Assembly: GCF_006363955.1 (NCBI RefSeq)
Contig: NZ_CP040948.1
Location: forward strand, 372,001 to 436,000
Origin: Methylophilus medardicus
GTDB taxonomy: Bacteria; Pseudomonadota; Gammaproteobacteria; Burkholderiales; Methylophilaceae
Direction of reading: 5' to 3'
Length of the DNA: 64,000 nt
The notes below the pieces were generated by a model that did no database searches, was not told the origin of the DNA, and worked only from the letters and a program-made list of their open reading frames with translations. Numbering within the stretch: position 1 is the stretch's first letter; the number at the start of each line of letters is the position of its first letter. This document shows, piece after piece, positions 1 through 64,000 of this stretch. The position numbers and the translations under genes are program-made.

Positions 1-1
1 T

Positions 2-301
2 CACATGAAGTCACTCTTGCAAAAAGAGCTTGGCGTTGCCTTGTTGAACGGTTTACTGTGGGGCAGTGTGTTGGGCTTAATTGCGTTTTGGTTGTATCAC
101 AGTGCCGCTTTGGGGTTGGTGATGATGGCAGCAATGACGCTCAATCTATTATTAGCCGCAATTATTGGCGTGACGATTCCTTTGGTGATGAATAAACTCG
201 ATCGCGATCCTGCTGTGGGTTCCAGTGTGCTGATTACTGCCATGACCGATAGTGGCGGTTTTTTGATTTTTCTTGGCCTCGCCACCATTTTTTTGTTGTA
301 A
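2..301 (+). CDS. mgtE: Magnesium transporter MgtE, C-terminal fragment
   Basis: Only the last ~99 residues are in the window; the frame is open to the left edge, so the gene begins upstream. What remains is almost wholly hydrophobic, with about three membrane segments. It carries the features expected of the MgtE pore domain: the stretch around PLVMNKLDRDPAVGSS, then a D-S-G-G turn before the last helix. MgtE proteins are dimeric inner-membrane Mg2+ channels gated by cytosolic N and CBS domains, which would lie outside the window. The gene is followed after 7 bases by a mechanosensitive channel gene, so the two may be cotranscribed. The family call is good but rests on the C-terminus alone. 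Confidence 0.85.
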   Translation, partial: HMKSLLQKELGVALLNGLLWGSVLGLIAFWLYHSAALGLVMMAAMTLNLLLAAIIGVTIPLVMNKLDRDPAVGSSVLITAMTDSGGFLIFLGLATIFLL

Positions 302-308
302 ATAGTCG

Positions 309-1604
309 ATGATGGATAACGATATTAATATTCTGTGGAAAGAAATTGTTCAGGATCTGAGCACTGTTTCAGCCTTGTGGCAATTATTCGTATGTGGACT
401 CATTCTTGCGGTCAGTGGGCTGTTGAATTGGCACCTAGGCAAGCAAATCGAGGCCGGTAGAGTCAATACGGTGTATAAGCTGCTTTTAGGCGGGATTGAG
501 CGTTTATTTTTCCCCTTGGTGGCCTTTCTGCTATTAGTGATTGCGCGTTACGCCCTGCACGATGTAATGCATGTGGGGCTATTGAAACTAGCCGCGCGTA
601 TGTTGTTGGCGATGGTGATTATTCGCAGCTTGGTATATGTCTTGCGCTATGTGTTTTCGCCCAGTGCCTGGCTGCACTCCTTTGAGCGTGTCATCGCCTG
701 GACTGTATGGGTGATCGTGGCTTTGCACCTCAGCGGATTCTTAGATCCTGCCCTGCAAATTTTAGAGGATGTACGATTTAGCGTGGGCAAGCAGAAATTA
801 AACTTGCTCCTGCTGATTCAGGGCGGCTTGACCATCGTCATTACAATGTTGGCCGCATTGTGGCTCAGCCGGATGCTAGAGCTACGCCTAATGGCTTCGA
901 CCAATATCAACGGCAATTGGCGCGTCATCATGGTCAAGTTGGTGCGTATGGTTGCAATCGTACTCGCCTTGTTGATGTCGATGGCAGCAGTGGGCATCGA
1001 TGTGACCATGTTGTCTGTATTCGGCGGTGCGCTGGGTGTGGGCCTCGGTTTTGGCCTACAGAAGATCGCTAGCAACTACGTGAGCGGTTTTATTATCTTG
1101 ATGGATAAATCCCTGCACATGGGGGATATGCTCTCTATTCGCAATCATTACGGCACCGTGACAGAATTGCGCTCTCGCTACATGATCCTACGCAAGCAAG
1201 ATGGGACCGAGGTGATTATCCCAAATGAAACCATGATTACCGATGTTGTGATCAATCACACATCGGCCGCGCATAAGGCCAAGGTGCCTATTCTTGTGCG
1301 GATTACGTATGAAAGTAATCTGGATCAAGCCATGCAAATACTCAACGAGGTAGGGCGCACCCATGAGCGTACCTTGAACGATCCCACCGCAGTCGATGTG
1401 ATCATTAAAGCCTTTGCCGATACTGGCGTGGATCTACAATTGTCCGTTTGGGTTGCAGAGCCCGAAGAAGGCACTGCAAAATTGCAAAGCGAGCTTTACC
1501 ACGCTATTTGGCAGCGCTTTAAAGCCGAAAATATTGAGATATCAGTCTATCACCGTGATCCACGTGTGATTGCCGCTACAAACGCCGTGGCTGCAGATGC
1601 TTAG
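309..1604 (+). CDS. MscS-family mechanosensitive ion channel
   Basis: A 431-residue inner-membrane protein with several N-terminal hydrophobic segments (roughly residues 20-220). The pore-lining helix, residues ~228-260, is rich in Gly and Ala (FGGALGVGLGFGLQKIASN). After it comes the MscS beta domain with its typical G-D and T-x-x-x-x-R-S motifs and the I-P-N-E-T segment (residues ~270-330). The alpha/beta cytosolic vestibule domain runs to the end. The family relieves turgor on osmotic downshock. At 431 residues it is longer than E. coli MscS (286) because of extra N-terminal helices, closer to the YbdG/YnaI-type architecture. Two ATGs (309 and 312) are possible starts. It lies just behind mgtE. 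Confidence 0.93.
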   Translation: MMDNDINILWKEIVQDLSTVSALWQLFVCGLILAVSGLLNWHLGKQIEAGRVNTVYKLLLGGIERLFFPLVAFLLLVIARYALHDVMHVGLLKLAARMLLAMVIIRSLVYVLRYVFSPSAWLHSFERVIAWTVWVIVALHLSGFLDPALQILEDVRFSVGKQKLNLLLLIQGGLTIVITMLAALWLSRMLELRLMASTNINGNWRVIMVKLVRMVAIVLALLMSMAAVGIDVTMLSVFGGALGVGLGFGLQKIASNYVSGFIILMDKSLHMGDMLSIRNHYGTVTELRSRYMILRKQDGTEVIIPNETMITDVVINHTSAAHKAKVPILVRITYESNLDQAMQILNEVGRTHERTLNDPTAVDVIIKAFADTGVDLQLSVWVAEPEEGTAKLQSELYHAIWQRFKAENIEISVYHRDPRVIAATNAVAADA

Positions 1605-1633
1605 CTGATGGGGTTACCTATGAGGTACATAAT

Positions 1634-1661
1634 AAAAAAGCCTGCGATTGCAGGCTTTTTT
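1634..1661. terminator. Bidirectional intrinsic terminator
   Basis: An A6 run, a GCCTGC/GCAGGC stem around a GATT loop, then a T6 run. The element lies between the convergent ends of the MscS-family gene (plus) and rpmG (minus), so it can stop transcription from both sides. Confidence 0.85.
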
Positions 1662-1679
1662 ATTAATCAAGAAACTAAA

Positions 1680-1835
1680 TTATTTCAATTTAGTTTCTTT
1701 GTACATAACATGCTTACGAGCTACTGGATCAAATTTCTTGATTTCCATTTTCTCAGGCATTGTACGTTTGTTTTTTGTAGTGGTATAGAAATGACCTGTA
1801 CCAGCACTGGATTCTAATTTGATTTTTTCACGCAT
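1680..1835 (-). CDS. rpmG: 50S ribosomal protein L33
   Basis: A 51-codon gene read directly from the minus strand: it begins [20 protein letters not shown] and ends in a Lys-rich tail KETKLK before TAA. Length and sequence match bacterial L33, a large-subunit protein near the E site. It lacks the paired CxxC motifs, so it is the zinc-independent (C-minus) form. It follows rpmB on the same strand with a 33-base gap, the standard rpmB-rpmG pair. Its last codons form one arm of a 10-bp inverted repeat (1671-1697). Confidence 0.97.
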
Positions 1836-1868
1836 GATATTGTCCTTTTCTGACTAAAATGTCGCGAG

Positions 1869-2105
1869 TTAGATTTTTTCGCCAGCAGCGCGCAAATCAG
1901 CCAACACAGCGTCGATACCATTCTTGTCGATCGTACGCAATGCAGCGTTAGTGATACGCAGGCTTACCCAGCGGTTTTCGCTCTCAACCCAAAACTTACG
2001 GTTTTGCAAGTTAGGCAAGAAACGACGTCTTGTTTTGTTTTGTGCGTGAGAAACGTTGTTGCCCACCATTGGTTTTTTACCGGTTACCTGACATACACGT
2101 GCCAT
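1869..2105 (-). CDS. rpmB: 50S ribosomal protein L28
   Basis: A 78-residue basic protein starting [20 protein letters not shown], the canonical L28 N-terminus, with the [14 protein letters not shown] segment and a C-terminal helix. The ATG at 2105 is chosen over one four codons upstream because homologues start MARVCQ and a GGAG lies 8 bases before it on the minus strand. L28 is a large-subunit component. It is first in the rpmB-rpmG operon; dut lies upstream on the same strand. Confidence 0.97.
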
Positions 2106-2200
2106 GGTTATCTCCAAATACTTTTATCTTTTCAGAAAGAGCGAGATTATAGATTGATTCGCTGAGACAAATCAAGCAATTATTGCAATTTTTCAAACAA

Positions 2201-2653
2201 TTAGTGCTTACCTGTGCTGCCAAAGCCGCCTTCACCACGCTCACTACTCGTAAACTCATCCACAATATGAAAATCTGCCTGCACCACAGGCACGATGACC
2301 ATCTGCGCGACACGCTCCATAGGGTTTAAAATAAACGCCTCTTTGCTACGGTTCCAGCATGAAACCAAGAGCTGGCCCTGATAATCCGAGTCAATCAAGC
2401 CGACCAAGTTGCCCAATACAATGCCATGTTTATGGCCTAGCCCCGAGCGCGGTAAAATCATCGCCGCATAATAAGTATTGTCGATGTGAATTGCCATGCC
2501 GGTAGGAATCATAATCGTCTCGCCCGGTTGTATGGTCTGCGTGTGCTCAATACATGCCCGCAAGTCTAGGCCTGCCGAGCCCGGCGTGGCGTAACTTGGC
2601 ATCATGTGATGCAGACGAGGGTCTAGAATCTTGAGATCTACGGTAATCGACAT
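2201..2653 (-). CDS. dut: Deoxyuridine 5'-triphosphate nucleotidohydrolase (dUTPase)
   Basis: A 150-residue trimeric dUTPase. It hydrolyses dUTP to dUMP and pyrophosphate, keeping uracil out of DNA and feeding dTMP synthesis. All five family motifs are visible: [12 protein letters not shown] (motif 1), [10 protein letters not shown] (motif 2), [11 protein letters not shown] with the catalytic Asp (motif 3), R-V-A-Q-M-V (motif 4) and the C-terminal [10 protein letters not shown]-loop-like arm (motif 5). The start at 2653 is preceded by a strong AGGAGG, which rules out the longer reading frame. coaBC, its usual neighbour in many proteobacteria, lies about 2.4 kb upstream across the TonB-dependent receptor gene. 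Confidence 0.97.
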
Positions 2654-2723
2654 GCAGCGGCCTCCTGAAAATGATTGCGTTATTAAACACGAAATATGGC
2701 TGAAAATCACTGATTACGACAAT

Positions 2724-2751
2724 AAAAAAGCCAGCGGATGCTGGCTTTAAA
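2724..2751 (-). terminator. Intrinsic terminator of the TonB-dependent receptor gene
   Basis: A GCCAGC/GCTGGC stem with a four-base loop lies 13 bases past the receptor stop codon. Read on the minus strand it is followed by a T6 run. Confidence 0.85.
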
Positions 2752-2763
2752 AATGATGCTGAA

Positions 2764-4908
2764 CTAAAACTTGTATTGAGCAGTGAGTCCGACTAAGTAG
2801 TTGCGGCCAGCCGCTGGCTCAAAAAATAATGCATTGCCGTCATTGACACGTACCGAACCGATATAGTCTTTGTCAGTGATGTTTTCGACTCTGATGTACT
2901 CTTTAAAGCGCCAATTGGTCAAGTTCTGCTCGAAACCTGCTCTCACATTAAAGATGGTGTAAGAAGGTGCTTTGTCAGTGTTGATGTCGTTCACATAGAC
3001 TTCACTGTTGTGACGACCCTCAAGTGCTGAGAAAAAACCTAGCGTTGGGTATTTCCAAGCTACTTCGCCATACACTTGTGATTTGTAGGTGCCTGGAATG
3101 CGATTGCCTGACTTAACCGTGCCTGTTGCACCGCCGGCGTTGATCACAGTAACGAAAGGATCTTCGAATTTTGCGTTGAGCAGCGTGTAAGCTGCAAACA
3201 AGCTAATATTGTTTTCAAATGCAGCATCAATGGACGCCTCAGCACCCGTCCGTTTGGTTTCTCCAGCATTTTGAAAGCTTGAGCGACCTGCAACTGTTTG
3301 ACGCGTTACGATTTCATTGTCAGTGTCGACTCTGAAGACTGTCAAGTTCGCACGGATGTTATCAGTCAAGAATGCTTTTGCACCGATCTCAATGTTACGG
3401 CTCTCGGCTGCTTTCAACGACAGGTTTGGTTTACTGGCAATGTTTGCATTTACATTATCAAAAGCTGCTTCAATAAAAGTTGGGGTTTCAAAGCCTTTGC
3501 CAAAGTTTGCGTAGAAATTCAACTTCTCAGTTGCTTTCCAGATCACGCCAATGACGGGGGTGGTTTTCTGATACTCCACCGAGCCGCTATTGTTTCCCTG
3601 TCCCGGGTTGCCAGCAGTTAAGAAATTATCTTTCACTTCAAGTTTGACTTTTGTGTGTCTTGCCCCGGCGTGTACGTCAATTGTGGGGGTAACGCTGAGG
3701 CGGCCTTGAATGTATTGATCAAAATTGCTTGAAATGTTTTCTTCATTTCGATTCAGGTTGTTTGCTGCATTGCCTGTCACCAGAACGGTTGTATCGAGTC
3801 TGTCGTCTGAGGATTTGCCGTAATTTAGACCCAGTGCAACATTGTAAGGCATGCTGCCCAGCTGACCGTTATTATCCCATCTGAGGTCGCTGCCATAAAA
3901 AGAGCGCTCAATTTGACTGAGGCGAGCTGTCGTGCCTCCGAGTGAAGTGGCGGTTGCGGTGGTCGTTAAAATTTGAGCATTGCGACGGGTGCCAACATAA
4001 GGAATTAAGCTGATTTTATTATTTTCGTTGAGTGTGTGTTCAATGTTAAAGCCGACTTGTGTATGGTCACGCTTCACACTGGTGTTCGCAAATAATGCAG
4101 CGGGAACGACGTCATTACGGGTAGCGCTTGAAAATGCGCGTCTTCTGTCCAAGCCAAGTGGATCCTGCGCCTCTTGATCAAACCAGTTCACTAACGCTGT
4201 AACGCGGGTGTCTTCGTTCAGATTAAATCGAAATTTTGCAGTTGCCATTTGTTTGTTGCTAGCGCTGTTGGCGCGATAACCATCAGACTCAAAGTTGGAC
4301 ACATTGAGTGAATATTCCAACCCTTCAAGCTGTCCCGCAGCTTCCAACACGTTACGCTTGGTATCGTAACTGCCGAACATCGTGGTGGCGCCAATGGTCG
4401 GTGTCGCTGGCGCATCTTGCGTAAACATTTGAATCACGCCGCCGGAGGAGTTGCCATAAAGCGATGAGAATGGGCCGCGCATCACTTCGATACTTTTGAT
4501 CGATGATAAGTCAACCACACCTGGTTGGCCTTGACCATCTGGCATGGTGAGTGGGATGCCATCCACATAAACGCGGACACCGCGCACACCAAATGAGGAG
4601 CGTGAACCAAAGCCGCGGCTAGAAATTTGCGGATCTTGTGCTTGCTGCGTTCTGCTCTGCGCGGTGATGCCCGGAACGCGAATCAAGCTTTCAGAAAGAT
4701 TCATTTGCAATTGACCATCTTTGATGTTTTTTTGCTCAACTACATCAATGGCGACCGGTAAATCGAAGCTGTTTTGCGCTTGACGGGTGGCGGTTACAAC
4801 CACCGGCGATAGCGTTAAGGTTTGATCTTCATCTGCCATGCTTTGCGACACGGGGCCAAAAGCAGCGGAGAGAGCTAGATATAAAGGAGTGTAGCGGACT
4901 GCGCGCAT
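2764..4908 (-). CDS. TonB-dependent outer-membrane receptor
   Basis: A 714-residue protein with an N-terminal signal sequence (cleavage probably near Met-Ala-Asp, residues 24-26). A TonB-box-like segment LSPVVVTATR follows, then a plug domain (~45-155) with the motifs RGFGSRSSFGVRGVRVYVDG and IEVMRGPFSSLYGNSSGGVI, and a long beta barrel ending in aromatic YKF. Such receptors import iron-siderophore complexes, cobalamin or other scarce ligands, using energy from TonB-ExbBD. The plug resembles the FecA/ferric-siderophore group more than BtuB, but the substrate cannot be told from sequence. No FecIR-type regulators are adjacent and no obvious Fur box was seen. A perfect 36-bp palindrome lies 58 bases upstream of the start and may be its control site. 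Confidence 0.93.
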   Translation of the reverse strand: MRAVRYTPLYLALSAAFGPVSQSMADEDQTLTLSPVVVTATRQAQNSFDLPVAIDVVEQKNIKDGQLQMNLSESLIRVPGITAQSRTQQAQDPQISSRGFGSRSSFGVRGVRVYVDGIPLTMPDGQGQPGVVDLSSIKSIEVMRGPFSSLYGNSSGGVIQMFTQDAPATPTIGATTMFGSYDTKRNVLEAAGQLEGLEYSLNVSNFESDGYRANSASNKQMATAKFRFNLNEDTRVTALVNWFDQEAQDPLGLDRRRAFSSATRNDVVPAALFANTSVKRDHTQVGFNIEHTLNENNKISLIPYVGTRRNAQILTTTATATSLGGTTARLSQIERSFYGSDLRWDNNGQLGSMPYNVALGLNYGKSSDDRLDTTVLVTGNAANNLNRNEENISSNFDQYIQGRLSVTPTIDVHAGARHTKVKLEVKDNFLTAGNPGQGNNSGSVEYQKTTPVIGVIWKATEKLNFYANFGKGFETPTFIEAAFDNVNANIASKPNLSLKAAESRNIEIGAKAFLTDNIRANLTVFRVDTDNEIVTRQTVAGRSSFQNAGETKRTGAEASIDAAFENNISLFAAYTLLNAKFEDPFVTVINAGGATGTVKSGNRIPGTYKSQVYGEVAWKYPTLGFFSALEGRHNSEVYVNDINTDKAPSYTIFNVRAGFEQNLTNWRFKEYIRVENITDKDYIGSVRVNDGNALFFEPAAGRNYLVGLTAQYKF

Positions 4909-4966
4909 GGGTATTCTCGGGGCTAAAAAATTGAAAGAGCGCGATTGTAAGCGGAGTATGCGTTTT

Positions 4967-5002
4967 CATAGCTCAGGATTTTCATGAAAATCCTGAGCTA
5001 TG
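4967..5002. repeat. Perfect 36-bp palindrome between coaBC and the TonB-dependent receptor
   Basis: Each 18-base arm is the exact reverse complement of the other, with no spacer; the centre is between 4984 and 4985 and the core is TTTTCATGAAAA. It lies 9 bases past the coaBC stop and 58 bases before the receptor start. No T-run follows on either strand, so it does not look like a simple intrinsic terminator. It could be a dimer or tetramer operator, or an RNA hairpin in the receptor leader. Confidence 0.9.
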
Positions 5003-5011
5003 TGCGTTTAA

Positions 5012-6208
5012 TTAATCTAGATCAAGTTGTGTTTTAAGGTGGGTTAATAATTTGAAAGCAATGTTTGTTTTTAGATCTGTATCTAGTGTGTGTTCGCCCT
5101 TGCTGTCGATGATAGTGACCTGATTATTATCATTGCCCATCGCCGTCATCACCTGGTTAGCCACAATCATGGGTAAGCGTTTTGCCAGCCGTTTTTGTTT
5201 GGCATACTCAATTACTTGCTCTGTTTCTGCGGCGAATCCCACGCAGTAGGGCGGGTTCGGTAATGAGGCAACATCTGCCAAGATATCCTTGTTTTTGATG
5301 AGATCAATAGTAAGTATGTCTTCACTTTTTTTGATTTTTTGTGACGAGCGCATGTTGGGCTTGTAATCTGCAACCGCAGCCACCCCGAAAAAAACATCTT
5401 GGGCTGCAATGTGTTGCATCACGGTGTGATACATGTCATCGGCGGTGGCGGCGAAATGGGCGTGGCTGACCAGCGGACGGGGGGCATGAGTGTGGCCATA
5501 CACCAGCGTGGTTTCAGCGCCCATGCGCATCGCCATTTGTGCCAGTGCAAATCCCATCTTGCCACTACTTAAATTGGTGATGCCGCGCACCGGGTCTAGC
5601 ATCTCCATGGTGCTACCTGCGGTGATCATGATCTTTTTGCCTGCGAGTAGTTTTGGGGTGAAAAAGGTTTGTACTCCTTCAACGAGCGCTTCTGGCTCCC
5701 ACATTCTGCCTTGGCCAACTTCGCCGCATGCTTGTTCTCCACTATCAGGTCCGAGCACGGTAATGGCGTCTTGTTGCAATTGCATGATGTTGCGTTGTGT
5801 CGCTGGGTTTTCCCACATTTGCTTGTTCATTGCCGGGGCAACGAGAAGTGGGCACTCACGTGCGAGACACAAGGTTGACAATAAATCATTGGCAAAGCCA
5901 TGGACAAGTTTGGCGATGAAGTCCGCGCTGGCCGGGGCAACCAAAATAGCATCCGCTTGTCTGCTCAACTCAATGTGTGGCATGCCATTAGGGATGCGTT
6001 GATCCCAGCTATCGATACACACCGGATGACCAGACAAGGCTTGTAGTGTGGTGGGGGTAATAAAATGGGTGGCGGCTTCGGTCATGACCACTTGCACCTG
6101 ATAGCCTTGTTTGACTAACAAACGGATCAGCTCAGCCGTTTTGTAAGCGGCAATGCCGCCGGTGACGCCCAGGAGCAGGCGTTGAGGGTGTGAATGCGTT
6201 GAAGTCAT
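5012..6208 (-). CDS. coaBC: Bifunctional phosphopantothenoylcysteine decarboxylase / phosphopantothenate-cysteine ligase
   Basis: A 398-residue CoaBC (Dfp). It joins cysteine to 4'-phosphopantothenate using CTP and then decarboxylates the product to 4'-phosphopantetheine, two steps of CoA synthesis. The N-terminal flavoprotein half (1-185) has the FMN-site GVTGGIAAYKT (14-24), the catalytic His78 in PHIEL, the substrate motif PAMNKQMW (125-132) and the reactive Cys161 in A-C-G-E-x-G-x-G-R-M. The CoaB half (from ~190) begins K-K-I-M-I-T-A-G-S-T, where most homologues have Pro for that Ser, and continues with DPVR and ITNLSSGKMG. Full length, no sign of damage. The next gene upstream is divergent. 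Confidence 0.97.
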   Translation of the reverse strand: MTSTHSHPQRLLLGVTGGIAAYKTAELIRLLVKQGYQVQVVMTEAATHFITPTTLQALSGHPVCIDSWDQRIPNGMPHIELSRQADAILVAPASADFIAKLVHGFANDLLSTLCLARECPLLVAPAMNKQMWENPATQRNIMQLQQDAITVLGPDSGEQACGEVGQGRMWEPEALVEGVQTFFTPKLLAGKKIMITAGSTMEMLDPVRGITNLSSGKMGFALAQMAMRMGAETTLVYGHTHAPRPLVSHAHFAATADDMYHTVMQHIAAQDVFFGVAAVADYKPNMRSSQKIKKSEDILTIDLIKNKDILADVASLPNPPYCVGFAAETEQVIEYAKQKRLAKRLPMIVANQVMTAMGNDNNQVTIIDSKGEHTLDTDLKTNIAFKLLTHLKTQLDLD

Positions 6209-6306
6209 GGCACCATTTTAACTGCAAAGCCAGCGCAATTGCCATGGTTCAAATGCATACAGCTTCTTTAAACATGTTAAGATCTGAGCATCTATAGGGT
6301 GAATGC

Positions 6307-7074
6307 ATGATAAAGTTAGTCAGAATTTTTTTCTGGGTAGTGGTAGTGCTGACAGCGCTAATGCAGGTGTGGCAGGAGTACCAAACGCTGCAGTGGCACC
6401 GACCTTTGCAGGTGGCGCTGTATCCGATCAACGTCGATGGCACGCCTGAAGTCGAAGCCTATATCAACAGTCTGCGTGCTGACGATTTTGACATCATTGC
6501 AGCATTCTTTTCACGTGAAGCAATCAAGTATCAGTTACCTCTGCGTCGACCCATCACTTTATATTTGGGCCCAAAAATTCATGATATCCCCCCGGCACCG
6601 CCAGCGGTCAATGATCATTGGCTGAATATTGTGCGCTGGAGTCTGCAGTTCAGGTGGTTTGCATGGACGCACGAGCCAGCCGTCGAGGTGCCGATAGATA
6701 TCAAGTTATATCTTCTGTATCACGATACTGATAGACATCAGCATTTATTGCATTCAACCGCGTTGCAGAAAGGCAGAATTGGCCGCGTTAATCTTTTTGC
6801 AGAAAATAGCCAGCATGCGACCAATGCAGTCATCATCGCCCATGAGTTGTTGCATACGCTGAGCGCCACCGATAAATATGATCTGCGCACCGGCTTGCCT
6901 ATGTTTCCGCAAGGTTATGCCGAGCCTTACTCACAGCCGCTGTATCCGCAATCGATGGCAGAGCTGATGGCTGCCAAGGTGCCCAAAGCACCGCAAAAAG
7001 CGCGCATGGCAAGAAGCTTAGATGAAGTGGTCATCGGTCAGCCCACTGCGCGCGAGATTGGCTGGTCAAAATAA
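6307..7074 (+). CDS. Membrane-anchored protein with a metzincin-like HExxH motif
   Basis: A 255-residue protein I do not recognise by name. It has one N-terminal hydrophobic segment (about 6-21), so it is probably anchored in the inner membrane with the bulk outside the cytoplasm. Residues 179-189 read HELLHTLSATD: an HExxH zinc site with Asp exactly ten residues after the first His, the position of the third ligand in metzincins (Asp in snapalysin-type enzymes). A possible Met-turn, Met217 in YPQSMAEL, follows about 28 residues later. The usual Gly of the metzincin motif is Ser here. Likely a zinc metalloprotease or zincin-fold protein, but activity is inference. It lies 20 bases before radC, same strand. 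Confidence 0.8.
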   Translation: MIKLVRIFFWVVVVLTALMQVWQEYQTLQWHRPLQVALYPINVDGTPEVEAYINSLRADDFDIIAAFFSREAIKYQLPLRRPITLYLGPKIHDIPPAPPAVNDHWLNIVRWSLQFRWFAWTHEPAVEVPIDIKLYLLYHDTDRHQHLLHSTALQKGRIGRVNLFAENSQHATNAVIIAHELLHTLSATDKYDLRTGLPMFPQGYAEPYSQPLYPQSMAELMAAKVPKAPQKARMARSLDEVVIGQPTAREIGWSK

Positions 7075-7094
7075 TCCACTGACAAGGAGGCGAG

Positions 7095-7769
7095 ATGGCA
7101 ATCACCGATTGGCCCGAACAGGAACGTCCGCGAGAAAAATTACTCCGCGCGGGTGCAGCCAGACTCTCTGATGCAGAGTTGCTGGCTATTTTCTTACGCG
7201 TAGGCATTGCCGGGAAAACCGCCGTGGATTTGGCGCGTGATTTGATGCGACAGTTTAAAAGTCTGAATGGCGTGTTTGCAGCTGATCTGCAAGAAATGAC
7301 TGCAGTGCCTGGGATGGGGGTAAGTAAATATTGCCAGTTACAAGCGGTGCTAGAAATGAGCAAGCGTGCGCTCGGCGAAACCTTGCAACAAAGTGACAGC
7401 TTTCGCTCGCCCAACCAAGTGAAAGACTATCTGCAATTGCAATTATCGCAGCGACAACGTGAGGTCTTTGGCATTATGTTTTTAGATGCGCAAAACAGAC
7501 TGATTGCTTTTGAAACGCTATTTGAGGGCAGTTTAATGCAAACCAGTGTTTATCCGCGCGAAGTGGTGAAGCGGGCGCTAGACTTAAATGCTGCCGCGCT
7601 TATTCTGAGTCATAATCATCCGGGTGGCAACGCATTACCCAGCGCAGCGGACGAGCAACTCACTCAATGTCTAAAAGAGGCTTTAAATCTGGTGGATATC
7701 CGAGTATTGGATCACATCATCGTGGCAAAGCAAGAGACGTTTTCGTTTAGCGAGCAGGGATTAATATGA
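7095..7769 (+). CDS. radC: RadC family JAMM/MPN-domain protein
   Basis: A 224-residue RadC. The N-terminal half has the UPF0758 helical region with a helix-hairpin-helix-like VPGMGVSKY (71-79). The C-terminal MPN domain carries an intact JAMM metal site: His173 and His175 in SHNHPGG, Ser183 and Asp186 in P-S-x-x-D. The early link to DNA repair in E. coli has not held up, and the cellular role is unclear. A GGAGGCGAG sits right before the ATG. Elsewhere radC often lies beside the coaBC-dut group, as it roughly does here. The tRNA-Val gene follows on the opposite strand. Confidence 0.96.
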
Positions 7770-7785
7770 GGCTTGCAGGCTGGGA

Positions 7786-7861
7786 TGGTGGGTGCTAACG
7801 GGGTCGAACCGCTGACATTCGCCTTGTAAGGGCGACGCTCTACCAACTGAGCTAAGCACCC
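7786..7861 (-). tRNA. tRNA-Val (anticodon UAC)
   Basis: The minus strand folds as a 76-nt cloverleaf. The acceptor stem pairs GGGTGCT with AGCACCC. The D arm contains AGCTCAGTTGGTAGAGC, the anticodon stem TCGCC/GGCGA encloses the loop CTTACAA (anticodon TAC), and the T arm contains GGTTCGACCCC. Discriminator A and an encoded CCA end follow (7786-7788). Confidence 0.96.
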
Positions 7862-7961
7862 ATGCCTTGCAACGAAGGCAGCATTATACCGAAACGTTTA
7901 TTTCCTGCAAGAGCCCACAAAAAAATAGTGGGGAGTGTATTCACCGCTGCAAGTGGTGGGG

Positions 7962-8195
7962 TTAGACGGTCAACCGTTTAGTGATGTTGATCAATTGAAG
8001 AGAAATATCTGCCATACCTGTTTTACGCTTATCGGCCATCTCGGATAACAAGGAATAGGCTTGCTCTTCGCTCAGGTCGCGCTGATGCATTAAGATATCC
8101 TTGGCAGAATCGACCAGCTTTTGGTCTTCCATGCTCAATATCGGATGCGGTTTTGAGAAAGGCGTGGCTTGCATGTTGGGGCTTACAGTACTCAT
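7962..8195 (-). CDS. Small stand-alone ANTAR-domain protein
   Basis: A 77-residue protein consisting almost entirely of an ANTAR domain (about 25-77). It has the family signature A-K-D-I-L-M, then L-S-E-E-Q-A-Y-x-L-L and a last amphipathic helix. ANTAR domains bind paired hexaloop hairpins in leader RNAs and prevent premature termination, as in NasR and AmiR. Normally they are fused to a receiver or nitrate-sensing domain; here no sensor domain is present, only a ~24-residue N-terminal extension. It is a single gene, divergent from cstA, with no nitrogen genes nearby. Probably a small RNA-binding antiterminator; the target is unknown. Confidence 0.82.
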   Translation of the reverse strand: MSTVSPNMQATPFSKPHPILSMEDQKLVDSAKDILMHQRDLSEEQAYSLLSEMADKRKTGMADISLQLINITKRLTV

Positions 8196-8454
8196 TAAGA
8201 CTCATAAAAAAATAGCTAATGTTGATTTAGCAATCTGCATGCCAGTTAATAGCTTATTTTTAGTATGCTGATTTTAAACAGTAATTCTGTGGTTTTTGTG
8301 CTTTGGAGATGGTTAAGTGCGCTGACCCCGATGCACCACCGCGGTGCTCTTGCACCATCGCAACAGAGGTTTTGCGCACCACGGCGTTTTGCGCAGAATG
8401 CGTGTTTTTGTTACAGTGCAAAGCATTAAAAAAATAGGAAAGAATCCCGTTATT

Positions 8455-10506
8455 ATGAGCATTTTTTGGCGCCGAATAGGCTGGGTGGGCATCGCTGTCA
8501 TGGGGGCGACCGCGCTGTCACGTGTGGCGTTAGCACGGGGGGAATCATTAAACGCATTGTGGTTGATCACCGCTGTGGTGTGTGTTTATCTGATCGCTTA
8601 TCGCTTTTATTCCGCGTGGATTGCAGCCAATGTGCTCGCTATTGATGCTACTAGGGCTACGCCGGCTGAGCGCCTGAATAACGGGCGGGATTATGTGCCG
8701 ACCAATCGCTGGGTCGTGTTTGGACATCACTTCGCCGCAATTGCCGGGCCAGGCCCTTTGGTGGGGCCCACCTTAGCGGCACAGTTTGGTTATTTGCCAG
8801 GCACGTTGTGGATATTGATTGGTGCGGTGCTCGGCGGTGCGGTGCAAGATATGGTGACACTATTTTTGTCTACCCGTCGCAATGGGCGCAGCTTGGGCCA
8901 GATGGCAAGGGACGAGATTGGCGCCATCGGCGGTACTGCCGCGCTCATTGGTACGTTTTTGATCATGATTATTCTGATTGCGGTACTGGGGCTAGTGGTT
9001 GTGAACGCGATGAAACACAGCCCTTGGGGCACCTCCACGGTCGCGGCCACGATCCCAATTGCCATGTTAGTGGGTGTTTACATGCGCTACATTCGTCCCG
9101 GACGCGTGTTGGAGGCTTCTCTGTTAGGGGTCATTTTATTGCTGGCTGCCGTCGTGCTTGGCGGTTGGGTCGATCACCACCCGCTATTAGCCGGATGGTT
9201 TGACCATGAAGGCTTGCCGCTGGCGTTTAGTGTGATCGCCTACGGCTTTGCAGCGGCGGTATTACCGGTTTGGTTATTGCTGGCGCCGCGCGATTATTTG
9301 TCCACCTACATGAAGCTGGGTACGGTATTGATGTTGGCGATTGCCATCCTTTGGCTGCGTCCTGAGATACACATGCCCGCCATCACCCCATTTATTGATG
9401 GTAGCGGCCCGATTTTCGGTGGCAAATTGTTTCCGTTTGTTTTTATTACCATTGCCTGCGGTGCGATTTCAGGCTTTCATGCCCTGATTGCCAGCGGCAC
9501 CACCCCTAAGCTTATTAGCAGTGAGGCCGATATTCGTATGATTGGCTATGGCGCGATGTTGCTAGAGAGCTTTGTAGCGATCATGGCAATGATTGCGGCT
9601 ACCGTGCTGGAACCTGGCGTTTATTTTGCGATCAATAGCCCAGCAGGTATCGTAGGCAAAGAAGCGCTCGACGCGGTAAACACGATTAGCAGTTGGGGCT
9701 ACCAAGTGAGTGTTGAGCAAATGCAACAGCTGGCAAGTGCAATGGGTGAGAGTACGCTGTTTGCGCGCACAGGGGGCGCGCCAAGCTTGGCCGTAGGCAT
9801 GGCCAGTATTTTGGGCACAGTATTCGGTAAACATCTGCTGGCGTTGTGGTATCACTTTGCCATCATGTTTGAGGCGATTTTTATTTTGACCACGCTGGAT
9901 GCTGGCACCCGTGTCGGCCGTTTCATGTTGCAAGATATCTTAGGTCATTTGCATCCCAAGCTGGGTGAAACTTCTTATATGCCCTCGGTGATTCTGACCA
10001 GCGCTCTGGTGGTGGCGGGTTGGGGGTATTTTCTTTATATCGGTGTGATCGATCCCAACGGCGGCGTTAATATCTTGTGGCCCTTGTTTGGTATTGCCAA
10101 CCAGATGCTGGCGGCGATTGCGCTCTCTGTGGCGACGGGCGTGCTGATAAAATCCGGTAAAGCCGCCAAGACTTGGGTGACGGGCTTGCCGCTTCTCTGG
10201 TTATTGGCGATTACCAGTACGGCCGCTTACCAAAAGTTGTTGAGTGAAGATATTCGTGTCGGTTTTTTTGCAGCGGCGAATGATCTTGCAAAAAAACTGT
10301 CTAGCGGATTGCTGCCACCAGAAAAAGCAGCCGTTGCCCCGCAGTTGATTTTTAATCAACAGCTGGATGCTTGGCTAACCATGTTCTTTGTGGTGATGTT
10401 GTGGGTCGTGGTGCTTGATATGGTCCGAATGAGTTGGCGCTACTTTTCACACCAATCCATCAGGCCCTCAAGTGAGGTGGATTACGAAGTTTCAAAACTT
10501 GCTTAA
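8455..10506 (+). CDS. cstA: Carbon starvation protein A family transporter
   Basis: A 683-residue membrane protein with some 16-18 hydrophobic segments. The CstA signature is clear near the N-terminus (NGRDYVPTNRWVVFGHHFAA, then IAGPGPLVGP), with W-I-L-I-G-A-V-L-G-G-A-V-Q-D following and the C-terminal 5TM extension. CstA-type carriers take up pyruvate and/or peptides and are induced on carbon starvation. The ATG at 8455 is preferred because homologues start a few residues before the first helix; the upstream frame is open but not conserved. The YbdD partner follows at once. The ~259-base gap upstream is shared with the divergent ANTAR gene and holds no ORF that I support. Confidence 0.95.
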   Translation: MSIFWRRIGWVGIAVMGATALSRVALARGESLNALWLITAVVCVYLIAYRFYSAWIAANVLAIDATRATPAERLNNGRDYVPTNRWVVFGHHFAAIAGPGPLVGPTLAAQFGYLPGTLWILIGAVLGGAVQDMVTLFLSTRRNGRSLGQMARDEIGAIGGTAALIGTFLIMIILIAVLGLVVVNAMKHSPWGTSTVAATIPIAMLVGVYMRYIRPGRVLEASLLGVILLLAAVVLGGWVDHHPLLAGWFDHEGLPLAFSVIAYGFAAAVLPVWLLLAPRDYLSTYMKLGTVLMLAIAILWLRPEIHMPAITPFIDGSGPIFGGKLFPFVFITIACGAISGFHALIASGTTPKLISSEADIRMIGYGAMLLESFVAIMAMIAATVLEPGVYFAINSPAGIVGKEALDAVNTISSWGYQVSVEQMQQLASAMGESTLFARTGGAPSLAVGMASILGTVFGKHLLALWYHFAIMFEAIFILTTLDAGTRVGRFMLQDILGHLHPKLGETSYMPSVILTSALVVAGWGYFLYIGVIDPNGGVNILWPLFGIANQMLAAIALSVATGVLIKSGKAAKTWVTGLPLLWLLAITSTAAYQKLLSEDIRVGFFAAANDLAKKLSSGLLPPEKAAVAPQLIFNQQLDAWLTMFFVVMLWVVVLDMVRMSWRYFSHQSIRPSSEVDYEVSKLA

Positions 10507-10521
10507 GGTGGGAGTCGCAGC

Positions 10522-10710
10522 ATGCATGCATTCAAACAAATTTGGCAGCGTATTCGTCAGTTGTCTGGCGATGATGCTTATGAGCGCTATCTGACGCATT
10601 ATGCCCAAGTGCATGCGGCACAGCCCGATGCTGCGTTACCCCTCTCACGCGCAGCATTTTTTAAACAATGGCAAGAACAGAAATGGACAGGAGTGAAACG
10701 GTGCTGCTAA
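10522..10710 (+). CDS. YbdD/YjiX family small protein
   Basis: A 62-residue protein matching the YbdD/YjiX (DUF466) family: an N-terminal helix with I-W-Q-R-I-R-Q-L-S-G, then DDAYERYLTHY and a basic, Cys-ending tail. Members are found almost always directly after cstA-type genes, as here (15-base gap), and are thought to support the transporter. The last ten bases overlap the start of the next gene, suggesting translational coupling. Confidence 0.9.
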   Translation: MHAFKQIWQRIRQLSGDDAYERYLTHYAQVHAAQPDAALPLSRAAFFKQWQEQKWTGVKRCC

Positions 10711-10958
10711 CAGTCGAAGATATTTCGCGGATCATTGAAATGGCTTGGGAAGACCGTACCCCGTTTGAGGCGATTGAATATCAATTTGGCCTCAAGCAAG
10801 CGGACGTGATCGTGTTGATGCGACAGGAACTCAAGCCCGGGTCGTTTATGTCCTGGCGCAAACGCACGCGCGGTCAACAGACTAAACACCAAGCGTTGCG
10901 CAGTAAAGCGGTGAATCGGCACTGCTCAACCTATCAGCACAAACAATATCGGCCATAA
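10701..10958 (+). CDS. TIGR03643 (DUF2805) family protein
   Basis: A small protein of 85 residues if it starts at GTG 10701, where AGGAG stands 7 bases upstream; an in-frame ATG at 10668 would give 96 residues but has no visible ribosome site. The core, EDISRIIEMAWEDRTPFEAI followed by a GLKQADVIVLMRQELKP segment, is the conserved region of the TIGR03643 family, which has no assigned function. It looks like a small helix-turn-helix-like fold followed by a basic tail. It overlaps the YbdD-type gene by ten bases, so cstA, the YbdD gene and this one probably form an operon. Confidence 0.8.
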   Translation: MLLTVEDISRIIEMAWEDRTPFEAIEYQFGLKQADVIVLMRQELKPGSFMSWRKRTRGQQTKHQALRSKAVNRHCSTYQHKQYRP

Positions 10959-11057
10959 CGCTTGCCAGCCGCCTGAATGTAACAAAGCTGTTTCAGGCGC
11001 GCATGTGGCAGCGGATTCAGTTAAAATAATATTTTAACGACTACCTTAGAATTCCTC

Positions 11058-12917
11058 ATGCCTAAATACCGTTCTCACACGACCACACAAGGTCGTAACA
11101 TGGCTGGTGCTCGCGCGTTATGGCGTGCCACTGGCATGAAAGATGAAGATTTCTCTAAACCCATTATTGCCGTCGCCAACTCTTTCACGCAGTTTGTGCC
11201 TGGGCACGTGCATTTGAAAGACATGGGCCAGCTGGTGGCGCGTGAAATCGAAAAAGCGGGCGGGGTTGCCAAAGAGTTCAATACCATCGCGGTAGACGAC
11301 GGGATTGCCATGGGCCATAGCGGCATGCTGTATAGCTTGCCAAGCCGCGACCTGATTGCTGATAGTGTTGAATATATGGTTAATGCCCACTGTGCAGATG
11401 CGCTGGTGTGTATTTCAAATTGCGACAAAATTACGCCCGGCATGTTAATGGCTGCGCTGCGCTTGAATATTCCGGTGGTGTTTGTCTCTGGCGGGCCAAT
11501 GGAAGCCGGCAAAGTGAACTGGCAAGGCAATGTGCGCAAGCTGGACTTGGTGGATGCCATGGTGGAAGCAGCGGACAGTCATGTCAGTGATGCTGAAGTC
11601 GCCGAAATTGAACGTTCTGCCTGTCCGACTTGTGGCTCTTGCTCGGGGATGTTCACCGCTAACTCTATGAATTGTCTTACCGAGGCCCTCGGCCTGAGTC
11701 TGCCGGGCAATGGTTCTACCTTAGCAACCCACGCTGCACGTAAACAATTGTTTTTGCAGGCTGGTCGATTAATTGTTGATCTGGCTAAACGGCATTATGA
11801 GCAAGACGATTACAGCGTACTACCTCGCAGTATTGCCAATATGCAAGCCTTTGAAAATGCCATGAGTTTGGATGTGGCGATGGGGGGCTCTACCAATACC
11901 GTCTTACATTTGCTGGCCGCTGCCCATGAGGCTGGGGTGGATTTCACCATGAAAGACATCGATCGTATTTCGCGTCAGGTGCCCTGTGTCTCCAAAGTCG
12001 CCCCCGCTACCAGCAAATATCACATGGAAGATGTGCATCGCGCAGGCGGCGTTTTTGGTATTTTGGCTGAACTCGATCGTGCGGGGGTGATTCATACCGA
12101 GGTGCCTACTGTTCACAGCCCCAGTTTGGCAGAGGCATTGGCCAAATGGGACATCGTGACCACGCAAGACGAAGAGGTGAAAAAGTTTTATCGCGCCGCA
12201 CCGGGTGGTGTTGCGACCACGATTGCGTTTAGTCAGAGCATGTTATGGCCAAGCTTGGATGATGATCGTGAAAATGGCTGTATCCGCAATAAAGCGCATG
12301 CCTATTCGCAAGATGGTGGCTTAGCGGTGTTGTACGGCAATATTGCACTCGACGGTTGTATCGTTAAGACGGCCGGTGTAGATGACAGCATTCTTAAATT
12401 CAATGGCCGCGCGCGCGTGTTTGAGAGTCAAGATGCGGCAGTAGAAAGCATCTTGAATGATGAAGTCGTCGCCGGTGATGTCGTCGTGATTCGCTATGAG
12501 GGCCCGCGAGGCGGGCCGGGGATGCAAGAAATGCTTTACCCAACCTCTTATTTGAAATCCAAAGGCTTGGGCAAAGCGTGTGCGTTGCTGACCGATGGCC
12601 GCTTTTCGGGCGGAACCTCAGGCTTGAGTATCGGCCATGCATCGCCAGAGGCCGCAGAAGGGGGCGCCATTGGCTTGGTCGAGGAGGGGGACTTGATTGA
12701 AATTGATATCCCCAACCGCACCATTCATTTGGTGATTACCGATGAGGAAATGGCACATCGCCGCGGTCAGATGGATGCCAAGGGCATCGATGCTTGGCGG
12801 CCACAGAATCGGGAACGCGTCGTTTCGCCAGCCTTACGCGCTTATGCTGCCATGAGTACCAGTGCCGCGAAAGGGGCCGTGCGTGATGTGACACAGATTG
12901 AAAGGAGACGGTCATGA
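11058..12917 (+). CDS. ilvD: Dihydroxy-acid dehydratase
   Basis: A 619-residue enzyme that dehydrates 2,3-dihydroxy-isovalerate and its methylvalerate analogue to 2-keto acids, the third common step of valine, isoleucine and leucine synthesis. The iron-sulfur ligand motifs are present: [13 protein letters not shown] and [19 protein letters not shown], along with the N-terminal T-T-x-G-R-x-M-A-G-A-R and the C-terminal [10 protein letters not shown] block. Length equals E. coli IlvD (616). Upstream lies an AT-rich palindromic stretch (about 11020-11038) that may be part of its promoter. Its stop overlaps the start of the next gene by 4 bases (ATGA). Confidence 0.97.
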
Positions 12918-13849
12918 GTAACGAATGTAGCATCCTCTCCAAGAGTATGGAAATGACCAAGCGCCTGAAACTGCATGCGCACGTGAATCAATGGCAAGAC
13001 GAAAATGGCCTGCAATATCTAGAGATTGATAATCCGCTTGCGACCGGCAAGATTGCCCTGCAAGGGGCGCATGTGATGCAATGGCAACCTAAGTTTCTTG
13101 CGAATCCCGTATTGTGGTTATCCAGCAATGCGCGATATGTCAAAGGGCGTTCTATTCGCGGGGGGGTACCGGTGTGCTGGCCATGGTTTGGCGCACATCC
13201 GACCGATAGCACCTTGTGTCCGCATGGGTTTGCGCGTGTGATTCCATGGCGTGTAATGGACATTGACGCGACGCCTACCGGCGCCACCAGAATTATTTTG
13301 GAAATGCAGCAAACGCCCGAGGCGCAGCGCCAGTTATCCTATCCATACGAGCTGACCATGATCATTACCATCGGTCGTCGCTTGCGCATAGATCTGGCAA
13401 CCACCAATTTAGCTGAGCATCCGTTTGTCATTAGTGAGGCTTTCCACACCTACTTTAATGTCAGTGATTTATCCAATATTAAAATTACCGGCATGCAAGA
13501 CTTGGTTTATCTGGATAAATTGCTGAAATACGAACGTAATGTGGAACACGAGGCACTGACCTTCGACGGCAAAGAATATGACCGCGTTTACGTGCATCAT
13601 AGCTCCGATTGTGCGATCCATGACAGCGGCTATAACCGCATCATCCATGTGTCTAAATCTGGTAGTGATACCACGGTCGTATGGAATCCTGGTGCTGAAA
13701 AAGCAGGCTCCATGGGCGATATGGGCGTTGGTGAAGAGTGGCGTAAGACCATTTGTGTCGAAACCACTAACGCCATGGACAACATGGTAGTGATCAACCC
13801 TGGGCGAAAACATGTGCTCAGTGCAGAGTACTCGATCGAGACCTTGTAA
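12914..13849 (+). CDS. D-hexose-6-phosphate mutarotase (YeaD family)
   Basis: A 311-residue member of the aldose-1-epimerase-like fold, YeaD branch. Recognisable blocks are [10 protein letters not shown], the [12 protein letters not shown] motif, HGFAR (His of the active site), then E-A-F-H-T-Y-F-N-V and the late W-N-P-G segment. The family interconverts alpha and beta anomers of glucose-6-phosphate and related sugars in the cytosol. It starts within the ilvD stop (ATGA) with AAGGAGA upstream, so it is cotranslated with ilvD; no metabolic link between the two is evident. Confidence 0.92.
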
Positions 13850-14053
13850 CATTGATGTGGCACGTGTCAACGATTAACCAGCACGTGCGTTTTTAGCATG
13901 TTGGCAAAACGCCAAACCAGTTGAAATTATCAGAATCACCGCCGGTTTTAGTGGTTTTTCTATTGTGGATTTTGACTGGTCAGGTAATATGCCACATGCA
14001 TGAGAATTGCATTACGGGGTTCTATTTGTTTAGAGGATATTCAAGGAGATCGC

Positions 14054-14377
14054 ATGAAAGTTTTATTATCCGCAGTCGCAGCAGCGACTTTGTTGATGGC
14101 TGGTTCCGCACACGCTGTGGACGCAGCTGCTGCTAAAGCATTGGCACAAAAAAGCGGCTGTTTGGCTTGCCACAGTATCGATGCTAAAGTACTTGGCCCA
14201 GCATACAAAGATGTTGCTGCCAAATACAAAGGTGACAAAGGCGCTGAAGCCAAGCTGATCGCCAAAGTGAAAGCCGGTGGTAGCGGTGTTTGGGGCAATA
14301 TCCCAATGCCAGCAAACAGCCCACAAGTGAAAGACGAAGACATCAAAACCATCGTTGAGTGGGTATTGTCTCTGTAA
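14054..14377 (+). CDS. Small periplasmic cytochrome c (c-551/c-552 type)
   Basis: A 107-residue precursor of a class I monohaem cytochrome. The signal peptide is residues 1-21 (cleavage after A-H-A), the haem site is C36-L-A-C-H40, and the likely axial ligand is Met85 in NIPMPAN, as in c-551/c-552 proteins. These small carriers move electrons in the periplasm between bc1-type complexes or dehydrogenases and terminal oxidases or reductases. The start at 14054 is fixed by AAGGAG 7 bases before it and by the signal peptide. The gene is monocistronic, with a strong terminator 20 bases on. Confidence 0.95.
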   Translation: MKVLLSAVAAATLLMAGSAHAVDAAAAKALAQKSGCLACHSIDAKVLGPAYKDVAAKYKGDKGAEAKLIAKVKAGGSGVWGNIPMPANSPQVKDEDIKTIVEWVLSL

Positions 14378-14397
14378 TTTCAAACTTGCTTTGAAAT

Positions 14398-14428
14398 AAA
14401 AAAGCCGACTGCATGGTCGGCTTTTTTT
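14398..14428. terminator. Bidirectional intrinsic terminator
   Basis: An A6 run, a GCCGAC/GTCGGC stem with a short loop, then a T7 run. It lies between the convergent cytochrome c gene (plus) and the amino-acid permease gene (minus). Confidence 0.9.
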
Positions 14429-14435
14429 ATCGGTA

Positions 14436-15833
14436 TCAGGCGCGCAACTTACTGTGTCTGAATGAATAAGCAAAATAAAAAATTACCCCCACCACTGCCC
14501 AAGCGATAAAGCGGTGCCAGGTCTCAGCCGGTAAAAATGACATCAATGCGGCGCAGGATAAGATGCCCCCCACCGGAACCAACGGGTTAAATGGATTTTT
14601 AAACGGGCGAGCGAGGTTAGGATGGGTTTTGCGCAAGCGCATCACGCCAAAACAGACCATGATAAAACTGGCTAAGGTGCCAATGTTCACCGTTTCTGCC
14701 AATTCACCGAGTGGAATAAAGCCTGCCACGATAGACACGACTGTGCCGCACATTAGGATGATTTTGCTTGGTGTTTGCCGTTCAGGGTTGACGGAAGAAA
14801 AGATCGGTGAGATCAGACCATCACGGCTCATGGCGAACAAAATACGAGTCAACCCATACAGCAGCACCAGCAACACGGTAATCAAACCAGCCAATACGCC
14901 AGTAGCGACCAGGGTGGATGACCAGGTGTAGCCTAATTTGGTGAGGGCATAAGCCACAGGGGAGGCGGTGTTGAGCTCGGTATAAGGGACCACGCCGGTT
15001 AAGGTGCCTGAGACAATGATATAAATTACAGTGCAAAACGTCAGCGAGGCAATCAGACCAATCGGTAAATCGCGTTGTGGTTGCTGGCATTCTTCGGCGG
15101 CAGTTGAGACTGCATCAAAGCCAAAGTAGGCGAAAAACACTAATGATGCGCCAGCCAGCACACCGATATTTTTACCATTGTCTAAGGTTTCAAACCAGCC
15201 AAATGGCATAAAGGGTTGCCAGTTGTCGGTGCTGATATGTCCCACCGATAAGGCCAAAAAGATGGCAATCGTCGAGAGTTTGATGATGACCATGATATTG
15301 TTGGCGCGGGCACTTTCTTTGACCCCAACCATGAGTAGCAAGGTCAATCCCCAAATAATGGCAAATGCAGGCAGGTTAATCACGCCCCCGAGTACCGGTG
15401 CTTTGGTTAAGTGCGCTGGCAGCTGCCAGCCCAAATTGCTCATGGTATTGACGAAATAACCTGACCAGCCGTTGGCTACCGCAGCGGCGCCCACCCCATA
15501 TTCGAGGAGTAGCATCCAACCCATCATCCAAGCAGCAAATTCGCCAAACGCAACATAACTATAACCATAGGCGCTGCCCGACCCCCCAATCGAGGCCGCC
15601 AGCTCGGCATAAGACAGGGCGGCAAATCCCGCGGCAATCGCGGCAATGATGAAAGAAACCATGACGGCGGGACCCGATTGCGTGGCTGCTGCAATGCCTG
15701 TGAGTACAAAAATTCCCGTACCGATAGCACCACCAATGCCAAGTAAGGCTAGATCAAATGCCGTTAAACATTTTTTTAAGCCAGTATGCGCATGCGCTTG
15801 AATAGGTTTTTTGCGCAGTAATTGTTCTAACAT
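14436..15833 (-). CDS. APC-family amino acid permease (cationic amino acid transporter type)
   Basis: A 465-residue inner-membrane transporter with about 12 hydrophobic segments. TM1 shows the APC-fold broken-helix motif (GIGGAIGTGIFVLTG). TM2-3 carries SYAELAASIGGSGSAYGYSY, and TM6 is F-F-A-Y-F-G-F-D-A-V-S-T-A-A-E-E, the conserved signature of the cationic amino acid transporter (YfnA/CAT) branch. The exact substrate cannot be predicted. The gene stands alone on the minus strand, 69 bases after the apeB stop. Confidence 0.92.
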   Translation of the reverse strand: MLEQLLRKKPIQAHAHTGLKKCLTAFDLALLGIGGAIGTGIFVLTGIAAATQSGPAVMVSFIIAAIAAGFAALSYAELAASIGGSGSAYGYSYVAFGEFAAWMMGWMLLLEYGVGAAAVANGWSGYFVNTMSNLGWQLPAHLTKAPVLGGVINLPAFAIIWGLTLLLMVGVKESARANNIMVIIKLSTIAIFLALSVGHISTDNWQPFMPFGWFETLDNGKNIGVLAGASLVFFAYFGFDAVSTAAEECQQPQRDLPIGLIASLTFCTVIYIIVSGTLTGVVPYTELNTASPVAYALTKLGYTWSSTLVATGVLAGLITVLLVLLYGLTRILFAMSRDGLISPIFSSVNPERQTPSKIILMCGTVVSIVAGFIPLGELAETVNIGTLASFIMVCFGVMRLRKTHPNLARPFKNPFNPLVPVGGILSCAALMSFLPAETWHRFIAWAVVGVIFYFAYSFRHSKLRA

Positions 15834-15902
15834 GAATGATTTCTCCCCTAATGTGCCTAGGGTAAAGCAATCGTTATACCAGCGTCAATGCTGCCCCGCC
15901 GA

Positions 15903-17207
15903 TTAGCTCGCGTAATGCTGCTTCAAGGTGGCGATCATATAGCTGTGGTCGAGCACGCCAGCGCTCTCGCGGATGCTGTGCATGGCCCACATGGGGTTAC
16001 CCACGTCTACAGTGGCGATACCTAACTGTGCTGCCATGATCGGGCCGATGGTGCTGCCGCAACCCAAGTCGGTGCGGTGTGCGTATTGCTGGTGCGGTAC
16101 GTTGGCTTGTTCACAGAGTTGCATAAAGCGCGCTGCGGTGACGGCATTGGTGCTATACCGCTGATTCGCATTCGTTTTAATCACTGGCCCATGATTCACT
16201 TGCACATGGTGACAAGGTTCATAGCTGCCTGCATGATTGGGGTGAAATGCATGCGCCATGTCGGCACTGATAAAAAAGCTGCTGGCAAAACTGCGGATTT
16301 TATCTTCTTCAGTGAGTCCGTTGGCCTGACAGATACGCGCAATGACATCCAATAAAAAACTGCCCCCAGCACCAGTCGCACTTTCAGAGCCGACTTCTTC
16401 ATGGTCAAATAGCGCGCAAATGGCAGTTGTCTGAGGTTTGTGCGTGTGCAATAACGCCTCAAGGGCCGCGTGACAAGAGGCCAAGTTGTCCAGTTGGCTA
16501 TTGGCAATAAATGCCTGATCGACTCCCCAGAAATTCCCCCTTTGTGTATCATACAGCGCAAGATCCCAACTCACGATTGCGTCCGCCGGCACGGCTAACT
16601 TGCCTGACAGTGCTTCTATCAGTTGCGCTGTTGCAGCGTCAGTGTTGGCGGCATGGCCAAAAATCAGGGGTAGCCCGGTTTGTTTGTTAAGTGCGAGTCC
16701 TTTTTCATTGACTTCGCGATTCATATGAATCGCCAAGTTGGGTAAGCGTGCGATGGATTGATCGAGTCGGATCAGTCGGGTTTCTAAGCCGTCGGCGCTG
16801 CGGAGGATGACGCGTCCAGCCAAGCTCAGATCACGGTCTGTGAAAGTTGCAAGGATCGGGCCCCCATAGACTTCAACACCTAGTTGGCCGAGTCCTTCTG
16901 TGCTGTATGCTGCCTTGGGTTTCAAGCGCAATCCGGGTGAATCGGTATGGGCGCCAACGATACGAAAACCACTTTCGGCAATCGGTTGCTGCCCGAGCAC
17001 AAAGGCAATGATAGAACCGCCATCGCGCACGACAAAATATTTGCCCGATTTTTTAAATTGCCAAGGCTCTTGCTCGCGCAGGTTTTTAAAGCCTTGCGCT
17101 TTCAGTTGTGCAACCACGGTCTCAACCGCGTGCCATGGGCTGGGGCTTCGATCAATAAAGTCCAGCAGGGCTTGCGCTTGTTGTCTGGCTTCTACTGATA
17201 CTTGCAT
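15903..17207 (-). CDS. apeB: M18 family aminopeptidase
   Basis: A 434-residue cytosolic zinc aminopeptidase of the M18 family (aspartyl aminopeptidase/ApeB). Metal and catalytic motifs are intact: G-A-H-T-D-S-P-G-L-R-L-K, F-D-H-E-E-V-G-S-E-S-A-T-G-A (catalytic Glu and Zn-ligand Glu), and D-M-A-H-A-F-H-P-N-H. M18 enzymes form dodecamers and release N-terminal, often acidic, residues from peptides. It starts 2 bases after the hemF stop and is thus the last gene of the purH-purD-hemF-apeB run. Confidence 0.94.
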   Translation of the reverse strand: MQVSVEARQQAQALLDFIDRSPSPWHAVETVVAQLKAQGFKNLREQEPWQFKKSGKYFVVRDGGSIIAFVLGQQPIAESGFRIVGAHTDSPGLRLKPKAAYSTEGLGQLGVEVYGGPILATFTDRDLSLAGRVILRSADGLETRLIRLDQSIARLPNLAIHMNREVNEKGLALNKQTGLPLIFGHAANTDAATAQLIEALSGKLAVPADAIVSWDLALYDTQRGNFWGVDQAFIANSQLDNLASCHAALEALLHTHKPQTTAICALFDHEEVGSESATGAGGSFLLDVIARICQANGLTEEDKIRSFASSFFISADMAHAFHPNHAGSYEPCHHVQVNHGPVIKTNANQRYSTNAVTAARFMQLCEQANVPHQQYAHRTDLGCGSTIGPIMAAQLGIATVDVGNPMWAMHSIRESAGVLDHSYMIATLKQHYAS

Positions 17208-17209
17208 GA

Positions 17210-18124
17210 TTACACCCAGTCTTTCTCAATCAAAAAATCACTGTATAGTTTGGCTTCAGCGCTGTTACTTTCTGGTTTCCAGTCGTAGCGCCACTTCACA
17301 ATCGGCGGCATAGACAGCAAAATAGATTCGGTGCGGCCATTAGATTGCAGTCCGAAAATTGTGCCACGATCAAAGATGAGGTTGAACTCTACATAGCGGC
17401 CACGGCGGTAGGCCTGAAAGTCGCGTTCGCGCTCGCCATAAGGGGTATCTTTGCGTCGTTGCAAAATCGGCAAGTAAGCATTGATAAAGGCATCCCCCAC
17501 GGCACGTTGTAAGGCAAAACTTTTATCAAAACCTAATGCGCTGAAGTCGTCAAAAAAGACGCCACCCACGCCACGCGGTTCTTTGCGATGCTTGAGAAAA
17601 AAGTACTGGTCGCAGTCCTTTTTAAAGCGGGGATAATAATCTGCCCCAAAGGGCGCGAGCGCTTCTTTATTCACACGGTGAAAATGGACGCAGTCTTCTT
17701 CAAACCCATAGTATGGCGTCAGGTCCATCCCGCCGCCAAACCACCAGATATCTTCTTCGTCGGCTTGCTGCGCGCGGGCCACAAAAAAACGCACATTCAT
17801 ATGCACCGTCGGCACATAGGGGTTGCGCGGATGAAATACCAGCGAGACGCCCATGGCTTCCCAAGGTCTTCCTGCTGCTTCGGGGTGGGCGACGCTGGCG
17901 GCTGGCGGAAGTTTATTCCCTAACACATGCGAAAAGCCGACACCGGCGCGTTCAAACACATTGCCACCTTCGAGCAGACAAGAGTTGCCACCGCCACCTT
18001 CAGGCCGCTGCCAGCTATCGTTTAAAAAATTTTTGCCATCCACCAATTCAATGGCTTCGACAATACGTGCCTGCAATCCCTGCAGGTAATCAAATACGGC
18101 TTGCGGCTGAATGCGATCTGTCAT
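17210..18124 (-). CDS. hemF: Oxygen-dependent coproporphyrinogen-III oxidase
   Basis: A 304-residue cytosolic enzyme that oxidatively decarboxylates coproporphyrinogen III to protoporphyrinogen IX with O2, in haem synthesis. Clear blocks are [44 protein letters not shown] and [20 protein letters not shown], all family hallmarks. Length is normal (E. coli 299). It follows purD by 5 bases and precedes apeB by 2. The purD-hemF pairing is common in Betaproteobacteria. Dependence on O2 indicates an aerobic or facultative life. Confidence 0.97.
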
Positions 18125-18129
18125 GAGTA

Positions 18130-19398
18130 TTAATTTTTAATGGCGCGATAGCCAATGTCTTTGCGGTATTGCGCACCGTCAAACTGGATTTGCTCAACGA
18201 TTTTATAGGCTTGTTGTTGCGCAAATTTGACTGTTTCACCAAGGGCTGTCACACACAACACACGCCCGCCGCTGGTGACTACTTTGCCGTCTTTCAGCGT
18301 GGTGCCGGCATGAAACACATGGCCATCTTGTATATCCTTGGGAAGGCCGCTGATCTCATCGCCAAGTCTTGGCGTGTCTGGATAGTGGGCGCTTGCCATC
18401 ACCACGCCCAGTGCAAAACGCCAGTCCCATTCGGCTTTCGCTTGGTCCAGGGTGCCATTTACAGCATGTTCAGCCAGCCCCACCAAATCTGATTTCAAGC
18501 GCATCATGATGGGCTGCGTCTCCGGATCCCCCATGCGGCAATTAAATTCGAGCGTTTTGACGGTGCCCTCTGGGCTGATCATGAGGCCGGCATATAAAAA
18601 ACCAGTGTAGGGGATACCGTCTTTGGCCATGCCTTCAACGGTAGGGATAATGATTTCGCGCATGGCTTTGGCGTGGATCTCTGGTGTGACGACTGGCGCT
18701 GGCGAATATGCGCCCATGCCGCCCGTATTGGGGCCTTGATCTTGGTCCTGCAGGCGTTTGTGATCTTGGCTGGTCGCTAGCGGCAGAATATTTTTACCGT
18801 CCACCATCACCATAAAACTGGCTTCTTCACCGCTTAAAAACTCTTCAATCACGACACGTGCACCCGCATCACCCAGCTTATTGTCCGACAGCATGGCATC
18901 CACCGCCGCATGGGCCTCTTCAAGATGCATGGCGACCACCACGCCTTTGCCAGCGGCCAGACCATCAGCTTTAATCACAATGGGGGCGCCATTCGCCTCG
19001 ATGTAGTCGTGCGCAGCGGCGGCATCGCTGAAGGTTTGATATTTGGCTGTTGGAATATTGTGACGGACCATGAACGCTTTAGCGAAATCTTTGGAGCTTT
19101 CAAGTTGTGCAGCTGCTTTGGTCGGACCAAAGATTTTTAAGTCCGCGGCGCGGAAGGCATCGACCACGCCTTGCGATAATGGCGCCTCAGGGCCGACGAT
19201 GGTGATGGCAATTTGTTCATCTTCGGCAAATTTGACCAATTCGTCTATATTGGTTATTGGCACGTTGAGCATGTCTGGGTTGGTGGCAGTGCCTGCATTA
19301 CCCGGCGCGACATACACGCGGCTCACCGCTTTGTTTTGTGTCACTTTCCATGCCAATGCGTGTTCGCGACCGCCAGAACCAATCACTAAAACTTTCAT
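18130..19398 (-). CDS. purD: Phosphoribosylamine-glycine ligase (GAR synthetase)
   Basis: A 422-residue ATP-grasp enzyme that joins glycine to 5-phosphoribosylamine, the second step of de novo purine synthesis. It begins [18 protein letters not shown], the canonical PurD start, followed by [16 protein letters not shown], the ATP-grasp core ([11 protein letters not shown]) and [12 protein letters not shown] metal-binding segment. It lies 118 bases after purH on the same strand. The gap holds only a GC-rich stretch and a weak 7-bp inverted repeat. Confidence 0.98.
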
Positions 19399-19516
19399 TT
19401 TTTATTACCCAATCAAGTTTAAAGCCACAGAGTGCACGCAAGACCAAAAACAACACGCGGATGCAGCTAGCATCGGGGCGCCTATGCGCGCGCGGAGCCT
19501 TCTGTGGTAAATCGTA

Positions 19517-21124
19517 TTAATGTCTAAAGTGACGGATCCCGGTCACCACCATCGCCAGACCACGCTCATCTGCCGCGGCAATGACTTCTTCGTCGCGCAT
19601 GCTACCACCGGGGTGAATCACACAGCTTGCGCCTGCATCCGCCAACACATCGACCCCGTCACGGAACGGGAAAAATGCGTCAGAAGCGACCACAGACCCC
19701 TGTAGACTCAATCCGGCATTTTGCGCCTTGATGGCTGCAATTTTAGTGCTATCGACACGGCTCATCTGCCCAGCGCCTACGCCCAAAGTCATGCCATTGC
19801 CACAGAACACAATTGCGTTCGATTTCACATATTTGGCGACGTTCCAAGCAAACAGCAAGTCTTGCAGTTGTGCTGGTGTGGGTTGCAGTTTTGTGACCAC
19901 TTTGATGTCTGCCAGTTGCAAATCGTGATTATCGGCAGATTGCAACAGAATGCCAGACCCCACGCGTTTAGAGTCGACCGCATTACGACCCTGATCCCAT
20001 GCATGCTGGCCGCCGGGCGGTAAAGCGATTTTCAACACACGCACATTGGCTTTGGCAGCGAAAATGGCCAATGCTTCGGCGGTAAAGTCAGGGGCAATCA
20101 ATACTTCGACAAATTGCTTAGATACCGCTTCTGCCGCCGCGCCATCTAGGGTGCTGTTAAACGCAATAATGCCACCAAAGGCCGAGGTCGGATCTGTTTT
20201 CAGCGCTTTGCTGTAGGCTTCAAGTCCGTTTGCGCCCAAGGCGACGCCACAAGGATTTGCATGTTTCACAATCACGCATGCTGGGCCAGTAAAGGATTTG
20301 ACGGCTTCCCAGGCGGCATCGGCATCCGCAATATTGTTGTAACTAAGTTCTTTCCCTTGTAGTTGTTGTGCGGTGGCAAGACTGCCGGGCGCCGGGTACA
20401 AGTCACGGTAAAATGCGGCTTGTTGATGGCTATTTTCACCATAACGCAGGTCTTGCACTTTGACAAAGTTGCTATTCATTTGGCCAGGGAACTGCTGAAT
20501 GACGGGTTTGCCAGTGCTTTCGGTGTCTGCAAAGTGAATAGCAGACAGGTAGTTGCTGATGGCCGCATCATATTGCGCGATACGGTTAAAGGCAGCTACA
20601 GATAGTTGAAAGCGGGTGGCTTTTGACACCGAGCCCTGATTGGCTTTTAACTCACTGATGACCGCCGCATACTGTGCTGCATCCGTCAGTACCGCAACAT
20701 CGTTCCAGTTTTTTGCGGCGGAGCGCACCATGGCAGGACCGCCGATATCGATATTTTCGATAGCATCTTCTAGCGTGCAGTCGGCCTTGGCTACGGTAGC
20801 TTCAAACGGATACAGATTCACCACCAGCAAGTCGATGGTTTCGATGCCATATTGTTGCATCGCGGCTACATGTTCCGGCAAATCTCGACGGCCCAACAGG
20901 CCACCATGCACCTTAGGATGCAGTGTTTTGACACGGCCATCCAGCATTTCTGGAAAGCCAGTAAAGTCACTGACTTCTTTCACCGGAATGCTGTTGTCAC
21001 GGAATAGTTTAGCCGTGCCACCAGTCGAAAGAATTTCTACGCCGAGTTGGTGCAGGGATTGTGCCAGTTCAAGGACTCCGGTTTTATCGGAGACACTAAT
21101 AAGCGCGCGTTTAATGGTCGTCAT
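19517..21124 (-). CDS. purH: Bifunctional AICAR formyltransferase / IMP cyclohydrolase
   Basis: A 535-residue enzyme for the last two steps of IMP synthesis. The N-terminal cyclohydrolase domain (MGS-like fold, ~1-190) shows [15 protein letters not shown] and [14 protein letters not shown]. The transformylase domain has the catalytic K-H-A-N-P-C-G motif and ends R-D-E-E-V-I-x-A-A-D-E. Length fits the family (E. coli 529). It begins only 37 bases after the terminator hairpin behind fis, leaving no room for an ordinary separate promoter between them. Confidence 0.98.
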
Positions 21125-21149
21125 GAATGTGAGTGGAATTGCGTGATAA

Positions 21150-21188
21150 AGAAAATGAAAAGGTCTGGTGATGCATCATCACCAGACC
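21150..21188 (-). terminator. Strong hairpin terminator or attenuator between fis and purH
   Basis: Arms 21162-21173 and 21177-21188 are exact 12-base complements around a 3-base spacer; on the minus strand they are followed by a T-rich stretch (TTTT, then CA, then TTTT). It begins 10 bases past the fis stop and purH starts about 37 bases beyond the first arm. It probably lowers transcription entering purH from dusB-fis. Confidence 0.8.
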
Positions 21189-21198
21189 CGGGTTAAGT

Positions 21199-21435
21199 CT
21201 ATTCCAGGCCGTAGGCGGCCATTTTTTTTCTGAGCGTATTACGGTTAATGCCCATCATATCAGCGGCTTTGCTCTGGTTGCCACCGACCTTGTTTAGGAC
21301 ATACTCCAGCATGGGTTTTTCAACACAGCCCAATACCATATCGTAAATGGCGTGCGGTGGTTGGCCGTCGAGGTGCGTGAAATAGTCATCCAGTGACTCG
21401 CGCACGGCCAGACTCAATTTGCTATCAGTTTGCAT
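21199..21435 (-). CDS. fis: DNA-binding protein Fis
   Basis: A 78-residue Fis homologue. The C-terminal helix-turn-helix is clear: V-G-G-N-Q-S-K-A-A-D-M-M-G-I-N-R-N-T-L-R-K-K-M (residues ~53-75). The acidic N-terminal beta-hairpin arm of enterobacterial Fis (98 aa) is shortened, as is usual in Betaproteobacteria. Fis is a nucleoid protein that bends DNA and activates growth-related promoters. It starts on the last base of the dusB stop (TGATG overlap), the conserved dusB-fis operon. Confidence 0.95.
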   Translation of the reverse strand: MQTDSKLSLAVRESLDDYFTHLDGQPPHAIYDMVLGCVEKPMLEYVLNKVGGNQSKAADMMGINRNTLRKKMAAYGLE

Positions 21436-22463
21436 CAGGCGGCCAGCTCCTCATCACCATTGTCGTCGTTTTCAACGTACACCAGTCGATCATTCTTTGC
21501 TTTGAGTTCACCAAAAAAGTCGTTGATCGCGTGTAATTGCAGCTCAATGGTTTGCAGGGTGTTCATATTGTGTCGAAAAGCAGCGGAGCCGGATAAACCT
21601 TTGGTATACCAGGAGATATGTTTACGGGCCACGCGCATGCCGGTCAGATCGCCATAGAATTCGTACAAATCATGCAAATGTTCCAGCATGACTTGGTGAA
21701 TTTCATCCACAGTGGGCGGGAGCATATGCTCGCCGGTGTTCAAAAAATGCTCAGTTTCACGGAAAATCCAAGGCCTGCCTTGTGCGGCGCGTCCAATCAT
21801 CACCGCATCTGCACCTGTGTAATCCAATACAAATTTGGCTTTTTCGGGGGTGGTGATGTCACCGTTAGCAATCAGCGGGATACGGATCGCCTGCTTGACG
21901 GCGGCAATGGTGTCATATTCTGCATCGCCATGATAAAGGTCGTTGCGCGTGCGGCCATGAATGGTCAACGCTTGCACCCCGATATCTTCCGCCATTTTGG
22001 CGATCTGAATTGCATTTTTGTTTTGCCTATCCCAGCCGGTGCGGATTTTAAGTGTCACCGGCACATCTACCGCGGCCACGACCGCTTTGAGGATTTGTGA
22101 TACCAGCGGTTCGTCGCGCAATAACGCAGACCCGGCCATCACATTACATATCTTCTTGGCGGGACAGCCCATGTTGATATCAATGATTTGCGCGCCATTG
22201 TCGACATTATGTTTGGCGGCTTCGGCCATCATGGCCGGTTCGGCGCCTGCAATCTGTACCGAAATCGGGCTGACCTCTCCCTCATGGTTAGCGCGGCGCT
22301 TGGTTTTTTCACTGCCATACAGCAGCGAATTAGACGTGACCATTTCAGACACGGCGAGTCCGGCACCCATTTTTTTGCACAGCATGCGAAATGGGCGATC
22401 AGTGACACCCGCCATGGGGGCAACAACGAGGTTGTTCTTTAATAGGTGTGGTCCGATTTGCAT
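21435..22463 (-). CDS. dusB: tRNA-dihydrouridine synthase B
   Basis: A 342-residue FMN enzyme that reduces uridine to dihydrouridine in the tRNA D-loop. It has the N-terminal V-V-A-P-M-A-G-V-T-D, the catalytic Cys in D-I-N-M-G-C-P-A-K-K, the TIM-barrel motif L-T-I-H-G-R-T-R and the FMN phosphate site D-A-V-M-I-G-R-A-A-Q-G-R-P-W. Coupling to fis (1-base overlap) supports the DusB subtype over DusA or DusC. It is the first gene of the dusB-fis unit. Confidence 0.97.
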   Translation of the reverse strand: MQIGPHLLKNNLVVAPMAGVTDRPFRMLCKKMGAGLAVSEMVTSNSLLYGSEKTKRRANHEGEVSPISVQIAGAEPAMMAEAAKHNVDNGAQIIDINMGCPAKKICNVMAGSALLRDEPLVSQILKAVVAAVDVPVTLKIRTGWDRQNKNAIQIAKMAEDIGVQALTIHGRTRNDLYHGDAEYDTIAAVKQAIRIPLIANGDITTPEKAKFVLDYTGADAVMIGRAAQGRPWIFRETEHFLNTGEHMLPPTVDEIHQVMLEHLHDLYEFYGDLTGMRVARKHISWYTKGLSGSAAFRHNMNTLQTIELQLHAINDFFGELKAKNDRLVYVENDDNGDEELAA

Positions 22464-22551
22464 GGATGGCGTGCTTGGATAAGTCAGTGAAAAGACTGAC
22501 TATTTTAACTGCAAATCGTCGATCAGGGAATGCGTAAACTGGATTTTTTGC

Positions 22552-23178
22552 TTATTTTTTACGCAGTTTGATGTGCGTGTCTATGAGTTGCTGCGCGCGG
22601 TCACGGAATAAAGTGCCTTCGGTGTCCTTCACCCACATGTGTAACAAGCCGGAAAAAAACAAGTGCGTATCCATCGCCAGTTCTGCGGCGGTCAGTTGCG
22701 TGCCCACTTGGCCAATCTCTTGCGCTTTTGCATACGCCTGTTCCATTTTGTGAACGAGTCCGCTACAGTTGCTTAATATGGATTGCAATACATCGGCAAA
22801 CTCATCGACATATTCACATTTGGTCATCATGACTTCATAGGTGGCGCGGGTGGTGGGGTCGTCATCCAGCACCTGTATGGTGCTTTCGAGGTGTTTGCGA
22901 ATACGTCCCAACGGGTCAAAATGCGGTTCGTCCACGTTGCCCAGTAGCGTGTCATCCATGCGATCGATCAGCGGAAGGTAGACCTCCTCACGCATGGCAT
23001 GAAACAGTTCTGCCTTGTTTTGAAAATGCCAATAGACTGCGCCGCGTGTGACGCTAGCGTGCGTGGCGATCTGTTCCAGACTCGTTCGGCTGACGCCTTT
23101 GAGAAGGAACATTTCGCGTGCAGCATCAATAATGCGCTGACGCGTGATTGCGGCATCTTCTTTGGTTTTACGTACCAT
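22552..23178 (-). CDS. acrR: TetR-family repressor of the efflux operon (AcrR-like)
   Basis: A 208-residue TetR regulator. The N-terminus MVRKTKEDAAITRQRIIDAA leads into the helix-turn-helix (L-E-Q-I-A-T-H-A-S-V-T-R-G-A-V-Y-W-H-F), strikingly close to AcrR/TtgR/MexR-operon TetR proteins. The C-terminal ligand domain is of the AcrR C-terminal type. It is divergent from the RND pump genes, and the 180-base gap holds an operator much like that of E. coli acrAB. Expected role: binds the pump promoter and lets go on binding hydrophobic drugs. Confidence 0.92.
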   Translation of the reverse strand: MVRKTKEDAAITRQRIIDAAREMFLLKGVSRTSLEQIATHASVTRGAVYWHFQNKAELFHAMREEVYLPLIDRMDDTLLGNVDEPHFDPLGRIRKHLESTIQVLDDDPTTRATYEVMMTKCEYVDEFADVLQSILSNCSGLVHKMEQAYAKAQEIGQVGTQLTAAELAMDTHLFFSGLLHMWVKDTEGTLFRDRAQQLIDTHIKLRKK

Positions 23179-23278
23179 CAGTGGTTATCGCTCTTAAGTT
23201 TCATTAAAGGTTCTTGGTTGTTTGATATTTTAGCAGTGATGCTCGCCTGACGAGACAGCAAATTTTTTGCAAAACCCA

Positions 23279-23327
23279 TTTACATACATTCATGTTTGTA
23301 TATAATATACATCCAAGACTGTATGTA
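23279..23327 (+). promoter_or_regulatory. Efflux-operon promoter overlapped by AcrR-like operators
   Basis: A -35 TTTACA (23279-23284), 16-base spacer and -10 TATAAT (23301-23306) point at the adaptor gene. Over the promoter lies TACATACATT...TTTGTATATA (23281-23304), nearly the palindrome known for E. coli AcrR at acrAB. A second, weaker copy with TACAT...ATGTA half-sites is at 23308-23327. Occupancy by the divergent TetR protein would block RNA polymerase. Sequence match only. Confidence 0.75.
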
Positions 23328-23360
23328 ATCAAGTCATTTTTAAAATTTTAAGAGGATAAC

Positions 23361-24533
23361 ATGTTGATTTCACGGACTATCCAGCCTCATCGTACCCTGC
23401 TCGTGCTTGCTTTAGGAATGGCGTTGGCCGCCTGCGGAAAATCATCCAGCGGGCAAGCGCCGGCGGCGGGCGCCATGCCACCGATGCCGGTCACGGTACA
23501 AACGGTCACGGCAGAAACAGTGCCAGTGCAAACTGAAGTGGTCGCGCAAACTGAGGGCGCCAAGCAAATTGAAGTGCGTCCACGTGTGGGTGGCATTATC
23601 TTGAAGCGCCTCTATCAAGAGGGCGAGCCAGTCAAGGCTGGTCAGGACATGTTTCTGATCGACCCCGTGCCATTTCAACTGCAAGTGGAACAATCTAAAG
23701 CGTTGATTGCACAGCAAAAAGCCCGCATTGAGCAAACCGCGCGTGAGGCGCAGCGTTTAAAAGGCTTGCTCGAAACGCGCTCGATCAGTCAACGTGAATA
23801 CGACAACGCCGCGTCAGATAACGCCGTGGCTGCTGCAACGCTGCTGCAATATCAAGCGCAGCTGCGTGAGGCTGAATTGAATTTATCCTATACCCATGTC
23901 AAAGCGCCTGAAAGTGGCATTGGTGGACGTTTTGTGTTGTCAGAAGGTGCGCTGGCCAGTGCCAACACCACCTTGTTGAGCACCATTGTGCAAGTGTCAC
24001 CAATTTGGGTACGTTTTAGTTTATCTGAATCTGAGCTGCTGACCTTGGGCGGGCATCTGCGTCCCGGGCGAGTGCAGGATGTGCGCTTGATTCTGGCCGA
24101 CAATACCGAATACCCACAAGCCGGCAAAATTAACTTTTCTGCCAGCCAGATTGATCCTGCGTTAGGCACGCAACAGTTACGCGCTGAGTTTCAGAATGCT
24201 GATCGTGCGTTGTTACCTGGGCAGTTCGTGCGCGTGCGCCTGACCACGGGTAAACGTGATGGGGTATATCTGATTCCGCAAACCGCTATCTTGACCGGCC
24301 AACAAGGAAAATTTGTGTTTGTAGCTGAAAAAGACAAAGAAGGTAAAACCATTGCGGCAGCGCGCCCGATTGCGGCGGGTGGCTGGTTTAACGACCGTTG
24401 GGTTGTGCTTAATGGGTTGACAGCGGGCGATCAGGTGATTACCGATAATCTCATCAAAGTCCGTCCGGGCGCGCCGGTAGCACCGCATGCCCCAGACGCC
24501 GCGCCGCCTGCAGCCGACAAAACCAAAGGCTAG
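23361..24533 (+). CDS. RND efflux periplasmic adaptor (AcrA/MexA type)
   Basis: A 390-residue membrane-fusion lipoprotein. The signal peptide ends in the lipobox L-A-A-C (Cys25), so the mature protein is lipid-anchored to the inner membrane. It has the lipoyl/barrel-sandwich halves (V-R-P-R-V-G-G-I-I at ~72 and V-K-A-P-E-S-G-I-G-G at ~182), a coiled-coil hairpin between them (~100-170), then beta-barrel and membrane-proximal domains and a Pro/Ala-rich tail. It bridges the RND pump and outer-membrane channel encoded next. AAGAGGATAAC precedes the ATG. Confidence 0.95.
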   Translation: MLISRTIQPHRTLLVLALGMALAACGKSSSGQAPAAGAMPPMPVTVQTVTAETVPVQTEVVAQTEGAKQIEVRPRVGGIILKRLYQEGEPVKAGQDMFLIDPVPFQLQVEQSKALIAQQKARIEQTAREAQRLKGLLETRSISQREYDNAASDNAVAAATLLQYQAQLREAELNLSYTHVKAPESGIGGRFVLSEGALASANTTLLSTIVQVSPIWVRFSLSESELLTLGGHLRPGRVQDVRLILADNTEYPQAGKINFSASQIDPALGTQQLRAEFQNADRALLPGQFVRVRLTTGKRDGVYLIPQTAILTGQQGKFVFVAEKDKEGKTIAAARPIAAGGWFNDRWVVLNGLTAGDQVITDNLIKVRPGAPVAPHAPDAAPPAADKTKG

Positions 24534-24621
24534 AACGCACTAGGTTTGAAGTTAGTTTTCGATTTAATCATGTTATGTGGGGCCTGCGTTTGAAATTCAG
24601 GCCCGTCTCAGGGAAAACGAT

Positions 24622-27600
24622 ATGACCCGATTTTTTATCACCCGGCCTATTTTTGCCAGCGTGCTGTCTATCATCATCGTGTTGGCAGGCTTGGCGGCGG
24701 CATTTAAATTGCCGATCGCTCAATACCCGCAAATTGCGCCGCCAACCGTGCTGATTACTGCCAGCTATCCTGGTGCCAGTGCCGAAACGCTGTCTAGAAC
24801 AGTGGCTGCGCCGATTGAAGAGCAACTCAGTGGCGTTGAAAACCTGTTGTACTTTAACTCCAGCTCGGACAGTAGCGGCACACTAACGATTACCGCCACC
24901 TTTGATATTGGTACCAATGTCGACCAGGCGACGTTTAACGTCAGCAACCGCGTCAATATTGCGTTGCCGCGCTTGCCCGAGGATGTACGTCGGACCGGGG
25001 TGGTGGTGCAGAAACGATCAAACGATATTCTGTTAGTGGTGATGCTGATCTCTAAAAAGAAAGAGCATGACCGCTTGTTTTTGAGCAACTATGCGACTTT
25101 GAACGTATTAGACGAGTTTAAGCGGATTAAAGGCGTGGGTGATGTGACCATTTTTGGTGGTCAGGATTACTCTATGCGCGTGTGGCTGCGCCCGGATCGT
25201 ATGGCGCAACTAGGCGTCTCCACCAGTGATATCTCTGCGGCGATTAGTGCACAAAATGCACAATATGCGGCCGGTAAAATTGGTGCCGAACCGGCATTAC
25301 CGAATCAGCAACTGGCGTTTACGGTGACAGCCAAAGGCCGCTTAATCGAGCCTGAAGAGTTTGGCAACATTATTATCCGTGCGCAGGGCCCGAATGGCGT
25401 ACTGCGCTTGAAGGATGTCGCTCGGATTGAACTCGGTGCACAAACCTATAACGTGGCGTCAGCGCTGAACGGGCAACCTGGAGTGGCACTGCCTATCTTT
25501 TTACAAAGTGGCGCCAATGCGCTGGAGACCGCCGAAGCCATCAAAGCTAAGGTCAATGAGTTAAAGCTCAAGTTTCCTGAGGGCATGGACTACAACATTC
25601 CTTATGACACCAGCGACTTTGTAAAAGCAACCATTAAAGAGGTCTTCCACACCTTTGGTGAGGCGCTGATTCTGGTGGTGTTGGTGGTATTCCTCTTTTT
25701 ACAAAGCTGGCGTGCGACGCTGATTCCGATGATTGCTGTACCGATTTCGATTGTTGGTACCTTTGCCGGCTTGTACCTGTTTGGTTTCTCCATCAACCTG
25801 CTGACCTTATTTGCCATGATTCTGGCCATCGGTATTGTGGTGGATGATGCCATTGTGGTGTTAGAAAACACCGAACGATTAATGAAGGAAGAAAACCTGA
25901 ATCCTTTGCATGCGGCGATTAAGTCGATTGCGCAGGTGCAGGCAGCGGTCATAGCTATTGTGCTGGTGCTGTGTGCCGTATTCGTGCCGGTGGCTTTCCA
26001 AGGCGGGATTGCGGGTGAGCTATATCGTCAGTTTGCAGTGACGGTGGCGATTTCGGTGGTGATTTCAGGCGTGGTGGCATTAACCCTGACGCCCGCCCTG
26101 TGCGCGATGATTTTGAAAAATGGTCACCATGAAAATGCCTTTTTTAGAACATTTAACCGTGGCTTTAATCGGCTAACAAATCTGTATACCGGCACGGTGA
26201 AAATGACCTTGCATCATAAAATCATCGGTGCGGTAGTGTTTGGCGCCATGGTGATTGTGATGATCTTCTTGTTCCGTGCAGTGCCCGGCGGTTTTGTGCC
26301 GCCTGAGGACCAAGGCTATGTGATCAGCATTGTGGTAATGCCGGATGGCGCCACCTTGAAACGCACCTCACAAACCACAGAAAACATTCGAGCTGCTATC
26401 GCCAAAGACCCCGCCACTGCGCATGAGTTTGCGGTGAATGGTTTTGAGTTGCTGACTGGGGCCAACAAAACCAACGCAGCGACCATGTTTGTTCGAATGA
26501 AAGACTGGGATGCGCGGACGACTAATGCCGACCAGATGGTGGGTAAGTTGATTGGCGTGGGCATGAGCCAACCTGATGGCATGGGCTTTGCCGTGAACCC
26601 ACCAGCGATTCGTGGTTTAGGCTCTGCCGGCGGGTTTGAGGTCTATGTGCAAAGTCATGGCGATACCGATCCGATCAAGTTGGCGCAAGTGATGAACAAC
26701 TTTATGGACGCCATGCGTGCCAGCCCACAACTGACAGGGATTAACAGCTTCTTCCGCCCGACCGTGCCGCAATTGTTTATTGAGGTCGATGAGGCGAAAG
26801 CGCTGTCACAAAATGTGAAAATTGCTGACATCTACGCGACCTTGCAAAGCACCATGGGCTCGCTATACGTCAATGACTTTAACCGCAGTGGCCGTACCTA
26901 CCGCGTGCAACTCCAAGCGGAAGCAGAATATCGGATGAAGCCGGAAGATTTGGGTAAGGTATATGTGCGTAGCCAACCGACCGAAGAAAGTCCGAACGGC
27001 AATATGGTGCCGATGTCTGCGCTGGCAAAAGTAAGCAATATTGTGGGTGCCGAGCAACTGGAACGCTATAACGGGCTATTGTCTGCCAAAGTGTTTGGTA
27101 GCGGTGCCGCCGGCGTCAGTTCTGGCGATGCGATTAAATTGGTTGAGAAAATTGCCAAGGAAAATCTGCCAGATGGCTACCAAATCGCCTGGACTGGCCA
27201 AGCCTATCAAGAAAACCGTACCGGTTCTGCTGCGCTGGTGGCGTTTGCCTTTGCCACGATTATGGTGTTCTTGATTCTGGCCGCGCAATTTGAAACCTGG
27301 GCACTGCCATTGGCGGTGATTATGGCGATTCCATTTGCGATGACGGGCGCGCTGATTGCGGTGCTCACCCGCGGCATGAACAACGATATCTACTTCCAGA
27401 TTGGTTTGATCACTCTCATCGGGTTGGCGGCTAAAAACGCGATTCTGATTGTAGAATTTGCCTCACAAAAAATGGAAGAAGGCATGCCACTGGCTGAGGC
27501 GGCGTTAGAAGCAGCGCGTTTGCGTTTCAGACCGATTGTGATGACGTCGATGGCGTTTATGCTTGGTATCATCCCACTGGTATTTGCCACCGGTGCAGGT

Positions 27601-27756
27601 GCGGCAGCGCGTCAATCGATGGGGACTGGGGTGTTTGGCGGTATGTTGATAGCGACATTCATTGCCACTATTTTTATCCCATTGTTCTTTACTTGGTTGA
27701 CCAATGAGAAAAAAGTGCGCCACCATGGGCACATTTCAGAAGAGGAATCGGTATGA
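24622..27756 (+). CDS. RND multidrug efflux pump, AcrB/MexB (HAE-1) type
   Basis: A 1044-residue inner-membrane proton-driven exporter. It begins MTRFFITRPIFASVLSII, the typical HAE-1 start, which is why the ATG at 24622 is used and not 45 bases upstream. Signature blocks include D-V-R-R-T-G-V-V-V-Q-K, the TM4 proton-relay Asp pair in IGIVVDDAIVVLENTER, and the TM10-11 region with G-L-A-A-K-N-A-I-L-I-V-E-F-A. It works as a trimer with the adaptor before it and the channel after it. Its stop overlaps the next start (ATGA). Probable substrates are hydrophobic drugs, dyes and solvents, by family. Confidence 0.96.
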   Translation: MTRFFITRPIFASVLSIIIVLAGLAAAFKLPIAQYPQIAPPTVLITASYPGASAETLSRTVAAPIEEQLSGVENLLYFNSSSDSSGTLTITATFDIGTNVDQATFNVSNRVNIALPRLPEDVRRTGVVVQKRSNDILLVVMLISKKKEHDRLFLSNYATLNVLDEFKRIKGVGDVTIFGGQDYSMRVWLRPDRMAQLGVSTSDISAAISAQNAQYAAGKIGAEPALPNQQLAFTVTAKGRLIEPEEFGNIIIRAQGPNGVLRLKDVARIELGAQTYNVASALNGQPGVALPIFLQSGANALETAEAIKAKVNELKLKFPEGMDYNIPYDTSDFVKATIKEVFHTFGEALILVVLVVFLFLQSWRATLIPMIAVPISIVGTFAGLYLFGFSINLLTLFAMILAIGIVVDDAIVVLENTERLMKEENLNPLHAAIKSIAQVQAAVIAIVLVLCAVFVPVAFQGGIAGELYRQFAVTVAISVVISGVVALTLTPALCAMILKNGHHENAFFRTFNRGFNRLTNLYTGTVKMTLHHKIIGAVVFGAMVIVMIFLFRAVPGGFVPPEDQGYVISIVVMPDGATLKRTSQTTENIRAAIAKDPATAHEFAVNGFELLTGANKTNAATMFVRMKDWDARTTNADQMVGKLIGVGMSQPDGMGFAVNPPAIRGLGSAGGFEVYVQSHGDTDPIKLAQVMNNFMDAMRASPQLTGINSFFRPTVPQLFIEVDEAKALSQNVKIADIYATLQSTMGSLYVNDFNRSGRTYRVQLQAEAEYRMKPEDLGKVYVRSQPTEESPNGNMVPMSALAKVSNIVGAEQLERYNGLLSAKVFGSGAAGVSSGDAIKLVEKIAKENLPDGYQIAWTGQAYQENRTGSAALVAFAFATIMVFLILAAQFETWALPLAVIMAIPFAMTGALIAVLTRGMNNDIYFQIGLITLIGLAAKNAILIVEFASQKMEEGMPLAEAALEAARLRFRPIVMTSMAFMLGIIPLVFATGAGAAARQSMGTGVFGGMLIATFIATIFIPLFFTWLTNEKKVRHHGHISEEESV

Positions 27757-29216
27757 CACCGACAATGGAAATTGTACTTAAACCGATACGGCAGTCATTG
27801 CTGCTGGGCTTGGTGACTTTGTCGATGACGGGTTGCCAAATGTTGGGCGACTTATATTCGCGGCCGGCAGCAGCGGTGCCGGCACAATATGGCGACACCG
27901 GCGCGGGCGAATTGAGTGCCGAGCAACAACTGGCCTTGCAACAATGGTGGACCTTGTTTAACGACAGTCAGTTAAACCAGCTGGTCGACACGGCACTGGC
28001 AAAAAATAACAACGTGCAACTTGCCGTAGCGCGCATTGAAGAAGCCGACGCGCAAATGCGTGAAATTGGTGCCAACTTATTGCCAACCGTTACCGCAACG
28101 GGCTCCGGCTTGCGCAACCGTGTCACGGAGTCTGGGGTGTTTCCAGTCTTTGGTGACAACCCGCGTAAAACCTACAAAGTCGGTTTGAACGGTAGTTATG
28201 AGTTGGATCTATGGGGTAAGCTGCGTCGCGCAAACGAGGCAGCCCGTGCCCAACTGCTGGCGACGCGTTATGCCAAAGAGGCTGTGTCTTGGTCGTTATC
28301 CAGTCTGGTGACGAATCATTATTTGATGATACGCAGCCTCGATGCGCAGCTGCTGGTCAATAGCCAAAACCTGAAAACGGCGCAAGACAGCCTCGACCTC
28401 GCGAAACGCAGAGTGGAAGGGGGCGTTGCGACGATTCTGGATGCCCATCAGGCAGAGTTAGTGGTGACCACGCTGCAAACCCAAGCACTAGAATTGAAGC
28501 GTCTGCGTGCCTTGAGTGAACACCAGATTGGCTTGTTGACGAATGACCTCGGCTTGAAAATTGCTGCAGGGGATCTGATGACCATGCCGACGCCGCCGAT
28601 CGTCCCCACCGGTTTGCCTTCTGCCCTGATGGAGGCGCGGCCGGATGTGCGTCAGGCGGAACAAGACATGGTGTCTGCCAATGCCAATATTGCGGTAGCA
28701 CGTGCAGCGTTTTACCCTAGCATTGCGTTGTCGACGACCTACGGTGGCGAAAGTATCGCGCTGAATAATCTACTCAAATCTCCCGCACGCGTTTGGTCGC
28801 TGGGGCTGGATATCAATCTACCGATCTTTAACGGCGGTCGTCTCAATGCCCGCGTGGATCAGGCCACGGCACAGCAAAAGCAAATGCTAGCGACCTATCA
28901 AAACACCTTGCAAACCGCTTTTACCGAGGTGAGTGATGCCTTGGTCAATGCACAGCAATATCGTGAGCAAGAGCAGTTAGCTGAAGCCAAGGAAAAAACC
29001 ACCGGCAATATTTTACGCGTGGCTAAAAATCGCTACGAAGCAGGCTATACCAGCTATCTCGAAGTGCTAGATGCACAACGCAACCACAACGAAGCCACAC
29101 AGGCGGTGGTGCAGAGCCGTCAGAACACGTTGACCGCTTCAGTGGATTTATTCAAGGCGCTCGGTGGTGGTTGGAAGCCTGACAGTGTGACGGCCGAAGC
29201 ACAAACGAAAAAGTAA
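27753..29216 (+). CDS. Outer-membrane efflux channel lipoprotein (OprM/NodT type)
   Basis: A 487-residue protein with a lipoprotein signal ending M-T-G-C (Cys28). Two tandem outer-membrane-efflux repeats follow, rich in helical heptads (e.g. L-D-L-A-K-R-R-V-E-G-G around residue 213 and V-A-K-N-R-Y-E-A-G-Y-T-S-Y-L-E-V-L-D-A-Q-R near the end), plus the motifs RPDVRQAEQ and F-Y-P-S-I-A-L. It is the TolC-like exit duct of the pump. The start overlaps the pump stop by four bases. A terminator follows 24 bases on, ending the three-gene operon. Confidence 0.95.
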   Translation: MTPTMEIVLKPIRQSLLLGLVTLSMTGCQMLGDLYSRPAAAVPAQYGDTGAGELSAEQQLALQQWWTLFNDSQLNQLVDTALAKNNNVQLAVARIEEADAQMREIGANLLPTVTATGSGLRNRVTESGVFPVFGDNPRKTYKVGLNGSYELDLWGKLRRANEAARAQLLATRYAKEAVSWSLSSLVTNHYLMIRSLDAQLLVNSQNLKTAQDSLDLAKRRVEGGVATILDAHQAELVVTTLQTQALELKRLRALSEHQIGLLTNDLGLKIAAGDLMTMPTPPIVPTGLPSALMEARPDVRQAEQDMVSANANIAVARAAFYPSIALSTTYGGESIALNNLLKSPARVWSLGLDINLPIFNGGRLNARVDQATAQQKQMLATYQNTLQTAFTEVSDALVNAQQYREQEQLAEAKEKTTGNILRVAKNRYEAGYTSYLEVLDAQRNHNEATQAVVQSRQNTLTASVDLFKALGGGWKPDSVTAEAQTKK

Positions 29217-29239
29217 TCCGGATTGCGTATGTATGTGCT

Positions 29240-29271
29240 GGGGTAACGAGAGATCGTTACCCCATTTTTTT
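29240..29271 (+). terminator. Intrinsic terminator of the efflux operon
   Basis: A ten-base GGGGTAACGA/TCGTTACCCC stem with a GAGA tetraloop, an A, then eight Ts (29264-29271). One of the strongest terminators in the window. Confidence 0.93.
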
Positions 29272-29310
29272 GGCTAGGCAAATGCTAGCGAACCCCATTA
29301 AGATGACGCC

Positions 29311-30570
29311 ATGACGACGCCCTCTATCAAACATATCGCCTTCGCCAGTTTTATTGGTACTGCCATCGAGTTTTACGATTTTTATATTTATGCCATGGCC
29401 GCAGCCTTGGTGATCGGTCAGGTTTTTTTCCCCGCCAGCGACCCTGCCATGCAATCCTTAAACGCCTTGCTTACCTTTGGTCTGGCTTTTATCGCGCGGC
29501 CGTTTGGTGCCGTACTATTTGGGCATTTTGGTGATCGCATCGGGCGTAAATCAACCTTGGCCGCCTCATTACTGGTCATGGGCAGCGCCACCTTTTTGAT
29601 CGGATTGTTGCCTGGATATGCGGCTTGGGGTGTCTGGGCGCCGGTATTGCTGTGCCTATTGCGATTCGCACAAGGCATTGGTCTCGGCGGCGAATGGGCC
29701 GGCGCCGCGTTGTTGGCCACCGAATATGCGCCTGCAGGTCAGCGCAGTTGGTACGGCATGTTTCCGCAACTCGGACCATCCATTGGTTTTTTGCTGGCAA
29801 CACTGACTTTTTTGGGATTGAGCCTCGGGCTGACAGAGACGCAGTTTGAGCAGTGGGGTTGGCGCGTGCCTTTTGTGATCAGTGCCGTGCTGGTCATTGT
29901 TGGTTTATATGTCAGATTTAAATTGGCCGAGACACCCGTGTTTGCGCAGGCACAGTCTGCCCACCATCTGCATCGGTGGCCGTTAAAAGCATTGCTTTCG
30001 CAGCATGGCAAGGCTATTTGCCTCGGTGCACTCGCGATGGGCGTGTGTTATCACTTGTTTTACACGGCGACGGTGTTTTGCCTGAGTTATGGGACGCAAA
30101 CCCTACACATGTCGCGTCCATTGTTTTTAGGATTGTTGTGCATCGCGGTCATCGGCATGGCACTCGCAACGCCGATGGCTGCCTGGTGGGCTGATCGACT
30201 CGGCAGACGGCCGGTGCTGATGAGCGGGCAGTGTCTGGCGATCATGCTTGGATTCGCGCTGTCCCCCATGTTCGGTAGTGGCAGTTGGGTCTACATTTTA
30301 CTCTTCCTGTTTTGTGCACTTTTTTTGATGGGGGTCACCTTTGCGCCCATGGGGGCGTTTTTGCCCGAGCAGTTTCCGGTCGCAGTGCGCTATAGCGGTG
30401 CCGGGCTGAGTTACCAACTTGGGGGAATTTTGGGCGCTTCATTTGCCCCAGCCATTGCCCAAGCGCTGGTGCAGTTCGGCGGTCTGCCTTGGGTAGGTGG
30501 CTATCTGTCTATCATGGCGCTGATCAGTCTGCTGGCGGTATGGCGGATGCCCCCCGACGCGGCGCGGTAA
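29311..30570 (+). CDS. MFS transporter, metabolite:H+ symporter subfamily
   Basis: A 419-residue transporter with 12 hydrophobic segments. It opens with the MHS-type S-F-I-G-T-A-I-E-F-Y-D-F-Y-I-Y-A, has the inter-TM2/3 motif GHFGDRIGRKSTL and its second-half copy A-D-R-L-G-R-R-P-V-L-M, and a long R-F-A-Q-G-I-G-L-G-G-E-W-A-G-A TM4 region. ProP, ShiA and KgtP belong to this subfamily; the substrate (an organic acid, betaine, or similar) cannot be fixed here. It stands alone between the efflux terminator and lgt. Confidence 0.9.
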   Translation: MTTPSIKHIAFASFIGTAIEFYDFYIYAMAAALVIGQVFFPASDPAMQSLNALLTFGLAFIARPFGAVLFGHFGDRIGRKSTLAASLLVMGSATFLIGLLPGYAAWGVWAPVLLCLLRFAQGIGLGGEWAGAALLATEYAPAGQRSWYGMFPQLGPSIGFLLATLTFLGLSLGLTETQFEQWGWRVPFVISAVLVIVGLYVRFKLAETPVFAQAQSAHHLHRWPLKALLSQHGKAICLGALAMGVCYHLFYTATVFCLSYGTQTLHMSRPLFLGLLCIAVIGMALATPMAAWWADRLGRRPVLMSGQCLAIMLGFALSPMFGSGSWVYILLFLFCALFLMGVTFAPMGAFLPEQFPVAVRYSGAGLSYQLGGILGASFAPAIAQALVQFGGLPWVGGYLSIMALISLLAVWRMPPDAAR

Positions 30571-30630
30571 CTGTCCGCAACGGAGTGCTGGCGAGCAGGT
30601 ATAATTCAATTTTTTTCACGGTGAAGTGGT

Positions 30631-31422
30631 ATGTTGATTCATCCCGGATTTAATCCCATCGCATTACAAATTGGCAGTTTTGGCATCCACTGGTATGGTT
30701 TGATGTATCTAGTGGGTTTTTTTGGCGGCTTGTGGCTTGGGCAGTATCAGGTTAAACGCTTGCTTGCATTAGATCCGGCTTCCCCTTGGCAGGCGCGTGA
30801 TCCGGACGATATGCTGTTTTACATTGCGCTTGGTGTAGTGTTTGGCGGGCGCCTGGGCTACGTTTTGTTTTATCAGCCGGTGTATTTTATGCATCATCCA
30901 CAGGAGATTCTTGCGCTGTGGCAAGGCGGTATGTCGTTTCATGGCGGCTTTATTGGTGTGATGGTGGCCATGGCCCTGTTCGCGCGTAAACGCGGGGTGA
31001 TCTGGCTGCAACTGATGGATTTCGTCGCGCCTTTAGTGCCGATTGGCCTTGGTGCAGGCCGACTGGGCAATTTTATCAATGGGGAGTTGTGGGGGCGCCC
31101 AACCGAAGCAAACTGGGGCATGGTGTTTCCTGCAGTCGATGCAGTTGCGCGGCATCCATCACAACTGTACGAGTTTGCGTTAGAAGGTTTAGTATTGTTT
31201 TTGGTGTTATGGACGTTTGCTGGCAAAAAACGACCCATTGGCGCAGTCTCAGCATTGTTTTTGCTGTGTTATGGCAGCTTCCGTTTTGTGGTGGAGTTTA
31301 CCCGCGAACCTGACAGCTTTTTAGGCCTGCTGTCGCTGGGCCTCAGTATGGGGCAGTGGTTGTGTTTACCTATGATTCTGGTGGGCTTGGCCATGATGCG
31401 CTGGGCGTATCGCAAACACTAA
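30631..31422 (+). CDS. lgt: Prolipoprotein diacylglyceryl transferase
   Basis: A 263-residue inner-membrane enzyme that moves diacylglycerol from phosphatidylglycerol to the lipobox Cys of prolipoproteins. The hallmark [16 protein letters not shown] (Lgt signature), the N-terminal H-W-Y-G-L-M-Y, and the H-P-S-Q-L-Y-E motif are all intact, with about seven membrane helices. Length is close to E. coli Lgt (291). It serves the several lipoproteins of this window (pump adaptor, OprM-type channel, MshL). Confidence 0.97.
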
Positions 31423-31436
31423 TCCAGTATCCAAAC

Positions 31437-31712
31437 TTATTTTTTCGATGCTGGCTGCGTAGCTAACTCTAGCGCATGCAGCCAGCGCATCGCGTACTCG
31501 CGCGGCTGATCTGCATCACCACACATGTCAAGGCTCGGCTGCAAGCCACCACAAAAATCCGGCCGCTCTGGCTTTCCAAACAATTTGCATCTGAATAAAT
31601 CGTCTAGTTGAATGCAAGGCACGCCTGCTGGTTTGCCTGCGGGCATGCCAGGAATGGGGCTGGTGATCGAAGGCGCAATGCAACACGCGCCGCACTGCGG
31701 ACGGCATTGCAT
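31437..31712 (-). CDS. YkgJ family cysteine-cluster protein
   Basis: A 91-residue protein starting [16 protein letters not shown], with a dense N-terminal cysteine cluster (Cys3, 7, 10, 11) and later cysteines in the PCIQL, RCKLFG, FCGGL and MCGDA segments. These are the features of the YkgJ family, probably a zinc or iron-sulfur cluster protein of unknown function. It follows the CinA-like gene by 3 bases on the same strand, so the two are likely cotranscribed. Confidence 0.88.
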
Positions 31713-31715
31713 GGC

Positions 31716-32456
31716 TTATACGTCTACCCAAGGATAGCCGAGTGCTGAGACACCCGCTTTCAGTTCAACCATGGCTTGTGTCACGAGATCGCTTTGTCCT
31801 TTCATGCCTACTTCAGTCGTGCGGCGTTGATTGGCGCGCGGCAAACTGAACAGTTTCAGCGTAGGATATTGGCTTAACATCTGGTTCATTAAGTCAATCA
31901 TGTCACTTTCGCCAGCCTCGGTCACGACGATCGATTGTTCCTGATAATCTTCAGCATGAAATAGATGGCTGTAATAAGTCTCGAGCACCCATTCCACCAT
32001 CGGGTGGGCCATCTCTGGAAACCCCGGCACAAAATAATGCTGATGCAGGCTGAATCCAGCCACCCGATTGACCGGGTTTGGAATCAAATCGCAACCTTGC
32101 GGAAAGTCTGCCATGAGCACCCGTTTGGGGTAGGCGGTCTCACCGTATTGTGCTTCGATATTCGCTACCGCCTCTGCATGGCGCACAATCGGCACGCCTG
32201 CCGCAGCGGCCGCACATTGCCGTGTGTGGTCATCCGGCGTGGCTCCAATACCGCCAAAACTGAACACCACATCCCCACGTGCCATGCTGGCTTTGAGATG
32301 ACTGGTGATTTGTGTGGGGATGTCGCCAATGAAATGCGCCCAACTGAGGTGTAAGCCGCGGGCGGATAGTAGCGAAATCACCTTGCTCAGGTGCGCATCC
32401 TGTCTTTTTCCAGAGAGGATTTCATCGCCAATGATGTAGATGCCAAAGGATTGCAT
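31716..32456 (-). CDS. CinA-like molybdopterin-binding domain protein
   Basis: A 246-residue protein with the MoCF/MoaB-like fold of the CinA N-terminal half: IIGDEILSGKRQDAHL near the start and F-S-F-G-G-I-G-A-T-P-D-D-H-T-R for the nucleotide/MPT-like pocket. The C-terminal PncC (nicotinamide-nucleotide amidase) domain of full CinA is absent, so this is the stand-alone form, related to COG1058 enzymes that act as ADP-ribose or NAD(P)-derived pyrophosphatases. The precise reaction is uncertain. It pairs with the YkgJ-type gene. Confidence 0.87.
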   Translation of the reverse strand: MQSFGIYIIGDEILSGKRQDAHLSKVISLLSARGLHLSWAHFIGDIPTQITSHLKASMARGDVVFSFGGIGATPDDHTRQCAAAAAGVPIVRHAEAVANIEAQYGETAYPKRVLMADFPQGCDLIPNPVNRVAGFSLHQHYFVPGFPEMAHPMVEWVLETYYSHLFHAEDYQEQSIVVTEAGESDMIDLMNQMLSQYPTLKLFSLPRANQRRTTEVGMKGQSDLVTQAMVELKAGVSALGYPWVDV

Positions 32457-32533
32457 AATTTAAAAATGAAAAGCAGGTTGCAAAATATTACCTGAGTAGA
32501 GCATCGCACCCAAGCATAGGTTTTCAGTGGCGT

Positions 32534-32567
32534 AAAATAAAAAAGGCGATGACTAGCAGTCATCGCC
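32534..32567 (-). terminator. Intrinsic terminator of the YeaQ-type gene
   Basis: A GGCGATGACT/AGTCATCGCC stem (32545-32567) around a three-base loop. On the minus strand it is followed by T6, an A and T4. It lies 21 bases past the small membrane-protein stop. Confidence 0.9.
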
Positions 32568-32587
32568 GATGGTGGTGGTGATTTCGG

Positions 32588-32827
32588 TTAGGCGGATCGT
32601 AACAAACGCGAGATAAAAATCAGGAACACGGCGCCGATAGTGGCCACAATAATGCTACCGACCATGCCACCGCTGGCGCTCAAGCCCAGCAAGCCAAATA
32701 GCCAGCCCCCGACTACCGCGCCGGCAATGCCCAGAATAAGGTCCCAGACCAATCCAAAGCCATCGCCCTTCATAATCACACCGGCCAGCCAGCCAGCAAT
32801 AATGCCTACGAGTATCGTCCAAAGCAT
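32588..32827 (-). CDS. GlsB/YeaQ/YmgE family small membrane protein
   Basis: A 79-residue, very hydrophobic, Gly-rich protein with three short membrane segments: I-I-A-G-W-L-A-G-V-I-M-K-G near the start, G-A-V-V-G-G-W-L-F-G in the middle and an I-G-A-V-F-L-I-F-I end. This matches the transglycosylase-associated/YeaQ family, often raised under stress or at entry to stationary phase; the molecular role is unknown. Monocistronic, with its own terminator. Confidence 0.9.
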   Translation of the reverse strand: MLWTILVGIIAGWLAGVIMKGDGFGLVWDLILGIAGAVVGGWLFGLLGLSASGGMVGSIIVATIGAVFLIFISRLLRSA

Positions 32828-32956
32828 TTCAAACTCCCTTGTTTTGATGAACCTGAATAATACCCATCACCCGTAGGATGATCTGTCAGACGGTGTAGGA
32901 AAATCCTGTCAGAAATGACTGGCAACAGCGCTTTGAAAGGGCTTGCCAGCGTTCAA

Positions 32957-33175
32957 TTATTTTTTCAAGCCGACCAATAAAAAACCTACCCCGGCAACCA
33001 GCACGATGATGCTCAATGGCTGTGGGATGCTGACGTCTTTGCTGATTTCTGCACTGGCTTCTAACGAGCCAATTTTTGCGACCGTTTCTTTGCTCTCATA
33101 ACTAAAGCCCTTCAGTAACAATCCGGCGGTGCCGAGCGCAATTAAAATAATGCCGATAATGAGCGACGATTTCAT
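32957..33175 (-). CDS. Small two-helix membrane protein, function unknown
   Basis: A 72-residue protein with two hydrophobic segments (about 4-20 and 54-69) joined by a ~30-residue charged loop (residues ~24-52), ending in KK. AGGAG stands before its ATG on the minus strand (33182-33187 region), which supports real translation. I do not recognise a family with confidence. It lies 49 bases downstream of the polA stop and may be read with polA, or from its own promoter. Confidence 0.7.
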   Translation of the reverse strand: MKSSLIIGIILIALGTAGLLLKGFSYESKETVAKIGSLEASAEISKDVSIPQPLSIIVLVAGVGFLLVGLKK

Positions 33176-33224
33176 AGCAGATGCTCCTGAGTGATAGAGA
33201 CGTTACCTTAACATGGCGATGCCA

Positions 33225-35987
33225 TTAGTGGGCACTTTCCCAATTGTTGCCGGTGCCTACTTCGGCCAACAGTGGCACATCGAGCGTGGCGACGCCTTGC
33301 ATGAGTATCGGCAGTTGTGCCTGCACCAATGCGAGCTCTTGGTCTGGGACTTCTAGCACCAGTTCATCGTGTACCTGCATGATCAGTTTTGATTGTAGCT
33401 TTTCCGCTGTCAGCCACTGGTGCACTGCAATCATGGCCAATTTGATCAAGTCAGCGGCCGTGCCCTGCATAGGGGCATTGATCGCAGCACGTTCGGCGCC
33501 GTTGCGTCTTTGAACATTGGCACTATTGATCTCGGGCACCCACAATCGCCGGCCGAAAATGGTTTCCACATAGCCTTGGCGTTTCGCCAGCTCGCGCGTG
33601 TCGCTCATGTATTGGCGTACGCCCGGATAACGGGCAAAGTAGCGTTCGATGTAATTGGCTGCGGCGCTGCGCTCAATATTGAGGTTTTGTGCGAGGCCGA
33701 ATGCACTCATGCCATAAATCAAACCAAAATTAATCACTTTGGCATAGCGGCGCTGCTCATTGTCGACGGCTGTGCGCTCTACGCCAAAAATTTCAGCGGC
33801 AGTCGCGCGATGAATATCTTCATTGTTGGCAAATGCCCGCAACATGCCTGCATCTTGCGATAAGTGCGCCATGATGCGTAATTCAATTTGTGAGTAGTCG
33901 GCAGACACAATGTGCGCCCCCGGCGGCGCGATAAAAGCTTCGCGGATACGGCGGCCTTCGGCAGTGCGCACCGGAATGTTTTGCAGGTTAGGGTCTGCGC
34001 TCGCCAGACGGCCTGTAATGGCTACTGCCTGATTGTAGTTGGTATGCACGCGCCCGGTCTGCGGATTGATCATTTTAGGCAGTTTGTCGGTATACGTCGA
34101 CTTCAGCTTTGCCAGGCTCCGATGTTCAAGAATGACTTTTGGTAAGGGGTAGTCCAGCGCCAGTTCTTGTAAAACATCTTCGTCAGTAGAAGGCGCACCA
34201 GAAGGGGTCTTTTTCAGCGGTTTGATGCCCAGTTTACCAAACAGGATTTCTTGCAATTGTTTGGGGCTGCCGAGGTTGAAAGGTTGCCCAGCCAGTTCAA
34301 AAGCCTGTTTTTCAATTTCCATCAAGCGCAGGCCGATTTCATTGCTTTGGCGCTGAAGCATGTGGCTATCAATGAACACGCCATTGCGCTCCATGTGTTG
34401 CAGTACCAACATGCTAGGTAGCTCAATCTTTTCATAAATAAACAGCAGTTTGTCGGAGACGCTCACTTGCGGGTAAAGGGCCTGATGCAGCTGCAAAGTA
34501 ATATCCGCATCCTCTGCAGCGTATTCTGCCGCTTGCTCAACGGTGACCTGACTAAAATTGACTTGTTTGGCCCCTTTGCCAGCGACGGCTTCATAGGGGA
34601 TGGGCGCAATGCCCAAGTGGCGTTCGCTGAGTTCGTCCATGCCATGGCCTTTGTGGCTCTCAAACACATAGGACTCTAACAAGGTGTCATGTGCCACACC
34701 ACGCAGTTGAATGTCATGATTGGCCAGCACATGCATGTCATATTTGAGGTTTTGGCCCACTTTTTTGATCGCCGCATTTTCTAAAATGGGCTTCAGTTTG
34801 CTGAGCGTGCCCTCTAAAGACAATTGCGTCGGCGCATCAAAATAGTCGTGCCGCAACGGGACATACGCGGCCTCCCCCGGCGTGACGCTAAACGATACGC
34901 CAACAATACGGGCCTGCATGGCATCGAGTGAGGTGGTCTCGGTATCAAAACACATGAGCTCGGCCTGTTGCAGTTTTAACAGCCACTGATCCAGCGCCTC
35001 TTCAGTGACGACGGTCTGGTACAGACGACGTGTATCTGGAGTGTAGAGCTGCTGGGGCGCGCTTGCTTGTGGCCCAGGCGCCGTAGGGCTGGACCCTGAT
35101 GTCGCGTCGGCAGGCCCGTCTGCGAGTTTATCTAAATCGCGCTTCCAGCTTCTAAACTCAAAATGGTCGAATAATGCCAGCAGCTTCGCTTTGTCGGGTG
35201 GTTGTGCAATCAGTGCGTCAAAATGCTCGCAGAGTCCTATGTCACAACGGATGGTAATCAATTCTCGTGCGGTTGGCAGCCAAGGTAAGGCTTTGCGCAG
35301 GTTTTCACCCACCACGCCTTTGATTTGGTCGGCATGCGCGACGATGTTATCGAGTGAGCCATATTCCGTCAGCCATTTAATCGCGGTTTTCGGCCCCACT
35401 TTTTCTACGCCGGGGACATTGTCCGCGGTGTCGCCGACCAAGGTCAGGTAGTCGATCATTTGAGTCGGGGGTACGCCAAATTTCTGTTCTACCCCCGCCA
35501 CATCCAGCACATCATCGGTTTTGCGAAAAGCATCGCGCATGGTGTTCACCACGGTGATATGCGCATTCACCAGTTGCGTGATATCTTTGTCGCCGGTTGA
35601 GATGATGGTCTTAATGCCTTCTTTTTCAGCCTGCTTGGCCAAGGCGCCAATCACGTCATCCGCTTCAACGCCTTCTTCAATAATCAGCGGCCAGCCCATG
35701 GCCCGGATCGTTTCATACAGCGGCTCAATTTGCACCCGCAAATCATCCGGCATGCTGGCGCGGTTCGCCTTGTATTCAGGGTATAAATCATCTCTAAAAG
35801 TTTTGCCTTTGGCATCAAATACACAGGCACTGTACTCGGCAGGGTAGTCTTTGTGCAGCCGGCGCAGCATATTGAGCACCCCTTGAATGGCGCCAACCGG
35901 CTCATTGGCCGAGTTACGCAAATCCGGCATGGCGTGAAACGCCCGATACAAGTAACTGGAACCATCTACCAGAAGCAAGGTTTTCAT
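33225..35987 (-). CDS. polA: DNA polymerase I
   Basis: A 920-residue three-domain repair and Okazaki-fragment polymerase. The 5'-3' exonuclease domain (1-~290) begins L-L-V-D-G-S-S-Y-L-Y-R-A-F-H. The 3'-5' proofreading domain (~320-510) keeps the D-x-E of exo I in FDTETTSLD, plus the N-L-K-Y-D and A-A-E-D-A-D motifs, so it should be active, unlike the Taq enzyme. The polymerase domain has motif A (S-A-D-Y-S-Q-I-E-L-R), motif B (R-R-Y-A-K-V-I-N-F-G-L-I-Y-G) and motif C (Q-V-H-D-E-L). Length matches E. coli (928). Confidence 0.98.
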   Translation of the reverse strand: MKTLLLVDGSSYLYRAFHAMPDLRNSANEPVGAIQGVLNMLRRLHKDYPAEYSACVFDAKGKTFRDDLYPEYKANRASMPDDLRVQIEPLYETIRAMGWPLIIEEGVEADDVIGALAKQAEKEGIKTIISTGDKDITQLVNAHITVVNTMRDAFRKTDDVLDVAGVEQKFGVPPTQMIDYLTLVGDTADNVPGVEKVGPKTAIKWLTEYGSLDNIVAHADQIKGVVGENLRKALPWLPTARELITIRCDIGLCEHFDALIAQPPDKAKLLALFDHFEFRSWKRDLDKLADGPADATSGSSPTAPGPQASAPQQLYTPDTRRLYQTVVTEEALDQWLLKLQQAELMCFDTETTSLDAMQARIVGVSFSVTPGEAAYVPLRHDYFDAPTQLSLEGTLSKLKPILENAAIKKVGQNLKYDMHVLANHDIQLRGVAHDTLLESYVFESHKGHGMDELSERHLGIAPIPYEAVAGKGAKQVNFSQVTVEQAAEYAAEDADITLQLHQALYPQVSVSDKLLFIYEKIELPSMLVLQHMERNGVFIDSHMLQRQSNEIGLRLMEIEKQAFELAGQPFNLGSPKQLQEILFGKLGIKPLKKTPSGAPSTDEDVLQELALDYPLPKVILEHRSLAKLKSTYTDKLPKMINPQTGRVHTNYNQAVAITGRLASADPNLQNIPVRTAEGRRIREAFIAPPGAHIVSADYSQIELRIMAHLSQDAGMLRAFANNEDIHRATAAEIFGVERTAVDNEQRRYAKVINFGLIYGMSAFGLAQNLNIERSAAANYIERYFARYPGVRQYMSDTRELAKRQGYVETIFGRRLWVPEINSANVQRRNGAERAAINAPMQGTAADLIKLAMIAVHQWLTAEKLQSKLIMQVHDELVLEVPDQELALVQAQLPILMQGVATLDVPLLAEVGTGNNWESAH

Positions 35988-36082
35988 AGTGCGATCTCAT
36001 GAGTCAAATCAATGGCGTATTTTACGCATTTCAAAGCGACTTCATGTACACTAATTTGGTTTGTACGATGAAGGACTGAAGA

Positions 36083-36808
36083 ATGCATAACCGCAAGCTG
36101 CCTACCATGGTCGAGCCTGAGCTGCTCAATGGGGATGACGCTAACCATGAATCCTGGCATGCCTTTGAAATCATGGCGGAATTTGTCGGGGCCACCGAGA
36201 ACCTCAAGGCGATTACGCCAGCGGTTTCAATTTTTGGCAGTGCCCGCACCAAGCCAGATCACCCGTATTATCAGCGCACCGAAGAAATTGCCCGTTTGCT
36301 GTCCGATTCTGGCTTTAGTGTTATTTCTGGCGGCGGTCCCGGCATTATGGAGGCAGCCAATAAGGGCGCATACCCCGGTCGAGGCGCGAGCGTAGGTTTG
36401 AATATCAGGCTCCCTTTTGAACAGCATGGCAATCCATACCAAGACATCGGCATCAGTTTTAAGTACTTTTTTATGCGCAAAGTCATGTTCGTCAAATATG
36501 CGAGTGCCTTTGTGGTGATGCCAGGCGGTTTTGGCACGCTGGATGAGTTGATGGAAGCCATTACGCTGGTCCAAACTGGCAAGAGTCGCAAAATCCCGAT
36601 TATTCTGGTGGGTACGCAGTTTTGGACCGGCTTGGTCGATTGGTTACGCAATACGCTGGTGGCAGAAGGCATGGCCTCACCCGCGGACATGGATTTGATT
36701 CAGATGATTGATGAGCCGCAACAGATCGTCGATGCGATTTTTAAACATTATGAAACCACAGGTTTTGAGCTGACCGCAGCCGAACGTAAATTACAACTTT
36801 ATTTGTAA
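36083..36808 (+). CDS. LOG family protein (TIGR00730 Rossmann fold)
   Basis: A 241-residue protein with the LOG/YgdH-type signature: S-G-G-G-P-G-I-M-E-A-A-N-K-G-A near residue 93 and the P-G-G-F-G-T-L-D-E motif near 150. Members cleave nucleotide 5'-monophosphates, in some cases cytokinin ribotides, at the glycosidic bond; old databases call them lysine decarboxylases, which is wrong. This is the longer bacterial type with an N-terminal helical extension. It is divergent from polA and precedes the DUF2782-thrB genes. Confidence 0.9.
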   Translation: MHNRKLPTMVEPELLNGDDANHESWHAFEIMAEFVGATENLKAITPAVSIFGSARTKPDHPYYQRTEEIARLLSDSGFSVISGGGPGIMEAANKGAYPGRGASVGLNIRLPFEQHGNPYQDIGISFKYFFMRKVMFVKYASAFVVMPGGFGTLDELMEAITLVQTGKSRKIPIILVGTQFWTGLVDWLRNTLVAEGMASPADMDLIQMIDEPQQIVDAIFKHYETTGFELTAAERKLQLYL

Positions 36809-36926
36809 GGCCCGCCTTTTGCCAGCCCACCCGCGGCTGCGCAGGCATCTAAGTTTATTATGTATGCAGTTACCGCCAGCGCGTGGGTTTTTGCTAGAAT
36901 AGTCAACACTGACTAAGGAGTGCTCC

Positions 36927-37271
36927 ATGCGTGATGTTTTCCGTTTATTGCTGGCCGGTATCTGTTTTGCCGCTGTTGCAATGCCAGTATGGGCTGCCGC
37001 CCCCAAAGATGCCGAGTTGCTAGAGGAGGTTCCTTCCCCGCCAAAAGTGATCGAAGGCCAACCGATTGACCAGCCGAGTGTGAGCAAGCGCAAAGATGGC
37101 GAAAATGAGATTGAAGAATTCAGTCTCAATGGCGAAGTCTACATGGTCAAAGTGACCCCGCCGAGTGGTAAATCCTACTTCTTGCACCGCGAGGATCGCA
37201 ATGGCGACTGGGTGAATGACGGCCCGACCCGCCCACTATCCGTGCCTAAATGGATTCTGTTCCGCTTCTAA
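36927..37271 (+). CDS. DUF2782 family periplasmic protein
   Basis: A 114-residue protein with a signal peptide (cleavage near A-W-A-A, residue ~24). The domain has an E-I-E-E-F-x-x-N-G-E-V-Y-M-V-K-V-T-P segment and a Y-F-L-H-R-E-D-R-N-G-D-W end, which defines DUF2782. Function unknown; in Betaproteobacteria it recurs just before thrB. AAGGAG lies upstream of the ATG. Confidence 0.88.
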   Translation: MRDVFRLLLAGICFAAVAMPVWAAAPKDAELLEEVPSPPKVIEGQPIDQPSVSKRKDGENEIEEFSLNGEVYMVKVTPPSGKSYFLHREDRNGDWVNDGPTRPLSVPKWILFRF

Positions 37272-37311
37272 TGATAATTACCTGCCTTGACTGCGCAGGT
37301 TTGTGAATGAC

Positions 37312-38241
37312 ATGTCTGTTTTTACCACTCTGAGTTTGGATGAAGTGCGCCAGTGGCTGGCGCCTTTTAATGTAGGTGAGTTGCATACCTTACGTGGTAT
37401 TGCTGCCGGTATCACCAATACCAATTATTTTGTTGAGACCAGTCAAGCGCGTTTTGTGCTCACTGTGTTTGAAAAGAATGATTTTGATGAGCTGCCGTAT
37501 TTTGTGCGTCTAATGACCCATTTGTCGCACCATGGCATCTTGTGTCCGACGCCGATTGTGGATGCTGCCGGGATCGCCTTGCAACGCATTCATGGCAAGC
37601 CTGCCCTGATGGTGAGCTGCCTCAAAGGCACAGACGTCAGTCAACCCAATTTAACCCAAATTGAAGCCGTGGCCCAAACCTTGGCACGCATGCATGTTGC
37701 CAGCGCAGACTTTCATGAGCAATCGCACAATCAGCGTGGCCAAGGCTGGCGTGTGATGACGGCACAGCAAGTCATGCCAAAATTAGCACCGGTACAGCAG
37801 CATTTGTTGCAAGAGGAGCTAGATTTTCAGCATGGCTTAGATTTGTCAGGTCTGCCGCATGGGGTGATTCATGGCGATTTGTTCCGCGACAACGTGTTGT
37901 TTGATGGGGACGCGCTGGGCGGATTTATTGATTTTTATTATGCTTGCCACGATGTGCTGGCTTACGATGTGGCGATTGCCGTCAATGAATGGTGCGTGGA
38001 TGCTGCTACCGGCATGTTCGTCGATGACAAGTTGGCGACCTTCATGAATGCTTACCAATCCGTGCGGCCATTTACTGCGGTCGAAAAGAGCGCTTGGCCT
38101 GCCTTATTGCGGCGCGCTGCCTTGCGCTTTTGGCTATCTCGTTTGTATGATTTTTATTATCCGGTGGCCGGTGAGTTGACACATGCCAAAGATCCGGCGC
38201 ATTTCGAGCGGGTCCTGCTCAACCGTAAAGTTTTAACTTAA
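37312..38241 (+). CDS. thrB: Homoserine kinase (ThrB, APH-fold type)
   Basis: A homoserine kinase of the aminoglycoside-phosphotransferase fold found in many Proteobacteria instead of the GHMP type; it phosphorylates homoserine on the way to threonine. It has the N-terminal M-S-V-F-T-T-L, the G-I-x-N-T-N-Y-F-V nucleotide strand, the catalytic loop H-G-D-L-F-R-D-N-V-L-F and the metal site G-F-I-D-F-Y-Y-A. Start 37312 (309 aa) is chosen because homologues begin MSVF; an ATG three codons earlier (37303) is nearly as likely. It follows the DUF2782 gene by about 40 bases. Confidence 0.94.
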   Translation: MSVFTTLSLDEVRQWLAPFNVGELHTLRGIAAGITNTNYFVETSQARFVLTVFEKNDFDELPYFVRLMTHLSHHGILCPTPIVDAAGIALQRIHGKPALMVSCLKGTDVSQPNLTQIEAVAQTLARMHVASADFHEQSHNQRGQGWRVMTAQQVMPKLAPVQQHLLQEELDFQHGLDLSGLPHGVIHGDLFRDNVLFDGDALGGFIDFYYACHDVLAYDVAIAVNEWCVDAATGMFVDDKLATFMNAYQSVRPFTAVEKSAWPALLRRAALRFWLSRLYDFYYPVAGELTHAKDPAHFERVLLNRKVLT

Positions 38242-38267
38242 CAATTTAAGCGATCAAAGGGAAACAC

Positions 38268-39053
38268 ATGACCGAAACCGGGAGCCAGCGCGGGGTACGC
38301 TGGGTGAAAGAAAGCCTGGCCTTGTTCCGCACACAGCCGCACGTTTGGATGTTGTGTTCACTGGCCTATATCGTGATTTTCATGGTATTGCCTTCATTGC
38401 CTTTTTTAGGCTTTTTGGGGTTGATTTCGGTGGTGATCTGGCCGGTGTGTATGGCACTGGTGGTCATGCTGTATCGACAGGTCGATTTGCAAGGGCACAT
38501 GGTGCCGAACGAGATTTGGCAACAGTTGCAACGCCATTTCAAGCCATTGGCCTTGCTGGGCGCTAGTTGTTTAGTGTATGCCGTGTTAGCCACCTATTTG
38601 CTCAGTAGCGAGCTTGCTTCACTTATTTCGCACGCGCCCACCAAGGCAGGCATGACCGAGTCACAAATGACGCTATTTCTGGAGAATACCTTGTCGTTTA
38701 TCGTGAAGGTGTTGCTGCTGCTGTTGCCGTTGTTTATTGCCACCTGGTTTTCGCCGATGCTCATCGCTTTGAATGGATACCCTTTGTTGAAAGCCATTAA
38801 GTCGAGTATTGCCGGTATGTTGCAATACACGGTGCCGATGGGGGTTTCTTGGTTGGTGATGACCGTTGGTATGCTGCTGGTCATGCTTGCGTTGGGCCTG
38901 GTGATTGGCGTGCTCGGCGCATTGATACCAATGCTGGCGCAATTACTCATGCCATTGCTGGTGTTTGCCGCACTGCTGGTGATTAACGCCTTGATGTTTG
39001 CATTTCAATATATCAGCTACAAAGACGTTTTTCGCGCAGCGCCTCAGGTCTAA
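38268..39053 (+). CDS. BPSS1780-type integral membrane protein
   Basis: A 261-residue membrane protein with about six hydrophobic segments in pairs. It opens R-G-V-R-W-V-K-E-S-L-A-L-F-R-T-Q-P-H-V-W-M, and ends near F-Q-Y-I-S-Y-K-D-V-F. That opening and its place after DUF2782-thrB match the BPSS1780 family of Betaproteobacteria (YciC-like fold). Function unknown. AAAGGGAAACAC precedes the ATG, and it is 26 bases after thrB, so it is cotranscribed. Confidence 0.85.
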   Translation: MTETGSQRGVRWVKESLALFRTQPHVWMLCSLAYIVIFMVLPSLPFLGFLGLISVVIWPVCMALVVMLYRQVDLQGHMVPNEIWQQLQRHFKPLALLGASCLVYAVLATYLLSSELASLISHAPTKAGMTESQMTLFLENTLSFIVKVLLLLLPLFIATWFSPMLIALNGYPLLKAIKSSIAGMLQYTVPMGVSWLVMTVGMLLVMLALGLVIGVLGALIPMLAQLLMPLLVFAALLVINALMFAFQYISYKDVFRAAPQV

Positions 39054-39078
39054 CCCGACGACTTACTAACCATGGTGC

Positions 39079-40845
39079 TTATTTGCGGCGCTCGGTAAAC
39101 AGGCTGTTGCCGATGGTTTTTTTGGCCTGTTTTTTTGCATTGCTCATGGCGCCAGCTACTTCATGATGGCTGGCGAAGTGATCTGCAAACGCGCGCACGG
39201 CACCAATCGATAAACTACCAAACGGGTAGAAGTGTTCATTGCCTAATCTATCTTCAATCCGAATGCCCCCGGATTGCACGTCTTTCAAGTCATAAAAATC
39301 TGGCATTACTTTGGCGATGGTCTCCAAAATGTCATGACAAATGGCCTCCCACTGCGCACTCTGAAAAATCAACACAAAGTCGTCGCCACCAATGTGGCCG
39401 ACAAAATCCTGTTCAGGGTCGACCATGCTGCTTAACAATCGTCCAACAAACTGAATGACTTCATCGCCCCGTCGGTAGCCATACGCGTCATTAAATGGTT
39501 TGAAATGGTCTAAATCACAATAGCAGGCCACAAAAGGGATCCGTCGCTCCAGCAACTTATCAATGTGCGCATTGATGGGCACATTGCCCGGCAATAGGGT
39601 GAGCGGGTTGGCATAACGCGCCGCATGGATTTGCATATTGGTCACCTCGCGCAACAACGCATGGCCACTGCCCATGCCCACATAGCGCTCGCCGTCTATA
39701 ATCACAAAGCCGTTTAATAAGTATTTGGGATCTGCTGCCAGAATCAACTCGCTCAATGCCAGAATGGTCATGTCTTTTTGCACCATCAGGCATTGGGTGT
39801 CCATAAAAGTCGTGCAAGACTTTTTGCCATGCAGCTCTTTTTGATAGCGGCGCGCAAAACGGTCTATGGTGTCATAACGGCTAATGAGCCCCAGCGGTTT
39901 GCCATGCTGGTTAATCACCGGGATCGAGTTCAGGCTGCGGTCACTGTTAAACCAGTTGTAGACCTCTTCATTGCTCATGCTTGGTAGGGCGGCAGTTTGA
40001 TAACTGGTGAGGCCAGTCACAGTCGCCTGTTTGAATGCCGGGCTTTGCTGGTCAACAAACAAGCGCACAATATTTTTATTCAGCAGATGATTCACTTCCT
40101 CGGTCAGCGCATATTGAAACTTCGGGAAAGGTCGTCCAAATAAATACCCTTGAGCGAAATCCACTTTTAAATCTTTGATCACCGCCAACTCTTCTTTGGT
40201 TTCAACCCCCTCGGCAATCGTCAATGTGTTGGATTCAACGGCTATTTTTTGAATGCCGCGCACAAACTCCAATTTGATCGGATCATTGTGAATATTCGCA
40301 ATAAAATGCTTATCGATTTTGACATATTCGGGCGATAACTCTGACCACAAACGCAGGCCTGAGGTGCCTTCGCCCAAGTCATCCAGCGCAATCTTAAAGC
40401 CCATGCTTTTAAAGCGCATAATCGCATCGCGCAAGGTGGCGTAGTCGCGGATGGTAGAACTCTCGGTGATTTCAATCACGATGTCGCTCGGTTGAATCCC
40501 GCTCTGTGCAAGTTGGTTTAATCCAAAGGACAAATGCCCTTCGCTTAACAGTAAACAATCCGGACTAAAGTTTACAAACAGTGGATGCGTTCGCTCGGTG
40601 CGGCTGTATTCATTAAAAATCACCTCGCGCGCGGCATACTCCATCTCAAGATTCAAGCCGCAAAGACTGGCGGCATTAAATAACGCGATTGGCGCGTGCA
40701 GCCTCGACTCCACTGGGCCGCGGATCAGCGCCTCGTGCGCAAACACGCGCGCTTGTTTCATATCGATAATGGGTTGGAAAAGAGGCAACAGATTGCGCTG
40801 CGCCAAGATGGCTTCAACTTCGCGTTGGGGAGGGCTGTATATCAT
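39079..40845 (-). CDS. EAL-CBS-GGDEF protein, probable c-di-GMP phosphodiesterase
   Basis: A 588-residue cytosolic signalling protein. An N-terminal EAL domain (~10-245) keeps the catalytic set: H-E-A-L-I-R-G-P, E-I-T-E-S-S, D-D-L-G-E-G, K-I-D-K, E-G-V-E-T and A-Q-G-Y-L-F-G. A pair of CBS motifs (~265-400) may bind nucleotides. The C-terminal GGDEF domain (~420-580) reads G-G-D-D-F at the active site, with Asp for the usual Glu, so cyclase activity is doubtful. Net prediction: hydrolyses c-di-GMP under CBS control. There are no membrane segments. It lies 5 kb from a c-di-GMP-binding pilus ATPase, mshE. It follows the PglL-like gene on the same strand (88-base gap). Confidence 0.92.
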   Translation of the reverse strand: MIYSPPQREVEAILAQRNLLPLFQPIIDMKQARVFAHEALIRGPVESRLHAPIALFNAASLCGLNLEMEYAAREVIFNEYSRTERTHPLFVNFSPDCLLLSEGHLSFGLNQLAQSGIQPSDIVIEITESSTIRDYATLRDAIMRFKSMGFKIALDDLGEGTSGLRLWSELSPEYVKIDKHFIANIHNDPIKLEFVRGIQKIAVESNTLTIAEGVETKEELAVIKDLKVDFAQGYLFGRPFPKFQYALTEEVNHLLNKNIVRLFVDQQSPAFKQATVTGLTSYQTAALPSMSNEEVYNWFNSDRSLNSIPVINQHGKPLGLISRYDTIDRFARRYQKELHGKKSCTTFMDTQCLMVQKDMTILALSELILAADPKYLLNGFVIIDGERYVGMGSGHALLREVTNMQIHAARYANPLTLLPGNVPINAHIDKLLERRIPFVACYCDLDHFKPFNDAYGYRRGDEVIQFVGRLLSSMVDPEQDFVGHIGGDDFVLIFQSAQWEAICHDILETIAKVMPDFYDLKDVQSGGIRIEDRLGNEHFYPFGSLSIGAVRAFADHFASHHEVAGAMSNAKKQAKKTIGNSLFTERRK

Positions 40846-40933
40846 GCAAGCAGTATCGACTGCTTACATGGATTCTGAATGCGAATTCGGATGAAATATT
40901 TATGACATCTCTAAGATGTTTGGCCGATGCATG

Positions 40934-42745
40934 TTAAAGCGAACGCTTCAATGGTGGGGTGTCCGCCTGTAAGAGCAGCGCGTTTAAAAGCGCTAAGTTA
41001 TCCGCAGGTAACTGCGCGATATCTTGCTCAAGACGATCACCCGCCATGCGGCGTAATGATCGTAGAAGTTGCAGCGCTTCAGGGTGGCGATGATTCATTT
41101 CTAGCAACACCACTAGGTTGAGGCAGGGGCGACGCAGAGGAATGAACTGAGCCGCTCTTTCAGCAATTGATAGTTGTATGTCAGCTTGCGCAGTATTCGG
41201 CACAAGATAAGTGGCTAATACAAGGTCACCGTAGGGGGATAATAGTGAATGATCGCTTACCCAGAGCATCTCTTCCACCAGCGTTTGCTTTTCGGACGAT
41301 GACATTTCTGTTTGGCTTGCAATATGAATCTGTCGCTCAAGTTTTTGATAGGCTATTTGCATCAGTGTCAGTTGTACGAGGCCATATATGAATGCTGCCG
41401 CAAATGTCAGTTTCAGCGATGCCTTCGCCGCGTTGGAAAGATGGCTTAGTTTGATCTCGCTAAACTCACCCACGCCCAATAAAAATGCACAAATGCCCAG
41501 AAAGTAGCTGTACCACAATGGATACTCAAGCTGACTGTGTATCCCCAAAATAGCCAGAATGCCAAGAAGCCAAATGGTCTCAGGGTCGCGGCTGCGCTGT
41601 TTGAAAAAGGGCAATATCCATAATATTAGGCCTGCAAAAACGATGATTAGGCCGACTAAGCCCACCTCAGTGAGAAGGTGTAAAAAAAGATTGTGTGCAT
41701 GCTCAAAGAACATATGTGCATGATTGATGGTCGGCAAGTCTGCGGTTACAAAAGTTTGCCATCTTATCTGGCCAATGCCCATGCCCAGCAGTGGTGATTG
41801 ATTGAACAGCGCAAGACTAGTTTGCCAGAATTGCCATCGCAATGAAGCGGAGGGATTGATCACAGCTTCCATCGCTCTTGCTACCGGCGTATGGATGAAT
41901 GCCTGCGGGAGAAAAGTGGTGAGTACAATCTGTAAGATGACAAACGTCGGGATCAGGATCAGGCTCAATCTGAATAGTGTTATAGCTGTATCAGGGCTCT
42001 CGGTTTCTGAGCTTGGTTGACGCTGCCTGACCCAGCACAGCATCGCGATTGCGATCAGATAGAGTAAAGAACTGCGCGATCCAGAGAGCGAGAGCAGGCA
42101 CAGCCCTGTTAACAAACCAATGATTAGCCAAGTCCGATTACACGCGTGGCGACTATATAAGTATATGAGTGAACACATTGCTAACGCGGTAATATTCGCA
42201 AAATGGTTACTCTGACCAAGCATGCCATAGCTGGTTAAATGCGGGATGAGTTTAGCAAGATTTAGTGTTTGCAGGATTTCGAATTGCAGTAGTAGTTGTA
42301 ATACCACAAATACACTATTGATCGCAGCCGCTAGTACCAGCGCCCAAGCAAGTGTTGTTACCACTGATTTTAGACCGAGAGACTTCCTCAAATGCCATCC
42401 AAGCAGGGTTAGAAAAAATGCCCATGATACATAGGCTTCTATCAGCGATACATTCGGCGACGCAGGATGCATTTGAAAGAGCATTTGTAGCTGTATCGTG
42501 AGCAACAACCCAAGAAAAATGAAGCTAGCGCGCGGAATCGAAGATTGCCAAAAATGCTTAGTCAGCAAGGGTGAGAGCGCTAACAACCCGCATAACGCTG
42601 CAATCCATTCTCCATAAAAATTAGGAATGGGTACTTGATGATAAGCCGTGATCATGGGCAGGCAGAACATCGCAGCGATCAGTGCAAGACTCATGCGCGG
42701 AACAGATGATGCCATCCCAAGATACATGGCTGCTCGCGCGTGCAC
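40934..42745 (-). CDS. PglL-type O-oligosaccharyltransferase / O-antigen ligase family
   Basis: A 603-residue inner-membrane protein with about 12 hydrophobic segments. It has a large loop carrying H-A-H-M-F-F-E-H-A-H-N-L-F-L-H-L-L-T-E-V-G (near residues 342-362), the Wzy_C ligase signature. A C-terminal periplasmic helical domain (~450-590) of the Wzy_C_2 type marks the PglL/PilO protein glycosylases over WaaL. These move lipid-linked glycans onto Ser/Thr of exported proteins, often type IV pilins. The start is GTG overlapping the uvrD stop by one base; an ATG six codons inside is an alternative. Confidence 0.85.
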   Translation of the reverse strand: MHARAAMYLGMASSVPRMSLALIAAMFCLPMITAYHQVPIPNFYGEWIAALCGLLALSPLLTKHFWQSSIPRASFIFLGLLLTIQLQMLFQMHPASPNVSLIEAYVSWAFFLTLLGWHLRKSLGLKSVVTTLAWALVLAAAINSVFVVLQLLLQFEILQTLNLAKLIPHLTSYGMLGQSNHFANITALAMCSLIYLYSRHACNRTWLIIGLLTGLCLLSLSGSRSSLLYLIAIAMLCWVRQRQPSSETESPDTAITLFRLSLILIPTFVILQIVLTTFLPQAFIHTPVARAMEAVINPSASLRWQFWQTSLALFNQSPLLGMGIGQIRWQTFVTADLPTINHAHMFFEHAHNLFLHLLTEVGLVGLIIVFAGLILWILPFFKQRSRDPETIWLLGILAILGIHSQLEYPLWYSYFLGICAFLLGVGEFSEIKLSHLSNAAKASLKLTFAAAFIYGLVQLTLMQIAYQKLERQIHIASQTEMSSSEKQTLVEEMLWVSDHSLLSPYGDLVLATYLVPNTAQADIQLSIAERAAQFIPLRRPCLNLVVLLEMNHRHPEALQLLRSLRRMAGDRLEQDIAQLPADNLALLNALLLQADTPPLKRSL

Positions 42746-44925
42746 TATATTTTTTCCAGCTTGGCGTATTCCAGCATCAGCGTTTTGAGGCCCGCGCTTC
42801 CGAAATTCACTTTGATTGCCAAATCATTGGCATTGCCTTCATAACTGACCACCACACCCTCGCCAAATTTGCCGTGGCGTACACTCTGGCCAATTTTGAA
42901 TGGAAAGTTGGATTGCGTGCTGCTGGATTGCGTTGGTGGGTTGTTGTATTGGCCGCCTGCTGCATAAGGCTTAGACACTGGCTTGCTGTTTAAGCGTTTG
43001 GTGAGCTCTGCGGGGATTTCATCGATAAAGCGCGAGGCGATGCCGTAGCGGACCTGGCCATGCAGCATGCGGCTTTGTGCATAGGTTAGATACAGGCGCT
43101 GGCGCGCGCGGGTGACTGCCACGTACATCAGGCGGCGTTCTTCTTCCAATCCGCCATTTTCGTAAGCGGCCTGCTCGTGTGGAAATAAACCTTCTTCCAC
43201 GCCACCGATAAATACACTGTGAAACTCCAGGCCTTTGGCGGCGTGTACCGTCATTAATTGCAAGGCTTCATGCCCGACATCTGCCTGATGGTCGCCTGCT
43301 TCTAGGCTGGCGTGATTCAAAAATTGGGTTAACAAGTCGGCATCTTCATCCATATTATGATGATTGCCCAGATCCTGATTGCTAAAGGCTACAGCGGCGG
43401 TGACGAGTTCTTGCAAGTTTTCGATGCGATCTTCGCCTTCTTTATCATTTTGGTAATGCGCCATCAGTCCACTCAGGTTGATGACCAATTCGGCCATCTC
43501 ACCAAGCGTAATGCCATAGGCATGATCCACCAGCTGCCGAATAAGCGCTACAAAGCCATCGAGCCCTTTGCTCCCCAGCTTGCCTTCTCCCACTTTGTTG
43601 GTGGCGGCTTGCCATAAGCTGCATTCGTTTTGGCGCGCAGCTTCTTGCAACTGCTCCAAACCGCGCGCGCCAATGCCGCGTGGCGGAAAATTCACAATAC
43701 GCAATAAGGCCGTATCGTCGTTGGCGTTAGCAATTAAGCGTAAATAGGCCAGCGCATGTTTGATTTCGGCGCGTTCAAAAAAACGTAACCCGCCATAGAC
43801 CCGATAGGGCAGGTTGGCTGAAAACAACGTGTGTTCGAGAATACGAGATTGCGCATTACTCCGATAGAGCAGGGCCATATCGCCGAGTGGTACCCCTTCT
43901 TTTTGCAGCATGTTGACTTCATCGACAATAAATTGCGCTTCATCGGTGTCGTTGTATGCCTCATAAATACGAATCGGCTCGCCTTTCCCTGCAGAGGTCC
44001 ACAAGTTTTTGCCAAGGCGATTGCGGTTATTGGTGATGATGGCGTTGGCAGCGTCCAGGATGTTGCTGTGCGAGCGGTAATTCTCTTCAAGCTTGACGAT
44101 ATTCTGCACATTAAATTCGCGCTGAAAATCGCTCATATTGCCCACGCGCGCGCCACGAAAAGCATAAATGCTCTGGTCATCATCGCCGACCGCAAAAATA
44201 CTGTTATGTGCTCCGCCCAGCAACTTTAGCCACAAATATTGCAGGCGATTGGTATCTTGAAACTCATCCACCAGAATGTATTGAAAGCGCTGCTGATAGT
44301 GCGCACGAATGTGCGGCTCGCGCTCTAACAGCTCATAGCAGCGCAGTAACAGCTCGGCAAAATCAGCGACGCCTTCACGGTTGCATTGTTGGTCATAGGC
44401 GGCATAAATCTCACGTAACTTTTGGCTATGCCCGTCATAAGCATCCACCGCCTCCGCGCGTAAACCTTCTTCTTTACAACTGTTGATATAGCCCATCACC
44501 TGTTTGGGCGGATATTTCTCATCGTCCACGTTCATGGCCTTCATGACGCGCTTGATGGCCGAGAGTTGGTCTGCGGTATCCAGAATCTGAAACGTGTTCG
44601 GTAAACCCGCCTCGCGATAATGCGCGCGCAACATGCGGTTGCATAAGCCATGAAAAGTCCCCGCCCACATGCCACGCGTATTAATTGGCAGCATACTGGT
44701 CAAACGCGTTAGCATTTCTTTGGCAGCCTTGTTGGTGAACGTTACTGCCATGAGCCCCATGGGTGATGTTTGTCCGGTTTGAATTAACCAGGCAATCCGG
44801 GTAGTCAGCACGCGGGTTTTACCACTGCCGGCACCTGCCAGAATCAGCGCAGAGACATGCGGCAGGGTGACCGCTTGCAGTTGTTTGTCGTTGAGGCCCT
44901 GAAGGAGTTGAGTATCAGCTTGCAT
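42745..44925 (-). CDS. uvrD: DNA helicase II (UvrD/PcrA)
   Basis: A 726-residue SF1A 3'-5' helicase for nucleotide-excision and mismatch repair and removal of RecA or RNA polymerase. Motifs in order: Q motif (L-N-D-K-Q-L-Q-A-V), Walker A L-A-G-A-G-S-G-K-T-R-V-L, Walker B V-D-E-F-Q-D-T-N, motif III (G-D-D-D-Q-S-I-Y-A-F-R-G-A), L-E-E-N-Y-R-S (IV), T-V-H-A-A-K-G-L-E-F (V) and V-A-V-T-R-A-R (VI). A C-terminal SH3-like segment ends the protein. Length equals E. coli UvrD (720). Confidence 0.97.
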   Translation of the reverse strand: MQADTQLLQGLNDKQLQAVTLPHVSALILAGAGSGKTRVLTTRIAWLIQTGQTSPMGLMAVTFTNKAAKEMLTRLTSMLPINTRGMWAGTFHGLCNRMLRAHYREAGLPNTFQILDTADQLSAIKRVMKAMNVDDEKYPPKQVMGYINSCKEEGLRAEAVDAYDGHSQKLREIYAAYDQQCNREGVADFAELLLRCYELLEREPHIRAHYQQRFQYILVDEFQDTNRLQYLWLKLLGGAHNSIFAVGDDDQSIYAFRGARVGNMSDFQREFNVQNIVKLEENYRSHSNILDAANAIITNNRNRLGKNLWTSAGKGEPIRIYEAYNDTDEAQFIVDEVNMLQKEGVPLGDMALLYRSNAQSRILEHTLFSANLPYRVYGGLRFFERAEIKHALAYLRLIANANDDTALLRIVNFPPRGIGARGLEQLQEAARQNECSLWQAATNKVGEGKLGSKGLDGFVALIRQLVDHAYGITLGEMAELVINLSGLMAHYQNDKEGEDRIENLQELVTAAVAFSNQDLGNHHNMDEDADLLTQFLNHASLEAGDHQADVGHEALQLMTVHAAKGLEFHSVFIGGVEEGLFPHEQAAYENGGLEEERRLMYVAVTRARQRLYLTYAQSRMLHGQVRYGIASRFIDEIPAELTKRLNSKPVSKPYAAGGQYNNPPTQSSSTQSNFPFKIGQSVRHGKFGEGVVVSYEGNANDLAIKVNFGSAGLKTLMLEYAKLEKI

Positions 44926-45127
44926 GCCCGATATTATCGCATGATGTGTGGGGGAGTTTGCCGGATTGTTTGTCGTGACGCGTCAGGGGGCTACAGAATG
45001 TTGTTTTTTAAGTGCGTTGTTCTGCGCATGACTTTTTTGACACAAACGCAATCAGTCATGACTGATCATATGAAAACACTAAAGTCTTGCATGGCGGCGT
45101 ATTACAGCCATCCTCTGACGATGTACT

Positions 45128-45318
45128 TGAGGGCAGAAAAAAGGACCGTGAGCCCTCATTGTTAGCTATCTGAACAACTTGTCGGAACTTTTCAAACCAA
45201 CGCTGACTCTTACTTGTACGATGATGATGAGTCATCTTTCCGCTTCTTTCCTCCCTGAGCGGAAGCCTTTACGATGAGGCCTATTGCCCCGATTTTCCCC
45301 TTAATCGGGGCTTTTTTT
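45128..45318 (+). ncRNA. Candidate small RNA with an anti-Shine-Dalgarno hairpin loop
   Basis: This stretch has no credible ORF yet ends in a perfect rho-independent terminator on the plus strand with no gene before it. Visible hairpins: TGAGGGC/GCCCTCA (45128-45158), TGACTC/GAGTCA (45204-45234), and TTTCCGCT/AGCGGAAG (45237-45265). The 13-base loop of the third contains CCTCCC, complementary to Shine-Dalgarno sequences. The layout recalls, from memory, a family catalogued as Betaproteobacteria toxic small RNA. The 5' end is unknown and no clear promoter was found, so the start given is only the first hairpin. The rest of the gene-free stretch (44926-45127) holds a 16-bp palindrome at 45051-45066 and nothing else that I can support. 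Confidence 0.55.
45286..45318 (+). terminator. Intrinsic terminator of the candidate small RNA
   Basis: A GCCCCGATT/AATCGGGGC nine-base stem with an eight-base C-rich loop, followed by seven Ts. Strongly oriented to the plus strand; the trmL stop on the opposite strand is 15 bases away. Confidence 0.9.
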
Positions 45319-45332
45319 GTCTATTGTTTTTG

Positions 45333-45797
45333 CTACACCCCGCCAGTGAACCCTACTTGCCGCCAAGCCTCATACAACACAATGGCCGCAGAGTTAGAAA
45401 GATTCAGACTTCGGCTATGAGGCAGCATGGGCAGCCTGACGCGATGTTCAGGCGCAAATTGCGCCCGAATGTCTTCTGGCAAGCCGCGCGACTCGGGGCC
45501 AAACACAAATACATCCTCATCTTGAAACTGCAAATCTGTGTGACGTGTGCTGCCTTTGGTGGTGAGTGCGAACAAGCGTTTGCCTGCCAGCGCTTGGGTG
45601 CATTCAGCCCAATCCTCATAGACCGAGAGTGCAGCGTATTCGTGATAGTCCAAGCCTGCGCGTTTGAGGTGTTTATCTGATAACTCAAAGCCTAATGGCT
45701 TCACTAAATGTAGTTTTGCGCCCGCATTGGCGCACAGACGAATAATGTTGCCTGTATTGGGCGGAATTTCCGGTTCGAAAAGCACGATATGAAGCAT
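45333..45797 (-). CDS. trmL: tRNA (cytidine(34)-2'-O)-methyltransferase
   Basis: A 154-residue minimal SPOUT methyltransferase that methylates the wobble ribose of tRNA-Leu isoacceptors. It starts MLHIVLFEPEIPPNTGNIIR, and has G-P-E-S-R-G-L-P (motif 2) and the knot helix L-N-L-S-N-S-A-A-I-V-L-Y-E (motif 3). Length equals E. coli TrmL (157). Divergent from mshE with an 87-base gap. Confidence 0.95.
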   Translation of the reverse strand: MLHIVLFEPEIPPNTGNIIRLCANAGAKLHLVKPLGFELSDKHLKRAGLDYHEYAALSVYEDWAECTQALAGKRLFALTTKGSTRHTDLQFQDEDVFVFGPESRGLPEDIRAQFAPEHRVRLPMLPHSRSLNLSNSAAIVLYEAWRQVGFTGGV

Positions 45798-45884
45798 ATT
45801 TTGCCGTTTGTTTACAAATGTAAGCGTTAGAAAATAGTGATATGATAAACGAGAAACTAAATCAAATTAAAAAATTACAAAGCC

Positions 45885-47591
45885 ATGGCACGTCCCGAGA
45901 AAATTAGATTAGGTGAAATTCTGGTCAGACAGAATTACATGACCCAAGCTGAGCTCGATCAGGCGCTTGAAGAACAGCGCAAGACCGGCAGACGCCTAGG
46001 CCGTGTCATTGCTGAAAAAGGCTATGCCAATGAGCGGCAAATTGCCGAGGCCGTTGCGCATCAGTTGAATATCCCTTATCTGGATTTGGGGCAATACGAA
46101 TTGGATGTCAAGCAAGTCCAAAAACTGCCTGAAGTGCAGTCGCGCCGTTTTCGCGCCATTCTACTTGAAGAGCGTCCCGACAGCTTTTTGATTGCGATGG
46201 TAGACCCATCCGATGTCTATGCCTATGATGAACTGATCAGGTTACTTAAGCGCGATATTGATATTGTCGTGGTGCAAGAGAGCCTGCTGATGCAGACCAT
46301 TGACCGTTCTTATCGACAAACAGAGCAGATATCCTCGCTAGCGCTGGAGTTGCAAGAAGATCTGGCTGATAGCAATGTCGACCTCACCAGCTTGATGGGC
46401 GTTGATTTGGGCATTGACGATGCGCCTGTCGTTAAGTTATTACAGACCATTTTTGAAGATGCCGTGCAGGTACGCGCATCCGATGTGCACATTGAGCCAC
46501 AAGAAAATAAGTTATTGATTCGCTTTCGGATCGATGGCGTGATGCATTTTCAAACCCAGGCGGACAATAAAATTGCGACCGCGCTGGTAATGCGCCTCAA
46601 GATCATGGCTGGCTTAGATATCTCTGAAAAACGCTTGCCACAAGATGGCCGCTTTGGCTTCACGGTCAAGACACGCGCAGTCGATATGCGTATTTCGACC
46701 ATGCCGACGCAATATGGCGAAACGGTGGTGATGCGTTTGTTGATTCAAAATACTGCGCATTTTCAGCTCGACAAGCTGGGGATGCCGCCAGATTTGTTGG
46801 CGCGTTTCCGTAAAATGATCGGTCGTCCAAGCGGCATGGTGCTGGTCACGGGGCCGACTGGTAGTGGTAAAACCACCACGTTGTATTCTGCGTTAAGTGA
46901 GTTAAATACCCCCGAAACCAAAGTGATCACGGTGGAAGATCCGGTCGAATATCGCCTGCCCGGCATTATTCAAACGCAGGTCAATGAAAAGATTGAGCTG
47001 GATTTTCCTAAGCTGTTACGGGCCATTTTGCGGCAGGATCCAGACATTGTGCTGGTGGGCGAGATGCGTGACGAGGAAACCGCACAAACTGGTTTGCGCG
47101 CCTCGATGACTGGTCACTTGGTGCTATCTACATTGCACACCAACGACGCGTCTACTGCGCCTGTGCGGTTGATCGACATGGGGGTGCCGCGCTTTATGGT
47201 CGCGATGTCACTGCTGGGGGTGCTGGCACAACGACTGGTCAGACTGATCTGCCCGCATTGTGCTGTCGAACATACGCCCACAGAATCGGAGTCGGTTTGG
47301 CTCAAGCAAGTGGTGCAGCAGCCGGACGTGGTCACTAACTTCCGTGAAGGCAAGGGCTGTCAGCATTGCAACCGCACCGGATACCTCGGCCGTATTGGTT
47401 TGTATGAGTTTCTTGAAATGAACGATGAACTCTCTATGGCAGCCAATATGCCGGATACCAATATATTTATCCAGAAAGCGCGTGAGAAACTCAAAGGCAA
47501 AACGCTGCGTGACCAGTCATTACAACTGGCCATCGACGGCAAGACCACGCTCGATGAAATCATGCGTGTCGATAATCAGTTTGAAGAGTAG
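45885..47591 (+). CDS. mshE: MSHA pilus assembly ATPase MshE, with c-di-GMP-binding N-domain
   Basis: A 568-residue GspE/PilB-type hexameric ATPase that drives pilus extension. The N-terminus has two 24-residue motifs, R8-L-G...Q31 and R37-L-G...Q60, separated by exactly five residues, the arrangement known to bind c-di-GMP in MshE. The first motif has Asn17 where Gly is usual. The ATPase half has the Walker A GPTGSGKT (~323-330), Asp box, Walker B (D-I-V-L-V-G-E-M-R-D-E-E-T-A), H-box and the C-P-H-C...C-Q-H-C zinc site. It is the first of the E-G-A-C-D-O-P-Q block; mshG follows by 5 bases. Confidence 0.96.
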   Translation: MARPEKIRLGEILVRQNYMTQAELDQALEEQRKTGRRLGRVIAEKGYANERQIAEAVAHQLNIPYLDLGQYELDVKQVQKLPEVQSRRFRAILLEERPDSFLIAMVDPSDVYAYDELIRLLKRDIDIVVVQESLLMQTIDRSYRQTEQISSLALELQEDLADSNVDLTSLMGVDLGIDDAPVVKLLQTIFEDAVQVRASDVHIEPQENKLLIRFRIDGVMHFQTQADNKIATALVMRLKIMAGLDISEKRLPQDGRFGFTVKTRAVDMRISTMPTQYGETVVMRLLIQNTAHFQLDKLGMPPDLLARFRKMIGRPSGMVLVTGPTGSGKTTTLYSALSELNTPETKVITVEDPVEYRLPGIIQTQVNEKIELDFPKLLRAILRQDPDIVLVGEMRDEETAQTGLRASMTGHLVLSTLHTNDASTAPVRLIDMGVPRFMVAMSLLGVLAQRLVRLICPHCAVEHTPTESESVWLKQVVQQPDVVTNFREGKGCQHCNRTGYLGRIGLYEFLEMNDELSMAANMPDTNIFIQKAREKLKGKTLRDQSLQLAIDGKTTLDEIMRVDNQFEE

Positions 47592-47596
47592 CCCAC

Positions 47597-48811
47597 ATGC
47601 CAATGTTTGAATACAAAGGACGTACCGAGGACGGCATGATGGTCAGTGGCGTACAAGAGGCCGCAGACCTGGATGCGCTGGGCGCCGCACTCATGGTGTC
47701 TAGAATTACACCGATTGAAATCAAGCAAAAAGCGGCGGGGGCAATGGCCTTCAACCTGTTTGAAGAAAAAGTCACCAGCCTGGATGTGATGCTGTTTAGC
47801 CGTCAGATGTATACCTTGCTCAAGGCGGGGATCCCGATCATGCGGGCGTTGGCAGGCATTCAAAATTCAGTTGGCAACCCTAAATTGGCGCAAGTCGTCG
47901 GCCAACTGCGTGTGAGCTTAGACTCTGGTCGCGAACTATCCGTGGCACTGACTGAACACCCCAAAGTATTTGATAACTTTTATATCAGCATGATCCGCGT
48001 TGGTGAAGGTACTGGTAACCTCGATAATATCTTTTTACGGCTGGCAGAGCACATTGAGTTCGAGCGCTTTATGCGCGGACAAATCAAATCGGCCCTGCAG
48101 TACCCCACGTTTGTGATGATTGCGATGGCGATTGCCATCGTGGTGATTAACGTGATGGTGATCCCACAGTTTGAAAAGGTCTTTGCGACCATGCATGCGG
48201 ATTTGCCATTCATCACTAAAATGCTGATCGCGTTTTCAAATTTCATGCGCAATTACTGGTTTGTGTTGATTGGCATGATGGTGGGGGCTGTGTGGACATT
48301 TAAATCTTATACCAGCACCCCTGCTGGGCGCTCGCAGTGGGACCGTATCAAAATGCGTATCCCTATTGCGGGCAAAATCATTTTTAAAGGCACCATGGCA
48401 AGATTTGCGCGAAGCTTTGCGCTGTCTACCCGCAGTGGCTTGCCTATTCTCTCTGCATTGCGGCTCGTTTCTCAAACGGTTGAAAATGACTACATCGCCG
48501 CTAAAATTTTAAGCATGTCGTCTGGGATTGAGCGTGGTGAAACGATCCTGCGTACGGCCACGCAAACTGGGGTATTTAACTCTTTAGTTTTGCAGATGAT
48601 TGCTGTCGGCGAGGAGTCTGGCTCACTGGATGACCTCATGCAACAAATTGCTGATATGTATCAATCTGACGTGGAATACGACGTGAAAACCTTGGGTGCT
48701 CAGATCGAACCGATATTGATTATCTTTTTAGGTATTTTGGTGTTGATACTGGCACTAGGGGTGTTTTTGCCGATTTGGGACATGAGTTCAGTCATGCTCA
48801 AAGGTAGTTAA
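47597..48811 (+). CDS. mshG: MSHA pilus inner-membrane platform protein MshG
   Basis: A 404-residue GspF/PilC family protein. It starts MPMFEYKGRTEDG, carries two homologous GspF helical domains (about 70-190 and 270-395) with S-R-Q-M-Y-T-L-L-K-A-G-I-P and A-R-S-F-A-L-S-T-R-S-G-L-P marking each, and three membrane helices (near 168-190, 218-238, 373-395). It couples the ATPase ring to pilin insertion. It lies 5 bases after mshE. After it comes a 174-base gap holding a sigma-54 promoter. Confidence 0.95.
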   Translation: MPMFEYKGRTEDGMMVSGVQEAADLDALGAALMVSRITPIEIKQKAAGAMAFNLFEEKVTSLDVMLFSRQMYTLLKAGIPIMRALAGIQNSVGNPKLAQVVGQLRVSLDSGRELSVALTEHPKVFDNFYISMIRVGEGTGNLDNIFLRLAEHIEFERFMRGQIKSALQYPTFVMIAMAIAIVVINVMVIPQFEKVFATMHADLPFITKMLIAFSNFMRNYWFVLIGMMVGAVWTFKSYTSTPAGRSQWDRIKMRIPIAGKIIFKGTMARFARSFALSTRSGLPILSALRLVSQTVENDYIAAKILSMSSGIERGETILRTATQTGVFNSLVLQMIAVGEESGSLDDLMQQIADMYQSDVEYDVKTLGAQIEPILIIFLGILVLILALGVFLPIWDMSSVMLKGS

Positions 48812-48894
48812 CAAAGAGTAGTGAAAGAGGGGGCGTTTTTTGTCGTCAAAAAAAGTGAACAGGCAGTGATGGATAAAGATGGACCAAAATTGTC

Positions 48895-48910
48895 TGGCAT
48901 ACTTTTTGCT
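48895..48910 (+). promoter_or_regulatory. Sigma-54 (RpoN) promoter upstream of the mshA pilin gene
   Basis: The 16 bases TGGCATACTTTTTGCT fit the -24/-12 consensus TGGCAC-G-N4-TTGCW at all but two positions, with the invariant GG and GC exactly ten bases apart. Transcription would start near 48922, leaving a leader of about 64 bases. A typical type IV pilin control element; the enhancer-binding activator site was not located. Confidence 0.72.
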
Positions 48911-48985
48911 GATGGGGAGTTGGCGCAGTTATTACCTGCCACTGTGAGAATAACGGTAGGGATCTTTTGATTAGGAGTTTGAGTG

Positions 48986-49384
48986 ATGAAAAAACAAGCT
49001 GGTTTTACATTAGTTGAATTAGTAGTAGTTATTGCTGTTTTAGGTATTTTAGCGGCGACAGCGTTACCGAGATTTGTAAACGTACAGGCAAGTGCTCAGA
49101 AAGCTGCTGCAAACGGGCTTGCAGGCTCGATTGTGTCTGCATCTAACTTAGCAAGGGCTGCATGGATTGCAGGAGGTAGCTCGGGCGCAAATATTACGAT
49201 GGATACTAGTACCGTTGCTGTAGGTGCCGCGGGTTGGCCGACTGCTGCAGGCATTAAAGCTGCCTTGCAGGACACAGCAGGTTTTAACGACACTGCTACT
49301 GCAGGAACATTTGTGAGAAGCGACTCTACTTGCACTGTGACATACAACCCCACTAACGGAACTGCAGCAGTTGGCGGTTGTTAA
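48986..49384 (+). CDS. mshA: MSHA-type major pilin MshA
   Basis: A 132-residue type IV prepilin. It has a short basic leader MKKQAG, cleaved before Phe, then F-T-L-V-E-L with the essential Glu5 and a long hydrophobic helix. The globular part ends C-T-V-T-Y-N-P-T-N-G-T-A-A-V-G-G-C, giving a C-terminal Cys-Cys loop. The body is rich in Ala, Gly, Ser and Thr, which could offer O-glycan sites. ATG 48986 has TAGGAG upstream; a GTG one codon earlier is also possible. Its own sigma-54-type promoter and position between mshG and mshC mark it as the major subunit. Confidence 0.92.
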   Translation: MKKQAGFTLVELVVVIAVLGILAATALPRFVNVQASAQKAAANGLAGSIVSASNLARAAWIAGGSSGANITMDTSTVAVGAAGWPTAAGIKAALQDTAGFNDTATAGTFVRSDSTCTVTYNPTNGTAAVGGC

Positions 49385-49412
49385 TTAATTAAGAGTTTTA
49401 TGCGAAATTTAT

Positions 49413-49865
49413 ATGAAAGGATTTACCTTAGTTGAACTTGTTGTGGTGATTGCTGTGATGGCTGTTTTGGTTGCCATTTCAGCTCCTAGGTTCGCAAATG
49501 GTGATATCTTTGAAACCCGCGGTGACGCGGGTTTACTTTCATCCACTATTCGCTATGCGCAAAAAACCGCGGTTGCACAGCGTAAAAATGTGTTTGTGTT
49601 GCACACAGAGGCCAACCCGGATGTCGTCAGACTTTGTTTTGACCTTGCTTGTAATCAGGCGGTGATTAACCCTGAAACTGCCGGCGCTTATGTGTTTACG
49701 AGTGCTAAAAATGTGGACATCCGTGCACAAAATGCGAGTTTGGGGTTTGATGCGCTGGGCCGTGCGGTGCCAGATGCAGCGAGTAGTTATACTGTTACAA
49801 ATAGAAAAAATAATGCCCAGTCCGTAATCATTAACGTTGAGGCAAACACGGGATACATCCACTAA
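49413..49865 (+). CDS. mshC: MSHA minor pilin MshC (GspH/FimT-like)
   Basis: A 150-residue prepilin with the shortest leader in the locus, MKG, cleaved before F-T-L-V-E-L; Glu5 is present. It has a hydrophobic helix followed by a body with R-Y-A-Q-K-T-A-V-A-Q-R-K, a signature of the GspH/MshC group, and one Cys pair (~72/77). Such minor pilins prime or cap the fibre. It starts 28 bases after mshA. I saw no ORF for mshB or mshF. Confidence 0.88.
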   Translation: MKGFTLVELVVVIAVMAVLVAISAPRFANGDIFETRGDAGLLSSTIRYAQKTAVAQRKNVFVLHTEANPDVVRLCFDLACNQAVINPETAGAYVFTSAKNVDIRAQNASLGFDALGRAVPDAASSYTVTNRKNNAQSVIINVEANTGYIH

Positions 49866-49888
49866 TAATCTATTCGGTTTATCACTGA

Positions 49889-50521
49889 ATGATGCATATG
49901 ACCAAAATAGTCACTCACCGCCATCCTTTGCACCTGCCCTTCGGCAAACAAGCGCAGCTCGGCTTTTCGCTGGTTGAGATGGTCGTGTTTATTGTGATTG
50001 TGACGACAGCCATCGCCGGGGTGATTGGTGCCTTGGCTTTTATGAGTGGCCACTCAGCCGACCCATTGGCGCGTAAACAGGCCATCGCCATCGCCGAGTC
50101 GCTGATGCAAGAAATTCAGCAGATGCCTTTTTCTTTTTGTGATCCGGATGATGTGAACGCGCCTACTGCCTCTGGTTATGGCGATTGCACCAATCCGCAG
50201 AATGCCAGCCTCAATGGCCCGACCCCTGCCACCGAGAGTCGCTACAGTGCTAATAATCCTTTTGATAACGTGGCCGATTATGGCGGATTCACCATGCCCG
50301 GTGGCGGCTGTGCCGGTATTTGCCGGATTGGCGACGCTACTGCGCTTGCTGGCTTGAACGCTTACTCAGCCTCTGTCGCGATCTCGCAAGTGGGCGGGGC
50401 GGGCGCATTTGCTGCGATCCCTGCCAATGGAGCGCTGCAAATTGTAGTCACGGTCAATGGGCCTGCTAATACCACCATTCGCCTTACCGGCTTTAAGGTT
50501 CGTTATGCGCCGCGCATTTAA
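49889..50521 (+). CDS. mshD: MSHA minor pilin MshD
   Basis: A 210-residue prepilin. The leader is long (about 25 residues) and rich in His and basic residues, ending Q-A-Q-L-G before F-S-L-V-E-M; Glu5 is present. The helix is followed by R-K-Q-A-I-A-I-A-E-S-L-M-Q-E-I, typical of the MshD/PilV/GspI group. There is a central insert with several Cys (C-D-P-D and G-G-G-C-A-G-I-C). No ribosome site stands out before 49889 and the ATG at 49898 is also possible. It overlaps mshO by 17 bases. Confidence 0.85.
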   Translation: MMHMTKIVTHRHPLHLPFGKQAQLGFSLVEMVVFIVIVTTAIAGVIGALAFMSGHSADPLARKQAIAIAESLMQEIQQMPFSFCDPDDVNAPTASGYGDCTNPQNASLNGPTPATESRYSANNPFDNVADYGGFTMPGGGCAGICRIGDATALAGLNAYSASVAISQVGGAGAFAAIPANGALQIVVTVNGPANTTIRLTGFKVRYAPRI

Positions 50522-51296
50522 ACAGCCTAGCGCGCGCATGGCCGGGTTTACCCTGGTGGAGCTAGTGATCGTGATTGTGGTCATGGCCATTTTGGGTGGC
50601 ATTTCGGTCAGCTTTATTAAAAACTCAGTATTGGCGTATGTGAACTCCGAGGCTTATTTTGAGTTGGCTGATCGCGCAGACTTTTCATTGCGACGCATGT
50701 CGCGAGATATTCGTAATGCGTTACCCAACAGTGTATGGGTGTCGGCAGCAGGCGATTACGTTGAATTTGTGCCGATTAAAGCGGGTGGTCGTTATCAGCA
50801 AGATTCACTAGATTTTACTCAAGCAGCGGACGATTTTACGGTGCTTGGGGAGCCTGTTTCGGTGGCGAATGGTGACAAGCTGGTGATTTACAACCTCGGC
50901 ATTGCTGGCGCCGACGTCTACAACGGTGACAATATCCGCGCCTTGGCTACTTATTTTGGCAACAACTTATCGACCTTGAGATTTTCCGGCGGTACTTTTC
51001 CCTTACCTTCTCCTGCCAGCCGTTTTTACGTGGTAAACACTGCAGTGGCTTACGTGTGTGATCTACCCAATCGGCGCTTGTTGATGGTCTCCAACATCGC
51101 GATGCCTTCGGCACATCCGGCCAATTTTAATGGTGCCAATGCCAGCGTGGTGGTTGAGGATGTCACTGGTTGTAATTTTACCTACACTGAGGGCGTGATG
51201 CAGCACTCCGGGGTCATCACCGCAGAGTTGGTGCTCACAAGAAACGGCGGCGTGGCCCGGCTGGTCAACTTAATCAATGTGGTGAATTCGCCATGA
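50505..51296 (+). CDS. mshO: MSHA minor pilin MshO (GspJ-like)
   Basis: A 263-residue prepilin with a 14-residue basic leader ending R-M-A-G before F-T-L-V-E-L. Glu5 is present and the helix runs to F-I-K-N-S-V. The body has F-E-L-A-D-R-A-D-F-S-L-R-R-M-S-R-D-I-R-N-A-L, the mark of the GspJ/MshO/PilW group. ATG 50505 is preferred because TAAGG lies just upstream and it lies inside the mshD end (coupling). An ATG right before A-G-F-T-L-V would leave almost no leader. It ends by overlapping mshP (ATGA). Confidence 0.88.
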   Translation: MRRAFKQPSARMAGFTLVELVIVIVVMAILGGISVSFIKNSVLAYVNSEAYFELADRADFSLRRMSRDIRNALPNSVWVSAAGDYVEFVPIKAGGRYQQDSLDFTQAADDFTVLGEPVSVANGDKLVIYNLGIAGADVYNGDNIRALATYFGNNLSTLRFSGGTFPLPSPASRFYVVNTAVAYVCDLPNRRLLMVSNIAMPSAHPANFNGANASVVVEDVTGCNFTYTEGVMQHSGVITAELVLTRNGGVARLVNLINVVNSP

Positions 51297-51745
51297 AAAG
51301 TATTGCTTATCGCGCAAAGGGTTTTATGTTGCCTGTGGCAATATTCCTGCTAGTAACGTTGGCTGCTTTGGTCGGTTACGCCATGCGCCTGTCTGTGCTC
51401 GCCCAAGTAGGAACGATTCAAGACGTGCAGGGGGCGAATGCCTATCTAGCAGCCAGAGCAGGCGTGGAGTGGGCAGCATACCAAGTATTGGCGCCGGGTT
51501 CTAACGCCATACAAAACTGCCCGGCCGTGCCTGCGCCGTTTACGATTAATGGGTTCAATATTGTGCTGACTTGTAATCGAAGCGTGCCCAAAGACAAAGG
51601 CAACACGCAAGATATCGGCATCTACAGTATTACCTCTACCGCGTCGGTGGGGGTGGCTGGCAGTCAGGATTATATTGAGAGAAGAATTGCTGTGACTCTG
51701 AGCCGCTGTTTATATAACGACCCTGCTGGCGAGGAGTGTAATTAA
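51293..51745 (+). CDS. mshP: MSHA biogenesis protein MshP (PilX-like)
   Basis: A 150-residue protein with a pilin-like N-terminus, R-A-K-G followed by F-M-L-P-V-A-I-F-L-L-V-T-L. The fifth residue after the cut site is Val, not Glu. This is often seen in MshP and GspK/PilX minor subunits, which sit at the fibre tip. The N-A-Y-L-A-A-R-A-G-V-E-W-A-A-Y pattern after the helix also fits PilX/GspK. The body carries Cys at ~76, 93, 142 and 149. The start overlaps the mshO stop; mshQ follows by 12 bases. Confidence 0.87.
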   Translation: MKSIAYRAKGFMLPVAIFLLVTLAALVGYAMRLSVLAQVGTIQDVQGANAYLAARAGVEWAAYQVLAPGSNAIQNCPAVPAPFTINGFNIVLTCNRSVPKDKGNTQDIGIYSITSTASVGVAGSQDYIERRIAVTLSRCLYNDPAGEECN

Positions 51746-51757
51746 CGAGGAATATTC

Positions 51758-54700
51758 ATGCCAAGGTTGATTAAAGGTTTATTAATCAATTTACTTTTAA
51801 TCGTGATGCTAAGCTACTCTGGATTTGCTTGTGCTGTCGTAACGCAACTCAACAAGAACGGTGGTACAAACAGCAGCAATGGTCTACAGATTAGTATTTC
51901 AGAAACCACGCAAATGCAGGTCAAGCGACTGGGTAGTGGCCAACTTTACAACCCAGGATCATTCCCTGATAACAATTTATTGGATAATGGGGTCTACATA
52001 CGCTTCAACAACAGAATGTATGGCTTGAGACACTTTGCCTATTCAACCCCGACAGCTTTCAACTCCGATAGCATTACCGCTGAGCAACCAACCACTGTTT
52101 CACAGGGCGTAACCCAAACCGCAACGTCCACGCTGGTGTTGACCTCTTCATCCTTAAGCACGCCTAGAGTCTCCATTGCATGGAAATACACCTACCCGCT
52201 CGATTACGTGACGGCAGAAGTCACGTTGACTATTCCTTTAACGGCAACGGTTAGCGCGAGTAACCCAGTGCGTTACTACCATGCAGTCGATACCTATCTG
52301 GGCGGTAGCGACAACGGTTGTGGGGTACGTTATACCGATACAAATGGCAAGTTAGTGGTCGGGACCTATCCGCTTTCAAACAACAACTGTCCCTCTAGCA
52401 ATGCACTCCCCCCCAACTTAGATGTGGTGGAATCTTTCCGCGAACGCTCTGGTAAATTTGACCATTATTGCGTCGGTTTTTGGAGCGATTTTTGGAGCAC
52501 AGCCTCAAACGCCCCTGGTTGTGCCATCAGCAAAACAGGCAGTCTCGCGGATACCATTTCTACAACCTATCAAGATACCGGCGCCGCGATTGAGTACGAC
52601 TTTACTGCGCCCGGTATTTACACTTTTAGTTATGATTTTGTGGTCGGGTCAACCTTTGTGCCTAATTATGACCATCTTGAAATTCGCCATGGTGGTAGTG
52701 CGACCCTGTGCCCGGCTGAGATAAAAGTACTGGCTTGCCTGTCGTCTGCCGTGCCTTGCCCTGATAACCAATTGGTGAGCTCCGGCAGTTTGCAAGGCAG
52801 TTTAACTTTTTCACCGACGACGCCTGCTGTGAGCGAGTCCCCAGATCCGTTTGATGTTGGCTCGAACCAGTCGATTGCGACAGTGACTGTGCAAGGCACA
52901 GCCGCGGGGACTTATACCTTAGGAGCCACCGGGCTGACCAAAACCCCGTTGAGTGGGGTCAAGTGCTACAACACTGCCAACAATTCACAAAACTGTAGTT
53001 TCACCTTCACCAATACGCCTTGCGTAAGTACTTTTGAATGCATGGAAAACAGTCTCACGTATAACAACCTGCAAACTAATGGCTCTGCACGCAACCCACT
53101 TTACACCAAAGTGTTGGGGCAAAGTTTTGATGTTGATGTGGTTGCTTTGCTGGCCAATGGCGCTCAATCCTCAGGCTATAGCGCAACACTTGGCCTGACC
53201 GTCAATTTAGTGACTGACGATGCGGGCAGTTGTGGTTCGACCATTGTGGCCACCAAACAAGTGGCCTTTGCTGCCGCTGATAATGGGCGCAAAAAAGTCA
53301 CGTTTGCCTCGACCGATTTGTTGCGGGCGTACCCTAATTTGCGCTGCAAAGTCACGGACCTCGCTTTACTCAAAACGGGTTGCTCTTCTGATAACTTTGC
53401 GGTTCGCCCACAGTCTTTAACAGTGGCATCCACGAATGCGACGCAGTCCTCGCCTTCTCCATCCTCCACCCCCGTATTCAAGGCTGGGGTGAGCAGTACA
53501 GATACAGGTACGAATTTTAATTTGAATACATCAAGTGGCGAACTGGGTTACAACGGCACCCCGCTGATTGATAACACCAAACTTGTTGCTCATTCGGGTG
53601 CGCCAGTGGTTGGTCAAGTCAATGGCAGTTTTCCGGCAGCCACGCTCGGTAGCAGCTCGGGCAATGCCTTTAAATACAGCGAGGTAGGCCACTTTAAAGT
53701 CTCCGCGCAAGGCGTTTATGACAACAGTTATACCGCAGTGGATAGCGCAAAAGGCGATTGTGATGATGTCAGCGCGCCTTTTGAAAATAACCCCAGCGTC
53801 ACCCCTAAAAAATATGGATGTCGTTTTGGTAATACCTCAGAGAGCAGCTTTTTTGGTAGGTTTATTCCAGATCATTTTACCGTCACCCCCAATTTAGCCA
53901 CCACCTTGGCGTGCAATACGTTTGTCTATTACGGCCAAGACACCGCCACCACTCCTGGGTTACTGACGCCGTTTACGCTGATCGCGCAGAATGCTGCCAA
54001 CGCGACGACGCAAAACTACACAGGCAACAGTTACGCCAAGTTTGATCTTTCAGGCTGGAATAATTATCGCTTCAGTACCACACCGCTCAATGGCGCGACG
54101 TTATTAGCGAGTCAGATGTCGCCAGCCGTCACGGGTACCTGGAGCAATGGTACGGCCAGCGTCAGCGCACGTCATCGTTTGTCGCGGCCTGCATCAGAGG
54201 TCAACCCAGCCAATGTGGTGTTGTCTGCCCAGCCACAAGAAACAGACAGCACCGTGCTGATCGATTCCACGCAAACAGCACTCACGGGTAGCATTCCTTT
54301 CCGCTACGGGCGCTTGGCGGTCACGCCTGCCCATGGCTCCGAGCTTTTGCCCTTGGTGGTGCCGATAGAAGCGCAGTTCAGAAATAATGGGGTGTACGTC
54401 AGAAGTCAGAACGATAGTTGTACGACAGTCCCGTTGTCGAGCATTGTCATGCGTAATTACCGGGGTAATTTAAATGCGTGTGAAACGCAGCTTAGCGGTA
54501 GTGCAACCATGGCCAGCGGTGTGCTAAACATGCGACTTAGCGCGCCCGGCATGGGCAGTGATGGCAGACCCAATACCGGCAGTGTCGACTTAGAGGTCAA
54601 TCTAGGGGCGGTGAGTGGCAGCGAAATGACGTGCCTGAGTGCCGCGCAGTCAGCCGCCACCAGCGGGGTATTGACATGGTTTGGCAGTACAGATCCCACT

Positions 54701-54760
54701 GCACGTGCCTCGTTTGGTATCTACAAAGCGCCCATCATCTACATGCGAGAAAACTTCTGA
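51758..54760 (+). CDS. mshQ: MshQ-like large secreted tip or adhesin-type protein (DUF6701)
   Basis: A 1000-residue exported protein with a signal peptide (cleavage near F-A-C-A, ~26). The middle holds D-H-L-E-I-R-H-G-G-S-A-T-L-C and N-F-A-V-R-P-Q-S-L; then G-R-F-I-P-D-H-F-T-V-T-P and a C-terminal C-L-S-A-A-Q region, all features of the MshQ/DUF6701 family. It is Ser/Thr/Asn-rich with many paired Cys, and has no membrane anchor beyond the signal. In this family it closes the minor-pilin block and is thought to sit at the pilus tip. RBS ACGAGGA. Confidence 0.87.
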   Translation: MPRLIKGLLINLLLIVMLSYSGFACAVVTQLNKNGGTNSSNGLQISISETTQMQVKRLGSGQLYNPGSFPDNNLLDNGVYIRFNNRMYGLRHFAYSTPTAFNSDSITAEQPTTVSQGVTQTATSTLVLTSSSLSTPRVSIAWKYTYPLDYVTAEVTLTIPLTATVSASNPVRYYHAVDTYLGGSDNGCGVRYTDTNGKLVVGTYPLSNNNCPSSNALPPNLDVVESFRERSGKFDHYCVGFWSDFWSTASNAPGCAISKTGSLADTISTTYQDTGAAIEYDFTAPGIYTFSYDFVVGSTFVPNYDHLEIRHGGSATLCPAEIKVLACLSSAVPCPDNQLVSSGSLQGSLTFSPTTPAVSESPDPFDVGSNQSIATVTVQGTAAGTYTLGATGLTKTPLSGVKCYNTANNSQNCSFTFTNTPCVSTFECMENSLTYNNLQTNGSARNPLYTKVLGQSFDVDVVALLANGAQSSGYSATLGLTVNLVTDDAGSCGSTIVATKQVAFAAADNGRKKVTFASTDLLRAYPNLRCKVTDLALLKTGCSSDNFAVRPQSLTVASTNATQSSPSPSSTPVFKAGVSSTDTGTNFNLNTSSGELGYNGTPLIDNTKLVAHSGAPVVGQVNGSFPAATLGSSSGNAFKYSEVGHFKVSAQGVYDNSYTAVDSAKGDCDDVSAPFENNPSVTPKKYGCRFGNTSESSFFGRFIPDHFTVTPNLATTLACNTFVYYGQDTATTPGLLTPFTLIAQNAANATTQNYTGNSYAKFDLSGWNNYRFSTTPLNGATLLASQMSPAVTGTWSNGTASVSARHRLSRPASEVNPANVVLSAQPQETDSTVLIDSTQTALTGSIPFRYGRLAVTPAHGSELLPLVVPIEAQFRNNGVYVRSQNDSCTTVPLSSIVMRNYRGNLNACETQLSGSATMASGVLNMRLSAPGMGSDGRPNTGSVDLEVNLGAVSGSEMTCLSAAQSAATSGVLTWFGSTDPTARASFGIYKAPIIYMRENF

Positions 54761-54927
54761 TGCAAACAAATTCGCCGAATCCGATGGTTATGCGCTTTTT
54801 ATCGAGCATTTAAATCAGCCCGGCAGGCACTAAAGTTGCTCTACATGAAATAGAAACATCCATGCGTCACAAATTGGTACTTTTACAACGGATGAAAGAT
54901 GTGTGTTTTGCCGCATGGGTAGATGGC

Positions 54928-54954
54928 TTTGACGATAAACTTTATTGTGTATAC
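54928..54954 (+). promoter_or_regulatory. Possible sigma-70 promoter for the mshI-N block
   Basis: TTGACG and TATACT are separated by 15 bases in the 275-base AT-rich gap between mshQ and mshI. The spacing is two bases short of ideal, so this is tentative. The rest of the gap holds no ORF that I support. Confidence 0.3.
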
Positions 54955-55035
54955 TAATTTTCGATTCAACTTGAAGTATTGATTGTTATACATTGATTTT
55001 AAATAAAAAAAATTTAGGAAGATAGATAAACCGCC

Positions 55036-55974
55036 ATGGAATGGTTTAAACGACAAAAGAACAAGCAGCAAGTTGGTGTGAGTTATACCGACATGCATGT
55101 CAGCACTGTCGCCTTGACGCCGTCATCCACAGGGGTCAAACCAGTGGTCTCATTCGCTGCTGTCGAGCAGGTGCCCTTGCACGCCACCTCCACATTACGT
55201 CACTTTGTGACTAAAAATGACCTGAAAAACTTGCCTTGCAACCTGGTGCTGAGTGTCGACCAATACAACATCGTTCAAATTGATAAACCCAATATGCCGG
55301 ACGACGAGGTGAAACCTGCGTTGCGCTGGAAACTCAAAGGCCTGCTGGACTATTCGGTAGAGCAAGCCGTGGTCGATGGCATTGAAGTGCCGATGGATCC
55401 TGCTTACGCCAATCGCCAGCCATTCATGTTAGCGATTTGTGCCAAAAAAGCACTGGTCTCTGCGGTGGGAAACCACGTGAGTGATGCCGGTTTTAATTTG
55501 AAATCCGTGGATGTGCATGCGCTGGTGCAGCGCAACATTGCCCACTTGCTGGAGCACGAAGACCGTGCGCTGGTGATGTTAAGTATTTTGCCGCGTGGCT
55601 GCTTGATGACTTTTACTGCCAAGGGCGAGTTATATCACACACGGTTGATTGAGTTAGACCGAGATTTTCTCAATGACCGTGGTGACTTATTTAAGAGTAA
55701 TTTTGACAAACTGGTGCTCGAGTTACAGCGCTCACTGGACAGTTTTGACCGCCAGTTTCCTTACCTGAGCCTGAACCGCATGGTGGTGGCACCCGTCTCC
55801 AACCGTGATTACTTGGTTAGCGGGTTGAGTTCAAGTCTGTACGTGCCGGTGAATGTGTTTAACCTTGAGGATATTGCAGAATTGCCGGCAGATCAGGATT
55901 TTTCTAGCCTTGAAAAACAAGCCATGTTGTTGCCTGCGCTTGGTGCCGCCTTGCGCCAGGAGATCACAGCATGA
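55036..55974 (+). CDS. mshI: MSHA biogenesis protein MshI (PilM-like)
   Basis: A 312-residue cytosolic protein of the PilM/actin-like fold. It begins M-E-W-F-K-R-Q-K-N-K-Q-Q-V-G-V-S-Y-T-D-M-H, has L-V-L-S-V-D-Q-Y and M-P-D-D-E-V-K-P-A-L-R-W-K-L-K-G-L-L-D-Y, and a conserved V-D-V-H-A-L-V-Q-R-N. It should form the cytoplasmic side of the alignment complex with the PilN- and PilO-like proteins that follow. It overlaps the next gene by 4 bases. AGGAAG is some 16 bases upstream, a rather long spacing. Confidence 0.88.
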   Translation: MEWFKRQKNKQQVGVSYTDMHVSTVALTPSSTGVKPVVSFAAVEQVPLHATSTLRHFVTKNDLKNLPCNLVLSVDQYNIVQIDKPNMPDDEVKPALRWKLKGLLDYSVEQAVVDGIEVPMDPAYANRQPFMLAICAKKALVSAVGNHVSDAGFNLKSVDVHALVQRNIAHLLEHEDRALVMLSILPRGCLMTFTAKGELYHTRLIELDRDFLNDRGDLFKSNFDKLVLELQRSLDSFDRQFPYLSLNRMVVAPVSNRDYLVSGLSSSLYVPVNVFNLEDIAELPADQDFSSLEKQAMLLPALGAALRQEITA

Positions 55975-56822
55975 GTCAGCAGATTAATCTGTTTGAAGGT
56001 GGTCTGGTTAGAGCCAAGGATTGGTTCACGTTACCCTTTGTCGCGCTGGTGTATGCAGTGGCGGCTGGGGTCATGTTTTATTTGTACACGGGTTTTGAGA
56101 CAGACAACGCACAGTTGCAAATACAGCGCAATCAAGCTGTGAGCCAGTTTGAGGCGATGCAGAAAAAATTCGATACCTTAGCGCTACAGGTCGCGCCGGT
56201 GGATAACAGCAAACTAGAAACGGAGTTGAAAAACCTCCAGGCGCGTTTTGAGATGCAATCGCAAATGTTGGCCATTTTTCAACAATCGGTCTCCAGTGCC
56301 GCTGACCACCTGATTGATTACATGCGTGCCTTAACCGCGCAGCAACAACCGGGGCTTTGGTTGACAGGGTTCAAAATTGAACCGGCCTCGCAACATGTGT
56401 CGCTCAGTGGCCAAGCATTGCAGTCTGAACAGATTCCACTGTATCTGGATTTGTTGTCTGCGCAAAGTGTGTTTACGGGCACGCAGTTTGCCGGGCTACA
56501 GTTGAAACAACAGGAGTTACGCCTGCCACAAACGTCACTCGCGGCAACTAACGCTGCACAAGCGCCGGTGAGCCCAGCGCCTGAACCTGCCGGCGTTGGC
56601 AAAGGCGCGGCGGATGCCGGCAGCAATGCTATACCAGCTGTGGCTGCGCCGGTATCTACGAGTCCTTCGCCATCTGCACGCGAAGATGCGCAGACCTTGA
56701 CCGTCTACGCTTTTGAAGTCAAAGGGCGCGACATGCAAACACAGGCAAAACGCGACAACACCTTAAGTTGGGATGCGTTTGTTCGTCAAACCAGTCAAGC
56801 CCAGCCGATTGCAGGAAAATAA
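55971..56822 (+). CDS. PilN-like MSHA biogenesis protein (MshI2)
   Basis: A 283-residue single-pass membrane protein. Its cytosolic N-terminus M-S-Q-Q-I-N-L-F resembles the PilN motif that docks PilM. A membrane helix lies at about 17-37 and a coiled coil at about 45-110. The periplasmic domain (110-185) and a Pro/Ala-rich segment (~190-240) follow. This matches the second MshI protein (MshI2) of MSHA loci. It probably pairs with MshJ to form the inner-membrane ring. Start overlaps the mshI stop (ATGA). Confidence 0.83.
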   Translation: MSQQINLFEGGLVRAKDWFTLPFVALVYAVAAGVMFYLYTGFETDNAQLQIQRNQAVSQFEAMQKKFDTLALQVAPVDNSKLETELKNLQARFEMQSQMLAIFQQSVSSAADHLIDYMRALTAQQQPGLWLTGFKIEPASQHVSLSGQALQSEQIPLYLDLLSAQSVFTGTQFAGLQLKQQELRLPQTSLAATNAAQAPVSPAPEPAGVGKGAADAGSNAIPAVAAPVSTSPSPSAREDAQTLTVYAFEVKGRDMQTQAKRDNTLSWDAFVRQTSQAQPIAGK

Positions 56823-56825
56823 GCG

Positions 56826-57548
56826 ATGCGATTTGAGCAATTACAGACAATCAATGATAAATGGCTTGCGCTGTCACAACGTGAGCGCTGGATGGTGTTT
56901 GGCGCCGGCTTGTTGGCGGTGGTCGGTCTGATGGATACCTTTTTGCTAGAGCCTCAGCGCGTGCAGTTGGCAAGCACGCAGCAGGAAATTAGCAAAATTC
57001 AGAATGATACGGCCACGCTGACGGAGAAGATGACCACACTCGCCAGTCAATCGGCGCCGCAACCCATCAACAATGCCTTTCAGCAACAGATTGATGAGAC
57101 CAACCAGAAAATCAACAGTCAATCTGCGGATCTGCTCAAAATATCTTCATATATGGTGCCGCCGCAACAAATGATCGCTTTATTGAAAAAGTTGCTGCAA
57201 AAACACACCGATGTGCAAGTGGAAGAAATGCAGTCATTGCCAGTGGTGGATTTTATTGAAAAGCAAAGAAAAGTATTACAGGCATCCACTGCGGCGGACA
57301 GCCCTGTTGGAACAGCCACTGGCAGTTCTGACGAGGCTTGGAAGAATGTGCCGCATGTCTATCAACATTCGGTAAAAATGCGCCTCAAAGGAAAGTATTT
57401 TGAGCTGATGGCCTATGCGCAGTCGTTGAAAGCCATTGGCCAAACGCTCGCTTGGGAAACTGCAGAGCTCAAAGCCGATTATCCGCAAAGCGAGTTAACG
57501 GTTCAGGTGTACACCTTAAGTGGTGAGAATGCATGGTTGGGGATTTAG
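56826..57548 (+). CDS. mshJ: MSHA biogenesis protein MshJ (PilO-like)
   Basis: A 240-residue PilO-like protein. It has a short cytosolic N-terminus (L-S-Q-R-E-R-W-M-V-F), a membrane helix (about 24-42), a coiled coil (45-105) and a periplasmic ferredoxin-like domain with H-S-V-K-M-R-L-K-G-K-Y-F-E-L-M-A-Y. It forms the inner-membrane alignment complex with the preceding protein. It begins 3 bases after the PilN-like gene and ends 1 base before mshK. Confidence 0.88.
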   Translation: MRFEQLQTINDKWLALSQRERWMVFGAGLLAVVGLMDTFLLEPQRVQLASTQQEISKIQNDTATLTEKMTTLASQSAPQPINNAFQQQIDETNQKINSQSADLLKISSYMVPPQQMIALLKKLLQKHTDVQVEEMQSLPVVDFIEKQRKVLQASTAADSPVGTATGSSDEAWKNVPHVYQHSVKMRLKGKYFELMAYAQSLKAIGQTLAWETAELKADYPQSELTVQVYTLSGENAWLGI

Positions 57549-57549
57549 C

Positions 57550-57978
57550 ATGCGCTTGTTGATGATCACATTATTAATGACAGGGTTAGGGCAGGCAGGC
57601 ATTGCTCGTGCGGATGGCATGGTGGACCCTACCAAGCCACCGGCCTCGGTGATGGCCTATTTGCCGAACGCGCAGACGCAGGCAGAGCAGCCTTGGGTAC
57701 TGACCGCGATTCAAGAAAATGGCAAAACCGGGTTTGCGGTCGTCAACGGGCAGATGGTGCCAGTGGGTGGCAATCATGAGGGATTTAAGCTGACCTCGGT
57801 GAAAAACCGCCAAGCCCTTTTTATAAGCAAAACGGGTGAGAAAAAAGTGCTCAGTATGGGCTTGTCCAGTTTTATACCAGAGGCACCGCCACCCTTGGGA
57901 GCGAAAAAAGACCATCGGGCGAAAAAGATTAAAAAATCGGCCACACCTTTAAACTACCAAAAGATAGAAAACAAGTGA
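57550..57978 (+). CDS. mshK: MSHA biogenesis protein MshK (PilP-like)
   Basis: A 142-residue exported protein with a signal peptide (cleavage near A-R-A, residue ~21). It then reads D-G-M-V-D-P-T-K-P-P, a hallmark of MshK, which leads into a small domain with W-V-L-T-A-I and a basic C-terminus (K-K-D-H-R-A-K-K-I-K-K). MshK links the inner-membrane complex to the secretin. The start at 57550 is chosen over 57520 because it directly opens the signal peptide; translation is probably coupled to mshJ. Confidence 0.86.
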   Translation: MRLLMITLLMTGLGQAGIARADGMVDPTKPPASVMAYLPNAQTQAEQPWVLTAIQENGKTGFAVVNGQMVPVGGNHEGFKLTSVKNRQALFISKTGEKKVLSMGLSSFIPEAPPPLGAKKDHRAKKIKKSATPLNYQKIENK

Positions 57979-58036
57979 CACACATTGCATGTTTCGCACC
58001 GGCAAGCATGCAAGGGAAATCAACAGAGAGACTGCT

Positions 58037-59806
58037 ATGAAAACTTTTGTGAATACATTGGGTTTGATGATTATCGGCACCGGACTGGTCGGTTGTACCA
58101 GCAATCCGTTCGCCCCAAGCAATGTATCGATTAACCCTAAAATTCAAAATGAATTGGCGACCGCTGTGGCTAAGTCGCAATCGCAAGTCACCCCCCCTCC
58201 TAAAGAGGTGACGGATGAGTTGTTCGAGCCGGCCAAGATCGAGGCGCCAAAGGCATTAGCCAAACGCGTGGAGCCCAGATTTGACCTGGTAGTGAATAAA
58301 GCGCCGGCAGCACAGGTGCTGATGGGCATCGTGTCTGGTAGCCCTTACAGCATTGCTTTAAGTCCTGAGCTCAAAGGCGAAATCTCAATCAATTTACGCG
58401 ATGTGACCTTATTTGAAGCACTGAATTCCTTGCGTGATTTGTATGGCTATGAATACAAAATGAATGGCAAACAGATCTTTGTTGAACCGCAAACGATACA
58501 AACGCGGGTATTTCAGGTCAACTATATTACGGGTTCACGCCGTGGCACCTCCGCGACCCGCGTCACCTCCGGTACTGCTAGTGGCTCAGGCGCTGGTGGT
58601 GCAGCCGGTGTGGCTGGCCAAGCAGCGGTATCAAACGGTTTCGGTAATGGGACAGGTACAGGGGTTGCAACTGGCGCTGGCGCCTCCGGTGCCTCTAATC
58701 TGCAAGTGTACGCCTCTGATGTGAGTATGCGGACAAATAATGATTTCTGGGAAGAAATTGGTGCATCCTTGAGTGGCTTGGTCGGTGAAGAAAATGGCCG
58801 TAAAGTCATCATTAATGCGCAATCCGGCATCATTATGGTGAAAGCCATGCCCAAAGAAATCCGTCAGGTTGAAAAGTTTTTGAGTCTGATGCAAGTGACG
58901 GTGGATCGTCAGGTGATTCTTGAGGCCAAAATCATCAAAGTGCAATTAAACCGAAATTCGCAACAAGGGATTAACTGGGCAGCGGTCAGAAATATCCGTG
59001 GACGCGACTACACCTTTGGTAACGTCGATGGCAATACCACCTTAGGCGAAACCGGCGCACTCACTAACGGCACACTCACCAGCACTGTGCCTGGTGCGCT
59101 GAGTAATAGCGCCCCCATCTCGATTGGTGGCTCAATGTTTGCGCTGGCCGTGCAAGGCAAAAACTTCTCGGCACTGCTAAATTTTCTTGAAACGCAAGGC
59201 AATGTAGAGGTGCTCTCTAGCCCGCGCATCGCGACGATCAACAACCAGAAGGCTGTGCTCAAGGTCGGTAACGACGCATTTTATGTCACGAACGTGAGAA
59301 CCAATGTCACGACCACCACCGGCGGGGCGATTGTGACGCCTGATATTCAACTACAACCTTACTTTTCAGGCATTTCGTTGGACGTGACACCGCAGATTGA
59401 TAAAGACGACAACATCACTTTGCATGTCCATCCTTTCATTAGTGATGTCACGCAGGTTAACCGTACCGTGAACCTATCGAGTGCGAATGGGGGGACGTAT
59501 ACCATTCCAACGGCGTCTTCCAATATTAATGAAACGGACAGTATTGTGCGCACCAAAGATGGCAACGTGATTGCGATTGGCGGTCTGATGTCTGAGTCGG
59601 TCGACAATACACGTACCAAAGTGCCCGGCTTGGGCGATGTGAAGTTTCTTGGGAATTTGTTCCGTCAGAAGGACCAAGCGAGTACTAAAACCGAATTGGT
59701 GATTTTGCTGAAGTCGACCGTGGTGCGTGGCGGTGAGAGCTGGGCGCAAGATCTACTTGATAGCCAAGATCGGGTTGATAAACTCAAGAGCGATACCAGT
59801 TTTTAG
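58037..59806 (+). CDS. mshL: MSHA outer-membrane secretin lipoprotein MshL
   Basis: A 589-residue secretin. The lipoprotein signal peptide M-K-T-F-V-N-T-L-G-L-M-I-I-G-T-G ends in L-V-G-C (Cys20). N0/N1 domains follow (~85-165), then a low-complexity insert of Gly, Ala, Ser and Thr (~170-225). The secretin domain (~300-570) ends with L-M-S-E-S-V-D-N-T-R-T-K-V-P-G-L-G-D-V. It should form the outer-membrane pore for the pilus. Start 58037 is set by the lipobox and AGAGAG upstream. Confidence 0.94.
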   Translation: MKTFVNTLGLMIIGTGLVGCTSNPFAPSNVSINPKIQNELATAVAKSQSQVTPPPKEVTDELFEPAKIEAPKALAKRVEPRFDLVVNKAPAAQVLMGIVSGSPYSIALSPELKGEISINLRDVTLFEALNSLRDLYGYEYKMNGKQIFVEPQTIQTRVFQVNYITGSRRGTSATRVTSGTASGSGAGGAAGVAGQAAVSNGFGNGTGTGVATGAGASGASNLQVYASDVSMRTNNDFWEEIGASLSGLVGEENGRKVIINAQSGIIMVKAMPKEIRQVEKFLSLMQVTVDRQVILEAKIIKVQLNRNSQQGINWAAVRNIRGRDYTFGNVDGNTTLGETGALTNGTLTSTVPGALSNSAPISIGGSMFALAVQGKNFSALLNFLETQGNVEVLSSPRIATINNQKAVLKVGNDAFYVTNVRTNVTTTTGGAIVTPDIQLQPYFSGISLDVTPQIDKDDNITLHVHPFISDVTQVNRTVNLSSANGGTYTIPTASSNINETDSIVRTKDGNVIAIGGLMSESVDNTRTKVPGLGDVKFLGNLFRQKDQASTKTELVILLKSTVVRGGESWAQDLLDSQDRVDKLKSDTSF

Positions 59807-59814
59807 GAGCGGGC

Positions 59815-60705
59815 ATGTACCTGCAGCATTTTGGCTTAAAAGAATATCCGTTTAGCATTACACCGGATACCAGTTTTTATTATGCAACGCGTAGTTTGCA
59901 AGAGGCACTCAATACGCTGTTAATTGCCATCCAGTCGGGTGAGGGCTTTGTCAAAATTACCGGCGAAGTCGGCACCGGCAAAACCTTGCTCTGTCGGCGT
60001 CTGCTGAAAGCCTTGGCACCGAACTGTAAGATTGCGTTTATTCCTAATCCTTATTTAGACCCGCATGCCTTACTAATGACGCTGGCCACCGAGTTTGGGG
60101 TGGCGTTCAAACCTGATTTTACCCATCACGACATGATTGATGCACTCAATCGCAAATTGTTGACCTTTGCAGAAGAGGGTCGGCATGTCGTGGTTTGTCT
60201 CGATGAAGTACAGGCCATGCCATTAGAGACGCTAGAAGCCTTACGTTTGCTAAGTAATCTCGAAACTGAAAAACACAAATTGTTACAAGTGGTTATTTTC
60301 GGCCAGCCGGAATTAGAGCAACGGTTATCTCATCCCTCGATTCGGCAGTTGCGGCAACGGATTGGCTTTGAGTATCAGCTCAAAGGCCTACAGTGGGCAG
60401 AATTGGGTTTTTATTTAAATCACCGTATGCATGTGGCCGGCTATCAGGGTGGCATGGTGTTTACGCCTGCTAGTATGCGTTTGCTGTATCGCTATGCGAA
60501 TGGTATCCCAAGACTGCTTAACATTTTGGCGCATAAATCCCTGTTATCCGCCTTTGGTCGCGGCCAGCAAGGGGTGTCTGCAGAGGATGTTAGGGCTGCC
60601 ATCATGGATACGCAGGCGAGCGTGAAGGCGCAACATCGCTGGTTGGAGCACGGCCTGAAATGGTGGCTGACGTTTCATACTGCCATAGCGGGTTTGGGTC
60701 GTTAG
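59815..60705 (+). CDS. mshM: MSHA biogenesis ATPase MshM (ExeA-like)
   Basis: A 296-residue AAA-type ATPase. It begins M-Y-L-Q-H-F-G-L-K-E-Y-P-F-S-I-T-P-D-T, typical of ExeA/MshM, and has Walker A G-E-V-G-T-G-K-T (50-57), Walker B V-V-C-L-D-E-V-Q-A-M (~126), sensor I I-F-G-Q-P-E-L-E and a C-terminal arginine-rich domain. ExeA relatives help insert the secretin through peptidoglycan. It starts 8 bases after mshL. Confidence 0.93.
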   Translation: MYLQHFGLKEYPFSITPDTSFYYATRSLQEALNTLLIAIQSGEGFVKITGEVGTGKTLLCRRLLKALAPNCKIAFIPNPYLDPHALLMTLATEFGVAFKPDFTHHDMIDALNRKLLTFAEEGRHVVVCLDEVQAMPLETLEALRLLSNLETEKHKLLQVVIFGQPELEQRLSHPSIRQLRQRIGFEYQLKGLQWAELGFYLNHRMHVAGYQGGMVFTPASMRLLYRYANGIPRLLNILAHKSLLSAFGRGQQGVSAEDVRAAIMDTQASVKAQHRWLEHGLKWWLTFHTAIAGLGR

Positions 60706-60724
60706 TTGAAATAAGGGGAACCGC

Positions 60725-61906
60725 TTGAGCTTAATCAATCAGGTATTACAAAATGTGGAAGCCCGCCAAGGCGGTGCCACCCTAGAGGTGAATGCAGGCG
60801 CCATGTGGGGGGCACAAGTGAAGCCGGTGGTGTCTTACCATGGCAGCGATGCGATGGCCGGGATGACTAAGTGGGCAGGGGGTCTCGTGTTGCTTGCGCT
60901 GATGGTTGGTTTGCTGATGAATGGCCCCAAGCTGCTAGCGCGCTGGATGCCAGCTGCGCCTGCGCCATCTCCGCTGCTATCCGCTTCCGGACAGATTGCC
61001 CCGGTGCCGGTGGCTGTGGCCCAGACGCAACCCACTTTCGAGCATCCACAGTTAACCAAATCGCTTTTTAGCGCTTGGAATAATCCCGTGACTGTGCCGG
61101 TGGCCAGCAAACGCTCCGCCATCGTCGGCGCTGGTCATCAAGCGCGGTCGCCACAAGTCGAAGGTGAGTATTCTATTCGTGCTGTCGATAATACGGCAGC
61201 CAGCACCATGGTCTCGGCCGTTGAGCCGCCATCCGATGTAGTTGCCTTAGTCACACCAACCAAAGCCTACGAGGATGCGTCTGGCGCCAGAGGCGTGGTG
61301 AATAAGTCCGTGCATCCCGAGCAGGAGGTCAACTTGCTGATTCAACGGGCGGTTGATCAAGAGCAAAAAGGCCGATTGAATGAAGCGCTCGTCATTTTGC
61401 GCCAAGCATTAAGTAGTTACCCGCAATCAGAAGATGCAAGACAGTTGCTAGCGACTTATTTGTTTGATGCGCAGCAAGCGCAGGAGGCGGTTGCGCTGCT
61501 GCAAGCGGGGATCAAACAATTTCCTAATCAAATCAGTTTGTCTAAGGCGTTAGCACGTTGGCAGTTGGCACATGCGCAAGCCGAGGGCGTTTTGCTCACA
61601 CTCAAGCCGGTTGCCAACAGCTTGTCACAAGATGCGGAGTCGCAATGGATGTTGGCCATGGCTTACCAACAAACTGGCCAACACAGCGCTGCGCTGCCGC
61701 ACTTTGATCGCGCGACGCAATTGCGGCCCGGGCATGCGCAGTGGATGGTCGCTTATGCCATTTCACTGCAAGCGGCTGGTCAATCTGCCCCCGCCTTGCA
61801 ACAGTTACAACTTGCTTATCAATTGCCTTTAAGTGAGCGTTTGTCAGAGTTTGTTGGCCAGCGCATTCGTCAGTTGGGTGGCACGTCAGTGGTGCGTGGT
61901 GAGTGA
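60725..61906 (+). CDS. mshN: MSHA biogenesis TPR protein MshN
   Basis: A 393-residue protein that starts at TTG 60725, with AAGGGGA before it; the first residues M-S-L-I-N-Q-V-L-Q-N-V-E match MshN. A membrane helix lies at about 51-66, a Pro/Ala-rich linker reaches to ~190, then TPR-like repeats (~200-390; e.g. E-G-R-L-N-E-A-L-V-I-L-R-Q-A and A-L-P-H-F-D-R-A-T-Q-L) end the protein. The TPR part should lie in the periplasm and aid assembly. It closes the I-N block. Confidence 0.88.
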   Translation: MSLINQVLQNVEARQGGATLEVNAGAMWGAQVKPVVSYHGSDAMAGMTKWAGGLVLLALMVGLLMNGPKLLARWMPAAPAPSPLLSASGQIAPVPVAVAQTQPTFEHPQLTKSLFSAWNNPVTVPVASKRSAIVGAGHQARSPQVEGEYSIRAVDNTAASTMVSAVEPPSDVVALVTPTKAYEDASGARGVVNKSVHPEQEVNLLIQRAVDQEQKGRLNEALVILRQALSSYPQSEDARQLLATYLFDAQQAQEAVALLQAGIKQFPNQISLSKALARWQLAHAQAEGVLLTLKPVANSLSQDAESQWMLAMAYQQTGQHSAALPHFDRATQLRPGHAQWMVAYAISLQAAGQSAPALQQLQLAYQLPLSERLSEFVGQRIRQLGGTSVVRGE

Positions 61907-61928
61907 GCCGCTAAGCGTGCTCGCAGAT

Positions 61929-62729
61929 TCAATCTACGGTATCTTTTAACGTCCGCGCCAATACCAGCGCTGTGACGCGCTCGGCGCCCGCCTGCTTGAG
62001 TACGTTGGCGACGGCATGCATGCTAGCCCCCGTCGTCATCACATCGTCTACCACCACCACATGTTTACCATGCCATTGTTTGGCAGTCGTAAATGCGCCC
62101 CGCAAATTGCGGACTCTGGTGCGCATGTCCATCCCTGCTTGCGTTTGCGTATCTACGATGCGCGTGCATCCCTCCAGATCTAAAGGCATTGCCCAGTGCC
62201 GTTGCAGCTGTTTTGCCAGCAGCAGGGCGTGGTTGAATCCGCGTTGCCGGAGTCGATTGATGTGCATAGGCATGGCAAGCAACACGGCGGCTTGGTTGGC
62301 ATCCTCGTGTTGCGGCCATTGCGTGATCAGGCTGTCAGTCAAGAGTGGGCTTATAAAAAGCTGTTGATGGTATTTGAATTGATGTAGCAGACGATCCAGT
62401 GGGTAGGCGTAGCGGAAGGGCGCAAACGTGCGATCAAACGCAGGCGGATGTTGCAGGCAACGGCCGCAGAGCGCACCAGCCGCATTGGGCAATGCACACT
62501 GAGGACATCGTGCTGCCGTATACCAAGGCAGTGCTGCAATACAGTCTGCGCAAATGGGGGTATGCGTGAATCCCAAACGCGCCTTGGGTGCCGTGTTAGC
62601 TGCGCACAACAAACATGGCAGCGTCGATGTCAACCAAGCTTTCAGCAGATGGCTGGGTGTGATTTGATTAAATTTTAATCTGTTGTAAAATTTTTTCACG
62701 ATATATTTTAAACAACATATAATTCGCAC
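61929..62729 (-). CDS. ComF family protein (phosphoribosyltransferase-like)
   Basis: A protein of up to 266 residues. The N-terminal double zinc finger has Cys39-x2-Cys42, Cys60-x2-Cys63, Cys75-x2-Cys78 and Cys88-x2-Cys91. The phosphoribosyltransferase domain ends with the PRPP loop [13 protein letters not shown]. ComF of naturally competent bacteria acts in DNA uptake; close homologues (GntX) are linked to gluconate use. The start is uncertain: the first ATG (62729) lies inside the likely bioB promoter and has no clear ribosome site, so the true start may be a later codon. It is convergent with mshN and divergent from bioB. Confidence 0.85.
62695..62723 (+). promoter_or_regulatory. Probable bioB promoter
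   Basis: TTCACG (-35) and TATAAT (-10) with the ideal 17-base spacer, 40 bases before the bioB ATG. The surrounding DNA is very AT-rich. A loose BirA-like inverted pattern overlaps it but was not accepted. Confidence 0.6.
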
Positions 62730-62763
62730 GTATATTTCATCTATTTTTTATTGCGTGGTATTT

Positions 62764-63795
62764 ATGGAACAACAAACCTCCGCTGCTGCTGTTAGCAGCG
62801 AAATCCAAACTTCTGTCATCAATCTAGATGGCTTAAAACCCTCCAGCGCCTGTCATCCTACTGTTGAGCGCTGGCGTGTTGAAGACATCATGGCACTATT
62901 CGCCTTGCCATTCAATGACTTGCTGCATCGCGCGCACAGCGTGCATCGTGAGCATTTTGACCCGAATGCGGTGCAAGTCAGTACCTTGTTGTCGATTAAA
63001 ACTGGCGGTTGTTCTGAGGATTGTGGTTACTGTCCGCAAGCCGCGCGCTACCACACCGAGGTTGAGAATGAGCCTTTGATGCAGTTGGATGAGGTGCTCG
63101 CCGCCGCCAAGGCTGCTAAAGATAGCGGTGCGAGTCGTTTTTGCATGGGGGCTGCTTGGCGGGGTCCCAAACAGCGTGATCTAGAGCCTGTTCTGAAAAT
63201 GATTTCTGAAGTGAAAGCCATGGGCCTGCAAACCTGTGCGACGCTGGGTATGCTCAAAGAGGGTCAGGCAGAACAACTCAAAGATGCCGGGTTGGACTAC
63301 TACAATCACAACCTCGATACTGCGCCTGAGTTTTATGGCGATGTGATTACCACCCGCACTTACCAAGACCGTTTAGATACACTGGACAGGGTACGTAGTG
63401 TGGCGATTAATGTGTGTAGTGGCGGCATTATTGGCATGGGCGAGACCCGCGCCCAACGTGCCGGCTTGGTTGCGCAATTAGCCAATATGGAGCAGCCGCC
63501 TGAAAGCGTGCCGATTAACTTGTTGACGCAAGTGGAAGGCACGCCACTGCATGGCACCGATGCGCTGGATCCGTTGGAGTTTGTGCGCACGATCGCCATT
63601 GCACGCATTACCATGCCCACTAGCTTCGTCCGCTTGTCTGCGGGTCGGCAAAGTATGGGCGAAGCAGTGCAAGCGTTGTGCTTTCATGCAGGCGCTAACA
63701 GTATTTTTTATGGTGAAAAATTACTCACAACGGGTAACCCTGAAGTGGCGTCTGACAACTTGTTGTTTGAAAAACTGGGCTTGAAGAAAATCTAA
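62764..63795 (+). CDS. bioB: Biotin synthase
   Basis: A 343-residue radical-SAM enzyme that inserts sulfur into dethiobiotin. The 4Fe-4S motif is Cys83-S-E-D-Cys87-G-Y-Cys90, and the 2Fe-2S ligands fit the following [14 protein letters not shown] and N-V-C-S-G-G-I-I-G segments. R-L-S-A-G-R lies near the end. The start is ATG 62764; a GTG three codons upstream is less likely. It overlaps bioF by one base (TAATG). Confidence 0.97.
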
Positions 63796-64000
63796 TGAGC
63801 AGTCTGCTGGATTATTTAGCCGCCGATCTCGACAAGCGGCAAACGCAGGGCCTGATGCGTCAACGTCGCTTGTTGGACTCGCCGCAGGCTGAGCATATTA
63901 CAGCCAATGGTCAGGCTTTTCTGTCGTTTTGTAGCAATGACTATCTGGGGTTGGCCAATGATCCCGCCCTGGTCGCGGCGTTGCAAGCGGCAGCAACAGA
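63795..64000 (+). CDS. bioF: 8-amino-7-oxononanoate synthase (N-terminal part)
   Basis: The first ~68 codons are present and the window ends inside the gene. It reads [15 protein letters not shown], and then F-C-S-N-D-Y-L-G-L-A, the diagnostic block for BioF/KBL-type PLP enzymes. BioF condenses pimeloyl-ACP with alanine in biotin synthesis. The start overlaps the bioB stop, so they are cotranslated. Confidence 0.93.
   Translation, partial: MSSLLDYLAADLDKRQTQGLMRQRRLLDSPQAEHITANGQAFLSFCSNDYLGLANDPALVAALQAAAT

Follow-up and report, generated by a model that had tools for sequence, protein, structure and literature searches.

A predicted structured RNA lies between uvrD and trmL

The window, the whole 64,000-nucleotide stretch of the Methylophilus medardicus genome analyzed here, carries uvrD (positions 42745 to 44925) and trmL (45333 to 45797) on the minus strand, identified by Pfam matches that include the SpoU methylase family for trmL. 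In the gap between them we predict a small RNA of about 100 nucleotides (nt) on the plus strand (45219 to 45318), its 5′ end placed from the −10 element described below; uvrD is its divergent and trmL its convergent neighbor. The TrmL protein encoded here shares 92% identity with that of Methylophilus. The minimum free energy (MFE) structure of 45219 to 45318 consists of four hairpins at −39 kcal/mol, compared with −21.9 kcal/mol (standard deviation, 3.3) for 200 dinucleotide shuffles, none of which was as stable (z = −5.2). Hairpin 1 (45220 to 45236), at the 5′ end, is predicted from the fold and lies outside the Rfam model. Hairpin 2 (45238 to 45264) displays the likely pairing seed CCUCCCUGAG, with CCTCCC at 45250 to 45255. 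Hairpin 3 (45265 to 45280; GCCUU...GAGGC) is predicted by both fold and covariation, with 81.7% of cells paired across 45 relatives. The terminator hairpin with its U7 tract (45286 to 45318) is supported by a terminator scan, fold, and covariation; its stem spans 45286 to 45311 and is followed by T7, and it carries a second C-rich loop, UUCCCCUU, at 45295 to 45302. Six terminator-like sites were listed between 44600 and 46000 (1.7 expected), and this one was the strongest.

A sequence-only reading of this DNA had described a plus-strand terminator preceded by three hairpins between uvrD and trmL, which the terminator scan and the fold confirm, and a CCTCCC exposed in a 13-base loop, which holds for the centroid structure (13 nt; 11 nt in the MFE structure). 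Its description of the stretch as free of open reading frames is fair, the RNA being overlapped only by short mechanical ones: 59 amino acids (aa) on the minus strand (45056 to 45235), 32 aa with a TTG start (45179 to 45277), and 48 aa with an ATG start (45274 to 45420). The extent it assigned, 45128 to 45318, stands for the part from about 45219 onward, while 45128 to about 45217 is promoter and flank. Upstream of the promoter, a GAGGGC...GCCCTC hairpin (45128 to 45158) is overlapped by a minus-strand terminator-like site; this hairpin was rejected as part of the RNA, as by eye it was not seen in the Methylophilus relatives compared. Taken together, these predictions from sequence indicate that 45219 to 45318 very probably encodes a genuine regulatory RNA.

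The RNA belongs to Rfam family RF02837

To classify the RNA, we searched the Rfam families over the whole window with cmscan. Positions 45237 to 45318 (plus strand) matched the full RF02837 (anti-hemB) model, positions 1 to 81 of 81, at 53.6 bits (gathering cutoff, 49.5; E = 1.1e-09). This was the sole copy found in the 2.60-Mb source genome. RF02278, the Betaproteobacteria toxic small RNA family that the sequence-only reading had named, scored 20.6 bits over 45235 to 45318 against a gathering cutoff of 50, and membership was rejected on that score; RF02278 was not found in the source genome, and the control genomes were also without a match in that search. The covariance-model check that had been proposed thus returned a match above the cutoff, to a family other than the one expected. 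The flanking genes are uvrD and trmL; adjacency to hemB, which gives RF02837 its name and is not Rfam's defining score, was not found here.

RF02837 exceeded the cutoff in 111 of 187 Methylophilaceae genomes; of 300 sampled Burkholderiales genomes, 190 did so. At E = 0.001 the counts rose to 127/187 and 232/300 (113 of 135 genera), and 3 of 14 control genomes matched too, none above the cutoff, so some of these weak matches are due to chance. Among the family misses listed, 19 of 20 were 0.8- to 1.4-Mb genomes of a single genus (g2); nearly all of the misses listed (genera g2 and g15) were small genomes, as if the RNA had been lost on genome streamlining. The open-licence PubMed Central literature that we found gives no function for RF02837 and does not link it to sigma-E or to ErsA. 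In the parts of that literature seen, the family member ncS04 of Burkholderia cenocepacia is an expressed RNA of 105 nt for which Hfq binding is cited, and it was unchanged in all seven conditions tabulated (PMC5688073).

The fold covaries and the C-rich loop is nearly invariant

The proposal of a structured small RNA with covarying stems was supported by comparison of relatives. In an alignment of 45 relatives (A2), 92.6% of cells in the four-helix structure were paired, and 18 of 27 pairs had changed on both sides, compared with 9.0 in shuffles; none of 500 shuffles reached this count, a figure that is not a probability, and the structure under test was written from A2 itself. When the structure was slid by 1 to 3 columns, at most 52.9% of cells paired and at most 9 pairs were double-changed. 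Hairpin 1 was no exception, with all 6 pairs double-changed and 95.1% of cells paired across the 45 relatives. A2 was hand-picked from a larger alignment (A1) and aligned by MAFFT without structure, with badly aligned rows omitted, chiefly those with long 5′ hairpins; because the window's own row was among them, the pair counts describe the relatives. For A1, 92 sequences were selected and two (L170 and L226, of family f31) were omitted, leaving 90. MAFFT misplaced stems in A1, RNAalifold recovered 14 pairs from it, and the model built from it (R1) was set aside. Model R2, which includes the 5′ hairpin and was trained on 45 sequences that do not include the window's own, matched positions 417220 to 417318 of the source genome, corresponding to 45220 to 45318 of the window. 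Model R3, from a structure-fitted alignment, was used for searching only.

Across the 90 aligned relatives, the C-rich loop proved nearly invariant: each base of CCUCCCUGAG was at least 90% conserved, whereas hairpin 1 was variable in sequence, as expected if CCUCCCUGAG is a pairing seed.

A conserved RpoE-type promoter directly precedes the RNA

Upstream of the RNA, direct reading identified the −35 element GGAACTT (45184 to 45190), of the sigma-E (RpoE, extracytoplasmic function [ECF]) type, followed after 17 nt by a −10 element, TCTTA (45208 to 45212), identified by pattern match. Motifs of the form GGAACTT...TCnnA correspond to the Escherichia coli sigma-E consensus. We examined upstream windows of 90 bases, 135 of them distinct; the Methylophilaceae supplied 67, and 40 other families of the order supplied 68. 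GAAC[TC]N15-19TCNNA was present in 113 of these windows (61 and 52, respectively). Dinucleotide shuffles matched 1.3 times on average and at most 3 times, and 17 of 7,811 windows elsewhere in the same loci matched. The spacer between GAAC[TC] and TC was 17 or 18 in all but one of the 113 matches, and TCTTA was the commonest −10 element (40/113). Two weaker family members (L122 and L143) lie outside these counts and the neighbor counts below, one locus (L117) had no upstream sequence, and some family loci represent the same genome obtained from two sources (e.g., L032/L114 and L034/L119). A sigma-E-dependent small RNA was judged here by whether a conserved promoter of the RpoE type (GGAACTT/TCnnA) stands immediately ahead of it, and the window RNA has such a promoter.

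The 22 upstream regions without a match include three whose −10 element is a variant but correctly spaced (TCAAT in L129, TCTTT in L130, and TCTAT in L137). Two of the four loci of family f31 (L152 and L153) mismatched the motif and show sigma-70-like boxes, TATGAT or TATCAT; the match counted for a further f31 locus (L170) overlaps a box of the same type. This family is probably that of Burkholderia, judged partly from its hemB neighbor.

Within the source genome, the strict pattern GGAACTTN15-19TCTNA occurs at two sites, before this RNA and before an rpoH-like gene identified by reading its product rather than by profile. Across the genome, this pattern shows no enrichment (2 matches versus 3 for a reversed control), and the promoter argument therefore rests on conservation. 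GGAACTT...TCAGA precedes the rpoE gene of the same genome, which by reading is followed by rseA-like and rseB-like genes; the motif sites before rpoE and the rpoH-like gene lie at position 1274 of L184 and position 1501 of L183 (reverse complement). Both rpoE and rpoH are sigma-E targets in E. coli. Profile searches showed that the source genome encodes RpoE (305 bits) and Hfq (95 bits); the RpoE profile also gave five additional ECF-like matches with lower scores. From its sequence, the promoter looks like one of the type induced by envelope stress.

The RNA and its promoter are conserved while the neighboring genes change

To determine how far the RNA is tied to its neighbors, we compared loci across the order. 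Among 72 Methylophilaceae loci, uvrD lies divergently upstream of the RNA in 70 and trmL is its neighbor in 8, the latter in the nearest relatives only. One of the remaining two is the locus cut at the motif (L117); the other (L151, genome G048) has hemB and engB beside the RNA. L151 is a second RF02837 copy in a Methylophilaceae assembly, and contamination is likely, as its sequence resembles that of family f25 (L221). In 70 loci from other families of the order, drawn from the better-scoring matches above the cutoff, hemB lies divergently upstream in 54 and engB is adjacent in 63 (downstream in 53). We also compared loci from other orders, taking the 18 with the highest scores; polA adjoins the RNA in 9 and engB in 12 (both in 5, neither in 2), such that 16 of the 18 adjoin polA and/or engB. 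Because both samples were drawn from the higher-scoring loci, they favor typical members. Throughout, the promoter motif accompanies the RNA and not the neighbor: uvrD in the Methylophilaceae, hemB/engB in the other families, and polA/engB in other orders. The promoter stays with the RNA when the neighbors change, so an antisense role against hemB is excluded here. In some genomes (loci L254, L255, L257, L197, and L223, as well as genome G647 with 4 matches), the RNA is present two to four times in a span of a few hundred bases.

We also searched 185 genomes of the class (Gammaproteobacteria), in which model R2 had matches at E = 0.001 in 66, including the source genome and one other of the same order. 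The strict promoter motif was present in 9 of the 18 other-order loci, compared with 4 of 484 windows elsewhere, and several further loci show by eye a GAAC[TC]...TC variant. At one other-order locus (L248, 957 to 1397), an Rfam cspA thermoregulator match precedes the RNA by about 100 bases. Model R3, run on 25 named genomes, matched all 8 betaproteobacterial genomes and none of the 17 others convincingly, so the RNA is patchy outside the betaproteobacteria; a match in Neptunomonas (L268, 28.5 bits), lacking both the promoter and CCUCCC, was taken as chance.

Loop pairing does not favor a general Shine-Dalgarno mask

The sequence-only reading had suggested a small RNA that masks Shine-Dalgarno (SD) sequences. 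Over the 49 genes of the window, the loop pairs best near −10 (mean, −5.6 kcal/mol, versus about −3 to −4 kcal/mol at most other offsets). However, composition-shuffled loops pair with the ribosome-binding regions of these genes at least as well, and a general mask is therefore not favored over specific targets.

We then searched the source genome for candidate partners. The 9-base loop complement CAGGGAGGA occurs at 6 sites, which include the RNA gene itself; no site coincides with a convincing start. The 10-mer GGGAGGAAAG occurs at 2 sites, again including the RNA gene; the other, presumably part of an RNase P RNA by resemblance, is likewise not at a convincing start. One site from these searches (L235) abuts an ATG but falls inside a longer frame. 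GGGAGG was not found before the start of the one porin gene examined (L259).

Within the window, CTCAGGGA (24607 to 24614, plus strand) lies just before the start (24622) of a gene assigned by reading to the AcrB-like (RND) transporters and complements the conserved loop end UCCCUGAG over 8 bases. Of the 2 such sites in the window (0.87 expected), the second is in the RNA gene. Among 11 relatives, the stretch before the AcrB-like gene contains CAGGGA in 3 and CAGGA in the remaining 8, and no match was found in a twelfth stretch (L276). On this sequence complementarity, the AcrB-like gene may be a target, which we put forward as a lead only.

Discussion

We propose that 45219 to 45318 encodes an RF02837 RNA that is made by RpoE and acts in trans, with the help of Hfq, on the ribosome-binding regions of particular mRNAs, mostly lowering their translation; we put the probability of this reading at about three in four. 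Envelope damage would lead RpoE-bearing polymerase to transcribe the RNA from the promoter at 45184 to 45212. Hfq would assist its pairing with mRNAs, as it does for other sigma-E RNAs, and the C-rich loops, CCUCCCUGAG in hairpin 2 and UCCCCUU in the terminator, would pair with the ribosome-binding regions of particular messages and in most cases reduce their translation.

Several other readings were weighed against this one. The loop might act as a general decoy that mimics the 16S tail and damps the translation of many genes. It contains CCUCC, the anti-SD core, and its mean pairing with the window genes is strongest near −10; yet loops of the same composition do as well when shuffled, and the conserved part extends into UGAG, outside the anti-SD, which suggests specific partners. 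We regard such a decoy as unlikely. The possibility that the RNA is real but is served by another ECF sigma factor reading the GAAC...TC motif, or by a different promoter, and hence is not under RpoE control, draws on the five further ECF-like matches and on the RF02837 members in which the motif was not matched. The same motif stands before the source genome's own rpoE and rpoH-like gene, and we consider this account improbable.

We give still less credence to a cis-acting or neighbor-dependent element, whether hemB antisense or part of uvrD control. The family name and the divergent arrangement with uvrD or hemB in most loci of the respective lineages would fit it, but the neighbors vary by lineage whereas the RNA and its promoter are retained, the RNA carries a promoter and a terminator of its own and here overlaps neither the uvrD nor the trmL coding region, and a source seen in part already lists Anti-hemB as trans-acting (PMC3521395). 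Equally slight is the chance that the RNA is an RF02278 toxic RNA which, like ncS27 or the related S17, turns off genes for uptake and catabolism when cells starve. RF02278 shares CU-rich loops complementary to ribosome-binding sites and a terminator with the window RNA; in the portions of the sources seen, its members seem to use these loops over ribosome-binding sites, ncS27 attenuates growth when overexpressed (PMC5688073), and S17 is Hfq dependent (PMC11722255). Against this stand the score far under the cutoff, the four hairpins here compared with two in RF02278, and the sigma-A promoter of S17 (PMC11722255), where a sigma-E type promoter is found here.

New here are (i) the RpoE-type promoter, (ii) the 5′ hairpin outside the Rfam model, and (iii) the lineage-dependent neighbors of RF02837. 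The name "anti-hemB" misleads, for a family that exceeds its cutoff in most of the Burkholderiales genomes sampled, and the conserved promoter supplies it with a testable stimulus. The window RNA resembles RF02837 and its member Burkholderia RNA 7 (ncS04) in its full-length match and in having the CCUCCCUGAG loop hairpin, second hairpin, and terminator; it differs from ncS04 in being divergent from uvrD rather than hemB and in its RpoE-type promoter, and from the Rfam model in the extra 5′ hairpin, which covaries in relatives.

A second related system is ErsA (RF01719, Pseudomon-1), which we adopt as a working model for the action of this RNA. According to the parts of the literature seen, ErsA is made by the sigma-E homologue AlgU/sigma-22 and with Hfq represses translation of algC (PMC8395346, PMC8575079); it also represses oprD (PMC8395346), and in Pseudomonas aeruginosa ersA lies in the polA-engB gap (PMC8575079). 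Most of the other-order relatives of the window RNA adjoin one or both of these genes. Because ErsA also activates targets, namely, amrZ and anr (PMC5819304, PMC8575079), repression is not certain as the outcome for RF02837. Three other-order relatives match Pseudomon-1 over its full length, at scores (29.5 to 30.3 bits; E = 0.05 to 0.07) below the cutoff of 50. For the window RNA itself, Pseudomon-1 gave no match at E values of up to 10, and the RNA sits beside uvrD rather than in the polA-engB gap.

Spot 42 (spf, RF00021) occupies the same position in E. coli, where the gene order is polA-spf-yihA(engB), and has a 5′ hairpin, a middle hairpin, and a terminator in the same order. It is also the best R3 match in a 7-kb E. 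coli region, but at 13.4 bits (E = 0.025), and the window RNA scores 22 bits to RF00021 against a cutoff of 80. Unlike the window RNA, Spot 42 has no CCUCCC hairpin, and it is under different control, that of CRP. The Xanthomonadaceae RNA sX13 (RF02232) is matched over its full length by one other-order relative (L244, 37.9 bits; E = 0.001), which is below the cutoff of 50; the window RNA scores 17 bits. A further other-order locus scores 31.3 bits to ar14, also below the cutoff, and all of these other-order scores (Pseudomon-1, sX13, and ar14) have E values of 0.001 to 0.07.

The polA/engB position common to Spot 42 and ErsA suggests how RF02837 may function, and position together with weak structural similarity suggests common descent with these RNAs. 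We consider the odds about even that RF02837, ErsA, Spot 42, and probably sX13 derive from one sigma-E RNA beside engB, with later rewiring, losses, and a move. If so, that ancestor would predate the split of beta- and gammaproteobacteria, would have been under sigma-E control, and would have directed C-rich loops at ribosome-binding sites. Enterobacteria would have rewired it into Spot 42, some copies (probably those of Burkholderia) would have lost the sigma-E promoter, and the Methylophilaceae would have moved the RNA gene to uvrD. The locus common to ErsA and Spot 42 thus offers a model both for how RF02837 may act and for how a stress RNA may be rewired.
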